In this document: positions 1 through 41,274 of the stretch, piece after piece
Position numbering within the stretch: the first letter of the stretch is position 1
Layout of the letters: every line of letters starts with the position of its first letter
Origin: a virus
Reading direction: 5' to 3' (one strand)
Virus record (IMG/VR): IMGVR_UViG_3300025146_000030
Span: 1-41,274 of that record
DNA length: 41,274 bases
Notes under the pieces: model-generated
Seen by the model: only the letters and a program-made list of their open reading frames with translations
Told to the model about the DNA's origin: nothing
The model's database searches: none
Made by a program: the position numbers and the translations under genes

Positions 1-127
1 TTTACATAATGTGGGCGTATGCGATCCTTGCTCTGTTTGAGGGTGGAGGGGTATGATCCCTCTAGTTTTTGGCCCCATGCCTTAAATCGCATTACAGAGC
101 GTTATTGATATGGTTTACATAATGTGG
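1..127. repeat. Two 14-bp direct repeats TTTACATAATGTGG
   Basis: TTTACATAATGTGG occurs exactly at 1-14 and at 114-127. Its core ACAT-A-ATGT is an inverted repeat with a one-base centre, the shape of a binding site for a dimeric protein. A degenerate relative (CCACATAAT) lies at 961-969, just downstream of the minus-strand promoter. A regulatory or replication role is inferred from the repetition and the intergenic position. Confidence 0.5.
46..70 (+). terminator. Weak intrinsic terminator-like hairpin
   Basis: GAGGG (46-50) pairs with CCCTC (58-62) across a short loop and is followed by TAGTTTTT. The stem is only 5-6 bp, so this is weak. No plus-strand gene precedes it inside the window. It could stop a short transcript entering from the right edge if the genome is circular. 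Confidence 0.25.
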
Positions 128-208
128 CTTGTGTCTGATTTTATTGTGTTTTGTGTCTATGGTTTATTATGTCAACCAGCTTTACAATTCGTTTTCAGGA
201 TTTTTAGG

Positions 209-239
209 CAAAAAGAAACGGGCCCATTTCTGGACCCGC
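209..239 (-). terminator. Intrinsic terminator of the 265-879 gene
   Basis: Read on the minus strand, a GC-rich hairpin (arms CGGGTCCAG and TGGGCCCG, with one mismatch) is followed at once by TTTCTTTTT. It starts 26 bp after the stop codon at 265-267. That is the normal placement of a rho-independent terminator, and it separates this gene from anything further along the minus strand. Confidence 0.8.
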
Positions 240-264
240 TTCACAACGCTATTCAGTTTTTAGG

Positions 265-879
265 TTAGGCTCCAGCCCTCTCAGCTACGGCCTTCGAAAA
301 CCCTTCACGGGCGGCCACCTTGTCGGCCGCCTTATGAGGATATTTGACAGCCCTCTCAGCATCGGTCCCATACTTTTGCACGAGACTAGTTGCATTATGG
401 CTCTCAGCCCCCTTTGAGTAGACAGGTCTGCCTGTCATAGGCTGTGAACCTCGCATTGCAGGTTTCAGCACCTGCACTTTTCCATTGAAGGTCAAGGACG
501 CTGGCTTTGCATCCCCTCCTGCCGCTGTTTCTGGAGAAGCAGCGAAATAGGTGATACGAGCTACTGGCTCGCCCAGTAGCGATTCGATGTTTGAACGTTT
601 CGCAAGCTCCACTAGCGTTTTGACAAATACGTCCTCGACCTGGCCGATCTTGACTCGATTATCGGCTTGGAGAGCTGAGAGCAACTTGGCCTGCATACTA
701 GACACTAGTCTCCTAGCGACTAGATATGTTGCGGCGGCGGAATCATACGCCGGCGTGCCTATCACTAGAGACTTCAGCTTGACCTCTGAATCGGCCAGAG
801 CTTGCACGGCCTTGACCTTTTCGGCCAAGGCTTGTTCGACTAGTGTCTTTGGAGTTTCAGCTACTTTAGTATCGTCCAT
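265..879 (-). CDS. Hypothetical protein, 204 aa, own transcription unit
   Basis: I do not recognise this protein. The start is placed at the internal ATG (MDDTKVAE) because an AGGGG Shine-Dalgarno lies 9 bp before it; the longer start at 888 directly abuts the same GGGG. The N-terminal 100 residues are Ala/Leu/Lys/Glu-rich and predicted helical, possibly a coiled coil. The C-terminal third is basic and Ala/Lys-rich (a VKYPHKAADKVAAREG stretch), compatible with nucleic-acid binding but not diagnostic. It has no signal peptide or membrane segment. It is the only minus-strand gene in the left part of the window and is framed by its own promoter (973-1001), operator-like dyad and terminator (209-239). 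Its DNA is clearly richer in GC than the replication genes. That isolation suggests an independently regulated accessory (moron-like) or control gene; this is inference. Confidence 0.8.
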   Translation of the reverse strand: MDDTKVAETPKTLVEQALAEKVKAVQALADSEVKLKSLVIGTPAYDSAAATYLVARRLVSSMQAKLLSALQADNRVKIGQVEDVFVKTLVELAKRSNIESLLGEPVARITYFAASPETAAGGDAKPASLTFNGKVQVLKPAMRGSQPMTGRPVYSKGAESHNATSLVQKYGTDAERAVKYPHKAADKVAAREGFSKAVAERAGA

Positions 880-972
880 TTCAATCATCCCCTAAATTAA
901 ATTTATGGTCGCCACCTAACGTATCCAGTCACCCCCTTCCTCGTTATAGATTTGGAGCAACCACATAATTTA

Positions 973-1001
973 AGTATAACGCACTAGGCCTTATAGTGCA
1001 A
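973..1001 (-). promoter_or_regulatory. Sigma70-type promoter for the 265-879 gene
   Basis: On the minus strand, TTGCAC (1001-996), a 17-bp spacer and TATACT (978-973) form a sigma70-like promoter about 90 bp upstream of the gene. The same TATACT -10 box is used by the plus-strand early promoter at 1454-1482. The spacer contains the dyad at 981-999, so a bound regulator would cover the promoter. Confidence 0.6.
981..999. promoter_or_regulatory. Operator-like dyad inside a promoter spacer
   Basis: GCACTA (981-986) and TAGTGC (994-999) are perfect inverted arms around a 7-bp centre. They sit between and partly over the -10 and -35 boxes of the minus-strand promoter. This is the classical geometry of a repressor site. 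The protein that would bind is unknown. Confidence 0.5.
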
Positions 1002-1047
1002 ATCTGTTGGCAGGCATTTACGGGCATCCAGAAGCATTGGCAGTTGA

Positions 1048-1067
1048 TTAGCAACTTTAGTTGCTAA
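1048..1067. repeat. Perfect 9-bp inverted repeat
   Basis: TTAGCAACT (1048-1056) and AGTTGCTAA (1059-1067) are perfectly complementary with a 2-bp centre. The 13-bp core AACTTTAGTTGCT recurs at 30306-30318, just upstream of the internal capsid-gene promoter. That makes a shared binding site for one regulator plausible. There is no T-run, so it is not a terminator. Confidence 0.6.
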
Positions 1068-1080
1068 CAGACCCTCACAT

Positions 1081-1120
1081 TTAGCTCACTCCAGCTCACT
1101 CTACCTCACTCTACCTCACT
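1081..1120. repeat. Four 10-bp tandem repeats (iteron-like)
   Basis: Four consecutive 10-bp units run TTAGCTCACT, CCAGCTCACT, CTACCTCACT, CTACCTCACT. The common core is CTCACT on an exact one-helical-turn period. The 11-mer TCACTCTACCT spanning unit junctions (1096-1106 and 1106-1116) returns in inverted orientation at 1368-1378. Helically phased short repeats are typical of initiator or regulator binding arrays; the role here is inferred. Confidence 0.6.
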
Positions 1121-1154
1121 CATAGGCACGATGAGCCGTTCGGCTAACATTTTT

Positions 1155-1232
1155 TAGAACGTCCGTTCTAGCCCCAAATTTAGAACAAGTGTTCTATAGA
1201 ACGGGTGTTCTAGTTATAGAACAAGGGTTCTA
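1155..1232. promoter_or_regulatory. Array of four TAGAAC-N4-GTTCTA operators
   Basis: Four 16-bp palindromes lie at 1155-1170, 1181-1196, 1197-1212 and 1217-1232. Each has perfect TAGAAC/GTTCTA arms around a different 4-bp centre (GTCC, AAGT, GGGT, AAGG). Centre-to-centre spacings are 26, 16 and 20 bp. Boxes 2-4 are enclosed by a longer inverted repeat (1171-1186 with 1227-1242). The core GAAC-N4-GTTC matches the LexA/DinR box of Gram-positive bacteria. The constant TA flanks and the two LuxR-type HTH proteins in this genome leave a phage regulator equally possible. Confidence 0.75.
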
Positions 1233-1453
1233 AATTTGGGCGATTTTGTTTGTCCAATCCTGGGGCTAACCATAATTGCAAATCGGGGCGGAATGTATGG
1301 ATGGAATCGTGGACTTTTAGCACTTTTGTTCTAGCTAAAAACTAGCTTTGCGATAGGTGAAAATGAGAGGTAGAGTGACCTTGTAAGGCTAGATCAGAGA
1401 GCTTTAAGGAGTCACTAGGCATAAGAACTTGTTGCCAATGACTACCAGCAGGT

Positions 1454-1482
1454 TTGTACTATGACTGCTAGTATGATATACT
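1454..1482 (+). promoter_or_regulatory. Early promoter with extended -10
   Basis: TTGTAC (1454-1459), a 17-bp spacer and TATACT (1477-1482) precede the first rightward gene. TG at 1474-1475 gives an extended -10 (TGATATACT). The identical 9-mer recurs in the second early promoter at 2315-2323. It lies about 220 bp downstream of the four-palindrome array, so this promoter likely drives the rightward operon starting with the leader at 1491. Confidence 0.6.
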
Positions 1483-1490
1483 TTTATATA

Positions 1491-1575
1491 GGAGGAGAGT
1501 AGAAGGCCACATGGCAAGGCCAGGTAACCCATAAATCCTGATCTCGGATGAGACAGGTGGGGAAAGGAGAAGTGG
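1491..1575 (+). promoter_or_regulatory. Structured leader, copy 1, with upstream ORF
   Basis: This 5' leader is shared in sequence and layout with the one at 1786-1845. A GGAGGAG site (1491-1497) precedes a possible 7-codon ORF, ATG at 1511 to TAA at 1532-1534, encoding MARPGNP. A two-step hairpin follows: CCTG/CAGG (1537-1540, 1554-1557) enclosing TCTC/GAGA around the loop GGAT. Then GGTGGGGAAAGGAG carries the Shine-Dalgarno of the gene at 1576. CCAGG at 1520-1524 could also pair with the CCTG arm, giving an alternative fold. Attenuation or translational control is inferred. Confidence 0.55.
1511..1534 (+). CDS. Possible leader peptide MARPGNP
   Basis: This seven-codon ORF (ATG GCA AGG CCA GGT AAC CCA TAA) matches the second leader (GTG GCA AGG CTA GGC AAC CCG TAA at 1786-1809). 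Two of the differences are synonymous third-position changes, one changes Pro to Leu, and the start codon differs. A Pro codon directly before the stop terminates slowly in known regulatory leaders such as TnaC, so ribosome-dependent control is conceivable. RNA structure alone could also explain the conservation. Confidence 0.3.
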   Translation: MARPGNP

Positions 1576-1785
1576 ATGAGAACAGAATTTAATGCCCAAT
1601 CTGATTTCCGCATAGTCGTGGGAGATGCGGCAGGGGAATGGGTGGACTACCGCAGTGTCGCCACCCTCGCACTGGAATGCAATGGGAAAATAAAAGGGTT
1701 AATTGCGGTAAGCGGGTATGGCCTTGCGGGTGGATTACTGGAACCCGAGAAGGTCTACGAAGTAGAACCATTTGAACCCTTGTAA
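1576..1785 (+). CDS. Hypothetical early protein, 69 aa
   Basis: I do not recognise this protein. It is small, acidic and rather hydrophobic in the middle (a KIKGLIAVSGYGLAGGLL stretch), without Cys or an evident DNA-binding motif. Translation initiates after a strong GGAAAGGAG Shine-Dalgarno that forms the end of leader copy 1. It is the first rightward gene behind the operator array and early promoter, the slot where phages often keep host-takeover or control proteins. The DNA is strikingly GC-rich compared with the genes after 2.3 kb. Its stop codon abuts leader copy 2. Confidence 0.65.
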   Translation: MRTEFNAQSDFRIVVGDAAGEWVDYRSVATLALECNGKIKGLIAVSGYGLAGGLLEPEKVYEVEPFEPL

Positions 1786-1845
1786 GTGGCAAGGCTAGGC
1801 AACCCGTAAGTCCTGACCAGGATTGGCAGGTGGGGAAAGGAGGAA
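1786..1845 (+). promoter_or_regulatory. Structured leader, copy 2, with upstream ORF
   Basis: This is the second copy of the leader described at 1491-1575. GTG at 1786 begins VARLGNP, ending with TAA at 1807-1809. The hairpin has conserved outer arms CCTG (1812-1815) and CAGG (1827-1830). The inner stem has changed from TCTC/GAGA to CCA/TGG (1817-1819, 1824-1826), while the GGAT loop is unchanged. That compensatory change supports a real RNA helix. GGTGGGGAAAGGAGG follows as Shine-Dalgarno. CCTTG...CAAGG (1778-1782, 1790-1794) could add a stem over the preceding stop codon. Confidence 0.6.
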
Positions 1846-2184
1846 ATGATGAGGTATGATATGGCCGTGAAGCGGGCGGAGAGGTTGCTCCGTTCAAACT
1901 GGCAAAAGACGGTGCAGGAAGCCCACCGTCTTGCAGGGTTGGGGATACCCACCCTGGAAGTGGCTATCCAGGAGGACTACCACGAGAACTGCTGTCCGCC
2001 CAGGATTAAACTCTGGGTGGCTGGGGCGGAACACGTCATTGGAGTGTCCGTCACCATCTACCCCGACGGGGGCGGGATTGACCTAGAACAGGTCGCTCTA
2101 GTGCTACAAGTGGCACTAGAGGAACTAGAGCACCGAGCCCAGGAAATGGGCAGGGTGGCTCAAACCCTGGCCGCTGCAAAGTAG
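1846..2184 (+). CDS. Hypothetical early protein, 112 aa
   Basis: I do not recognise the family. The N-terminal third is basic and helical (KRAERLLRSNWQKTVQEA), the middle is beta-rich with a CC pair (ENCCPPRIKLWV), and the C-terminal 40 residues are strongly helical. Cytoplasmic by appearance. The start is fixed by AAAGGAGGAA directly upstream; an ATG at 1849 is possible. Together with the 69-aa gene it forms a GC-rich two-gene unit in which each gene has its own copy of the same leader. This suggests coordinated control of both products. The stop codon is covered by the first hairpin of the RNA element at 2170-2304. Confidence 0.7.
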   Translation: MMRYDMAVKRAERLLRSNWQKTVQEAHRLAGLGIPTLEVAIQEDYHENCCPPRIKLWVAGAEHVIGVSVTIYPDGGGIDLEQVALVLQVALEELEHRAQEMGRVAQTLAAAK

Positions 2185-2304
2185 CGGCAGGGACAACTGA
2201 ATAGACCCCAGGACATGGACACCCTGGGGCGTAGATAAGTCCAATAAGTCTCACGGTAGAGTCCGTGAGCAAGGCGGAAGCTAATTCAGCTCCGCCTTTT
2301 TATT
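2170..2304 (+). ncRNA. Four-hairpin RNA ending in a terminator
   Basis: Four stem-loops follow each other without a gene. They are GCCGCT/AGCGGC (2170-2188, over the stop codon), CCCCAGG/CCTGGGG (2206-2229), CTCACGG/CCGTGAG (2250-2269) and AAGGCGGA/TCCGCCTT (2271-2298). The last is followed by a T-run and is an intrinsic terminator. Single-stranded linkers include two copies of AATAAGTC-like sequence. The 3' end of the early mRNA would therefore be a compact structured RNA; it may accumulate as a small RNA or protect the message. I match it to no known RNA family. Confidence 0.5.
2271..2304 (+). terminator. Intrinsic terminator after the first early unit
   Basis: AAGGCGGA (2271-2278) pairs with TCCGCCTT (2291-2298), extended by AGC pairs near the loop, and runs into CTTTTTATT. 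This should end the GC-rich two-gene transcript. Expression of the rest of the arm would then need readthrough or the promoter at 2311-2325. Confidence 0.75.
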
Positions 2305-2310
2305 GGTAGT

Positions 2311-2325
2311 GGAGTGATATACTCC
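2311..2325 (+). promoter_or_regulatory. Extended -10 promoter with overlapping palindrome
   Basis: TGATATACT (2315-2323) is identical to the extended -10 of the first early promoter and lies right after the terminator; no good -35 is visible. The -10 is embedded in the palindrome GGAGT-GATAT-ACTCC (2311-2325), so a regulator could occlude it. It is placed to restart transcription for the gene at 2347 and those downstream. Confidence 0.5.
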
Positions 2326-2346
2326 AAAGAGAAAGGATGGTGAAAG

Positions 2347-2514
2347 ATGGACAAGAGAACTGCAATCCAAATTGTTGGTTCCATGAGCCAAACCGAAAAG
2401 GATAGATTGTTGACTAGGCTCATGGTAGAACGGCTTAAGGCAGAAGTCAATAAGAAACCTTATGACCATAGGCTGTTCCACATAGTCACTCGGAAGTTGA
2501 ATTATGGAGTCTAA
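2347..2514 (+). CDS. Hypothetical protein, 55 aa
   Basis: The gene has an ATG 9 bp after AAAGGATGG and an uninterrupted 55-codon frame ending in TAA at 2512-2514. The product (starting MDKRTAIQIVGSMSQTEKDR) is short, basic and predicted mostly helical, with no motif I recognise. It overlaps the next gene by 11 bp (start at 2504), which supports translational coupling. It is the first gene after the second early promoter. Confidence 0.6.
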   Translation: MDKRTAIQIVGSMSQTEKDRLLTRLMVERLKAEVNKKPYDHRLFHIVTRKLNYGV

Positions 2515-2731
2515 ATACCAGTGCCCACTATGCCATAAGTCCTTGTCACGGGTGGACTACATTGTCTGCCCATGGTGTGATAGGGTTATAAAGCGTGGGG
2601 GTATGAATTATGGGCGATTATCCCCACAAGCTGAAAGGGTGGAGAAGGTGGAGTTTAGACGGGGGCGGGTAGAGGAGTTGGAAAAGGCCATAGATATAGA
2701 TAGCCTAATAAATGAAATGATAGGAGGTTAA
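2504..2731 (+). CDS. Zinc-ribbon small protein, 75 aa
   Basis: CPLC (residues 7-10) and CPWC (22-25) form a classical two-knuckle zinc ribbon. A charged, probably coiled-coil tail rich in Glu/Arg follows (RVEKVEFRRGRVEELEKAID). Such proteins bind nucleic acid or protein partners; no specific role can be assigned. The start overlaps the preceding gene and the stop lies 1 bp before the next start, with AGGAGG between 2722 and 2727. It is one of about a dozen CxxC mini-proteins in this genome. Confidence 0.75.
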   Translation: MESKYQCPLCHKSLSRVDYIVCPWCDRVIKRGGMNYGRLSPQAERVEKVEFRRGRVEELEKAIDIDSLINEMIGG

Positions 2732-2732
2732 A

Positions 2733-2927
2733 ATGATAGCGATTGAAAGTTTACTAGACCGATTGGATGGGGTAACTTTGATGCACAAGGGTATCAAAGT
2801 GCGGTTCATGTTTGAGAATAAAAGGACATTGGCTATTGATATTTGCGATAGTCCTCTTGATTGCATGGAATGTATTGATACACATAACGGGTGCAAATCT
2901 GATCTTATTATGTTGGAAAGGAGTTAA
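2733..2927 (+). CDS. Hypothetical Cys-containing protein, 64 aa
   Basis: A strong AGGAGG site precedes the ATG by a few bases. The product has cysteines in CDSPLDCMEC and a later CK, arranged as C-x5-C-x2-C, so metal binding is possible but the pattern is not a standard ribbon. The first half is amphipathic (IESLLDRLDGVTLMHKGIKVRFMF). No family is recognised. It is embedded in the tight run of tiny genes between 2347 and 3458. Confidence 0.6.
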   Translation: MIAIESLLDRLDGVTLMHKGIKVRFMFENKRTLAIDICDSPLDCMECIDTHNGCKSDLIMLERS

Positions 2928-2930
2928 AAG

Positions 2931-3122
2931 ATGCCAAGATTGGAATGGGATGCGGAAACGGCGGATCTGGAAGCCGAAGCCGCAGAGGACGAATTGGATG
3001 GTATTGATCCCAATGCTATCCAAGCAATTGCCCAATGGTGGGCGAAACATTATCTAATTGCGGGGCATAAGAGACTCGGAAGAGTTTTGATTGCCAAAGC
3101 AAGAATGGGGGTGGTGAAATGA
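2931..3122 (+). CDS. Hypothetical acidic-to-basic protein, 63 aa
   Basis: The start follows GGAGTTAAAAG with good spacing. The first 27 residues are very acidic (WDAETADLEAEAAEDELDG). The remainder is basic and helical with WW and RLGRVLIAKARMG, a charge split that could mediate protein or nucleic-acid contact. No family is recognised. The stop TGA overlaps the ATG of the next gene (ATGA, 3119-3122), so the two are probably translationally coupled. Confidence 0.6.
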   Translation: MPRLEWDAETADLEAEAAEDELDGIDPNAIQAIAQWWAKHYLIAGHKRLGRVLIAKARMGVVK

Positions 3123-3238
3123 TATGCCCAATTTGCCATAAGAAGATTGTAGTCCCATTAAACTTGACCGCCAAAATGACGCTCTATATCCACAATAGTC
3201 TGGTCCATCCATTCAGCAAAGAGGTCAAAAATGACTAA
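3119..3238 (+). CDS. CxxC mini-protein, 39 aa
   Basis: This 39-codon frame starts within the ATGA overlap with the previous gene and ends 8 bp inside the next one. The product begins MICPICHKK, a single zinc knuckle (C3, C6, H7), with a further His pair (IH at 24-25 and H30). It could complete a metal site only with a partner or as a dimer. The double overlap with both neighbours is the main support; function is unknown. Confidence 0.5.
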   Translation: MICPICHKKIVVPLNLTAKMTLYIHNSLVHPFSKEVKND

Positions 3239-3458
3239 AAAGGATTATGAGCTAATTGCCAAAGTTATCAGAGGTATCTATACAGAGTCGGTGACGAATA
3301 TGGACTATTCCGATTTGAAACTGCATTGTAATAAATGCCATCGCTGTCTACAGGATATAGCGTCATCATTCGCCAATGAGCTGGAATTGGTGAATAGACG
3401 GTTCAATCGGGATAAATTTATGGATGCTTGTGGATTTAGCGGACTTGGAATGGGTTAA
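3231..3458 (+). CDS. Small phage protein of the FxxACG type, 75 aa
   Basis: It opens MTKKDYELIAKVI and ends with FANELELVNRRFNRDKFMDACG, the pattern of a widespread uncharacterised phage/plasmid protein (alpha-helical start, then 'ANELxxxNxRFxRxxFxxACG'). The insert between these parts carries CNKCHRC, an added CxxCxxC cluster. The start is supported by AAAGAGG upstream and by overlap with the 39-aa gene. Function is unknown; the family often sits among phage early genes. Confidence 0.7.
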   Translation: MTKKDYELIAKVIRGIYTESVTNMDYSDLKLHCNKCHRCLQDIASSFANELELVNRRFNRDKFMDACGFSGLGMG

Positions 3459-3459
3459 T

Positions 3460-3524
3460 CTTAATCTCTGGTCTGCCCACTAGGACATTTGGATGGGTTC
3501 TAGTGGACAGCCACAGCGATTAAG
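3460..3524 (+). other. Intercistronic RNA hairpin
   Basis: CTG-C-CCACTAG (3473-3483) pairs with CTAGTGG-A-CAG (3500-3510), and outer arms CTTAATC (3460-3466) and GATTAAG (3518-3524) close a second helix. No T-run follows, so it is not a terminator. It fills most of the gap before the gene at 3546. It may act as a processing or stability element separating the tiny-gene run from the ATPase module. Confidence 0.45.
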
Positions 3525-3545
3525 CTGAGAAAGGTGGATGGTAAA

Positions 3546-3788
3546 ATGACAAGAGATGGAACAGAGGAAACGGGTGGAAAGGGTGAGCTGGTGAAGGAAC
3601 TGGCAGAATGGATTGACACCAACACTATTGCGGAATTGATTGTGGAAGAGATGGAAGATGGGGAATTGGAGCTGGATCTCCCCACAGCCAAGAATATTTG
3701 GCTGAGTATGCTGGAGGAAATCTCCAGCTATCTGAGAATGATAGTGGATGGGATTCTGGAAGTCCAGAGGGGTATGGAACCGAAATGA
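3546..3788 (+). CDS. Hypothetical acidic protein, 80 aa
   Basis: The ATG at 3546 is preferred over a GTG at 3534 because AAGGTGG (3531-3537) sits 8 bp upstream of it and would overlap the GTG. The product is acidic and predicted helical (KELAEWIDTNTIAELIVEEMEDGELELDL) with no known motif. Its TGA stop overlaps the ATG of the AAA+ ATPase gene in an ATGA junction, indicating translational coupling. It is therefore probably a partner or adaptor of the ATPase/VWA pair; this is inferred from context only. Confidence 0.6.
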   Translation: MTRDGTEETGGKGELVKELAEWIDTNTIAELIVEEMEDGELELDLPTAKNIWLSMLEEISSYLRMIVDGILEVQRGMEPK

Positions 3789-4669
3789 TTCCAGAGAAGA
3801 AACCATATTTTATCTCGGATGAGAACAACGCCAAATTGAAAGCACTTATGAGGATCAGGACTAGGCAGCCGATAAATATCCTCATAACTGGGAAACATGG
3901 GCTAGGTAAGTCCATGTTAGCCCGACAAATTGCGGCGCATTGGAAACTGGATTATGTACCAGTCCCAATTTGCCAATTACAGGAAGTTGGACAGCTGATG
4001 GGGCATTTGGAGCTGGTAAATGGTGAAACCAGGTTTGTACCTTCGGACTTTACCAAAGCAATAAAGGCTCCAAATACAGTCGTACACCTTGAGGAACTAA
4101 ATCGCCCAGAAAGCCCGAAAGCGTTGGGGGAATTGTTCCCAATTCTTGATGATGCACGGGCGATCTGGCATGAACATCTTGGAGAGGTTAAGGTAGCTCC
4201 AGGTGTGGTCTTTGTTGGGACTCTCAATGAAGGATTTGAATACTCTGGTATTGATCCCATGGATGAAGCTCTACGGGACCGATTCTTTATGATACACCTG
4301 GACTACTTTCCCTCCAAGATTGAAGGTACTCTGGTAAGTATGCTAACTGGGCTTAGCGGGGAAGTGGTGGATGGGATTCTGGAGCTGGTCAACAAGCTCC
4401 GAACTAATGCTAAAGAGCCAATCCATGTGTCCACCAGACGCATGATAATGATGGCCGAAATGATTGGAGAGGGGTTGGGGATCGTGGACTCTTTCAAGTC
4501 CTGTATTGGAACCGACCAAGACCAGACAAGATTGGAAAGTGTGCTGATTGAGTTGGACTCTATGGCAAGCAAGGTTATGCCACAATTGGCTAACTGGACA
4601 CCGAAACCGTTTGATAACAGCAATGGCAAATCCAAAGAGAACGATGGATTTGGATTGCTGACTATCTGA
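3785..4669 (+). CDS. MoxR/AAA_5-type AAA+ ATPase
   Basis: A single AAA+ domain of 294 aa. Walker A is GKHGLGKS (residues 36-43), Walker B lies in VVHLEELNR (about 98-106), sensor 1 in GTLNEG (about 143-148), and a DEALRDRF arginine-finger region follows near 160. This matches the MoxR/CobS/AAA_5 branch, whose members act as ATP-driven chaperones or remodellers paired with a von Willebrand A (VWA) protein. The very next gene is exactly such a protein. A longer frame begins at 3698, but the 3785 ATG sits in an ATGA overlap with the upstream stop and begins the conserved N-terminus. The target of remodelling in infection is unknown. Confidence 0.85.
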   Translation: MIPEKKPYFISDENNAKLKALMRIRTRQPINILITGKHGLGKSMLARQIAAHWKLDYVPVPICQLQEVGQLMGHLELVNGETRFVPSDFTKAIKAPNTVVHLEELNRPESPKALGELFPILDDARAIWHEHLGEVKVAPGVVFVGTLNEGFEYSGIDPMDEALRDRFFMIHLDYFPSKIEGTLVSMLTGLSGEVVDGILELVNKLRTNAKEPIHVSTRRMIMMAEMIGEGLGIVDSFKSCIGTDQDQTRLESVLIELDSMASKVMPQLANWTPKPFDNSNGKSKENDGFGLLTI

Positions 4670-4682
4670 GAAAGGCAAAAAG

Positions 4683-6353
4683 ATGGCTAGAAGTGGTAAT
4701 TGGCGGATACGAAAGTCCACGATACCAGCTATAGAAGGTGCGAATGTGCTCAGAGTGTTGGGCAGATTTGGGGGCATAGTTGGGGTTAATCGCCCAATCA
4801 GTTTCAATACCGAAGTGAGCTATTTGGATACGGAGAAAAAGGATATCCATATCCAAGGGTTATTTAATACTTACCCTGTGGATGGGGAAGATATGGATGT
4901 AATGGTTGGCTTCATGCTCCATGAAGCAATGCATCTGGTGCGGGAATCGGACAAAGTTTATGAGCGTTTCAGAGACGTACAGTCTATTAAACCAGGCAGC
5001 CCATTCTGGTACTTTCTCAATATTGGAGAGGATATTCATGTAGATTTGGAGATAAGGCAATCCCTTCCAAATCTAAATGAGTATGTCCAAAAGGCTAGGG
5101 ATTGGGCGGCAAAGCGGAAAAGAGCATATCGGAAGGATAATTTGCTGGAGACCTGGTGTGAGTTGGAGCTATATGGTAATAAACAGGCTCTAATGGACGC
5201 TCCAGATGAAATGCTGGAACCGTTGCAAAACTTGGTGGAACTCTCTAATAAGATCAAATTAGATGGCTGGGGTGGACGAGTGGGGGACTACTGGAACACA
5301 TGGGTTTTAATAACGGACTTTGTGGAAAACCAGCATAAGGAAATCCAAAAAGACCAAAAAGCCCAACAGAATCATCCTAAACAACAGAAAAAGGATATGC
5401 CAGATAAGAAGGATTCCAAACCCGAACCCCCATCCTCTAAATCTGAATCTGAACCGCAACCACAAAAGGACATGGAATCGGGGGAACCCAAGCCTGAACC
5501 TGAACTGGAGCCGGATTATATGCCTACTCCAAATGCCAATGTTACCAATACCATAGACCCTGAGTTGGAAAAGCTAATACAGGATGCTTTGGAAAAGGAA
5601 ACCGAAGATTTGACGGAAGAGATTGGGGAGTTATTGGTGGAATCTGGAACCCAGTTGGGAAATTTCACAATTATCCAAACAGTGAACAAGGATGGGGCAC
5701 TATTAAGCCCCAATAATGAGCTGGTTGGGAAGCTAAAAGTGGTGTTGTCCATCAAAAAACGCCTGCAAAAACGGGACTTGCGTGGGGAAGTGAATGGTAA
5801 AATAGATACCCGAAAACTGCATAGAGCAGTGATGGATGGTAAATGCTTCAAACAGAGGTTTAAGTTTCCTGGAAGTTTCCCAGAATCGGCTATTTTGCTG
5901 GACTTATCTGGAAGTATGACCACAGAACAGAGACAAGAGGTTATAATGGCATCCTGTGCTATGACAGCTTTGGTTAAGTCCAAGGTGTATGGGTATCAGG
6001 AGAGGAACAGACAGGTAATGGTTACTAGATTGGATGAGGGGTATAAGGTGCGGGTGGAAACTGCGGGTGGTAATACCCCATCGGGTTTGGCTCTGATAAC
6101 TACTGCCAAACAGCTAAAACGTGGCGGGTTGGTTATCCATCTTACTGATGGAAAGCATAACAAAGGGATCAGCCCATATCATACTAGACCCGTCATTGAT
6201 AAGATGGGAATAGATGTGGTTAATGTTATATGGGGAGATAATGCTACACCGGATGCCTACGATGGAATGATTATAAAATCCATCAAAGGCTTGGCGGAGT
6301 TCCCATCCGCACTGCAAGAATTACTGGTCGAAAAATTGGGGATACGGTTTTAA
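4683..6353 (+). CDS. VWA protein with HExxH metallopeptidase-like domain
   Basis: This 556-aa protein has three parts. The N-terminal domain carries HEAMH (residues 80-84) followed by NIGEDIHVD (113-121), the arrangement of the putative metallopeptidase domain in DUF2201/CobT-like proteins. A Pro/Glu/Lys-rich linker occupies about 220-290. The C-terminal VWA domain has a MIDAS motif DLSGSM (407-412), a threonine in GGNTPSG and LTDG further on. Known relatives pair with MoxR ATPases to load or remodel protein complexes. Here the pair is phage-encoded, 13 bp apart and preceded by AGAAAGGCAAAAAG. Whether the HExxH site is catalytic cannot be judged by eye. It is the largest early gene. Confidence 0.8.
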   Translation: MARSGNWRIRKSTIPAIEGANVLRVLGRFGGIVGVNRPISFNTEVSYLDTEKKDIHIQGLFNTYPVDGEDMDVMVGFMLHEAMHLVRESDKVYERFRDVQSIKPGSPFWYFLNIGEDIHVDLEIRQSLPNLNEYVQKARDWAAKRKRAYRKDNLLETWCELELYGNKQALMDAPDEMLEPLQNLVELSNKIKLDGWGGRVGDYWNTWVLITDFVENQHKEIQKDQKAQQNHPKQQKKDMPDKKDSKPEPPSSKSESEPQPQKDMESGEPKPEPELEPDYMPTPNANVTNTIDPELEKLIQDALEKETEDLTEEIGELLVESGTQLGNFTIIQTVNKDGALLSPNNELVGKLKVVLSIKKRLQKRDLRGEVNGKIDTRKLHRAVMDGKCFKQRFKFPGSFPESAILLDLSGSMTTEQRQEVIMASCAMTALVKSKVYGYQERNRQVMVTRLDEGYKVRVETAGGNTPSGLALITTAKQLKRGGLVIHLTDGKHNKGISPYHTRPVIDKMGIDVVNVIWGDNATPDAYDGMIIKSIKGLAEFPSALQELLVEKLGIRF

Positions 6354-6369
6354 TTTTGGGAGGTAAATT

Positions 6370-6639
6370 ATGGCATACCAATTCATAATCACAAGACATA
6401 AGCTGACCCCAGAGGAGCAAGAAATGGCAAGGTTTATCCAAGGCGTAAACAAAGTTTCAGGGATGGTTAAGCAACCACCGGACCCGCTAAGAGTTGGTGC
6501 ATTGCAAAGTTTTGAGCAGAGGTTGGTAACCGATGTGTTAAAGAGAGTTGGATTGGATAAATCTGGCACTATGGCGGTTCTAAGCGGAACCGATGCGGTT
6601 ATCACCTGCCATGTGGGGAATATTATCGGTGGTTCATAA
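6370..6639 (+). CDS. Hypothetical protein, 89 aa
   Basis: GGGAGGTAAATT gives a clear ribosome binding site. The product is soluble, with a helical N-terminal half (LTPEEQEMARFIQGVNKVSG) and a C-terminal segment SGTDAVITCHVGNIIGG. I do not recognise the family. It lies between the ATPase/VWA pair and the RecA-fold ATPase and is separated from the latter by 2 bp, so it belongs to the same operon. Confidence 0.65.
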   Translation: MAYQFIITRHKLTPEEQEMARFIQGVNKVSGMVKQPPDPLRVGALQSFEQRLVTDVLKRVGLDKSGTMAVLSGTDAVITCHVGNIIGGS

Positions 6640-6641
6640 GG

Positions 6642-7394
6642 ATGGACTTCTACCCCGCAGACAAGTTTGTTAAGTTAAAGTTCCATAGTAAACCATATAT
6701 TATTTCTGATGGGATACTACCCGACAAAACGAAGATGTTATTATTTGGAGACCCAAAGAAGGGGAAGTCGTTATTGTTGGCACAGTTGGCTATGGATATT
6801 ACCAACAACAACCCATGGCTGAATTTCAAGACTTCCCATGCCAAGGTGATGTACGCCAATTACGAGATTCCATTGGTGGAATGGCAAAGTAGGCTTGTTA
6901 AAAGAGCCAATATGACAAAAGTGAAAATAACTTCGGATTTAATTGTTGGAACAGATTTTAGGCCAAAGAAGCTCGACCGACCAGAGGGGCAGGCGGAATT
7001 GGAAAAAGCAGTTTATGAATTGGAACCAAGACTAGTTATTCTGGATAGTCTATATAAGGTCATATCTGGTTCGGTTAATGATGACGAAAAAATATCCTGC
7101 GTTTTTGATTTTTTGGACTTTTTAATTGACCATTATGGTATAAGTGTAATTATATGCCATCACAATCGCAAATCCAAGGGGGATTCCAGGGGTGCGGTGG
7201 ACTATGGAACACAGGAATCACGTGGAAGTTATGAAATCGTGGCTTGGCCTGATTCAATTGTTAGGTTTATTAGTATTCCGCCCGAAAGGAGTGGAAAGGC
7301 AAGGTTGGAATTTGAGTGCCGCCATGCTTTGGACGAAATACAACCTGTAAATTTGCAGTTGGTTAGAGCTGAAGCGGGATTTAAGGTGGTGTAA
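6642..7394 (+). CDS. RecA-fold ATPase, RepA/AAA_25-like
   Basis: 250 aa with Walker A GDPKKGKS near residues 36-43, Walker B RLVILDSLY near 129-137, and the ICHHNRKSKGDSRG segment (about 168-181) typical of AAA_25 / RepA-like hexameric helicases and related phage ATPases. DNA-unwinding or recombinase-loading is the likely role, since no DnaB-type helicase or separate primase is otherwise visible in this arm. It is shorter than DnaB (usually over 400 aa) and close to plasmid RepA in length. ATP-driven replication helicase is the best guess; a Sak4-like recombination ATPase is the alternative. Confidence 0.7.
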   Translation: MDFYPADKFVKLKFHSKPYIISDGILPDKTKMLLFGDPKKGKSLLLAQLAMDITNNNPWLNFKTSHAKVMYANYEIPLVEWQSRLVKRANMTKVKITSDLIVGTDFRPKKLDRPEGQAELEKAVYELEPRLVILDSLYKVISGSVNDDEKISCVFDFLDFLIDHYGISVIICHHNRKSKGDSRGAVDYGTQESRGSYEIVAWPDSIVRFISIPPERSGKARLEFECRHALDEIQPVNLQLVRAEAGFKVV

Positions 7395-7445
7395 AATGAA
7401 TGTAATGAATGTGGAAGTGGAAAGAGAATTGGAGAGGATGAGATA

Positions 7446-7850
7446 ATGGCAACATTTCCATTCAGGATGGTTCTCAGACCAACTTATCAGTACCGAAAGG
7501 GAAAATGCAAAGTTTGTGGATTAGCCATTGAGGCTGGTTCCAGGATTATATTCGGTCAGAGTTTTTATAAGGTGCGTGGGCATGAGGGTGGAAGACTAAT
7601 GAGACAGACGGTTCGTTACCATGAGGATTGCTTTTGGAGGGTGTACCATACTGCTATAGCTGAATGGTATCATAATAATAACTATAAACCCGAAAAAGTA
7701 CCATTCTCACAGGTAAAACGGGCTCAAATAAATCGTCTCAATGCAAGGTTATGGTACTTGCGGAAGAAAGGAGTGGACGAGAATGACCTGAGAATACAGA
7801 TGATTTTGGAGCAGAAAGCGGAATTACAAGGTAAAAAGGAGGAAGTTTGA
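7446..7850 (+). CDS. Zinc-finger protein, 134 aa
   Basis: CKVCGLAIEAGSRI (Cys 21 and 24) followed by RYHEDCFWRVYH (His and Cys near 59-62) forms a C-x2-C...H-x2-C metal site. It resembles the PARP-type/treble-clef fingers found in phage proteins. The C-terminal half is strongly basic and helical (QVKRAQINRLNARLWYLRKKG), suggesting DNA or RNA binding. The start overlaps the stop of an unsupported 16-codon frame. The last bases overlap the next gene's TTG start. Confidence 0.7.
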   Translation: MATFPFRMVLRPTYQYRKGKCKVCGLAIEAGSRIIFGQSFYKVRGHEGGRLMRQTVRYHEDCFWRVYHTAIAEWYHNNNYKPEKVPFSQVKRAQINRLNARLWYLRKKGVDENDLRIQMILEQKAELQGKKEEV

Positions 7851-8089
7851 ACGATTTGGAAATTGAAATCAGTGGGGGAACAAGAAGTGGTAAGACAAAG
7901 TTGTTCCATGATGTTTGTGATATGTTGGAATCCCAAGGGGGAAGGATTCTGCTATGGAATAGAGATGGAACTTCCGAGTCCGCCGTAGTTAGGGTAAATG
8001 ACAACGTTGTTACTCTAAAAACCAAACATATTAAAATTAGAAAGGAGAAAACAATTGACAATGCCACAACAGCCCAATTACCCGCCTAG
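7847..8089 (+). CDS. Miniature P-loop protein, 80 aa
   Basis: The start is TTG at 7847, overlapping the previous stop (TTGA), because AAAAAGGAGGAAG lies at ideal distance and no ATG is available. Walker A is GGTRSGKT (residues 10-17), preceded by a beta strand (LEIEIS). A second strand RILLWNR follows, but there is no Walker B or sensor region. Such 80-100-residue P-loop proteins are common in phage genomes and resemble the first half of a nucleoside-kinase fold. NTP binding is likely; function is unknown. Confidence 0.7.
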   Translation: MNDLEIEISGGTRSGKTKLFHDVCDMLESQGGRILLWNRDGTSESAVVRVNDNVVTLKTKHIKIRKEKTIDNATTAQLPA

Positions 8090-9035
8090 TTATGGGGCAA
8101 CAGCCACCGGAGCTTACCCACCTGGGTACAATCCCCCACAGCAACAGCAGTATTATGGAGCACCACAGCCACCACAGCCCATGCAGGGGCAACAGCCACC
8201 ATACCAGCAACATGGCTATGCACCGCCACAGGCCATGCCATCTCCGGAACAGGTTATATGGAGTGGACTAGAACAAGGAGCAGCGGCTAAGATACCATTA
8301 ACTAGATGGATTGGTCGCTTCGACTCTTATGGTTTTGATTCTGCCTTCGGAAACCTAAGAGTTGTGGAGAAGTTCGTCCAGGTACAGGTTTTGGAGACCA
8401 CCGCACCTTGGCCTTATGCCACTTGTGATGTGCCAATTAAGATTTCCACAAAGGAGGATAGTGGGTTCGGGCGGCATATTACTTCCATCAAAGCATTGGG
8501 ACTGACTTTAAGGGCAAAGACATTAAAAGAAGCGATGGATGAACTTATTGGTAAAACCTTTGAAGTAGTGAAGGTAATGGAGAGTTATGGAGAGAATAGG
8601 GCTGGAGAAGCAATGCAAGGAGAGGTTGTAAGGTTTGTACGGATTATACAGGTTGGTGGAGTGAGTATGGGGCAGCAACAAAGTCCCACAATGATGCAAC
8701 AGCCACAATATATGGCTCAACCTCCAGTAATGCAACAGTATGCACCCCCAACACCACAATACGCACCAGCACCAGCACCGGCTCCAAGACCAGTGGTACA
8801 GACTACTGCTGAGTTTGACACTAACCCAAGTCCAACCGACACCCCGTCCATAAGGGCAAAGAAATTGCTACATGGAAAAACCCTAAACGAGTTTCTTGGA
8901 GTGGCCTTATTGGACGATGTGGTTAAAGACCCACAGTTTATCAATAGCGTGTTTGATCAGAGCTTCCTGGTAACTCTTAAAGCGTCTGGTCAAGTAGTGG
9001 AGGAAGGGGGTATATATAAAGTAGTAAAGTGGTAA
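8055..9035 (+). CDS. Pro/Gln-rich protein, candidate ssDNA-binding protein
   Basis: 326 aa. TTG at 8055 fits GGAG (8044-8047, 7-bp spacing) better than ATG at 8061. Residues 1-70 are a low-complexity Pro/Gln/Tyr tract, about 75-200 form a compact beta-rich domain (FVQVQVLETTAPWPYATCDVPIKI...), and 205-260 are a second Pro/Gln/Ala-rich linker before a small helical C-terminal domain. The central domain could be an OB-like fold, and its place next to a Cas4-like nuclease and a Sak4-like ATPase is where phages keep their SSB. I see no diagnostic SSB motif and no acidic C-terminal tip, so this is only a proposal. It overlaps the P-loop gene by 35 bp. Confidence 0.6.
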   Translation: MTMPQQPNYPPSYGATATGAYPPGYNPPQQQQYYGAPQPPQPMQGQQPPYQQHGYAPPQAMPSPEQVIWSGLEQGAAAKIPLTRWIGRFDSYGFDSAFGNLRVVEKFVQVQVLETTAPWPYATCDVPIKISTKEDSGFGRHITSIKALGLTLRAKTLKEAMDELIGKTFEVVKVMESYGENRAGEAMQGEVVRFVRIIQVGGVSMGQQQSPTMMQQPQYMAQPPVMQQYAPPTPQYAPAPAPAPRPVVQTTAEFDTNPSPTDTPSIRAKKLLHGKTLNEFLGVALLDDVVKDPQFINSVFDQSFLVTLKASGQVVEEGGIYKVVKW

Positions 9036-9061
9036 AGTAGAACAGGCGGAAATCCAAGACA

Positions 9062-9098
9062 CCTATGGGTATGGGGGCTAAAACCCCCAGCCCATAGG
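9062..9098 (+). other. Strong intercistronic hairpin
   Basis: CCTATGGG (9062-9069) pairs perfectly with CCCATAGG (9091-9098), and inside it GGGGG (9073-9077) pairs with CCCCC (9084-9088). This is the most stable intercistronic hairpin I noticed. It is followed by AGAAAAAGGAG, the next gene's Shine-Dalgarno, and not by a T-run. An mRNA-stability or processing element is more likely than a terminator. Confidence 0.6.
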
Positions 9099-9113
9099 AG
9101 AAAAAGGAGAATT

Positions 9114-9299
9114 ATGAAGTGCCATATATGTGACAGAGAATTGGAAACAGAGAGAGAACTAACGGTGCACCAGAAATATTTCCACAGTTTGGGTGCCCAG
9201 AGATATGTTGGCGGAGTATGCCCTGAATGTGGGGCGACTATATTTCACCAAGAAGGGTGCTTATTTTGCCAAGGTTGTGGGTATTCCAGGTGTGGGTAA
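9114..9299 (+). CDS. C2H2 plus zinc-ribbon protein, 61 aa
   Basis: The first half is a C2H2-like finger (CHIC at 3-6, then HQKYFH around 19-24). The second half is a ribbon (CPEC around 36-39, CLFCQGCGYSRC near the end). Two metal sites in 61 residues leave little else, so this is a nucleic-acid or protein-binding module. It follows the hairpin at 9062-9098 and AAAAAGGAG, and lies directly ahead of the Cas4-like nuclease gene. Confidence 0.75.
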   Translation: MKCHICDRELETERELTVHQKYFHSLGAQRYVGGVCPECGATIFHQEGCLFCQGCGYSRCG

Positions 9300-9313
9300 G
9301 GAAGGAGAGATAG

Positions 9314-9949
9314 ATGGTAATAACTGATTATCCAGAATTAACAGAGCAGATTTATACATGGCTTGGGACACGGATGAAGGAACTTTCTGGGCCAAGAAGT
9401 GGTGGGATTCATTTAACGGAGTTAATATATTGTTTAACGGCTTCTTATTGGAAACGCCTTGACCCACTGCCAAATACCGGTAAGCAAGACCTGACCATGG
9501 CACTTGGAATCGGACTAGAGAGGGTATTTATTGCTCCAGAAGTCCGAGCAAAAGTGGGGACTAAAGATGGTATAGATTACTCCCCAGATTTCTGGTTCGG
9601 AGAGATACCAAGCGAAATGAAAACTACTAGAATGTCTACTAAAAAGACCATAACAAGAGAGTTCCCGGAAACATGGGTCCAACAAATCAAAGGCTATTGT
9701 TATTGTGAGGGTAAGACGGAGTATGGTCTGGCAGTAGTGCATTTAATGGGTGGGTATAAGCCACCATTCCCGGAAATTCTTTCGGTGAAATTTACTTTTG
9801 AACAACAGGAATTGCAGGAGTTTTGGGATTATATTTTGTACCGAAAGAGTGCTTATATTGAGGCGTATGCCAGACAAGTGGCTCCAATTCCCAAGAGATG
9901 GAATCAAGCTTGGGAATGTGAATATTGCCAATATCCCAATAGGTGCTAA
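9314..9949 (+). CDS. Cas4/RecB-like PD-(D/E)XK Fe-S nuclease
   Basis: 211 aa. C40 lies in LTELIYC, the family helix GIGLER is near 65-70, an acidic residue lies in GIDYSPDF (88/92), and SEMKT (100-104) supplies the E-x-K pair. The C-terminus is CEYCQYPNRC (C202, C205, C211). One N-terminal and three C-terminal cysteines around a PD-(D/E)XK core are the hallmark of Cas4/AddB-type iron-sulfur nucleases, which resect DNA ends. With the Sak4-like ATPase and XPF-type nuclease nearby, it probably forms the phage recombination system. No Cas1/Cas2 or repeats are present, so a CRISPR role is not supported. Confidence 0.8.
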   Translation: MVITDYPELTEQIYTWLGTRMKELSGPRSGGIHLTELIYCLTASYWKRLDPLPNTGKQDLTMALGIGLERVFIAPEVRAKVGTKDGIDYSPDFWFGEIPSEMKTTRMSTKKTITREFPETWVQQIKGYCYCEGKTEYGLAVVHLMGGYKPPFPEILSVKFTFEQQELQEFWDYILYRKSAYIEAYARQVAPIPKRWNQAWECEYCQYPNRC

Positions 9950-9963
9950 ATTAAAGTTAAGGA

Positions 9964-10007
9964 GTTAAAAAGATGATGGACTTAATTAAAGTTAAAAAGA
10001 TGATGGA
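9964..10007 (+). repeat. 17-bp direct repeat at a start codon
   Basis: GTTAAAAAGATGATGGA occurs exactly at 9964-9980 and 9991-10007, a 27-bp period that keeps the reading frame. It duplicates the ribosome-proximal region and start codon of the gene at 9973, so initiation could also occur at 10000. A small in-frame slippage duplication is the simplest explanation. Confidence 0.6.
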
Positions 10008-10245
10008 AATGATTTCGCTTGAAAGTAAAGGAGAATATGGGATATTACTTGGAGTGACGGCAAAAAACAAAGAGCAAGATCGAGATGGAATAACAGCTAT
10101 AGTTACTTCTAATCTGGGCATCTTTGAGATTGCTACTGTTATTGTGGCTATGATAATAAAGTACCCCCAAATATTGCCCATAATGACAGAGTTAATTAAC
10201 ATCTCACAATCACAGATTCAAGTTATAGATTTGGAGCAAAACTAA
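9973..10245 (+). CDS. Hypothetical protein, 90 aa
   Basis: The ATG at 9973 follows AAGGAGTTAAAAAG; because the start region is duplicated, an in-frame ATG at 10000 is an alternative giving 81 aa. The C-terminal half is hydrophobic (IFEIATVIVAMIIKYPQILPIM), possibly one membrane-associated helix or a buried core. No family is recognised. Its TAA overlaps the ATG of the Sak4-like gene (TAATG), so the two are probably co-translated. Confidence 0.6.
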   Translation: MMDLIKVKKMMEMISLESKGEYGILLGVTAKNKEQDRDGITAIVTSNLGIFEIATVIVAMIIKYPQILPIMTELINISQSQIQVIDLEQN

Positions 10246-10961
10246 TGATAATTTCATATCATGGGCCCGAAAAGAGTGGTAAGACTACTTTTGGATTCAC
10301 TTTTCCAAAACCGATAATACATCTGGACTTTGATTTGGGTAGGGATAGAGCTATCCATCGCTTCAAAGGCGAGGAAAATTTGATAGCGTCTATTCCACTT
10401 CCAGAGCCTCCTGGGTGGAGTATTGGTTCCGGAGAAGCAACTAGATTGTGGGCTGAATTTTGCTCCCGTTATGACCAAGCACTAAAAGACCCGCAGGTTA
10501 AGACTATATTTATTGATACTGGGACACAGATGTGGAAGTCCGATACGCAGGAGTATTTGGAGAACCATGTAAAGAGGGTTAATCCAAAGAGGACACAATT
10601 ACAGCAGATTGAGTATCGGATGCCAAATGACCGCATGAGAGCGAAGGTATTGGCGGCTAGAATGGCGGGCAAAATTCTGGTAATTAGCCATTATGAAACA
10701 GATGAGTATGATGAGAGATGGATAGAACAGCCTGATGGGAAAATGAAAAAGGAGTCTATAAAAACCGGGCGTAAATTACACGCTGGATTTGGGGAGATAC
10801 GGAATCTAACCGATATGCACTTGTATCTTTATGTGGATAAATTTACCCCCATGGCGGTTATAGAAACGCCCGGATATGCACCATTAAACGCAGTTGGGTG
10901 CAGAATACCTAATCCATCGTATGAAACGCTAATGAATGTGGTGAATCTTTTAAGAAGGTAG
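10245..10961 (+). CDS. Sak4-like RecA-fold ATPase
   Basis: 238 aa starting MIISYHGPEKSGKTTFGF. Walker A is GPEKSGKTT at residues 7-15, FDLGRDRAIHRF follows, and Walker B is TIFIDTGTQ near 88-96. The size, the very N-terminal P-loop and the 'HLDFDLG' strand match the phage AAA_24/Sak4 family, RecA-like single-strand annealing or recombination proteins. Sak4 genes usually sit close to an SSB and nucleases; here the Cas4-like nuclease is upstream and the XPF-type nuclease downstream. A role in recombination-dependent replication is likely. Confidence 0.75.
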   Translation: MIISYHGPEKSGKTTFGFTFPKPIIHLDFDLGRDRAIHRFKGEENLIASIPLPEPPGWSIGSGEATRLWAEFCSRYDQALKDPQVKTIFIDTGTQMWKSDTQEYLENHVKRVNPKRTQLQQIEYRMPNDRMRAKVLAARMAGKILVISHYETDEYDERWIEQPDGKMKKESIKTGRKLHAGFGEIRNLTDMHLYLYVDKFTPMAVIETPGYAPLNAVGCRIPNPSYETLMNVVNLLRR

Positions 10962-10973
10962 GAGATCAGTATT

Positions 10974-11699
10974 GTGGATATAGTGGTGGACGTATTCGAA
11001 CCAGACCATCTGGCCCAACTTTTATCCCAGTTTTTAAGAGTCCATAGGGAGAATTTGGTTGTCAAGGGTCTGAGTGATTACTTCTGGTTTGCGGGGGATG
11101 GGCACAGGATTACTTTGGAGCGAAAAACTTGGGCAGATTTAATTGCTTCCCAAGGCAGGATAGAAACACAATTAAGAATGGCTACTAATAATGCGGAGGA
11201 AGTTGGGTTAATTGTAGAAGGCATAGCGGATCCATTATATGGCGGTGAGATTGGGCTGTTTCAGAAAAGTGGGGATGGGAAATGGTTCCGCCGAGCAAAG
11301 ATTAGTGATTGGAGGTACGATGCTCTCCAAGCTTTCCTGTACCGTTTGGATAAAGAGGGAATAACGGTTTATCATACCGCCTCTATGGAGGCCACATCGT
11401 GGGCATTAAAGGCTTTTGTGGAAAACTCACAGAAACAAGAGTTTACCACAATGAGACGGTATGTTAAGACTAAGCCGATTCTTTGGAAGCCTGACCCTAT
11501 AATGGAGACTCTTATGGGAATTAAGGATGATAAGGGACATATTCTTGGGGAGAAAAAAGCTGCGGAAATAATTAAAAGGTTTGGAAGTATTTGGAAAGCC
11601 ATCCATAGAGACCCGGATGAGATAGCTTCGGTGTGTAGTGGGATTGGATTGGCTACCGCTACCAGGCTTATAGAATTGCTGAAAAAAGACGGGAGGTAA
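10974..11699 (+). CDS. XPF/ERCC4-type nuclease with HhH domain
   Basis: The GTG start is 9 bp after GGAG (10961-10964). The N-terminal ERCC4 nuclease domain shows DVFEP (6-10) and the signature ERK-x3-D (E49, R50, K51, D55). The C-terminal 60 residues form tandem helix-hairpin-helix (LGEKKAAEIIKRFGS... and CSGIGLATATRLIELL), the DNA-binding part of XPF/Mus81-family flap and junction endonucleases. At 241 aa it is a compact archaeal-like arrangement without helicase. The expected job is cleaving branched DNA such as replication forks, flaps or recombination intermediates before packaging. Confidence 0.85.
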   Translation: MDIVVDVFEPDHLAQLLSQFLRVHRENLVVKGLSDYFWFAGDGHRITLERKTWADLIASQGRIETQLRMATNNAEEVGLIVEGIADPLYGGEIGLFQKSGDGKWFRRAKISDWRYDALQAFLYRLDKEGITVYHTASMEATSWALKAFVENSQKQEFTTMRRYVKTKPILWKPDPIMETLMGIKDDKGHILGEKKAAEIIKRFGSIWKAIHRDPDEIASVCSGIGLATATRLIELLKKDGR

Positions 11700-11705
11700 A
11701 ATGGA

Positions 11706-11918
11706 ATGGGCAAAAAGCGATTTTGGTATTCCAAATGTGGTTTTCACTTTGGCTTCTGTTCTAAAACCACACCTTGTAAATTAGATAGATATCCAGGTGA
11801 GAATAACTGTGGGTATTTTTCCTATAAACACCCAGCTACCGGAGAACGCTACCGTACATTTGAATCACACATGATAAACGGGAGGAATAGAAGAAGATGG
11901 CTGAAAAAATGCGGATAA
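11706..11918 (+). CDS. Cys-rich basic protein, 70 aa
   Basis: GGGAGG (11691-11696) serves an ATG at 11706; an ATG at 11701 in another frame reads only 23 codons. The product has five cysteines (KCGF, FCSKTTPC, NNC, KKCG) and a strongly basic C-terminus (MINGRNRRRWLKK), suggesting a metal-stabilised nucleic-acid binder. No known family. It overlaps the next gene by 22 bp. Confidence 0.55.
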   Translation: MGKKRFWYSKCGFHFGFCSKTTPCKLDRYPGENNCGYFSYKHPATGERYRTFESHMINGRNRRRWLKKCG

Positions 11919-12298
11919 CCATGACCAGTTTTAGGGATTCAATACTATTATCTGGGTTAAAGTTTTCCATCACTCGGAGACCACCAACAAAATGTTCGTA
12001 TCCGACTATTGGTTTCCTGGCTATCCCTAAAATAAGGGATACTATAGATATGAGTGTGGAAGCTGAGTTGGAAGCCTTCAGAGGGATAGTGGAGAACAAT
12101 GGTAAATTACTAGTAGATTTGCTAAATATGTTATATGATAATGGAATACATGATATAGTCCTGGCGGATTGGTACACCGCTGACAAGCATGGACAGCCCA
12201 GTCAATCTTTGGCTATAGGGCAATATATAGAGGGATTGGATTTGGGGTTTGAAATTGAAGTGGTATATAAGGATGGGAGGGCTAAAGTAAATGAATAA
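11897..12298 (+). CDS. Hypothetical protein, 133 aa
   Basis: ATG at 11897 lies 10 bp after GGGAGG; an in-frame ATG at 11909 is an alternative. The N-terminal part (MTSFRDSILLSGLKFSITRR then YPTIGFLAIP) faintly resembles phage DUF488-like proteins. The C-terminal part looks like a separate alpha/beta stretch (IVLADWYTADKHG). I would not assign a function. It overlaps the methyltransferase gene by 8 bp, so they are probably translated together. Confidence 0.6.
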   Translation: MAEKMRITMTSFRDSILLSGLKFSITRRPPTKCSYPTIGFLAIPKIRDTIDMSVEAELEAFRGIVENNGKLLVDLLNMLYDNGIHDIVLADWYTADKHGQPSQSLAIGQYIEGLDLGFEIEVVYKDGRAKVNE

Positions 12299-13121
12299 TC
12301 TCCATATAGAATCCCTTAATATGGATACCCCACTTAAAGGTGATCTATTAAATTTCCCACCAGATGCTAAGATTCGGACTAAATACTTTGCTCCGGAAGA
12401 TAAAGGCCATCCAGCCAGAGCCAATTTATATATGATAGCATGGTTAATAGAAAAGCTTACTAAACCTGGGGATACTATTCTGGACCCAAACTCCGGTGCG
12501 GGAACACTAATGTTTGCCACTTTATTGGGGCGTAACGTGGTGAATATGGAATTGGAAGAGGAAATGTATCAGGTACAGCTAAAGAATTGGGAATTTCTTA
12601 GCACAAACTTTAAGCCTACTGGAACATTTGGGATATTACATGGTGATTGCAGGAGATTTCTACCATATAAAGCTAACCATGTAGTATTCTCACCGCCCTA
12701 TGCCCATCTTTTGGGCAGACCGGGGCCAAAATTGGCCACATGGGCGAAAGATTCTGGAATCGAGCATAAGTTTGACTATGGGAAAAATACAGCACAGATT
12801 GGGCATTATAGCTATTTTAATTATTTAATAGCCATGAAAGAGGTTTATCGTGGGTTGTTTAATTCGCTTCCTAGTGGTGGGTATATGTGCACCATTACAA
12901 AGGATTTTGTGGACTCTAAGAAAGGAGGGGCTTATGGACATGGGGGAATAATACCATTATCAGCAGACACCGTTAAGATTTGCTATGAGGTTGGGTTTGT
13001 GATGGCGGAGTTGGTACAAAGATATGCACAGCCAAGTATGCAATTGATTATTGCTTGGTCGCAAAATCCGGGGATACCACACGTAACAACGGAAGAAATA
13101 ATAATTATGAGGAAGCCATAA
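12291..13121 (+). CDS. DNA methyltransferase (N4-cytosine/N6-adenine type)
   Basis: 276 aa. Motif I is DPNSGAGT (about residues 64-71) after a PGDTIL strand, and motif IV is SPPY (about 134-137), which marks amino-group (N6-A or N4-C) methylation. Motif I precedes motif IV, so it is not the beta-class order. No restriction endonuclease gene is next to it, so it is a solitary phage methyltransferase. Such enzymes commonly protect phage DNA from host restriction or time replication or packaging. The recognition sequence cannot be deduced here. Confidence 0.8.
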   Translation: MNNLHIESLNMDTPLKGDLLNFPPDAKIRTKYFAPEDKGHPARANLYMIAWLIEKLTKPGDTILDPNSGAGTLMFATLLGRNVVNMELEEEMYQVQLKNWEFLSTNFKPTGTFGILHGDCRRFLPYKANHVVFSPPYAHLLGRPGPKLATWAKDSGIEHKFDYGKNTAQIGHYSYFNYLIAMKEVYRGLFNSLPSGGYMCTITKDFVDSKKGGAYGHGGIIPLSADTVKICYEVGFVMAELVQRYAQPSMQLIIAWSQNPGIPHVTTEEIIIMRKP

Positions 13122-13140
13122 AAATATAGGAGTTAAAGGA

Positions 13141-13308
13141 ATGAAATTAGTGAAATTTTTATTACTGGTTCTTACAGCGGTTTGTTTTATAGTGGCTGTG
13201 GCTTTGTTACCAGAGATACCCAGCTCCTATGAAAATTCATGTTATCTTTTTATAAGCACTTTTTACTTCCTATGGGTATATTTGTTTATCAATGAGGCGG
13301 ATGAATAA
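13141..13308 (+). CDS. Small two-span membrane protein, 55 aa
   Basis: GGAGTTAAAGG precedes the ATG. The product has a basic start (MKLVK), a first hydrophobic helix at about 5-23 (FLLLVLTAVCFIVAVALL), a short loop with PEIPSSYENSC, and a second helix at about 34-50. The tail is acidic. This topology suits a holin-like, antiholin or superinfection-exclusion protein. It sits in the early arm, far from the holin candidate of the late arm, so exclusion or membrane anchoring is at least as likely as lysis. Confidence 0.65.
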   Translation: MKLVKFLLLVLTAVCFIVAVALLPEIPSSYENSCYLFISTFYFLWVYLFINEADE

Positions 13309-13323
13309 ATAAGGAAGGAAAAA

Positions 13324-13521
13324 ATGGAACTAAACACTAGACAGAGAGCCATTCTGAGTCTGCTGGTAGCCGGATACCGCACTGCTGAAATAGCAAAGAT
13401 ACTAAACTGCGAGCCATCAAAAATCAACTATGGAATTAGGCAAATAATGGAAGGATTTGGGGTAAGAAACCGACCAGCACTGGTATATGCGGTATGCAGG
13501 AAAGGCATAATCAAATTATAA
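13324..13521 (+). CDS. Stand-alone LuxR/GerE-type HTH protein, 65 aa
   Basis: The whole 65-aa protein is one LuxR-type helix-turn-helix: TRQRAILSLLVAGYRTAEIAK (helices 1-2), NCEPSKINYGIRQIMEGFG (recognition region) and a last helix PALVYAVCRKG. GerE-like single-domain regulators bind palindromic DNA as dimers. A second one, distinct in sequence, is encoded in the late arm (36260-36541). Either could read the TAGAAC-N4-GTTCTA array or the other dyads; no pairing is shown by the sequence itself. GGAAGGAAAAA precedes the start. Confidence 0.8.
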   Translation: MELNTRQRAILSLLVAGYRTAEIAKILNCEPSKINYGIRQIMEGFGVRNRPALVYAVCRKGIIKL

Positions 13522-13535
13522 AGGAGGGAGAATAA

Positions 13536-14102
13536 ATGGCAGAGGTAACAGTAATAGCACCAGAGAATGTAGTTGTGGGTGGAGAGTTTGATGTGGCAAT
13601 CAAAGTTTCAACAGTGGTTGACTTTGATGCGGGGCAATTCGATTTAATCTACAACAAAACACTAATGGAGTTGGTGAGCGTGGGTAATGGTGAAATAGGT
13701 GGAACAGTTATTCCCCTAGCTGTCTATAACCCGAACTACTCAATAAACTCCATGAGAGTTGTTGTAAATGTGCCGGGAATCCCAGGTGTCAGCGGTGAAG
13801 GCACGCTGGCTGTGGTAAGGTTCAGGGCGTTAAAGAGTGGGGCTTGCGAGATTGGGGTTGCCAATGGTTTCATCAATGACAATCAGGCACATGAGATAGT
13901 TTCCACCTATACCGGGGATGAAGTCCAATTTTTTCGGCTCGGAGACGCCAACGGAGATGATAGGGTGGATAATCTTGATGTTACTTATATTGGCCGTATT
14001 ATTTGTGGCCTTACGGCTCCGACATTAGGGGCGGATGCAAATAGAGATGGCAAGGTAAATACGGCCGATATGACCACCGTTGAGATTATGATGGAGAGTT
14101 AA
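13536..14102 (+). CDS. Cohesin-dockerin two-domain protein
   Basis: 188 aa. Residues 3-130 look like a cohesin domain (beta strands, 'VGGEFDVAIKVSTVVDFDAGQFDLIYN' region, 'GEGTLAVVRFRALKSGACEIGV' region). Residues 133-188 form a type I dockerin with two calcium F-hands: D137, N139, D141, D148 and D167, N169, D171, D178. In cellulosomes these two modules bind each other tightly and Ca-dependently, so one chain carrying both could self-polymerise. There is no signal peptide, anchor or catalytic domain. AAAGGAGGGAG drives translation. It lies in the early arm between a LuxR-type regulator and zinc mini-proteins, an unexpected place for an extracellular-type assembly protein. Confidence 0.8.
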   Translation: MAEVTVIAPENVVVGGEFDVAIKVSTVVDFDAGQFDLIYNKTLMELVSVGNGEIGGTVIPLAVYNPNYSINSMRVVVNVPGIPGVSGEGTLAVVRFRALKSGACEIGVANGFINDNQAHEIVSTYTGDEVQFFRLGDANGDDRVDNLDVTYIGRIICGLTAPTLGADANRDGKVNTADMTTVEIMMES

Positions 14103-14134
14103 ATGGCAAGCACAGCTCAAGGAATGGGGGATAT

Positions 14135-14236
14135 ATGGGCAAGAACCGCAAAGCCTGTCGCATCTGTCCACAGAGGAATGATGGAGTAGACTGCGAGTGC
14201 TGGAAGTACGAGATCAAAAGGAAGGTGGGGAAATGA
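14135..14236 (+). CDS. Cys-rich mini-protein, 33 aa
   Basis: ATG at 14135 follows GGAATGGGGG. The 33-residue product contains CRIC and CEC (C8, C11, C20, C22) in a basic background, a plausible single zinc knuckle. Its TGA overlaps the ATG of the next zinc-ribbon gene (ATGA, 14233-14236), the main reason to accept it. Function is unknown. Confidence 0.5.
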   Translation: MGKNRKACRICPQRNDGVDCECWKYEIKRKVGK

Positions 14237-14427
14237 GCGAATTTCAATGTCGTTGTGGTGGATTGATATCTCATGGTAAATGTTCTGATTGTGACCATCC
14301 GTATGTAGTCAGGATGGATGGAATGACGGCTAAGGAAATAGCAGGATGCAAAAAGTACAGGTTACCTGTACAGAGAATTGGAGTGAAAGATGAGAGTACT
14401 AATCTGTGGGGACAGAAATTGGACTGA
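14233..14427 (+). CDS. Zinc-ribbon protein, 64 aa
   Basis: The start at 14233 is preferred to an upstream ATG at 14197 because GGAAGGTGGGG (14220-14230) precedes it and it shares an ATGA overlap. CRCGG (6-8) and CSDC (17-20) form a compact zinc ribbon, followed by a TAKEIAGCKKY segment and a polar tail. It overlaps the SLOG-family gene by 38 bp in another frame. Function is unknown. Confidence 0.65.
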   Translation: MSEFQCRCGGLISHGKCSDCDHPYVVRMDGMTAKEIAGCKKYRLPVQRIGVKDESTNLWGQKLD

Positions 14428-14746
14428 TGTCAGGACAATCCGTTCTTGGATTGCTGGATTGCAGGAGTGGGGATATACCACTCTGATTGAGGGCGAGGCC
14501 AGGGGAGCAGATAGTATAGCCAGGGATGAAGCGATACTTGCTGGGATAAAAGTGCTGCCATTTCCAGCAAATTGGGCAAAATATGGGAGGGCAGCTGGAC
14601 CCATACGAAACCAACAGATGTTAGATGAAGGTCAACCAGATTTGGTAGTTGCCTTTCACAATGATATAGATAACAGCAAAGGAACCAAAAACATGGTGGA
14701 GAAAGCAAAAAAAGCAAAAATCCCTATAATAGTAGTCAGATCCTAG
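14390..14746 (+). CDS. SLOG/DUF2493 family protein
   Basis: 118 aa with the family's full set of motifs: MRVLICGDRNWTD at the start, EGEARGADSIARDEA in the middle, and FPANWAKYGRAAGPIRNQQML plus VVAFH and KGTKNM later. These Rossmann-like proteins (YspA/SLOG superfamily) are thought to bind nucleotides or nucleotide-derived ligands. They are common in phages, often as solitary genes, and no reaction is established. A role in sensing or countering nucleotide-based host signalling is possible but speculative here. Confidence 0.85.
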   Translation: MRVLICGDRNWTDVRTIRSWIAGLQEWGYTTLIEGEARGADSIARDEAILAGIKVLPFPANWAKYGRAAGPIRNQQMLDEGQPDLVVAFHNDIDNSKGTKNMVEKAKKAKIPIIVVRS

Positions 14747-14919
14747 ATGGATAGATGATGGTGCTAACGTAATAATCACAGGATGCACTAAGCATGAGCC
14801 TAAGCCATGCCCTGTACATGGAGTTGAGGGATGAACTGTCCATATCCTGAGTTTATCAACGATGATGTTTCGGGTTCAGTAAGCTGAAAAAAGTATTTCC
14901 AACAGATTGGGATTCTTTA
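14747..14919 (+). other. 173-bp gap before the polymerase gene
   Basis: No convincing gene. The only candidate is an 18-codon frame at 14831-14887 (MNCPYPEFINDDVSGSVS) behind GAGGG. A CxxC/H-rich frame at about 14756-14836 (GCTKHEPKPCPVHG) has no start codon and may be the remnant of a zinc mini-protein. The polymerase frame is open upstream of its ATG (the peptide KKVFPTDWDSL) but offers no better start. Confidence 0.4.
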
Positions 14920-16596
14920 ATGGACGACAATGTAACTTATACTGGTATAGCCCCAAGAGACAAAGATTTACTCACTGAAGTTATGGTATCTACTCCACCA
15001 ATAATAGGCGTGGATACAGAGACCATCAGTCTTGAAGATAAGACCATGATTGGTCTGGCCATAGCTTTCAATGAGTATGATTCTTTTTGGTTTAGGAATA
15101 ATGGCTCCATCTTCTTTGAAATGGCATTAAGATTATTACACAATCCAAATATAACTAAGGTGTTCCATAATTCCAAATTCGACTTCGATGTATTTGAGCG
15201 TAATAATTTCCCCATAGACCATACCAATTTTGAGGACTCAGAGATACTGGCTTACACGCTAAATATGCCCCAGAAATTATACAACCTGGCGGCTTCTTTG
15301 GGCTTTAGTATCCCAATAGAGTATTTCAACTTTGATATACCTAAAGGAACTACAATGTTGGATAAGCCAATGGAACTAATATGCGGAAAATGTGGTTTGG
15401 ATTCCCGACTAGCACTAAAATGTTGGAACAGGCTTAAAGACCAAGTAACGGAATCTTACCAAATAGACCGGGACTTGGTTGATATTCTCCGGGGAATGGA
15501 GACCCGTGGAGTAAAAGTCAATGAGGATTGTCTCACTGAGTTTTACTATGTTGTTGGTGGAGAATTGGACTTTTTAAGACAGATAATCCAAACAAAAGGT
15601 TGTGATCCAGCATCTAACCTACAAGTGGGACAAATACTAGCACAGAGAGGACATAGGCTACCATTAACTAAATCAAGGAAACAATACAGAGTGGATGATA
15701 CTGTTTTATCAAGTCTAACTACTGACCCGTTTGCACAGTCGATCAGGATATACAGAGAAAAGGCCAAGCTACAGAGTACATACATTGAGCCTTTGCTTAA
15801 CATTACAAGAGTTCATACTAGTTGGAATAATACTAGGGTGGTTACTGGTAGGCTATCCTCAAGTGACCCAAATATGCAGAACATACCCGACTTTTTCAGG
15901 GTGGTATTTATTGCGGATGATATGTTCTATAGTTTGGATGCCAATCAAATAGAGCTAAGAGTGGTGGCATGGTTAGCCCAAGACCCGGTACTTTTATCGG
16001 CTTTTATGAATGGGGAAGATGTCCATTTAAGGACTATGAAGGAGATGGGAATTACTGATCGCAGAGTGGCTAAGATTCTAAACTTTGGAGTGTTGTATGG
16101 TGGTGATGAGTATACTATTATGGAAAACGCCAAAAAACAGGGGATTATGATTACTCCACAAGAAGCACGGAATTTTGTCATACAATACTTTGACCGCATG
16201 AAAAAGGTTAGAGAATGGATAGAATATACTAGAAGTTTGGTACATAGTAGCGGTGTAGTAAGAACCATGTTTGGGCGTATAAGAAAAGTTCCTTATGGGG
16301 TGGACTTAACGGATCGTAAACAAGCGGTTAAAGTGGAAAGGGAAATGATAAATATGCCAGTCCAAGGGAGTGCTGCGGAGATTGTCAAAAAGGCTATGGT
16401 AAAAACAAAAAATTATGATTTACGAATCCAAGTCCATGACGAGTTACTATTTGATGGAGCTTGTCCTGGGCCACAAATGTTTGGAAACTTGGCACCGTTT
16501 CCCACACCATTTGAGTTAAAGGTGGGGAAAAATTGGGGTGAGATGGAAAAAATAAGTGGGTATGGAAAAGTGGTACCCACTAGAACAGTTCCTTAA
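14920..16596 (+). CDS. Family A DNA polymerase with 3'-5' exonuclease
   Basis: 558 aa, compact as in T7-like enzymes. The exonuclease has VDTET (Exo I, about 26-30), HNSKFDFD (Exo II, about 85-92) and a CGLDSRLAL Exo III region. The polymerase domain has motif A DANQIELR (about 343-350), motif B RRVAKILNFGVLYG (about 382-395) and motif C VHDELLF (about 506-512). It lacks the 5'-3' exonuclease of bacterial Pol I. It is expected to replicate the phage genome with the helicase-like ATPase and recombination proteins upstream. The last gene of the rightward arm, its end overlaps the leftward lysis-type gene by 17 bp, so the two transcripts converge here without a visible terminator. Confidence 0.95.
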   Translation: MDDNVTYTGIAPRDKDLLTEVMVSTPPIIGVDTETISLEDKTMIGLAIAFNEYDSFWFRNNGSIFFEMALRLLHNPNITKVFHNSKFDFDVFERNNFPIDHTNFEDSEILAYTLNMPQKLYNLAASLGFSIPIEYFNFDIPKGTTMLDKPMELICGKCGLDSRLALKCWNRLKDQVTESYQIDRDLVDILRGMETRGVKVNEDCLTEFYYVVGGELDFLRQIIQTKGCDPASNLQVGQILAQRGHRLPLTKSRKQYRVDDTVLSSLTTDPFAQSIRIYREKAKLQSTYIEPLLNITRVHTSWNNTRVVTGRLSSSDPNMQNIPDFFRVVFIADDMFYSLDANQIELRVVAWLAQDPVLLSAFMNGEDVHLRTMKEMGITDRRVAKILNFGVLYGGDEYTIMENAKKQGIMITPQEARNFVIQYFDRMKKVREWIEYTRSLVHSSGVVRTMFGRIRKVPYGVDLTDRKQAVKVEREMINMPVQGSAAEIVKKAMVKTKNYDLRIQVHDELLFDGACPGPQMFGNLAPFPTPFELKVGKNWGEMEKISGYGKVVPTRTVP

Positions 16597-16903
16597 TATA
16601 TAGTAATAGACTTCCACCACCACCAGCCACTATGATATATGGAACAAGTTTAAGAAGGACACTAATCCACTTATTCCTTTCCTTATGTACCTCGTTGCTC
16701 ACCAATTTATAGATTTCTATATTCCGCAATCTGTGTTCATGTTCTTGGCAAGGCAGTTCCTCGAATTTGTCGAATAGACGCTCCACAACGCCTTTAAGTT
16801 CTGGGGTTTTGGGATTACCAACCAATTGAATTAACGAGATTTGTATTTCATTTATTGAATTGTTTAGGGTATCCAATTTACCAGCCAATTCTTCGTTAGT
16901 CAT
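16580..16903 (-). CDS. XhlA-like lysis-associated membrane protein
   Basis: The start is placed at MTNEELAGK because AGAAAGGA lies 6-7 bp upstream; a longer frame to 16933 lacks a site. Of 107 residues, the first 80 are helical with heptad-like spacing (ELAGKLDTLNNSINEIQISLIQL) and charged. Residues about 84-103 form one membrane helix (VLLKLVPYIIVAGGGGSLLLYI), followed by a short tail. This is the layout of XhlA/haemolysin-type proteins that assist holins. The first half contains a single Cys-rich patch (PCQEHEH). Last gene of the late arm, adjacent to the holin candidate. Confidence 0.6.
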   Translation of the reverse strand: MTNEELAGKLDTLNNSINEIQISLIQLVGNPKTPELKGVVERLFDKFEELPCQEHEHRLRNIEIYKLVSNEVHKERNKWISVLLKLVPYIIVAGGGGSLLLYIKELF

Positions 16904-16919
16904 GTAAGTCCTTTCTATT

Positions 16920-18761
16920 CTAACTCCAAGCAACTCTAACCGCTAAGATTTGTATTCCAAGTCTGGACTGCTTACCAGCCTCATCTTTGATTTCTACTTC
17001 TTTTGGGTACCCAGGTGCAAATACTACATAGTGGTTAGTTTCAAACCTGTCCTCTAAGACCATTAAAGAAGTGCTACCGGTGCCGCCATTTCCAGGTCTT
17101 CCGGCTTCCAAGAAGTCTCGGATTTCTTTGCTGAGATTGCCATAACCATCATCCGCATCTACCACAAACTCAAAGGTTCTTATCTCGGTTGGGTGTAACT
17201 GGCCATATACCCCAAAGAATTTGACTTCTGGAGTTATGGTATTAGTCCCAGAATCCAACTGTATCTTAAACCGAATCTTTTTATAGTCCACGGTACTTAA
17301 ATCTAAATATTTCTTGGTATCTACTCCACCTGATGGGCTGTTGTCTGTGTATGGAGTATCTATGGTTACCCACGAACCAGACTCATCTATTTCGTAGGAT
17401 ATGGTAACTTTAATTGTGGAACTAAGGTCATCAGAACTAGCTCTGGCTTCGGCTATCACCCACTGGATTAGCTTAGTCCAATCACGGGTTCCGGCGTCAA
17501 ACCATGAAGTTATTAAATACCCAGTTGTGCAAAATCTTGCGGTGGAATCTCCTGTTGGGTCATCGGTTAGAATAGCGTAGCAGGGGACAGTAGCACGACC
17601 AAACCAAAGTTTTCGTGTGGTGGAGATATCATCTACGAATAGACCATTGAGAACTGCTGTTGCGGAGTCTACATGGATCCATGGGCACCATGCCCATTCA
17701 CCAGTAACTATGATTCCCTTGTAAATTATCTGGGAAGTTCCTTCTTGGTAGAGACAATATAGGTTAAATCCATCTGAGGCTATGGCTTTAACATAACCAG
17801 TAGCATGTTCGAGTTCGACAGATTTGTCAAATGGACCCATTAAATCATAAATGTTGGAGCCATAAATTTCCCCCAAACGGCTGCCTGCGGAAAAGTAAAC
17901 ACCGGATTGGTGCTCGCAATGCTCTTGGAAGTTATCAGTTGTAAAACCCCCACCGGCTGGAAGTTTAAGGATAATGGAAACGCTACCGTCTGAATCCAAT
18001 CTGTGCAGACTACCATGCTTACCCACCAAAAGTTCACCTTCTGGAGATAACATTAGACCAGTTATTTTCTTGCTGGAATCACTAATATAAGTTGCACTTG
18101 ACCATTGTTCTGAGCCGTTTATTCCGGTGGTATGTGACTTAACCTCATTGTTGTCCCCAAATTTCCAGAGAATATCGGCTACGGTGGACAACGACTTAGC
18201 AGTTACAAAGCCCAATGCAGTTGTATCGTCTAATGAACTGGGAGTATAACTTGTCCCATTTGCGGTGTATTGGTAAGCGGCGCCACTAATAGCAACGAAC
18301 ATATATGCACCATGAATGTGCAACTGTTTTATGGTATTAACGGCGTCGGTAAATCTGGAAGTCCAGGTACTACCACTTAAAGAGAATACTGCATGGGCTG
18401 TCCAACAATAAATAGTGCCGAGGAACTCACAGAAGCCAAGAACTGGATCGGTATTAGTAATTGTGGTGGTGTTAACTAATGGACCCAAAATAAATTTGCC
18501 TTTTTGGGTGGTATCTATATTCCGCCCAGAGGCATAATGGATCGGAGAATCGGCAATGCCATGTCCATGACCTCCCTGCCAATCTGTTTGACCATATTTT
18601 AGCTCAAAACCTGTGGTACCAATTTCTCTTAGGATTTCGTCTTGTTTCCATAGCTTGGTTCCATTCTCATCGGTCATTAGGCGGAGTGGGAATGGACTGG
18701 CCACACTATCTTTCAGGTTTTGACCTGTAATGGTTAATTGGATATCTGGTTTAGTTGACAT
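16920..18761 (-). CDS. Large tail-associated protein, propeller-like
   Basis: 613 aa, no signal peptide. The central 80-480 region consists of repeating blades such as ILGPLVNTTTITNTDPVLGFCEFLGTIYCWTAHAVFSL and LLVGKHGSLHRLDSDGSVSIIL, suggesting a beta-propeller. The C-terminal 200 residues contain a beta-sandwich-like part (SSTIKVTISYEIDESGSWVTI) and a terminal domain ending VRVAWS. Podovirus tail tips and receptor-binding complexes often carry such proteins. Gene position downstream of the fibre gene and just before the lysis genes supports a distal tail component. Catalytic residues are not evident. Confidence 0.6.
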   Translation of the reverse strand: MSTKPDIQLTITGQNLKDSVASPFPLRLMTDENGTKLWKQDEILREIGTTGFELKYGQTDWQGGHGHGIADSPIHYASGRNIDTTQKGKFILGPLVNTTTITNTDPVLGFCEFLGTIYCWTAHAVFSLSGSTWTSRFTDAVNTIKQLHIHGAYMFVAISGAAYQYTANGTSYTPSSLDDTTALGFVTAKSLSTVADILWKFGDNNEVKSHTTGINGSEQWSSATYISDSSKKITGLMLSPEGELLVGKHGSLHRLDSDGSVSIILKLPAGGGFTTDNFQEHCEHQSGVYFSAGSRLGEIYGSNIYDLMGPFDKSVELEHATGYVKAIASDGFNLYCLYQEGTSQIIYKGIIVTGEWAWCPWIHVDSATAVLNGLFVDDISTTRKLWFGRATVPCYAILTDDPTGDSTARFCTTGYLITSWFDAGTRDWTKLIQWVIAEARASSDDLSSTIKVTISYEIDESGSWVTIDTPYTDNSPSGGVDTKKYLDLSTVDYKKIRFKIQLDSGTNTITPEVKFFGVYGQLHPTEIRTFEFVVDADDGYGNLSKEIRDFLEAGRPGNGGTGSTSLMVLEDRFETNHYVVFAPGYPKEVEIKDEAGKQSRLGIQILAVRVAWS

Positions 18762-18762
18762 T

Positions 18763-18927
18763 TTACTTCTTCTTTAGATTGATTATGTCTATGATTCCTT
18801 CGGCGGCTAGATAACCAATTATTACGGTGACGGCCGCACCATAATCGTCATTGGCAATGAAGGTGATTGTCGCTCCTAAAGCCAATAAGAACTTGCGACT
18901 CTGGAACTTTCTCAATAGTTCTGGCAT
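18763..18927 (-). CDS. Holin-like small membrane protein
   Basis: The start is set at MPELLRKFQSRKF since GGGAGGACAAAG directly precedes it; the frame extends to 18975 without a ribosome site. The 54-aa product has a basic start followed by two hydrophobic stretches (FLLALGATITFIAN and AAVTVIIGYLAAEGIIDII) separated by NDDYG, and a KKK end. The 'RKFLLALG' opening is typical of a common phage holin family. It sits between the fibre and propeller-like genes and two genes from the XhlA-like protein, so a lysis role is likely. Confidence 0.7.
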   Translation of the reverse strand: MPELLRKFQSRKFLLALGATITFIANDDYGAAVTVIIGYLAAEGIIDIINLKKK

Positions 18928-18996
18928 CTTTGTCCTCCCTTTTAAGTAAATCTTCCCAACAGTCTGGTGATACATCTATGTTTTGTCTCCATTATT

Positions 18997-20010
18997 TTAC
19001 CCGAAAGCTATATACCCATAGTTGCTGGCATTTCTGTTCATTACGTCTCCAGCACTACCCACATAGAAACCATCTGTGGAGTGTAATTTAACATCAGTCT
19101 GGAATCCATAACTTACTCCATCATCAAAGTACATACCATTTTCGGTATTCATCATAAAAAATAAAGCGTATGTACCACTAGCACCACTAATTGGTCCCAT
19201 GACAACAACAAATTTGCAAGTAAATCCTACCGCTATTTGCCTCTGGGCTCCACTACCGTTTCCACTATATCCATCCTGTTTAATAAAGCTAATACTTCCC
19301 TTAATTGCTTGGGTCAAAGTAAGTCCATCAACGTCTAATTTACCGGCACCCCCTCCGAATGTTATTACTCCGTCGGTACCCATACGCACTTGGTCAACTC
19401 CATCCCCATCCTGTCCAACAATCTCGTCCGTGTTTATATCCCAGCCTTCTAGGTCAACATCTTTAGTACCTGTTCCAACTCGGATATGTCCAGCTTCTAC
19501 GAGAGTTTCTTTGAGTCCTTTGGCTTGCAGTTCCCACTCACCAGCTATTATCTCGTTAGCCCCAACAATAGCTGCTCGATAGATTGAATTGTAATCATCT
19601 GTGTCCATCCAGAGATCACCAATGGCAAGAGAGGTTGGAATACTATCCTGTGCGAAGGTTATAACTTTGCCATTCCAAGTTCCCTTTTCTGTGTCAGTAG
19701 TGGTTCTATAAGAAGCGGACTGAACTGTGCTGGATAGGAGAATATGGCTACCACTAAAATCCGCCGTTAATACTTTACTATAGGTTGCTCCATTATCTAT
19801 ATCGTCCAAGTCCCCAATTGTTTCGGAAAGAATAATATGCCCTGCACTAATATCTGTTTTTAGGATTCTTCCATACTCAATCCCCTCAATGATTTCATCC
19901 AGACTATAAGACATCTGTCTGGACTGGTTAATAACGACATTGGACTCCTGGGCTGGTCGCCCATATTTCTCTATACGCCATCTGGGAATTAAACTGGTAG
20001 TTTTAGACAT
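18997..20010 (-). CDS. Tail fibre-like protein, 337 aa
   Basis: The N-terminal 110 residues contain two similar units ('AGHIILSETIGDLDDIDNGATYSKV' and 'SGSHILLSSTV' regions) seen in repetitive phage fibre shafts. Next is a SIPTSLAIGDLWMDTDD segment known from many tail proteins, then a Gly/Asp-rich beta stretch and a C-terminal knob-like domain (MMNTENGMYFDDG... to YGYIAFG). No enzymatic motif is seen, so attachment or scaffolding of spikes is likely. Its ATG overlaps the previous stop by 8 bp, indicating co-translation with the 561-aa tail protein. Confidence 0.65.
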   Translation of the reverse strand: MSKTTSLIPRWRIEKYGRPAQESNVVINQSRQMSYSLDEIIEGIEYGRILKTDISAGHIILSETIGDLDDIDNGATYSKVLTADFSGSHILLSSTVQSASYRTTTDTEKGTWNGKVITFAQDSIPTSLAIGDLWMDTDDYNSIYRAAIVGANEIIAGEWELQAKGLKETLVEAGHIRVGTGTKDVDLEGWDINTDEIVGQDGDGVDQVRMGTDGVITFGGGAGKLDVDGLTLTQAIKGSISFIKQDGYSGNGSGAQRQIAVGFTCKFVVVMGPISGASGTYALFFMMNTENGMYFDDGVSYGFQTDVKLHSTDGFYVGSAGDVMNRNASNYGYIAFG

Positions 20011-21688
20011 GGTACAATGCCGTTCCAGCTATATGAGGCATACTATATTTATATCTCAATTCTTCGTATTTATTTCTGGACATTTCCAACACCTGTCCCC
20101 AACGAGTAACTTCCTGGTCTGGTGATTCAAATATCCTCTTTTCGGCCAAGATACAAGCGGCTTTGGCGATTATTAAGTCTGAGTATGGTTTACCCACATT
20201 TACACTATTAGTTACACTATCGCCTCTATTGGTATCACCAGGTTGGGCTAGATCACCCATACCAATTATCCTCAACTGCTCCCCTTGGCGTAAGGTTTCG
20301 GTAAAGTGTAGTCTACCATTACCAGTTTGAGAACGCCAGCCAAATATTATATGGGAATGTAATCTAGTTGACGGACTCTCATCACCAGCTAACATTGATG
20401 GAACTATATGTACCTGACTGGGATTATTACTCCGCAAACCAAGATTGGATATATCATACGATATTCGTGAATTGGGGCCATAAAGTCTGGCATCTTCGAT
20501 GTAAGCGGTACCATCGGCTACCATGGAAACATAAGGGGTTATTTCGGTCGGATTAGTGGCTATAGTAGCCCTAACCCACATTAATCTCCAAGTGCTATCT
20601 CCTGGATGATAAACCGCACTAGCAGAATCATGTGAGGAATGATTGCCATAAGTAGTAGTAACCCCATCATAGAGCACTAAGGTTAAACAGCTTGGAGTAT
20701 TACACCAAACCCAAGCATAGAAACTTATGGTACAATCGGCTAGTAACCATAAATCTTTGTTTTCTTCCTCGGTTTGGTAGAATGTTCCATTAGTAGAAGC
20801 CCTGACTAATTTGGTATTGTATGGATTCCACTTCAAGTATTTATCGGTGGAATTTCTAGTAGCGGTAACACCACCACTAACCCGCCAAAAATCAGGATAG
20901 GTGGACTGAGACCATATCTGCATACCACCATTCTCAAACCAGTCACCGAAACGGAGATTTAGACTGTCTATGTGGGTGTATAAATCTGGAAATACCTCAT
21001 AACATGCTCTCCTGATGGCTCGTTCTTTTTCTAGTGCTGTGGCTAATCTATGGACTTCAAATTCTTTGGCGTTTTCTGTAGTGGCACTAAACGCTCTGGT
21101 GGTTATATCCGCTGGAGAGGAAGCGACAGAAAAACTGGATACCTCTCGCTCCTGGCCAATATTTGTTCCTTCATTAAATAGGACTGTGGAAACTTGGCGA
21201 CCGCCCGCACCATCACTAAGCCAGTTGGACTTTTTACCATCCAAATTCGCACTTTTTACGGAGGTAGCATCGCCACCTGAAGCGGTGGTATCTTGGATAT
21301 TCAGGTCTCCGATAAAATCGCTTAAATCTTGGCGGAGGAGTTCCAACGATCTGCTGGAAAGTGGCAGTGTAACAACACCTCCAACTTCTGCCTCTGCCAC
21401 ACTTACAATATCCTCCAGAGTTTCTACCCATAATATAGCATCAAGAGATTCACTGCCAGCGTAGGTAACAGAAGCCAGATAGTCATAGGTTACGAAATCT
21501 GGGTTATCGTAATAATAGCTATAGTAACCATTACCAGCTTCAAATTGCATTGCGGCGTTGCTTATTATTAGAGAAACACTCTTGTCCGATTTTGTAACAC
21601 GGACAATATCTACTTGGAAATCGGACAGGGTTAGCCCTGTAACTGGACTACCATTGAGCGATGCGTATATATAAACTCTTGCGGCCAT
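20003..21688 (-). CDS. Tail/connector protein with lectin-like domain
   Basis: 561 aa. The first 110 residues look like a small beta domain with many aromatic residues. Residues about 250-405 resemble a jelly-roll carbohydrate-binding module (WFENGGMQIWSQSTYPDFWRV... then LADCTISFYAWVW... and WRLMWVRATI), the CBM4/9-like layout. The C-terminal 90 residues (LIIAKAACILAEKRIFESPD... RNKYEELRYKY) resemble helical repeats in head-tail adaptor proteins. A mid-tail protein that ties sugar binding to the connector is one reading; the exact role is uncertain. Confidence 0.55.
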   Translation of the reverse strand: MAARVYIYASLNGSPVTGLTLSDFQVDIVRVTKSDKSVSLIISNAAMQFEAGNGYYSYYYDNPDFVTYDYLASVTYAGSESLDAILWVETLEDIVSVAEAEVGGVVTLPLSSRSLELLRQDLSDFIGDLNIQDTTASGGDATSVKSANLDGKKSNWLSDGAGGRQVSTVLFNEGTNIGQEREVSSFSVASSPADITTRAFSATTENAKEFEVHRLATALEKERAIRRACYEVFPDLYTHIDSLNLRFGDWFENGGMQIWSQSTYPDFWRVSGGVTATRNSTDKYLKWNPYNTKLVRASTNGTFYQTEEENKDLWLLADCTISFYAWVWCNTPSCLTLVLYDGVTTTYGNHSSHDSASAVYHPGDSTWRLMWVRATIATNPTEITPYVSMVADGTAYIEDARLYGPNSRISYDISNLGLRSNNPSQVHIVPSMLAGDESPSTRLHSHIIFGWRSQTGNGRLHFTETLRQGEQLRIIGMGDLAQPGDTNRGDSVTNSVNVGKPYSDLIIAKAACILAEKRIFESPDQEVTRWGQVLEMSRNKYEELRYKYSMPHIAGTALYHV

Positions 21689-21697
21689 TTGAACCCC

Positions 21698-22903
21698 CTA
21701 TTGGTTATGCTCGTTAATTACGTTAGTCACACCAGCACCAACCGTGTATTTGTCTCCAGTGTAGTCCTTCACCTGATTGCCCATAAGGGTAAGGACATCG
21801 AGATCTGTATCACAGACGAATCCATCAATAACATTATCCATCTGGTTGTCAGAAACAATAAAGTTTTTGCTCTGTACCGCCACTCCACCAAGAGAACTAT
21901 CCTCAGTTATATAGATTCCCTTACTATTCCTAACTGTGTTTCTTATAGTATTTCCTCGGACTTTAGCAAGTTGGCAACCCTGAAATTCAGCACTTACATT
22001 CCCGCCTATCCTATCAACGAGATTGTTATTGTCGAATGTTAATCCAGTTACACGGCGGATCCATACATTCTTCGTACCATAGAAGAAGCTGTTGACCACC
22101 TTGAGATTGGTGGCTGCTAACGGCTCAGCACCATATTCAAAAGACTGGTTTCTTACAAATAACTGATACCCACTATTGTCTTTACATAGTACCCCATTTA
22201 TAAGGATACGATTACAGGCTGGATCACCAGAGCCATAGTGAGAAACAATCATGATCCCATACCAGGGATTGTCATGATAATTCCCGCCAATAATACGTAT
22301 ATCCTCGTTATACTCATCTATTTCCAAGCCAGATTCCCCGCTTCCTGTTGAGCGACACCCTATTACTTCTATATCGCTATTGGGACCCTCGAAGGAAATA
22401 CCATCATTATTAGAATCTATAGTCCGAACATTTATCAAACGCCCATGCGTGGAACTATAATTCTGAACACCATAGCGACCGCCTTTATTAGTCCATACAT
22501 TTTCGAGCAGGTATCCATTCACGCCTTTAATATTGATAGCACCTGATGTATCAACATATCCGCTAACCTGATCCACCATGAGGTCACGGACAGTGACATT
22601 GTATATATCTTCAAAGTCGAGCAGTTTGGAGAATGTGCCATCTCCCTGGAGCACCGTTTTTTTGCCACTGCCGACAAGCACAATGTCGTTCACTTCGGGT
22701 TTTAGCCCGGATGTCTCCATCGGGTAAGTGCCAGGAGCCAGTTTGACATCATAGCCACTATTCAGTAGTCCTAGGAGCATAGACTTGGATGCTGCACTGG
22801 TATAGATTCGATCTGCCTGAGCCTTTACATGGGCTGGGGAATCTGAGGCAGCCACATAATATGAGTATGCTCGGACTGGTTTGGAAATAACAGGATTAGC
22901 CAT
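21698..22903 (-). CDS. Beta-helix tailspike (pectate-lyase-like fold)
   Basis: 401 aa. After an N-terminal segment with AQADRIYTSAASKSMLLGLLNSGYDVKLAPGTYPM (the usual entry to a pectate-lyase-like helix) come about ten coils with regular 'NIxGVNGY', 'GISFEGPNSDIEVIGC', 'GLEIDEYNEDIRIIGGNY' and 'LKVVNSFFYG' repeats. This is a right-handed parallel beta-helix as in tailspikes that bind or cleave surface polysaccharides. Catalytic residues cannot be picked out by eye. A host-glycan-specific spike is the likely role. Confidence 0.75.
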   Translation of the reverse strand: MANPVISKPVRAYSYYVAASDSPAHVKAQADRIYTSAASKSMLLGLLNSGYDVKLAPGTYPMETSGLKPEVNDIVLVGSGKKTVLQGDGTFSKLLDFEDIYNVTVRDLMVDQVSGYVDTSGAINIKGVNGYLLENVWTNKGGRYGVQNYSSTHGRLINVRTIDSNNDGISFEGPNSDIEVIGCRSTGSGESGLEIDEYNEDIRIIGGNYHDNPWYGIMIVSHYGSGDPACNRILINGVLCKDNSGYQLFVRNQSFEYGAEPLAATNLKVVNSFFYGTKNVWIRRVTGLTFDNNNLVDRIGGNVSAEFQGCQLAKVRGNTIRNTVRNSKGIYITEDSSLGGVAVQSKNFIVSDNQMDNVIDGFVCDTDLDVLTLMGNQVKDYTGDKYTVGAGVTNVINEHNQ

Positions 22904-23095
22904 CTAACTTTCCCTCACAAATTCCTTAAACTCTGCCCCAAATCCGCAGATTGGGCAGTATTCCCATTTGTGTATCACGAATATTTCCACATAATATTTA
23001 TATCCGCATCTAGGACAGACCATCTTGTATCTAATCCTATCCACATCATCTAAATCTAAATACCCCTTCTCCGTCTTATTAGTCTGAAGAACCAT
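22904..23095 (-). CDS. Zinc-ribbon protein in the tail module, up to 63 aa
   Basis: CPRCGYKY and CPICGFG form a classic zinc ribbon with a Lys/Tyr-rich centre. The start is uncertain: the ATG at 23095 lies inside the preceding gene without a Shine-Dalgarno, and the ATG at 23023 (MVCPRCGYK) gives 39 aa. The gene stops 1 bp before the tailspike start. Its role inside a tail-fibre cluster is unknown; it may be a small structural or chaperone-like protein. Confidence 0.55.
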   Translation of the reverse strand: MVLQTNKTEKGYLDLDDVDRIRYKMVCPRCGYKYYVEIFVIHKWEYCPICGFGAEFKEFVRES

Positions 23096-24471
23096 TTCGA
23101 CACTGTAACGGCGGCGCCAGTAATACTTGCCGACACAGTAGAGACTCCAGCGGAAATACCAGCCATAATACGGTCTCTAACAATGTTTCCTGAACTGGAG
23201 GCAATTCCTGCCGATATACCCTTTATGCCTCTATCTCTGGTAGCATTTCCACTAACGGTTGCTACCCCGGCAGATAATCCAGCAAGTGTTACGATCTCAC
23301 CGCCAGCAGCAGCAATGCTTACCGAGTTGGCTGTATTGGTGAATATATCGTCATCATCATCGTCATACCAGATAGGCTGGAACTTGCCACCCCATGTAGA
23401 TTTCATACAACCCGCACTCACCCAACGCATATCATCTTCGGCGTCATCCTGCATGGTCTGGTTAGCAGCACTCCAGGTAGTGCCACCATCAGTAGATTTT
23501 CGGTAATAACATTTAACATCGCTACCCCAAGCCGTACCACCCAAATAAGCAACATATAAATCATCATTCACCTGATTTATAAATACTGAGCACGCCGCAT
23601 ACTCTGCCGTATTGGTTATGATATTCGTTTTGGCCGTGATGCTTCCCGAACCATTTATGTCCCAAGCCATTAAATCCGAGGCTGCATTATCCAGTTGCGA
23701 CCAGGCTACAAAGATAAGATGCCCATCCGATAGCCGAACTCGCCCATCCATATTTAGAATCGTAACAGTGTCGAGCATATTCAGCGATATGGATTGCTCA
23801 CCCCAACTGTTGCCAGAATCATCAAAGGTCTTTAAGGAGATTTCGTTAGCACTTGCATCCCAATATGTTGCCCAAATATCTTGATTATCAGCCTCGTTCC
23901 CTGGGAACAGTAGAAGTATATCGTAATTGTCAGCTTCAAATGGGCTTGTTCTGCTTGTCCATGTGTCCCCGTCTGGTGAAGTGTAGAAAGCAGTTATATA
24001 AGCACTGGAATTATCTCTATGCCTATAAGCAACGGCTATATTCCCACCCCTGGTTTTTGTTATTGAGATAAGATTGTTTCCAAATAACGAGACGACAGTA
24101 TAAATAGTCCCATCACCACCAGCATCCGCAACTTTGTCAGGTGTACTTAGTGTATCGGTTGAGGTTTCCAAATTGACATACATAATATCGTCAAGTGTGG
24201 AATCTATATAGGCAATATGGATTTTAGTTCCTGCATCCCCTGAGACCTGCCAATCGGCAAAAGCATCGCAAGCCACATTTACATTGCCACTTATCTCTAC
24301 TACCCCACCCCATGTAGCACCACCATCAGTTGTTTTCTGATAGTTCAGGTCACGAGCAGTGTCCAGATATACCATGTATCCGATAAGGGGTGACTTCCAA
24401 AATATGCCACCACGCAACTGCTCATAATGCAAATAATAACTTGCACCAGACTCTATAGTTATGTCAGCCAT
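23056..24471 (-). CDS. BNR/sialidase-like tail protein with C-terminal repeats
   Basis: 471 aa. Asp-box motifs such as KTTDGGATW and KSTDGGTTW, with a related SPDGDTW, indicate a sialidase/neuraminidase-like six-bladed propeller over residues 20-390. The C-terminal 80 residues contain three near-identical units built on AGLSAGVATVSGN / KGISAGIASSSGN / AGISAGVSTVSAS with RDR linkers, ending in a basic tail (FFRLIRRRRG). Phage proteins of this type act as adhesins or glycosidases on the tail. The catalytic Arg triad of true sialidases cannot be verified here. The start overlaps the upstream gene by 8 bp. Confidence 0.7.
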   Translation of the reverse strand: MADITIESGASYYLHYEQLRGGIFWKSPLIGYMVYLDTARDLNYQKTTDGGATWGGVVEISGNVNVACDAFADWQVSGDAGTKIHIAYIDSTLDDIMYVNLETSTDTLSTPDKVADAGGDGTIYTVVSLFGNNLISITKTRGGNIAVAYRHRDNSSAYITAFYTSPDGDTWTSRTSPFEADNYDILLLFPGNEADNQDIWATYWDASANEISLKTFDDSGNSWGEQSISLNMLDTVTILNMDGRVRLSDGHLIFVAWSQLDNAASDLMAWDINGSGSITAKTNIITNTAEYAACSVFINQVNDDLYVAYLGGTAWGSDVKCYYRKSTDGGTTWSAANQTMQDDAEDDMRWVSAGCMKSTWGGKFQPIWYDDDDDDIFTNTANSVSIAAAGGEIVTLAGLSAGVATVSGNATRDRGIKGISAGIASSSGNIVRDRIMAGISAGVSTVSASITGAAVTVSKWFFRLIRRRRGI

Positions 24472-24670
24472 TTTTACCTTCTAAGATCGGCCTTAACTCA
24501 GGATGCTCCAGCCAGTCACCTATATAACATGGATGGATATTGGGCAAATCACTTTTACTTAAAAGGAAGTCGGACAACTCTTTAACATTACCCAATTGAG
24601 CCTTGTTAATATTAAGATGCAATAGCCAATGAGTTTTATCCTGTGTAGGCAACGTTCTGAGCAAAGCCAT
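24464..24670 (-). CDS. Hypothetical protein, 68 aa
   Basis: The gene lies 4 bp after a tail protein gene and overlaps the sialidase-like gene by 8 bp. The product is soluble (MALLRTLPTQDKTHWLLHLN...), with a possible LxxLLS helix and an acidic-basic alternation; no family is recognised. A small virion-associated or assembly protein is inferred from position. Confidence 0.55.
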   Translation of the reverse strand: MALLRTLPTQDKTHWLLHLNINKAQLGNVKELSDFLLSKSDLPNIHPCYIGDWLEHPELRPILEGKNG

Positions 24671-24674
24671 ACAT

Positions 24675-25079
24675 TTAGTCCTCTGTTATGTCCAGATCAC
24701 CCACAGCAAATTTAGCTGTATCCCCACTACTGACCGCCTTACTTGCGGTCAAGTCACCCCAATATAAGAGATTGCCCACTGTTAGAGCATCGAATATACC
24801 AAAGGCAACCACAGTACCCCAATCTGCCGTAGCCGTAGCAAAAGCAATCTCTGTACCATTGGCTTTAGCACCGCCAGAGGCGGCAGGGAAGTTGGTGGCG
24901 TTATTGGTAACTGCTGCTCTGGCGTAAGAGCCACCAGAAACTTCAGTACCACCGCCGGCATCGGTTGGGGCTGCTGTATAAAGGGCAATATAAACCGTTG
25001 CTGGTGCTGAATAGGCAGCATTTCCAAGAACGTGGTCTAAAAGTTCTAGTTCCAGAAAGTCACTTTTGCTTCCAGCCAT
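24675..25079 (-). CDS. Small tail protein of the LELLDHVLG type, 134 aa
   Basis: Strong AAGGAGGGTG site. The sequence opens MAGSKSDFLELELLDHVLGNA and runs through PATVYIALYTAAPTDAGGGTEVSGGSYARA, a pattern found in many phages for a small tail or fibre-associated protein with a beta-sandwich fold and threonine/alanine-rich strands. It belongs next to adhesion genes in such phages. The exact role is not known. The DNA overlaps the end of the preceding zinc-ribbon gene by 34 bp. Confidence 0.7.
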   Translation of the reverse strand: MAGSKSDFLELELLDHVLGNAAYSAPATVYIALYTAAPTDAGGGTEVSGGSYARAAVTNNATNFPAASGGAKANGTEIAFATATADWGTVVAFGIFDALTVGNLLYWGDLTASKAVSSGDTAKFAVGDLDITED

Positions 25080-25279
25080 TTAAGCACCCTCCTTAACAAA
25101 CCTTTTTGCTTTGCAACTACTGGAGCAACAACAAAAGGTTCATAGTCATGCCCAATCCCTCTGGTTTTACATCTGGGGCACAAATCACGCCTCTCGGCGC
25201 TGGCTTGTTCCAAGGTCAAATCAAGAAAAAACCAGGCCATGTTGCAACGTGGACAATTAAATGCAGAGCCTATTTCCAT
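25046..25279 (-). CDS. Zinc-ribbon protein, 77 aa
   Basis: CPRCNMAWF (near residue 9) and CPRCKTRG (near 34) make a two-knuckle ribbon. The C-terminal 25 residues are basic and amphipathic (KQKGLLRRVLKWLEAKVTF), perhaps membrane- or nucleic-acid-associating. It overlaps the next gene by 34 bp. The family is unclear; it is among several zinc mini-proteins in the virion region. Confidence 0.65.
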   Translation of the reverse strand: MEIGSAFNCPRCNMAWFFLDLTLEQASAERRDLCPRCKTRGIGHDYEPFVVAPVVAKQKGLLRRVLKWLEAKVTFWN

Positions 25280-25289
25280 TTCTACCTCT

Positions 25290-25607
25290 TTACTTCTTTA
25301 CCATAATTACTATTGTTCTCTCCGCTGTCTGTGTGGTAGCAGAAACGATCTTGAAGTATTTGTAACCCGCTAATGGAGCCAAATCCTCGGAACTTACGGC
25401 AAATCCGCCTGTTCCAGCGGTAACAGTAATTGCACTACCACTCTTATCCTTAAGGGCAACATAACTACCATCGGGTGTATCACAGATTGTAAAAGTGATG
25501 TTTCCACTATTAAGAGTGGGCAATATCATACCCACAACAACACTATCCCCCAGATTCACCACTTCCGAAGTGGTTCCATTTATAGCAATCTTAAAGTTTT
25601 TCCGCAT
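25290..25607 (-). CDS. Beta-rich virion-type protein, 105 aa
   Basis: Entirely beta-strand in appearance (KIAINGTTSEVVNLGDSVVVGMIL... ITVTAGTGGFAVSSEDLAPLAGYKYFKIVS... RTIVIMVKK). Comparable small all-beta proteins sit between capsid and tail genes in many phage genomes and are usually called virion proteins. A decoration or minor-tail role is plausible. The gene spacing to both neighbours is about 10 bp. Confidence 0.6.
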   Translation of the reverse strand: MRKNFKIAINGTTSEVVNLGDSVVVGMILPTLNSGNITFTICDTPDGSYVALKDKSGSAITVTAGTGGFAVSSEDLAPLAGYKYFKIVSATTQTAERTIVIMVKK

Positions 25608-25615
25608 TATGCCTC

Positions 25616-25942
25616 CTATTCTGGTCTATATCTATCTTTTAATACCCAATGACCATTTACCTTTTTCCAACGACCATTACCTTCTACCTTTCTACGAAGT
25701 TCACATCTGGCTGCCCAAACTCTCCGTCTCTCCAGCATTTCGTTTTCGGCTTTGGTCAGAATGGCATCTATTTGGGCTAAGTTATACCCATATTTGGACA
25801 GGAGTTCACGAGCTAAAATCTCCGCCCCTTTCAAGTCCTGGTCAGATATGGGGATAACTACATTGGGATGCCCTCTGGTACCAGCTAAAGGCAAAACCAA
25901 AGCTTTTCTGGTTAGATCAGTCTTATTTATTATGGTTGTCAT
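25616..25942 (-). CDS. Hypothetical basic protein, 108 aa
   Basis: A hydrophobic/beta N-terminus (KALVLPLAGTRGHPNVVIPI) is followed by a helical, Arg/Lys-rich C-terminal half (ENEMLERRRVWAARCELRRKVEGNGRW). No known family. It overlaps the 56-aa gene upstream by 20 bp, and the pair is probably translationally coupled. An assembly or minor virion protein is inferred from location. Confidence 0.55.
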   Translation of the reverse strand: MTTIINKTDLTRKALVLPLAGTRGHPNVVIPISDQDLKGAEILARELLSKYGYNLAQIDAILTKAENEMLERRRVWAARCELRRKVEGNGRWKKVNGHWVLKDRYRPE

Positions 25943-26093
25943 TAGTCATTACCTTTTCCAGCACTTCTTCTGCTAAACTTGGAACTTTGGTGGTTTTTGG
26001 GTGTTTTCTCCACCTTTCTATTTTTGGAGTAGTTCTCAACTTTTCCATATTCAAATTGGTTTCTTTTAGGTTTTTATTAAAGTGACTTCCCAT
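25923..26093 (-). CDS. Small basic protein, 56 aa
   Basis: An open frame of 56 codons with GAGAGGAATAAGA upstream, overlapping both neighbours (17 bp with the 172-aa gene, 20 bp with the 108-aa gene). The product (MGSHFNKNLKETNLN...) is very basic in the middle (RTTPKIERWRKHPKTTK) and ends in an acidic helix. It may bind nucleic acid. Without it the region would be a gap of about 130 bp. Confidence 0.55.
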   Translation of the reverse strand: MGSHFNKNLKETNLNMEKLRTTPKIERWRKHPKTTKVPSLAEEVLEKVMTNDNHNK

Positions 26094-26595
26094 TGTTCTT
26101 ATTCCTCTCTGCTAACAGCATTATCATGGTTTCCATCATTTTTTCCAGCCTGACGATTCTGTCATCTACTGGATTACCACCCTGTACTTTCACCCCTACG
26201 TCTTTTATGGCTTCTTCCATCTTTTCTTTTACAACTTCTTCCATAGCCTCTCTCTCAAAACCAGCTATGAAACTGTTACGGACAGAACTACAAGCATCTA
26301 TTTCCGCCTGGGTTTTATGCCACATGGTACAATGTGGGCAGGTTAATTGGAGCATAGTGGACAATGGCGGTGCAGGGAGATAACCTTTGTCGTAGTTGGC
26401 GTCTCTGGTTCCAATTGGGATTTTTTTGCCGTCTTTCACAACAACAGACTGTCTAATAGCTGGAATCATAAAGACCACTTGACCATCTGGACGCCAATAA
26501 CGTTGCTGGGCTGGGCCACCAATAGCAACTGTACCGTAATACCCCGCACTCTCCAACTCCTGTTTTTCCTGGTCGGTTAGCTTAATGGTTGCCAT
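26077..26595 (-). CDS. Hypothetical protein with CPHC and coiled coil, 172 aa
   Basis: The N-terminal 70 residues are a beta-rich domain (SAGYYGTVAIGGPAQQRYWRPDGQVVFMIPAIRQSVVV). CPHC near residue 86 with a nearby His and Cys could bind zinc. The C-terminal half is a long helix with heptads (FEREAMEEVVKEKMEEAIKDV... VRLEKMMETMIMLLAERNK). This looks like a virion accessory or tail-assembly protein; no family match by eye. Confidence 0.6.
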   Translation of the reverse strand: MATIKLTDQEKQELESAGYYGTVAIGGPAQQRYWRPDGQVVFMIPAIRQSVVVKDGKKIPIGTRDANYDKGYLPAPPLSTMLQLTCPHCTMWHKTQAEIDACSSVRNSFIAGFEREAMEEVVKEKMEEAIKDVGVKVQGGNPVDDRIVRLEKMMETMIMLLAERNKNNGKSL

Positions 26596-26790
26596 TTATA
26601 TATCCTCTGGGTCTAAAACTTTTCCTTGCCTATCTCTATTACGTTCAAAGAGTTCTGGAGTGGGTTTGTTTTTATTCAGGAACTCCACTGGAATCCCCGC
26701 CTCGTTACAAGTGGTCTTTACAATTACGCCTATATTTTTGGACTTTAACCACTCCGCATAGGGCATATTGTCCGGTTTAGGCTCGTTCAT
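26596..26790 (-). CDS. Hypothetical protein, 64 aa
   Basis: Start 2 bp after the stop of the preceding gene, without a clear Shine-Dalgarno, so reinitiation is likely. The product is soluble and charged (MNEPKPDNMPYAEWLKSKNIG...), with one Cys, ending GKVLDPEDI. The same LDPEDI/FDTEDI/LDPEEI motif recurs near the C-terminus of the 101-aa protein encoded at 27160-27465, suggesting the two share a binding partner. No known family. Confidence 0.6.
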   Translation of the reverse strand: MNEPKPDNMPYAEWLKSKNIGVIVKTTCNEAGIPVEFLNKNKPTPELFERNRDRQGKVLDPEDI

Positions 26791-26792
26791 GG

Positions 26793-27170
26793 TTATGGTG
26801 CTTGGTAACCAACCAGCAATCCTTTCTTGAAAGTAAAGGTATGACCACCTATGACTTTTTGCCCGGTGAGTCCGACATCGCCATTTGCAGAGACTATTCC
26901 AGTAAAGTCTATGTTTCCATGGGTAGTATGTTCATGGTCATTATCCGCTTTTCCTTCTAGTTGTTCTGGGAGATTAACTATATCGGTTATTCCATGTTCA
27001 TGGGATTTCACTGGAATCTCAATATCAAATTGCTCTGTTCCTGGATTATAGCGTTTTAGTGCACCAGTTGATGGATTTAGCCACACCCAATCAGACCTAT
27101 CCGCATCGGATCTAACTCTTCCAGATGGAGTGTTCTCACTAATTATTAAAACTCCTATATCAATTGACAT
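26793..27170 (-). CDS. Fibre-like small protein, 125 aa
   Basis: The start is placed at ATG 27170 (MSIDIGVLII), as the longer frame begins with TTG at 27218. The product has a SHEHGITDIVNLPEQLEGKADNDHEHTTHGNIDF stretch with clustered His, typical of phage fibre or tail-tip segments, and a short beta C-terminus. It may be a virion component of the neck or tail; metal binding by the HEH motifs is possible. It overlaps the next upstream gene by 11 bp. Confidence 0.6.
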   Translation of the reverse strand: MSIDIGVLIISENTPSGRVRSDADRSDWVWLNPSTGALKRYNPGTEQFDIEIPVKSHEHGITDIVNLPEQLEGKADNDHEHTTHGNIDFTGIVSANGDVGLTGQKVIGGHTFTFKKGLLVGYQAP

Positions 27171-27465
27171 TTCCAATCTCTTCTGGATCCAGGAATCTAG
27201 CTGGTTCCATTTCCCCAAACTCTATATCTTCTGTATCAAATATTCTACCAGTTCCCTTTTTGGTTATATCCTCAACCAAAGGTAAGGTGGGAGTATCCAT
27301 GGGCTTTTCTTTGGCTTTAATTAAGCATATTACCCTGTCTCTACCATTAAAATTCAGGGCAAGTTTTATACCATCAATGTCTCGACGGAGACAGATTCCG
27401 GTTAGGATATGGTTACGGCGAGAGCGGCTTTGTTTAGTCACTCCCACCGTTTCCATATTTTTCAC
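27160..27465 (-). CDS. Hypothetical protein with acidic C-terminal motifs, 101 aa
   Basis: Starts with GTG at 27465 (alternative ATG at 27456), 3 bp after the stop of the zinc mini-protein, so coupled initiation is likely. The N-terminal half is basic and beta-rich (RSRRNHILTGICLRRDIDGIKLALNF). The C-terminal 35 residues carry two repeats of a short motif, IFDTEDIEFGEME and FLDPEEIGN, matching LDPEDI at the end of the 64-aa protein. Such repeats may be docking peptides. No known family. Confidence 0.55.
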   Translation of the reverse strand: MKNMETVGVTKQSRSRRNHILTGICLRRDIDGIKLALNFNGRDRVICLIKAKEKPMDTPTLPLVEDITKKGTGRIFDTEDIEFGEMEPARFLDPEEIGNVN

Positions 27466-27468
27466 TGC

Positions 27469-27561
27469 TTATTCAGATACAGGGTCGGATGGACGGAACA
27501 TATGTCCACACCCAGAACAAGTACCTTCTCCTTCTTTTCCACAAATCGGGCACTTTTTCAC
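27469..27561 (-). CDS. Zinc-ribbon mini-protein, 30 aa
   Basis: GTG start 6 bp after GGAGG; 30 codons then TAA at 27471-27469. The product is KKCPICGKEGEGTCSGCGH followed by a short tail, that is CPIC...CSGC, an unmistakable miniature ribbon. The strong ribosome site and four cysteines in 30 residues make it real, although it is very short. Function is unknown. Confidence 0.6.
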   Translation of the reverse strand: MKKCPICGKEGEGTCSGCGHMFRPSDPVSE

Positions 27562-27571
27562 TTTCTACCTC

Positions 27572-28333
27572 CTACTCTAGAGTTACCATTAAAAGTGCAT
27601 CGCCATAGTTACCTGAATACATCAGGTGACCAGCGATTTGCTCGGACGTTGCAGCATTGTACTTCTCATCAACTGGAACGACGGTTCCATTCTGATGGAA
27701 ACAACACTGACGGTCGCTAGCTGCGGCACCGGGCCAAGTACCGGTAATCCAACACCAGTGTGGACCACGAACCAGACCCCAGAAGTAATTCCCTGAAGTT
27801 ATGGGCAAATTGGCAAACGCTACAAAGTGCTCGTAGTTGGCCAGGTATGCCCCAGCATTTCTCACATTGCTGTATGGATTGGGGTATACGGCTATGGTTC
27901 CACCCGCAGCGTAGGCATAGACGAATGGTGCGGTTACGTGGATTTTATAGGTGTCACTGATTTCCGCATCACTCTTCCACACACGCTTCATGGTGTCATA
28001 GGTACCAGAATTGGGTATGAAAGCGTAACCATCTTTGTAGTAATCTGCGGCTCTGGAATTGGTGGCATCGGTGATGGTAAAGGACATATCACCGGCTGCG
28101 ATGTTTACGGCTACTGCGGCTTCGGCTATGTCTCCGGTTAAGCCCGTTAAATACCGCCAATAGTTAATCTTGCCTGCAAGGGTATTGGTTATGGCTGCTC
28201 CGGCTTTGCTTAGCCTGTATAGACTACCATCCTCGGTCATGCCTTTTTGCCCAACTCTAAATACGTTGGTACTGGAGTATTGGACATTAACTGCTTTGTC
28301 GCTTAGTGCGGCTAAAAATGGAAAACTGCTCAC
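27572..28333 (-). CDS. Virion structural protein, 253 aa
   Basis: Second gene after the capsid gene. It starts MSSFPFLAALSDKAVNVQYSS and continues with beta-strand-rich segments (VFRVGQKGMTEDGSLYRL, AAVAVNIAAGDMSFTITDA, YAYAAGGTIAVYPNPYSNV) and WGLVRGPHWCWITG near the end. Residue spacing resembles head decoration or minor capsid proteins, but I cannot name the family. Location, length and the strong downstream site support a major virion component. Confidence 0.65.
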   Translation of the reverse strand: MSSFPFLAALSDKAVNVQYSSTNVFRVGQKGMTEDGSLYRLSKAGAAITNTLAGKINYWRYLTGLTGDIAEAAVAVNIAAGDMSFTITDATNSRAADYYKDGYAFIPNSGTYDTMKRVWKSDAEISDTYKIHVTAPFVYAYAAGGTIAVYPNPYSNVRNAGAYLANYEHFVAFANLPITSGNYFWGLVRGPHWCWITGTWPGAAASDRQCCFHQNGTVVPVDEKYNAATSEQIAGHLMYSGNYGDALLMVTLE

Positions 28334-28366
28334 TTTCCTCTCCTTTCACTTTCCTCTATTTTCCAA

Positions 28367-29251
28367 TTAGGCTGGAGTTGTGGCGTCCATTAAAAGCTCT
28401 ACAATCCAACCTGCTAGATACTCTCCCACGCCATATTCCCCAACAACGTTGAGTTCTGTGGCACGTAGGGAAGCATCACGTTCATCCTCTACGCTCCATT
28501 CTTTGGCAACGCACAGGATTATGGAGCCACCCGTACCGGTCTTAAATACCCCGCCCTTAACGGCACTGCTTGAAATGGGCAAATTCCCATCCTCTACGAT
28601 TGGCATACCAAACACTCTACCGATGGTATAGTTTTTAATTACATCATCGGACATAGCTCCCTGTGGCGAAGTGTAGGTGGCGGTGGGAACTAATGGAGTA
28701 AAGATGTCTACCAAGTCTAACAGGGTGTAGGGGTGGTGGACACAGGCGTATGGAGGTCTGGCGGGACCACCAGCGGAAACCGCATTACCCATTAAAAGTG
28801 CTCTTGCGGCGGCAATTACGCCTAACGTCATGGTTGTGCTGGTGCTACCAAGACTGGTAGTGGCATCATCAAGTTGCCCCAGAATATCATAGTCTTGTTT
28901 GTAAGCCATAGCTTCTCCAAGAATACGACCTGCGGCACGGATGATGTCCATTTGGTTATCCCTTACTAGTTTATCGGTTATAATTATTTTACAGCCTACT
29001 TCACCAGGGGTGATGGTTACCAGTGTATCCTCCATCTTTTCTGGTGTTGCCATATCAACCCCTTCTGTGAGGTTGTAGGCTACGACGGTTCCAAAATATG
29101 GAACATTGATAGTTGAACCTTTGTGTAGTTTCTTGGGGATTTTCCAGCAGAGAGCTGCCATTGGGTTATCGAATCGCTCGGTAAATCTGGCTTCTTCTAA
29201 GACTGTTGGGATAGTATCCCCAAGGTCTACGGTTGTGGTATAATTTCCCAC
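28367..29251 (-). CDS. Major capsid protein (HK97-fold type)
   Basis: 294 aa. The N-terminal arm (MGNYTTTVDLGDTIPTVLEEARF) is followed by FTERFDNPMAALCWKIPKKLHKGSTINVPYFG, an E-loop-like TEGVDM segment, GEVGCKIIITDKLVRDN, and the P-domain helix AAGRILGEAMAYKQDYDIL. The C-terminal A-domain has YACVHHPYTLLDLVDIFTP and GMPIVEDGNLP. This order is typical of HK97-fold coat proteins. It follows the scaffold-like gene by 22 bp. No proteolytic prodomain is seen; a scaffold-driven, uncleaved capsid is expected. Confidence 0.8.
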   Translation of the reverse strand: MGNYTTTVDLGDTIPTVLEEARFTERFDNPMAALCWKIPKKLHKGSTINVPYFGTVVAYNLTEGVDMATPEKMEDTLVTITPGEVGCKIIITDKLVRDNQMDIIRAAGRILGEAMAYKQDYDILGQLDDATTSLGSTSTTMTLGVIAAARALLMGNAVSAGGPARPPYACVHHPYTLLDLVDIFTPLVPTATYTSPQGAMSDDVIKNYTIGRVFGMPIVEDGNLPISSSAVKGGVFKTGTGGSIILCVAKEWSVEDERDASLRATELNVVGEYGVGEYLAGWIVELLMDATTPA

Positions 29252-29273
29252 TTAATTTCTCCTTTCTATTAAA

Positions 29274-30092
29274 TTAATTGGTTGGTAATCCCTCAGCTTT
29301 ACGCACTTTATTATACGCTTCTAATGCTTGGGGGTTATCCGGGTCTTCCAAAAATGCTTTGCGGACGGCATCACGATTGGGGTTTCCGGAACCAGTTCGG
29401 GCGGGTAATCCTCCACCAAGTTTCTTCCTGGTCTCGGCTTCGATTGTGGCTTTTGCCTGGGCTACCATCTTGTCAGTGTCCTCTTTGTGGATTTTCTGGA
29501 TACTGTTAAGGAGTCTACCATAACCCTTGTTAAAATCGGCTTCATCAGTACCCCAATCTAGTCTGGAATCGTCGGATTTAATACCTAACGATTTGACATG
29601 GGACAGGATTTGTTCTGGGGTAAATCCTGTTGGGGTTATACCGGTGGACGGGGTTCTGGGTACTCCACCCTTTTCTATCCGTTCTATCCGCTTTCGGAGC
29701 TGTTCATCGGCTGGGAGCCTACCAAGCTCGGATTCCTCTCGCTCTCTTTCTAGATTGCCAATCCGCTGATTCACTTCATTTGAGATTCTTCTCAGATTAC
29801 TGTCAAGGATGCTTTGGGCACGCTTGGTAACAGTACCGGCGATTGTCTCGGAGTGTGATGCCAGTATTTTCTCCAACTCGGCTTTGGTTATCGGCCCATC
29901 TACCGGAGCAGTTGGTGCTTGTGGAGGCTCGTCTGAAGGCGGAACAACCGGCTGGTTGTTTACGTCTCCATTACCACTAGACTCGTAAGCGGAAACTGTT
30001 CTTTGGATATCTTCGTCACTAACTCCAATATCCTTCAGGGCGGAAGTTATGGCCTCGCTGGAAACTTTGCTAATATTACTATCTTCTCCCAT
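29274..30092 (-). CDS. Scaffold-like protein, 272 aa
   Basis: Highly charged, Pro/Gln-rich near 50-75 (PVVPPSDEPPQAPTAPVDG), then long helices with coiled-coil character (KAELEKILASHSETIAGTVTKRAQSILDSNLRRISNEVNQRIGNLERERE) and a basic C-terminal region with helix-loop-helix (KKLGGGLPARTGSG... AVRKAFLEDPDNPQALEAYNKVRKAEG). Position directly upstream of the capsid gene and composition fit an internal scaffolding protein. There is no recognisable protease active site. Confidence 0.75.
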   Translation of the reverse strand: MGEDSNISKVSSEAITSALKDIGVSDEDIQRTVSAYESSGNGDVNNQPVVPPSDEPPQAPTAPVDGPITKAELEKILASHSETIAGTVTKRAQSILDSNLRRISNEVNQRIGNLEREREESELGRLPADEQLRKRIERIEKGGVPRTPSTGITPTGFTPEQILSHVKSLGIKSDDSRLDWGTDEADFNKGYGRLLNSIQKIHKEDTDKMVAQAKATIEAETRKKLGGGLPARTGSGNPNRDAVRKAFLEDPDNPQALEAYNKVRKAEGLPTN

Positions 30093-30094
30093 GA

Positions 30095-30244
30095 TTACTC
30101 ACCTTCCTTGGTGTGCTTTACTTCACCAGAGACGGGTTTACCGCCTCCCTTGGGATAGCAGACATGGATATAAGTCCCTTCTTTTGGACTTATGGTTCTC
30201 ACCCTGCCCCCATTTTTTACGCAATCCTCAAATTCCTTTGGCAT
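30095..30244 (-). CDS. Small phage protein, 49 aa
   Basis: 49 codons behind GAAAGGAAGTGAATA, ending 2 bp before the scaffold start. The product (MPKEFEDCVKNGGRVRTISP...YIHVCYPKGGG) matches a short conserved pattern seen in many phages (DCVKNGGRVRTI...KYIHVCY). The function is unknown. It is the first gene behind the promoter at 30264-30292, so it opens the capsid sub-operon. Two cysteines and a basic centre are notable. Confidence 0.65.
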   Translation of the reverse strand: MPKEFEDCVKNGGRVRTISPKEGTYIHVCYPKGGGKPVSGEVKHTKEGE

Positions 30245-30263
30245 TATTCACTTCCTTTCCCCT

Positions 30264-30292
30264 ATTGTACTACTTTTTTACCTCTCTGTCAA
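30264..30292 (-). promoter_or_regulatory. Strong promoter for the capsid sub-operon with straddling dyad
   Basis: On the minus strand TTGACA (30292-30287), a 17-bp spacer and TACAAT (30269-30264) form a near-consensus sigma70 promoter, 20 bp upstream of the 49-aa gene. Inverted arms CCCTATTG (30260-30267) and CAATAGGG (30290-30297) lie over the -10 and -35 boxes, so a dimer could block it. The promoter lets capsid and scaffold genes be expressed more strongly than the packaging genes. Confidence 0.8.
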
Positions 30293-30305
30293 TAGGGTTT
30301 TTGGT

Positions 30306-30318
30306 AACTTTAGTTGCT
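30306..30318. promoter_or_regulatory. Repeat of the 1048-1067 dyad core
   Basis: AACTTTAGTTGCT here is identical to 13 bp of the perfect dyad at 1048-1067 in the left control region. It lies 14 bp upstream of the -35 box of the capsid promoter. Such a copy suggests one regulator acting at both places. The arms here are less symmetric (GTAACT/AGTTGC), so it may be a weaker site. Confidence 0.55.
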
Positions 30319-30334
30319 GTTTTAAGGTTAATAG

Positions 30335-33300
30335 TTAGCGGCTCCAATAATCCAACACCTGTGAAATTAGTGGATTTCGGGACTTGTACGCATCTTGTAA
30401 TCTACGGATTAGTCTTAACGAGATTATAGCGATGGGGTTACCAAGTAATAAGGATTTCTGGATTTGGTAATCAGGTGCATTGTACGCCATTTCTACTATT
30501 TGGGATACCGACGGGTCGAGCTTACTTAATACTTGGTTTCTTAGACCCCAGTAATCACTTAATAGTTTCATGTCTCGTCTATATGCCATTTCAGTTGGAG
30601 TCTTGTATTTGTCCTTTCTGGAATTGATATAGTTTATAGCGTCCTCGGATAACGCACCATCATGGAACTGGACATATTCTTGCCCATCAAAGACTATTCC
30701 TTGGAAGAATAGCTTTTCCATCTGATCATAAAGTTCATAGTTAAATTGCCCCAATTCATCCTCAAATAATTGGCTATCCATTGTATCATAATAAAGATCG
30801 AGGATTATGTCGTCTGGATGGCGGACAGGTTCTTTCCAACCAAGCATATCTCTAAATGCTGTCCAATCTTCATCGGACTTCATGGCGTATGGATAATCCC
30901 TTTCGGCCTGCTCAATTTTGGCCACATAGTCGGAATAGTTACCAGCTCGAAGTTCTTTCCAATCTGATGGGCTAATCTGCCCTTTTCTTAGAGCTTCATC
31001 GTATAACAACTGGTTGGCTATTCTAGAACCTTTGGCTGGGTTATCTACACCTCCACGAAGTATTTTCCGCTCATTTCTCAACTGGACGTAATCATCCCAA
31101 TATGGCTCACTTTCATGGGTTAACCCTGTGGGGCGGATGCTACGCCATAAATCCTCGGCTGGAATATCCCTAAATATAACCTCTAGCTGGTCTTGACGGA
31201 GACCGGTAAATGGGCTCTCACCGGTTCTCTGGAACGCCTTTCTTTGTGCTTCTGTTAGACCCAATTCCTCAGCTTTTTCGGCAATGGCCTCATAACGGGC
31301 TTTTTCCGTTCCTGTCCACTCTTTAATGGTACCTAACGGAATACTTAATAACTGTCTAATATGATACCTTTTCCATGCCTGTTGCAGAACTTCTTTTGGA
31401 AGATTGGGCAAATCGGCTGGATCATAACCACTATCGACAAGATACTTTTCTACCTCTCGGAGCTGGTAATTGGCAATTTCATCACCATAAACACCACGCA
31501 AGTATGCATCGAATGGTTCACTGGCTAATCCTGCCAAGTTGGATAATCCTGGTAAATCCAAGCCTTCTACGGCTTCTAGCCATCTATGTTGCGGGATAAT
31601 TTGCTGCGGTTCCCCAGTCACTATCTGCTTATTCAAAACCCTACCTGCTATGGTTGCTCCAATTAACCACTGTGGCCCAAATGAAACACCTATTTTTTGG
31701 GACATGGTTCTTTGTGCGGATTCTAAGCCACCTAGATTGGCAATATTCCAGTCATATTCACCCATTAATTGCCATAGCATGGTACTTCTAATGGGATTCC
31801 AATAAAAGCTAGTCCCAGGAATATTTACACTACCAAACAGTCTAATTGGTTTATCAGATTCCTCGGCTTGTTGTTGGAGGGTAAGAACTTCAGCACCCAA
31901 TCTTGGCTTAGTCAACATCTGTTTGGTATAGAATGGAACTGACCGTGATGGGAAGAACCAGAATGGAGCACCAAGACGGAGCATTATATCGTCTAGGGTG
32001 GTTCGGGAACCATAGTTACCAAAGGTGCCATACGTTGCATCAAGAGCCAGGTCTTTGGCTTTATTTTGGAGCTGAATAGCCTCTAAGCCCATGTTTTCTT
32101 TGATTCTAATAGACTCTGTTCTAAGTCTATCTAGTAATTCTGTTCTGCTTGTTGGACTGGCGTTTCTGCGGATAAACGAATTTTCTGCTCGTTGTTGCCA
32201 ACTTTGGAGGGCCAAACGCTGGTCTTGGATGAACATTTCGGGAGTGATAATATTACCATTAACATCTACTATTCCAGGCAGATTATCTAAACTCATTCCC
32301 ATTCCTTTTAACTTGTCCTGCCCGACTCGGAACCATCTTTCTTCTTGGATGCTCCTGTAGGTTGACCATAGGGTATCTAAGTCTGGAGCTGTGTTTTGCA
32401 GAACAGCTACTTTGTCGGGAAATGTGCTTTGGATTTTCATAATATATTCATCCCAAGCTTTGGAAGCTATAGCGGACTGTGCTAGTGGTTTATGGGTTTT
32501 TATACCACCTTTTAAAGTTCGGGAAAGTTTCCACGTATCATCCAAAAACTCATCTGCTGCGGCAAATGTTTTGGTATTTATTTCCTCACAGACTTTTTCC
32601 CAACTCCTAAGTGCCTCTGGAGTTATCTTTCCCGCAGCGGCATTAATCCGCATAATATCATAAGCTATCCTTTCCGTCTCACGTCTGGACGCTACGGTGG
32701 CTTTGAAACACGCCTGTTCAAATTCGGTTAAGGATTTGGCACTCATAATTTTGGCTTCCCGGTTTGAAAAGTTATTCAACCCTTTGCGGAAAGTGTTTAT
32801 GGCTTGGGTCAGCATTGGTCGTACCGCTTCCGGAACAGTACCACGTATTTGGCGCCGTAAATAAGTCAAGTAATTGAGCATGACCTGTTGCTGATGAGCC
32901 TCTAAGCGTTTGGGGGTACTAACTTCCATTTCTTGGAATAGTCTTTTAATACCGGCTAAATCACCCCTGGCAAATAAACCTGGTAATTCTTGGTCTAATC
33001 TCATTCTAATCATATCTGGTAGGGCTTTTTCGGCTTCCGTGGATGGTTTACTAACACCGATAAACCTATCTTTCTGGACTTTACCAAACTCACGGGTGAT
33101 ATCATCTGGGGTACCACCCAGGGCTACGGTTTTTAACTGTTTGATCAGATCATTTTCTACTAGTCCATTACGTAATGCCGAATTATACAGACCAGACAAC
33201 TCCTCCAATCCCTTCTGAACCTTAACTGTTCCAGTTTTCATCAGCTCTTCCGTAAACTGGGATTTCATATTAAAGTACATTCTAAGAATACACATATCAT

Positions 33301-34819
33301 CTGCCCATGCGGCTATGGTCAATGGTAGCTTCCTTTTACCAGTCGCTAGACTACCAATCATAGCTTCAGTTATGCCTCCAGTAGCGGCGGTTTTAGCCAG
33401 TACACCATGCGGTAAATCGGTTGGAACCACCTGGTTAAGGCGATCCATTAACCCAATCATTCTCCGCTGGATATCTATTGGTTCAGTAGCTAAAGTTGCC
33501 AAGACTTCGTCTCTTGTTTTACCAGCAAATTGGGGCCAATCATCGAAAGGGTTCAGGTTGGACATAATTAACCTGAATGGGTTCTCAACCAAGTTCTGTT
33601 GGACATACCATGGAGTATAAAGTACAGTTTGTCTCCAGAGATTATAGACTTTATCGCCAAAACCGACCAGACCTGGTCTTTTTATCATTAGTTTGACGCC
33701 ATGTTCGGCAGCCAAGATGCCCATTTGTCTTTCCCCAATAATTAGTTTAACTCTGTCGGAGTAGGTATCGGCTAGACGAACCACTATATCCAAATCAAGC
33801 TTGTCCTTGTTAGCTAATAATCGCTCCATAGAAGCTTTTTGCTGGGGATTAGTTATAGTCTTTAACAACCGACTATCTGCTTGCCCCAATCTAATCTCAT
33901 CCAATATAGTAGACAATCTTTTACCGGTAACATCACCTGCTTGTTCAAGACCACCCAAAGCATCCCAAATATGCCTCGGTTCATTGGCTACCATACTTTT
34001 AGGGGATTCTTGTAACAAAGCACCTAGTTTCCGCTCTTTTGCCGGGGTTAGACCGACTGGGTATGGTATAGTCCCACGGCTAAATCTTAGCCCCTGCCAT
34101 TTTCCTAATGGTACACTGGGAATTTTCTTCAAGCCTTTGCCAGCGAGTTGGAATGGAACATTAGCCCCTTTAATGTAAGCTTTTTCAAAAGCAGATGCTG
34201 GTTTCAACGCTGTGGCCAATTCAGTCAAACCTCTCTTTTCAGCCATTTTTAATGCTTTGATACCAAATCCCCATCCTGGATACCACATTAACGGGTCAAA
34301 TGCTAATTCTAACCCCCCTCTAACTCCCCATGGAAGATTTTGACTTTCCCATGCCTCCTCCTTCTGGGCTGGTGTCAATGCCCACGGATTTACAGTTCCA
34401 TACTCGGACATCTTCTTTTCGATAGCCTGTTGACCCGGCATCAACTTTTCAACTCCATAAACCGCCCCCAATGCAGCCGGTTCAGCTGTCCTTTGCTCTA
34501 ACCAACTTATTCCTTTTAGGACTGGTTCCACCCCTGGAATATTCTCAGCAGCCCATTTTACGGGTTTTGCATACCATGGCGTTCCAGGTTCTTTGGTTGG
34601 AAGGGCTTGGGATAGGTCTACGGGTGGTGCTTCTTCCGTTTCCTCTGTGGGTCTAGTGGTTGGGGCTAACAACTGGGACATAAAATCCGCACCAAACTTC
34701 CCAGTTAAGTTCCTTAACTGAGCATTATATGCTCCGGACGGAAGGTTGGCTAACTTATCCCTCAAACCAACCAACAGAATCTCTTTTTGTTTTTCACCCA
34801 ATGTATCAAGCACATTCAT
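30335..34819 (-). CDS. Giant internal virion/ejection-type protein, 1494 aa
   Basis: A single frame, mostly helical, with many Trp, Leu and Arg residues and Gln/Glu-rich stretches. The N-terminal 70 residues are polar, then there is a Pro-rich linker near 60-85 (TTRPTEETEEAPP). Tail-less internal proteins of podoviruses that are ejected into the host with the DNA have this size and composition. I see no lysozyme motif (no Glu-Asp lytic site in a known context) and no Walker motif. Regions with PWYVQQNLVENPFRLIMSNLNPFDDW and FPSRSVPFYTKQMLT suggest membrane-proximal helices. It lies between the 388-aa protein and the promoter of the capsid sub-operon. Some equivalents carry a polyvalent array of small domains, but no domain can be confirmed. 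Confidence 0.65.
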   Translation of the reverse strand: MNVLDTLGEKQKEILLVGLRDKLANLPSGAYNAQLRNLTGKFGADFMSQLLAPTTRPTEETEEAPPVDLSQALPTKEPGTPWYAKPVKWAAENIPGVEPVLKGISWLEQRTAEPAALGAVYGVEKLMPGQQAIEKKMSEYGTVNPWALTPAQKEEAWESQNLPWGVRGGLELAFDPLMWYPGWGFGIKALKMAEKRGLTELATALKPASAFEKAYIKGANVPFQLAGKGLKKIPSVPLGKWQGLRFSRGTIPYPVGLTPAKERKLGALLQESPKSMVANEPRHIWDALGGLEQAGDVTGKRLSTILDEIRLGQADSRLLKTITNPQQKASMERLLANKDKLDLDIVVRLADTYSDRVKLIIGERQMGILAAEHGVKLMIKRPGLVGFGDKVYNLWRQTVLYTPWYVQQNLVENPFRLIMSNLNPFDDWPQFAGKTRDEVLATLATEPIDIQRRMIGLMDRLNQVVPTDLPHGVLAKTAATGGITEAMIGSLATGKRKLPLTIAAWADDMCILRMYFNMKSQFTEELMKTGTVKVQKGLEELSGLYNSALRNGLVENDLIKQLKTVALGGTPDDITREFGKVQKDRFIGVSKPSTEAEKALPDMIRMRLDQELPGLFARGDLAGIKRLFQEMEVSTPKRLEAHQQQVMLNYLTYLRRQIRGTVPEAVRPMLTQAINTFRKGLNNFSNREAKIMSAKSLTEFEQACFKATVASRRETERIAYDIMRINAAAGKITPEALRSWEKVCEEINTKTFAAADEFLDDTWKLSRTLKGGIKTHKPLAQSAIASKAWDEYIMKIQSTFPDKVAVLQNTAPDLDTLWSTYRSIQEERWFRVGQDKLKGMGMSLDNLPGIVDVNGNIITPEMFIQDQRLALQSWQQRAENSFIRRNASPTSRTELLDRLRTESIRIKENMGLEAIQLQNKAKDLALDATYGTFGNYGSRTTLDDIMLRLGAPFWFFPSRSVPFYTKQMLTKPRLGAEVLTLQQQAEESDKPIRLFGSVNIPGTSFYWNPIRSTMLWQLMGEYDWNIANLGGLESAQRTMSQKIGVSFGPQWLIGATIAGRVLNKQIVTGEPQQIIPQHRWLEAVEGLDLPGLSNLAGLASEPFDAYLRGVYGDEIANYQLREVEKYLVDSGYDPADLPNLPKEVLQQAWKRYHIRQLLSIPLGTIKEWTGTEKARYEAIAEKAEELGLTEAQRKAFQRTGESPFTGLRQDQLEVIFRDIPAEDLWRSIRPTGLTHESEPYWDDYVQLRNERKILRGGVDNPAKGSRIANQLLYDEALRKGQISPSDWKELRAGNYSDYVAKIEQAERDYPYAMKSDEDWTAFRDMLGWKEPVRHPDDIILDLYYDTMDSQLFEDELGQFNYELYDQMEKLFFQGIVFDGQEYVQFHDGALSEDAINYINSRKDKYKTPTEMAYRRDMKLLSDYWGLRNQVLSKLDPSVSQIVEMAYNAPDYQIQKSLLLGNPIAIISLRLIRRLQDAYKSRNPLISQVLDYWSR

Positions 34820-34820
34820 G

Positions 34821-35987
34821 TTAATAGTACCTTCCAGCCCAGCTTAAAGCGCCGGTACGTGCAGCCGGAGCCGCCTTTCTAGTTCTATAAAATTCCCAAT
34901 CTTCTGGGCTAATCCCTAACCAGTTGGCCGTTCCAAGTAACGTTTTCTGCTCACTGGGGCTTAGTTTATTCCAGTATTGCATACTTGGAGTAGTCAAGCC
35001 CTTTTCTGTTGCCAATCCACTAACTGCTGTTGGAGCAGCTTGACCGCCAGTCTCCAAACCAGCCAACCAGTTTGTTGTTGGAGCGGTGGTAGCCCCAGGG
35101 ACAGTGCCCGCTCCAGGTTCCAATGCTGGAGCTTCACCCTCTTTGGTTGGTACTCCACCACGAACCTGTGCCCAGTATTTATACGGGTCTGTAGCGTAAA
35201 TAGCTTCCAACTCAGCTTGTTTCTGATGGGCTAGTTGTTCCATCTGAGCTTGCTGTTGGTACTGTAACAAAGCCAACTCTCTAGCTCTCTGCTCCTCTGG
35301 AGTCTCGGCGGTAGACACAGGCACATATTGGGCATTAGCGGTATCCCAATAATAAGCCCGTCCACCAATCATTTTGACTTCGGGTGGGGTTTCCGGCTCA
35401 CCACCTTGACCCATTAACCATGCCAAGTATTCATCATTGGTCGCTGGTTTACCATTTATGGTGAATCCACCACTATAATCCCCGGTACCATCTGTGGTGC
35501 CTCCACCTGTACTACCAGCACCACTCGTTGGCATAATATTGGTTTTTAGGCTATTCAAAAGTGGGCCCAATTGCTCCAAAGGTAGAGACCATACATCACG
35601 ACCAGATAAAGCTGCTATTCCGGCTATATCCGAAATTGAAACATTGTCTGGGATCTTATTCGCCTTTTTCCATTGTATAATCTCTATACTTCTTTCGGGC
35701 GTGCCACCTTTTGGTATCTTATACTCTGGATGCTTCGAGACGTAGTCAAAATTGGGGTTATCAATAGAAAGTTCATACGCACTCTGGACAGCTTCTTCAT
35801 GTGACCTCCCAAGGTCTATAAAGTGGCAATAATAATCGTAAAAAGATTTAATTAGGTTATACCATGTGGTCGTTTCTGGAAGCTCCTTATACCACGATGG
35901 AGTACCCTGTTGTTTTGCCCCAGCACCTTGTTGTTCCAATTCCGACATAAGTCCGGTCACCCAGCTATAATCACTATTCTCTACCAT
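34821..35987 (-). CDS. Virion-associated protein, 388 aa
   Basis: The start at MVENSDYSWV is chosen because GGGAGGTACAAACT is 7-8 bp upstream; the frame extends to 36095 without such a site. Residues 1-150 contain helices (WYKELPETTTWYNLIKSFYDYYCHFIDLGRSHEEAVQSAYE). A Gly/Thr-rich stretch follows at about 160-180 (SGAGSTGGGTTDGTGDYSGG), then a Gln/Ala-rich coiled segment (RARELALLQYQQQAQMEQLAHQKQAELEAIYA). The C-terminal part has Pro/Thr/Gly tracts. It ends 1 bp before the giant protein's start, so they probably cooperate in the inner virion. Confidence 0.6.
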   Translation of the reverse strand: MVENSDYSWVTGLMSELEQQGAGAKQQGTPSWYKELPETTTWYNLIKSFYDYYCHFIDLGRSHEEAVQSAYELSIDNPNFDYVSKHPEYKIPKGGTPERSIEIIQWKKANKIPDNVSISDIAGIAALSGRDVWSLPLEQLGPLLNSLKTNIMPTSGAGSTGGGTTDGTGDYSGGFTINGKPATNDEYLAWLMGQGGEPETPPEVKMIGGRAYYWDTANAQYVPVSTAETPEEQRARELALLQYQQQAQMEQLAHQKQAELEAIYATDPYKYWAQVRGGVPTKEGEAPALEPGAGTVPGATTAPTTNWLAGLETGGQAAPTAVSGLATEKGLTTPSMQYWNKLSPSEQKTLLGTANWLGISPEDWEFYRTRKAAPAARTGALSWAGRYY

Positions 35988-36267
35988 AGTTTGTACCTCC
36001 CATTCTCTCCTTGTTAAGTTCTTGCAGTTCCCTTCTCGAAGCCCATACACACATTGAACAAGGCTCCGTTTCACCTTGTTGATGGTAAACATCAAACAGA
36101 GCCATTATTTCCTCATCAGTTAGCTCATTATACGGTTTATTAAATATATGCCATGGAGCTTCCGTTATCCCCATAGTCTGTCTAATCTCTGAGCGTAATA
36201 ACTCCAGGGCACCAAGTGTTGGTCTTATAGCCTCTTCCATTACCAATTCAAGTCTTGTTTTATTCAT
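35974..36267 (-). CDS. Hypothetical protein with CSMC, 97 aa
   Basis: Overlaps the LuxR-type gene by 8 bp and the 388-aa protein start by 14 bp. The first 40 residues are helical (MNKTRLELVMEEAIRPTLGALELLRSEIRQTM). CSMC near residue 70 could hold a metal with other residues. The C-terminus is basic and Gln/Glu-rich. No known family; it probably acts in assembly. Confidence 0.6.
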   Translation of the reverse strand: MNKTRLELVMEEAIRPTLGALELLRSEIRQTMGITEAPWHIFNKPYNELTDEEIMALFDVYHQQGETEPCSMCVWASRRELQELNKERMGGTNYGRE

Positions 36268-36541
36268 CTATTTCCACCTTCATACCATATTTACTTCCCA
36301 TTTCTATCCTCCGCTCTGATTCCTCATCTTGGGGAACCCGCCAATAGCTTATCTTGTCCACCAAACCCAATTCCAAAACACACAGCACCATCGCCGTCCG
36401 GCTTTCTACTCCAAGTTTATTACAAATCCGAAAAATAACGGACTTAATCCCGCCCTCGGACATATCCAATCTCGAAGCGATTTCTTTATTGGACAGTCCA
36501 GCCAATTTAATTACCGACAATTCCAACTTAGAGAGTTTCAT
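36260..36541 (-). CDS. LuxR/GerE-type HTH protein in the head gene block
   Basis: 93 aa; residues 1-57 are a LuxR-type HTH (LSKLELSVIKLAGLSNKEIASRLDMSEGGIKSVIFRICNKLGVESRTAMVLCVLELGLV). The tail of 36 residues is charged. It is encoded between the portal and the 97-aa gene, where a regulator is unusual; its product appears when late genes are expressed, so it may shut down early promoters or amplify late ones. Starts 3 bp after the portal stop; no strong Shine-Dalgarno, so coupled reinitiation is likely. Confidence 0.75.
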   Translation of the reverse strand: MKLSKLELSVIKLAGLSNKEIASRLDMSEGGIKSVIFRICNKLGVESRTAMVLCVLELGLVDKISYWRVPQDEESERRIEMGSKYGMKVEIDE

Positions 36542-36544
36542 TTT

Positions 36545-38359
36545 TTACATCTTTCCAGGTTGTGGCAACCCTCCCTGTTTTTGTGTTAGGAATCCACGCT
36601 GATTAACCATCTGCTCTGTTTGTTCACCTGGAGTTAATGGGGGATTGGATATTCCCGCTACTTGTCTCATACCTACTCCAAGCTGTTGCTCTAAACCTTC
36701 GCCACTTGGTAACCCAGGTTGAGTAGCGGGTGCTTCTATTGTTCCACCCATTTTCAACTGCCTGATTTTGTTCAGTCTTTGGATCTCCCCAGCCAACTCC
36801 TGCCCAATAATCTGCCCCATAATCTGCTGTACCACCGGGCTAACCCTTAATCTCTCCGCCTCTACTTTTATCGCCTCTCGGTCTGGGTCCAAATGACTCA
36901 AATATCTCCTCCTACCAGTATCCGCACTAATCATTCCAGTTTTGGTTAGGTTCATCATATCTGCGTGCCGCCTGGAATCCTCCTCCGGACTGGTTGGTGA
37001 AAACTCCGCATAGGTATTATAATGGTGTTTAATCTCGGATTTTTCCATCTTCAAGTCTATATCGGCATCAGGGGTATGTGCCCAAAGATGGAAATCCTCT
37101 GGAACCACCCTCTCAGCTAATTTAGTACAATTGGACATAACTTTGGCTGTTCCAATCTGCATCTGCTCTTTAACGCCCTCATACTTCAAACTAGCCTGTT
37201 GCATGATCATGCTTCTATCCACAGAACTCCGTACACCAGTCTCCGGCAACCCTCTAATAGACCTTGGAGCAGCGGAACTAGCCAGTACACCATTTATATA
37301 CGCCAGAGCTTCCATTAATGTCTCGCTTGGTGGAGCACTTATCATATCCTCTACTTTCGTTCCTACTGGTAATTCGTGAATCTTACCATACTCGAACTCC
37401 ATATTAGCCACCGCTTTAGCTCCGGGACCGCTTGCAAACTTAACAGGCCAAGCATGGGATCTCATAACTATATAATACACCGAAAAAGCAAAACTTTCGG
37501 CGACCAGAGCATCAAACAAGTACCTAATTAACCCAACTGCTTTGGTTTCAGGATTAGCATCAACGTCCATGTTTCCAATCCCCGAATACCCGATTACCAA
37601 AGGCATAAAGCCATAATAGTGTTCTACAAAGTCTGAACTTAAGACTGATTCATTATCAACGAATACCCCATAATGTCTCTCATCGTACCAGATAACTCTC
37701 GGAACTTTATCCTGATTCTCCCTTGTGGTTACCCAATTCGGATAATCCGCTTTAACACTCGCCACCGATACCTGGTCTTTTACAATCGCATGGCTGGGAT
37801 TATCCGTTCCTGGTTCTGGAAACACCGACTTTGGGTGCCTACTTCTAATTATTATTGGTAATCTATCGTGCCGTTCACCATCATATATCATTACTCTTTT
37901 GGCAAAATCATACTCCGTCTCATTTTCCTCTCGTTTTGGTGGATCAGGAATAGCTTCTGGGTCGTATAAGGTTTCCCATACCCACATTCCATGCATAAAA
38001 GCGTGCTTGTTTGCGGTTCGCCACGGACTAATAGTGGAATCCGATTTAGTCCTATAAAACATTGCCATATCAAACTGCCGTAACATTTCGGCTTGTTTGT
38101 GGGATTTATCGTCATCGCCTCTTAATGGCCTATAAAATTTACAATACGAAGTGCTTAAATAATTCGCCCCGGCATCTACCAAATCTCTAGCAGTTGGGAG
38201 AACCACTCCATATTGTTTAACCTGTTCGGGAAGTTTAAGATCGGCTAAAAACTTTAACTCATAGAATTTGTCATCCAAGTCAAAGTTTGCATTGCGTTTG
38301 GGATATATCTTATTACTATACTCATTAGCCATATCCATCACTTCTTTTTTGGTAATCAT
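36545..38359 (-). CDS. Portal protein, 604 aa
   Basis: The length, the gene order directly after TerL with a 4-bp overlap, and motifs such as WRTANKHAFMHGMWVWETLYDPE, RHPKSVFPEPGTDNPSHAIV, HYYGFMPLVIGYSG and MISAPPSETLMEALAYINGVLAS are typical of portals. A C-terminal Gln/Pro/Gly-rich tail (TQPGLPSGEGLEQQL...) follows a helical barrel-like segment. Portals form the dodecameric channel through which DNA is packaged and ejected. The start at 38359 (MITKKEVM) follows an AGGAGAGTAAT site. Confidence 0.8.
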   Translation of the reverse strand: MITKKEVMDMANEYSNKIYPKRNANFDLDDKFYELKFLADLKLPEQVKQYGVVLPTARDLVDAGANYLSTSYCKFYRPLRGDDDKSHKQAEMLRQFDMAMFYRTKSDSTISPWRTANKHAFMHGMWVWETLYDPEAIPDPPKREENETEYDFAKRVMIYDGERHDRLPIIIRSRHPKSVFPEPGTDNPSHAIVKDQVSVASVKADYPNWVTTRENQDKVPRVIWYDERHYGVFVDNESVLSSDFVEHYYGFMPLVIGYSGIGNMDVDANPETKAVGLIRYLFDALVAESFAFSVYYIVMRSHAWPVKFASGPGAKAVANMEFEYGKIHELPVGTKVEDMISAPPSETLMEALAYINGVLASSAAPRSIRGLPETGVRSSVDRSMIMQQASLKYEGVKEQMQIGTAKVMSNCTKLAERVVPEDFHLWAHTPDADIDLKMEKSEIKHHYNTYAEFSPTSPEEDSRRHADMMNLTKTGMISADTGRRRYLSHLDPDREAIKVEAERLRVSPVVQQIMGQIIGQELAGEIQRLNKIRQLKMGGTIEAPATQPGLPSGEGLEQQLGVGMRQVAGISNPPLTPGEQTEQMVNQRGFLTQKQGGLPQPGKM

Positions 38360-39942
38360 ATTACTCTCCTCCGCTTCATTTTACTACCAAATGTTACATA
38401 ACTTCCAACCGCCAATCTGCTCATATTTATATTTCTAGGCGATATGCACACGGCACCACAAAATGCCATTGCTCTATCATCCCTTGAATCCTTAGCCACT
38501 ATTTTACCATCTTTAATCACCAAAGCCCTTAACTGGCTAACCAAACTCAAGTCATAACTTACCACTCTAAGCTCTTTCATAGCTTCTATGGTATCGCTTA
38601 TCATCTTAGGTTTGTTAAACTTGTCCGTAAACCAACCCCATTTACCATTAGGCTCGCTATTGGCATCCACTTCTGGTAATAAATTGGGGTACATAAAGTC
38701 ATTAACCAGATAGTTCAGAACACCTTTACCAACACCATTCCGTTCCACAACCACCATCGCCGTATTGTAAAAATACCCAATCTGAGATGTTTTTTCAGCC
38801 ATGGGTTTCTGTTCCATATAGCTTCTAAAACTAGCCACGTGCTCTAGCCCTCCAGCATGAATCTTCAGAATAACCCCATCATGTGGGTCACTGGGACCAA
38901 TCGCTTCACCCCCACATGGGTCCAACCAGAGAGTATATAACGCACCAGGTTCGGGCTCTTTCCATATACTCAATATCCCATCCTGTCTCAGCGGCTCTCT
39001 GCAATTTAATGCCCACTGTGCCAGAACTCCATCAACCTCCGCAAAAACCCTGTCTTTTGGGCCAATAAAACAGGTTACCAAATCGCTTATATATTCCTGT
39101 GGGAACAAGTTCCCTTTATTCTCTGACCTCATAGACCGGGTCTTATATCTTCGCCATCTTATCTGTTCCTCCGTTAGTCCTTTGTTTAATATTAAACTGG
39201 CTTCTTCTTGGGTAAATAATAACTCCCCACGATCTTCCACTCTTACCGACTCACTACCTCTTGGAATAGTGTAATCATCACCATACCACCACCAAAACGG
39301 CACCAGTTTATAATCCGACTCCCCTTTGATACAACTCTGAACCTCACTATAAAAATACCCTGAATCTCCTAATGGAGTGGACTCCCTAATCAAGTACCCA
39401 TCCATAGGTACAGCTTCTTTTAACCCAGATAATATCTTCTCCGCATCGGCATAATGTGCTTCCTCACTAACTAGTGCTCTATGGATAGTGTCCCCACGCC
39501 CAAACGCCCTTTGCCCTGCCGTTCCTATATATATCGTACTCCCATTAGGAAACGACTTCTCATAGTCTGAATTATGTGTCATTCTGGGTTTAATATCCAG
39601 GGGCAAATTTGCGTGGAAAATATCAATCTTGTCCAGTAATCTCCGTGTAGCATAGTCCTCATGGCTAATAACCGCTACTACCAATCCAGGTATAAACAGG
39701 GCGTCGGTGAAAAAGTCTGCCAATATCGCCGTACTAATCCCCTCTTGTCTGGACTTGCAAAGAATCATTCTGTGGTCCCATTCATTGAACAGCACCGTCT
39801 GGGCTGTGTTTAGTTTTAACAGAACCAAGTTTGGAACCTTATCCACAATATACAGGAAGTTTTCCATAAAGGCGTTTTTAGCCAGTCTTTTCTGGCTAAT
39901 TCCTTTGGGAGGGCTGGCTTGTAGCATAGTACTTGTTACCAT
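38356..39942 (-). CDS. Terminase large subunit, 528 aa
   Basis: The ATPase motor has the Walker A variant CKSRQEGIST near residues 62-71, Walker B with catalytic Glu in ALVSEEAHYAD near 156-166, and a coupling motif RESTPLGDSGYF. The nuclease domain shows LWLDPCGGEAIGPSDPHDGVIL, VVVERNGVGKGVLNYLV and a C-terminal KDSRDDRAMAFCGA, matching RNase-H-like terminase nucleases. Together with the adjacent TerS-like gene it packages DNA into proheads. Its ATG overlaps the stop of the 49-aa gene (TAATG), so coupling is expected. Confidence 0.9.
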   Translation of the reverse strand: MVTSTMLQASPPKGISQKRLAKNAFMENFLYIVDKVPNLVLLKLNTAQTVLFNEWDHRMILCKSRQEGISTAILADFFTDALFIPGLVVAVISHEDYATRRLLDKIDIFHANLPLDIKPRMTHNSDYEKSFPNGSTIYIGTAGQRAFGRGDTIHRALVSEEAHYADAEKILSGLKEAVPMDGYLIRESTPLGDSGYFYSEVQSCIKGESDYKLVPFWWWYGDDYTIPRGSESVRVEDRGELLFTQEEASLILNKGLTEEQIRWRRYKTRSMRSENKGNLFPQEYISDLVTCFIGPKDRVFAEVDGVLAQWALNCREPLRQDGILSIWKEPEPGALYTLWLDPCGGEAIGPSDPHDGVILKIHAGGLEHVASFRSYMEQKPMAEKTSQIGYFYNTAMVVVERNGVGKGVLNYLVNDFMYPNLLPEVDANSEPNGKWGWFTDKFNKPKMISDTIEAMKELRVVSYDLSLVSQLRALVIKDGKIVAKDSRDDRAMAFCGAVCISPRNINMSRLAVGSYVTFGSKMKRRRVI

Positions 39943-40091
39943 TACCCATCCACACTTGGCGTTACATTTCTCACTATAATGACTATTTTATATTTTCCCA
40001 AAGATATACTTATATGCCTATATTTCCAGGCTATAATGAGCCCAAATCTATAGTCGTACTGTTTTTCCAGTTTTCTAAACTTGATCACCAT
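39942..40091 (-). CDS. Small basic protein between terminase genes, 49 aa
   Basis: A 49-codon frame overlapping the terS-like gene by 17 bp and joined to terL by TAATG. A GGAGGAG site is about 9 bp upstream. The product (MVIKFRKLEKQYDYRFGLIIAWKY...) is basic, with a beta-rich second half (YRHISISLGKYKIVIIVRNV). Small proteins with a similar 'RFGLIIAWK' pattern occur in various phages. It may assist terminase assembly; no known function. Confidence 0.6.
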   Translation of the reverse strand: MVIKFRKLEKQYDYRFGLIIAWKYRHISISLGKYKIVIIVRNVTPSVDG

Positions 40092-40707
40092 TGTTCCCAT
40101 CTCCTCCAAGCACATCTCTTAGAACATCTAGCCCAATCTTGCTCATATCCACCGTGCTCTCTTTCAAGGTTAGAGTTGTACCACCATCCAATCTCTTTTC
40201 CACCCTAGCCTCTTTTTGGGTTATAATCGGAGTCAATATTCTAGTCAACCTCTCCCAAGAATCATTCTGTTTCGCTCCTCCAACCTCCAACATCAAGGGT
40301 ATCCTCAAACTAGCCATACGAGACAAATATCCCCATGAAGCCTCCGGAATCGGTTCCCCCCGAATAACTCTTTCCAACAACACATTAGCCGACTCTATTA
40401 GACTAATGTCCAATCTTCCAGCCCTTAGAACCCTTGCCTGGGAAACTATTGTTGGTGGAACGTGCCGGGTCAAACCCTCTATTCTCTCAAAGTCTCTGTC
40501 CGTTGTTCTCCATAAACTCAGCGTTCTTTGCTTCCTATGCACCGCTTTTATTGCATCGGATTGATCCAAACCCCCAAACAGCAAGGTCAAAAACGTGCCT
40601 TTGCCACCATCATAAGGCGAAAAGGGTTTTAACATATCCACAATAGTTTGGTCTGGGTCAACCAAAACCCCTTGACCATCATCTTTCCTGGCCATCACAG
40701 ATTGCAT
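40075..40707 (-). CDS. Terminase small subunit-like protein, 210 aa
   Basis: Start at 40707 is supported by GGAGGAAC and TAATG overlap with the upstream gene. The HTH-like region is FLTLLFGGLDQSDAIKAVHRKQRTLSLWRTTDRDF (about 38-73). The remainder is helical with basic patches and a polar C-terminus (LDVLRDVLGGDGNNGDQV). Terminase small subunits recognise packaging-site DNA and assemble TerL. Its location two genes ahead of TerL and its size fit; family assignment cannot be confirmed by eye. Confidence 0.65.
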   Translation of the reverse strand: MQSVMARKDDGQGVLVDPDQTIVDMLKPFSPYDGGKGTFLTLLFGGLDQSDAIKAVHRKQRTLSLWRTTDRDFERIEGLTRHVPPTIVSQARVLRAGRLDISLIESANVLLERVIRGEPIPEASWGYLSRMASLRIPLMLEVGGAKQNDSWERLTRILTPIITQKEARVEKRLDGGTTLTLKESTVDMSKIGLDVLRDVLGGDGNNGDQV

Positions 40708-40886
40708 TAGTTCCTCCTATTGGGTCTTATAATTGGCTTCTTTGGTTCAGTAACTCTATTGACCATTTTATCATAGCACCGAACGCAAAGCCCATCTCCA
40801 AGAGTCACCGGTTTGCCACAATCATGGCACATTCCCATAGAATATTGTGGTATTTTTACCTGCCCTATTGTTCTACTACGCATCAT
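40707..40886 (-). CDS. Zinc-ribbon protein, first late gene, 59 aa
   Basis: 59 codons from ATG 40886 (or the immediately following ATG 40883) to TAA at 40709-40707. The product has CHDCGKPV (20-26) and CVRC (34-37), a typical ribbon, with a basic C-terminus (KKPIIRPNRRN). It is the first gene after the late promoter and the promoter spacing leaves essentially no 5' UTR, so it would be translated from a leaderless message. It ends TAATG with the TerS-like gene. Confidence 0.65.
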   Translation of the reverse strand: MMRSRTIGQVKIPQYSMGMCHDCGKPVTLGDGLCVRCYDKMVNRVTEPKKPIIRPNRRN

Positions 40887-40892
40887 AATTAT

Positions 40893-40921
40893 AGTGTATC
40901 ACTAATCCATCTATTTGTCAA
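40893..40921 (-). promoter_or_regulatory. Late promoter, near-leaderless
   Basis: On the minus strand TTGACA (40921-40916), a 17-bp spacer and TACACT (40898-40893) precede the first late gene. With the usual 6-8 bp from the -10 to the start of transcription, the message would begin at about 40886, the A of the first ATG. No Shine-Dalgarno exists there. Either the gene is translated leaderlessly or transcription starts a few bases further up. Confidence 0.65.
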
Positions 40922-40988
40922 GCAACTTTCGTTTTAGTATCTAAAGTTCTATAGACCTCTTTCACGTCTAGTCTATCTATACTAAATA

Positions 40989-41013
40989 TATATACCCTAT
41001 ATAGGGGTATATA
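40989..41013. repeat. Palindromic site CCCTATATAGGG
   Basis: CCCTATATAGGG (40995-41006) is a perfect 12-bp palindrome, extended on both sides by TATATA with one extra G. It lies about 75 bp upstream of the late promoter's -35 box. The position and symmetry suit a transcriptional activator or repressor site; no protein is assigned. Confidence 0.5.
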
Positions 41014-41102
41014 CTTAGTGCTTATAGATATTTGGAGGTAAAGTATGGGGGTTGGTAAGTGGGCCAAGAATTGGAGCCCAGTCCAGTAAGGAACCGCCGC
41101 CC

Positions 41103-41248
41103 TTGTATTACCATTTAGAAAATTGCCAAACTTGTGTATTACCACCCATACCATCCATACAATGGATTTCGTTTTTTGGCGGAAATATTTGGGTATGATA
41201 CCGTAATACCATCCATCCAAATAATGGAGTTCGAATTTTTGGGCGGGA
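41103..41248. repeat. Imperfect tandem repeats with ATCCAT/ATGGAT dyad
   Basis: Three units begin with GTATTACCA or GTAATACCA (41105, 41135 and 41203). The last two continue with CCATCCA, a short gap, ATGGA, TTCG and a T-run then GGCGG. Inside the second, ATCCAT-ACA-ATGGAT (41153-41167) is a perfect dyad. The 11-mer CCATCCATACA (41151-41161) reappears inverted at 1294-1304, linking both edges of the window. This suggests a regulator- or replication-protein array. Confidence 0.5.
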
Positions 41249-41274
41249 AATGCGGTGGAGAGTATAACAACACC

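Follow-up and report, generated by a model that had tools for sequence, protein, structure and literature searches.

Cohesin and dockerin modules

Cohesin and dockerin modules are normally used by microbes to build enzyme complexes outside the cell. Cohesin–dockerin pairs are among the strongest known non-covalent protein contacts, and they are regarded as extracellular tools of the cell surface. In viruses, the literature on cohesins and dockerins yielded a single case, gene 40 of Vibrio phage VvAW1, which encodes a dockerin-like protein (PMC3558961); in the literature covered, from which most subscription papers were absent, neither a phage cohesin nor a cohesin–dockerin protein without a signal was found. 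Cellular proteins with one cohesin and one dockerin are already known, as are phage dockerins, and what is new here is a lineage of phage cohesins that lack a signal peptide.

A phage gene for a cohesin–dockerin protein

The window, by which we mean the whole stretch of 41,274 nucleotides that was analysed, is a 41-kb IMG/VR virus record in which homology to terminase, capsid, DNA polymerase A and portal was recognised, and it is a tailed phage. A reading frame on its + strand (13536..14102) encodes a 188-aa cohesin–dockerin protein without a signal peptide, as established from Pfam, an AlphaFold2 (AF2) model, a fold match in the PDB and an upstream stop codon. The cohesin module (residues 1-134; 13536..13937, +) matches the Pfam family Cohesin (PF00963) over residues 5-124 with 33.1 bits against a cut-off of 24.1, and its beta strands span residues 2-133; the type I dockerin (residues 135-188; 13938..14099, +) matches Dockerin_1 (PF00404) over residues 135-182 with 31.6 bits against a cut-off of 22.9, and has helices at residues 146-156 and 176-187. 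That two neighbouring curated families each exceed their cut-off within one reading frame is not a chance result, and the pairing of modules recognised in the initial annotation is thereby upheld. The two F-hands of the dockerin (residues 137-148 and 167-178) contain all eight of the residues named at the outset as calcium ligands (D137/N139/D141/D148 and D167/N169/D171/D178), none of which varies when the sequence is aligned with three structurally solved dockerins; as is characteristic of type I dockerins, Asp or Asn ligands occupy loop positions 1, 3, 5 and 12 and helices follow the loops. The reading frame is preceded by a good Shine-Dalgarno sequence (aggaggg), and its GC content of 0.46 is similar to that of its neighbours.

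With aligned window and locus proteins as AF2 input, the protein was modelled with a mean pLDDT of 79, residues 1-133 being all-beta and followed by two helices; the stretches of low confidence (158-165 and 181-188) affect the second half of the dockerin. Comparison of this model with the PDB using Foldseek returned cohesins at every rank from 1 to 42, the best being 2jh2 (E 3.5e-10) and the second 2xdh, a non-cellulosomal cohesin from Archaeoglobus, and the cohesin fold proposed for residues 1-130 thus withstood structure prediction. In the same model the linker between the last cohesin strand and the dockerin comprises only ~2 residues. The recognition positions of the two dockerin repeats, which we take from known type I dockerins, read N-L and T-A; repeat 1 differs from repeat 2, and both differ from the cellulosomal S-T type, so that the binding specificity is unreadable from the sequence. 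The +1 frame through the dockerin (13928-14025, +) encodes a strongly hydrophobic segment, MIGWIILMLLILAVLFVALRLRH, following TTTTTTCGG; it is not kept in the relatives and is probably coincidental.

Absence of an export signal

The lack of a secretion signal stated in the initial annotation is borne out at several levels. An in-frame stop codon lies immediately ahead of the ATG, and the N-terminal residues already form the first cohesin strand; a missed upstream start that hides a signal peptide is therefore impossible. Near the N-terminus, hydrophobicity over 12 residues peaks at 1.47, compared with 3.01 in the signal-bearing relative encoded on the viral contig L011. Secreted non-cellulosomal cohesin–dockerin proteins combine one cohesin and one dockerin per chain with an export signal, and the window protein has the former without the latter. 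It also lacks what defines a cellulosome component, namely a secretion signal accompanied by an enzyme, a CBM or multiple cohesins: it consists of a single cohesin and a dockerin, and the earlier statement that no enzyme is present stands.

Phage setting and gene neighbours

The replication block of the window occupies the + strand from ~1.6 to 16.6 kb, and the - strand carries the structural genes. The cohesin–dockerin gene lies within the replication block and outside the head/tail cluster, which is not the location of a virion decoration gene. The window also encodes a Sak4-like annealing protein, a primase/helicase-like ATPase and a protein that weakly matches a family of CRISPR/Cas-associated (Cas4-type) nucleases. 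The gene had been assigned to a phage early operon; the phage setting is confirmed, whilst its ‘early’ expression is something we infer from the gene neighbours only. Directly upstream is a gene for a 65-aa LuxR/GerE-type helix-turn-helix (HTH) protein (13324..13521, +; PF00196, 37.8 bits), and the same gene row contains a 55-aa protein (13141..13308, +) whose sequence has two hydrophobic stretches and for which no PHROG match was found.

Three further features of the window were noted. A second small GerE-type HTH protein (36260-36541, -) is encoded close to the portal-like gene, on the strand of the structural genes. At 3698-6353 (+), the phage encodes a MoxR/CbbQ-type AAA ATPase and, after it, a weakly VWA-like protein, an arrangement reminiscent of chelatase-type ATPase/VWA systems. 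Also on the structural strand, a BNR-like protein (23056-24471) contains a dockerin-like stretch (23632-23757, -) that scores 15.7 bits, below the cut-off of 22.9, and is probably a chance match; if it were a real dockerin, it would be a candidate virion partner for the cohesin.

Relatives on other viral contigs

No relative of the window protein was found using tblastn at E 0.01 in 50,697 phage or 72,556 plasmid records, and at E 10 the single phage match was at chance level. When related phages were sought with other window proteins as bait, the DNA polymerase found nothing and the terminase only distant phages. Relatives were found on three other viral contigs (L057, L011 and L067), L057 and L067 having been retrieved with a sequence pattern for the cohesin core; two further patterns gave nothing beyond the known relatives. 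The same fusion, for which a search of phages had been suggested in the initial annotation, exists in the phage contig L011 and in a cellular 231-aa protein (see below), and was absent from the phage records at the tblastn threshold.

The most informative of these contigs is L057 (43 kb; G002), whose phage is, to judge by its proteins, a distant relative of the window phage. Its cohesin is 47% identical to that of the window, compared with 30% for the portal, 31% for the capsid and 35% for a tail protein, making the cohesin the most similar of the long proteins common to the two. It begins at the same point as the window cohesin, without a signal, and lies among non-structural genes in both. 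Differences between the two cohesins at codon positions 1, 2 and 3 are 0.41, 0.33 and 0.63, a third-position excess that indicates purifying selection. The dockerin has fared differently: in L057 (4964-5513, -) the cohesin ends after TTTTTTCGG and the remnant of the dockerin is in another frame. Compared with the window dockerin, the remnant gives a score of 86, whereas none of 2000 shuffles exceeds 46; over the 44 codons compared, its codon-position differences are 0.48, 0.34 and 0.50, the third-position excess being nearly gone. Relative to the window, a 17-nt deletion between CGGAGA repeats is found at the cohesin/dockerin junction, and, in its second loop, the dockerin remnant has E, I, E, T, H in place of the calcium ligands D, N, D, N, D. 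Because of this deletion and the loss of ligands, decay of the dockerin appears a simpler reading than programmed +1 frameshifting on TTT TTT C.

L011 is a 4.6-kb contig with TerS and TerL, on which a GerE HTH gene (39.6 bits) lies directly upstream of the fusion, as in the window, and HNH and terminase genes follow closely after the fusion. Its signal–cohesin–dockerin protein is 41% identical to the window protein and has a strongly hydrophobic N-terminus; since this version bears a signal peptide, at least one phage has a member of the family that works beyond the cytoplasm. L067 (13.7 kb; capsid, adaptor, tail terminator and tape-measure genes) contains two circularly permuted cohesins: one with its last strands first (11027-11455, -), after the capsid gene in the capsid/head-tail adaptor interval, and one with its first strands last (5284-5745, -), between the tail terminator and the major tail protein. 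The predicted structure of one of them has a pLDDT of 65. Both would be explained if they had been cut out of register from a tandem cohesin array.

Cellular relatives

The nearest cellular cohesin found is 35% identical (88 bits) and forms the end of a tandem-cohesin protein that adjoins a dockerin-bearing substrate-binding protein. The contig that carries it is 4 kb long and was assigned to a Caldisericota bin; it has an archaeal look and may be a contaminant there. With the best match on a possibly contaminant contig, no host is claimed. On this archaeal-looking contig the tandem cohesins and then the dockerin-bearing substrate-binding protein occupy L123:1-1770, and cell-surface cohesin/dockerin systems of a similar kind have been described in ANME archaea (PMC9012536). 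Many distant cohesins were found in Thermoproteota and Caldisericota genomes, a 231-aa signal–cohesin–dockerin protein (L108) was found in a cellular genome of the phylum that includes the Bathyarchaeota locus L013, and the Planctomycetota genomes searched gave no good match. A cohesin tree separated five viral rows, the nearest cellular row and two long-branch rows from 18 other cellular rows (branch support 96/99); the tree is weakly resolved, and the order inside the group that contains the viral rows is not settled.

Proposed function

The simplest function common to the relatives would be binding through the cohesin, with the signal peptide and the dockerin coming and going. L057 retains the cohesin and has lost the dockerin, which marks the cohesin as the conserved working part and argues that cohesin–dockerin self-polymerisation is not the shared function; the ‘self-complementary’ character proposed in the initial annotation is weakened as a general function by this frameshifted dockerin, whose calcium ligands are lost. 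Moreover, between the two phages the cohesin has changed less than the portal and capsid have, and it therefore seems to be required by the virus. In the window protein the intact dockerin presumably adds a second, calcium-dependent end. Folding back of this dockerin onto its own cohesin is unlikely on the AF2 model, and the near-absent linker favours a different partner, either another protein or a neighbouring copy. Host docking or release at lysis, as suggested earlier, is possible for the window protein.

We rank three readings. Placed first, and put forward tentatively, is a phage accessory protein that serves as a two-ended connector, binding host-type cohesin/dockerin proteins and probably doing so after lysis; the binding, partners, site and timing are all elements that we infer. 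The cohesin would be the conserved working module, gripping a dockerin-bearing partner, and the dockerin a second, losable end that would grip a cohesin-bearing partner in a calcium-dependent manner. The partners would be the host's own extracellular cohesin/dockerin proteins, which, given the lack of an export signal, would be reached at cell lysis, and the released connector might then occupy or cross-link the host's surface modules, whether on debris or on cells nearby. In favour of this reading are the selection on the cohesin seen between the window and L057, the exported version in L011 and the nearest cellular cohesin, which belongs to a system with a dockerin-bearing neighbour. Counting against such a connector is the position of its gene among replication genes, an unusual place for a protein whose action is confined to the time after lysis; and since the dockerin end is dispensable in L057, ‘two-ended’ would not describe the function of the whole lineage. 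For that lineage it is conceivable, if somewhat doubtful, that a cytoplasmic cohesin is kept as a core infection factor under more constraint than capsid and portal, through cohesin–dockerin pairing inside the infected cell or cross-linking of host surface complexes at lysis.

Ranked second, and more doubtful, is a repurposed cohesin fold that acts as an intracellular Ig-like binder of a phage or host cytoplasmic protein during infection, the dockerin being a vestige. That two phages have kept a cohesin without a signal among their non-structural genes is consistent with this, as is the decay of the L057 dockerin beside a cohesin that was kept, but the calcium loops of the window dockerin are fully intact, which a vestige does not need, and L011 exports its own version. 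Head-to-tail self-assembly, in which the cohesin of one copy would bind the dockerin of the next to give filaments or a scaffold, is ranked third and is unlikely: whilst one cohesin, one intact dockerin and almost no linker per chain would suit it, and L011 has the same pairing, it sits poorly with the loss of the dockerin in L057 and with recognition residues that differ between the two repeats, and cellular proteins seem to have both modules without known self-binding. An improbable alternative is a virion-associated decoration, the cohesin serving on the particle as an Ig-like module for adhesion to the cell surface; the L067 cohesins within the head/tail cluster and the position of the L011 gene ahead of HNH and terminase genes point that way, yet in the window and L057 the gene is in a non-structural region, and in the window on the opposite strand from the virion genes. 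Least probable is neutral cargo that was acquired from a host and is being lost, with which the decayed L057 dockerin and the lack of relatives among the 50,697 phage records would agree, but which is at odds with a cohesin that is more conserved than portal and capsid and shows a third-position excess, and with the intact reading frame and ribosome-binding site of the window gene.

Retention of a signal-less phage cohesin alongside a faster-diverging capsid and portal points to a viral use of the cohesin–dockerin interaction that has not been described. The window protein is small and open to a direct test of such a use, and proteins of this kind are a possible source of new small binding pairs for protein engineering.

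Comparison with known systems

The archaeal and bacterial non-cellulosomal proteins (of Archaeoglobus, ANME and Bathyarchaeota-phylum genomes) resemble the window protein in the cohesin fold (2xdh) and in having a cohesin and a dockerin per chain (L108). They have signal peptides and belong to cell-surface systems, whereas the phage protein has no signal peptide, and the nearest cellular cohesin found is only ~35% identical to its own. With the scaffoldins and enzymes of the cellulosome (Clostridium, Acetivibrio) it has in common the type I dockerin loops and the cohesin fold, but it has no enzyme, carbohydrate-binding module or secretion signal, and only a single cohesin. Dockerin-like proteins encoded by phages are also represented by the annotated dockerin of Myoviridae sp. 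ctCL221 (A0A8S5M688); unlike the window protein, neither this nor the VvAW1 protein has a reported cohesin. Finally, the Ig-like domains of phage virion proteins are likewise small beta-sandwich accessory modules, and the L067 cohesins lie in a virion gene cluster, whereas the window gene is not part of the structural cluster and also encodes a dockerin.
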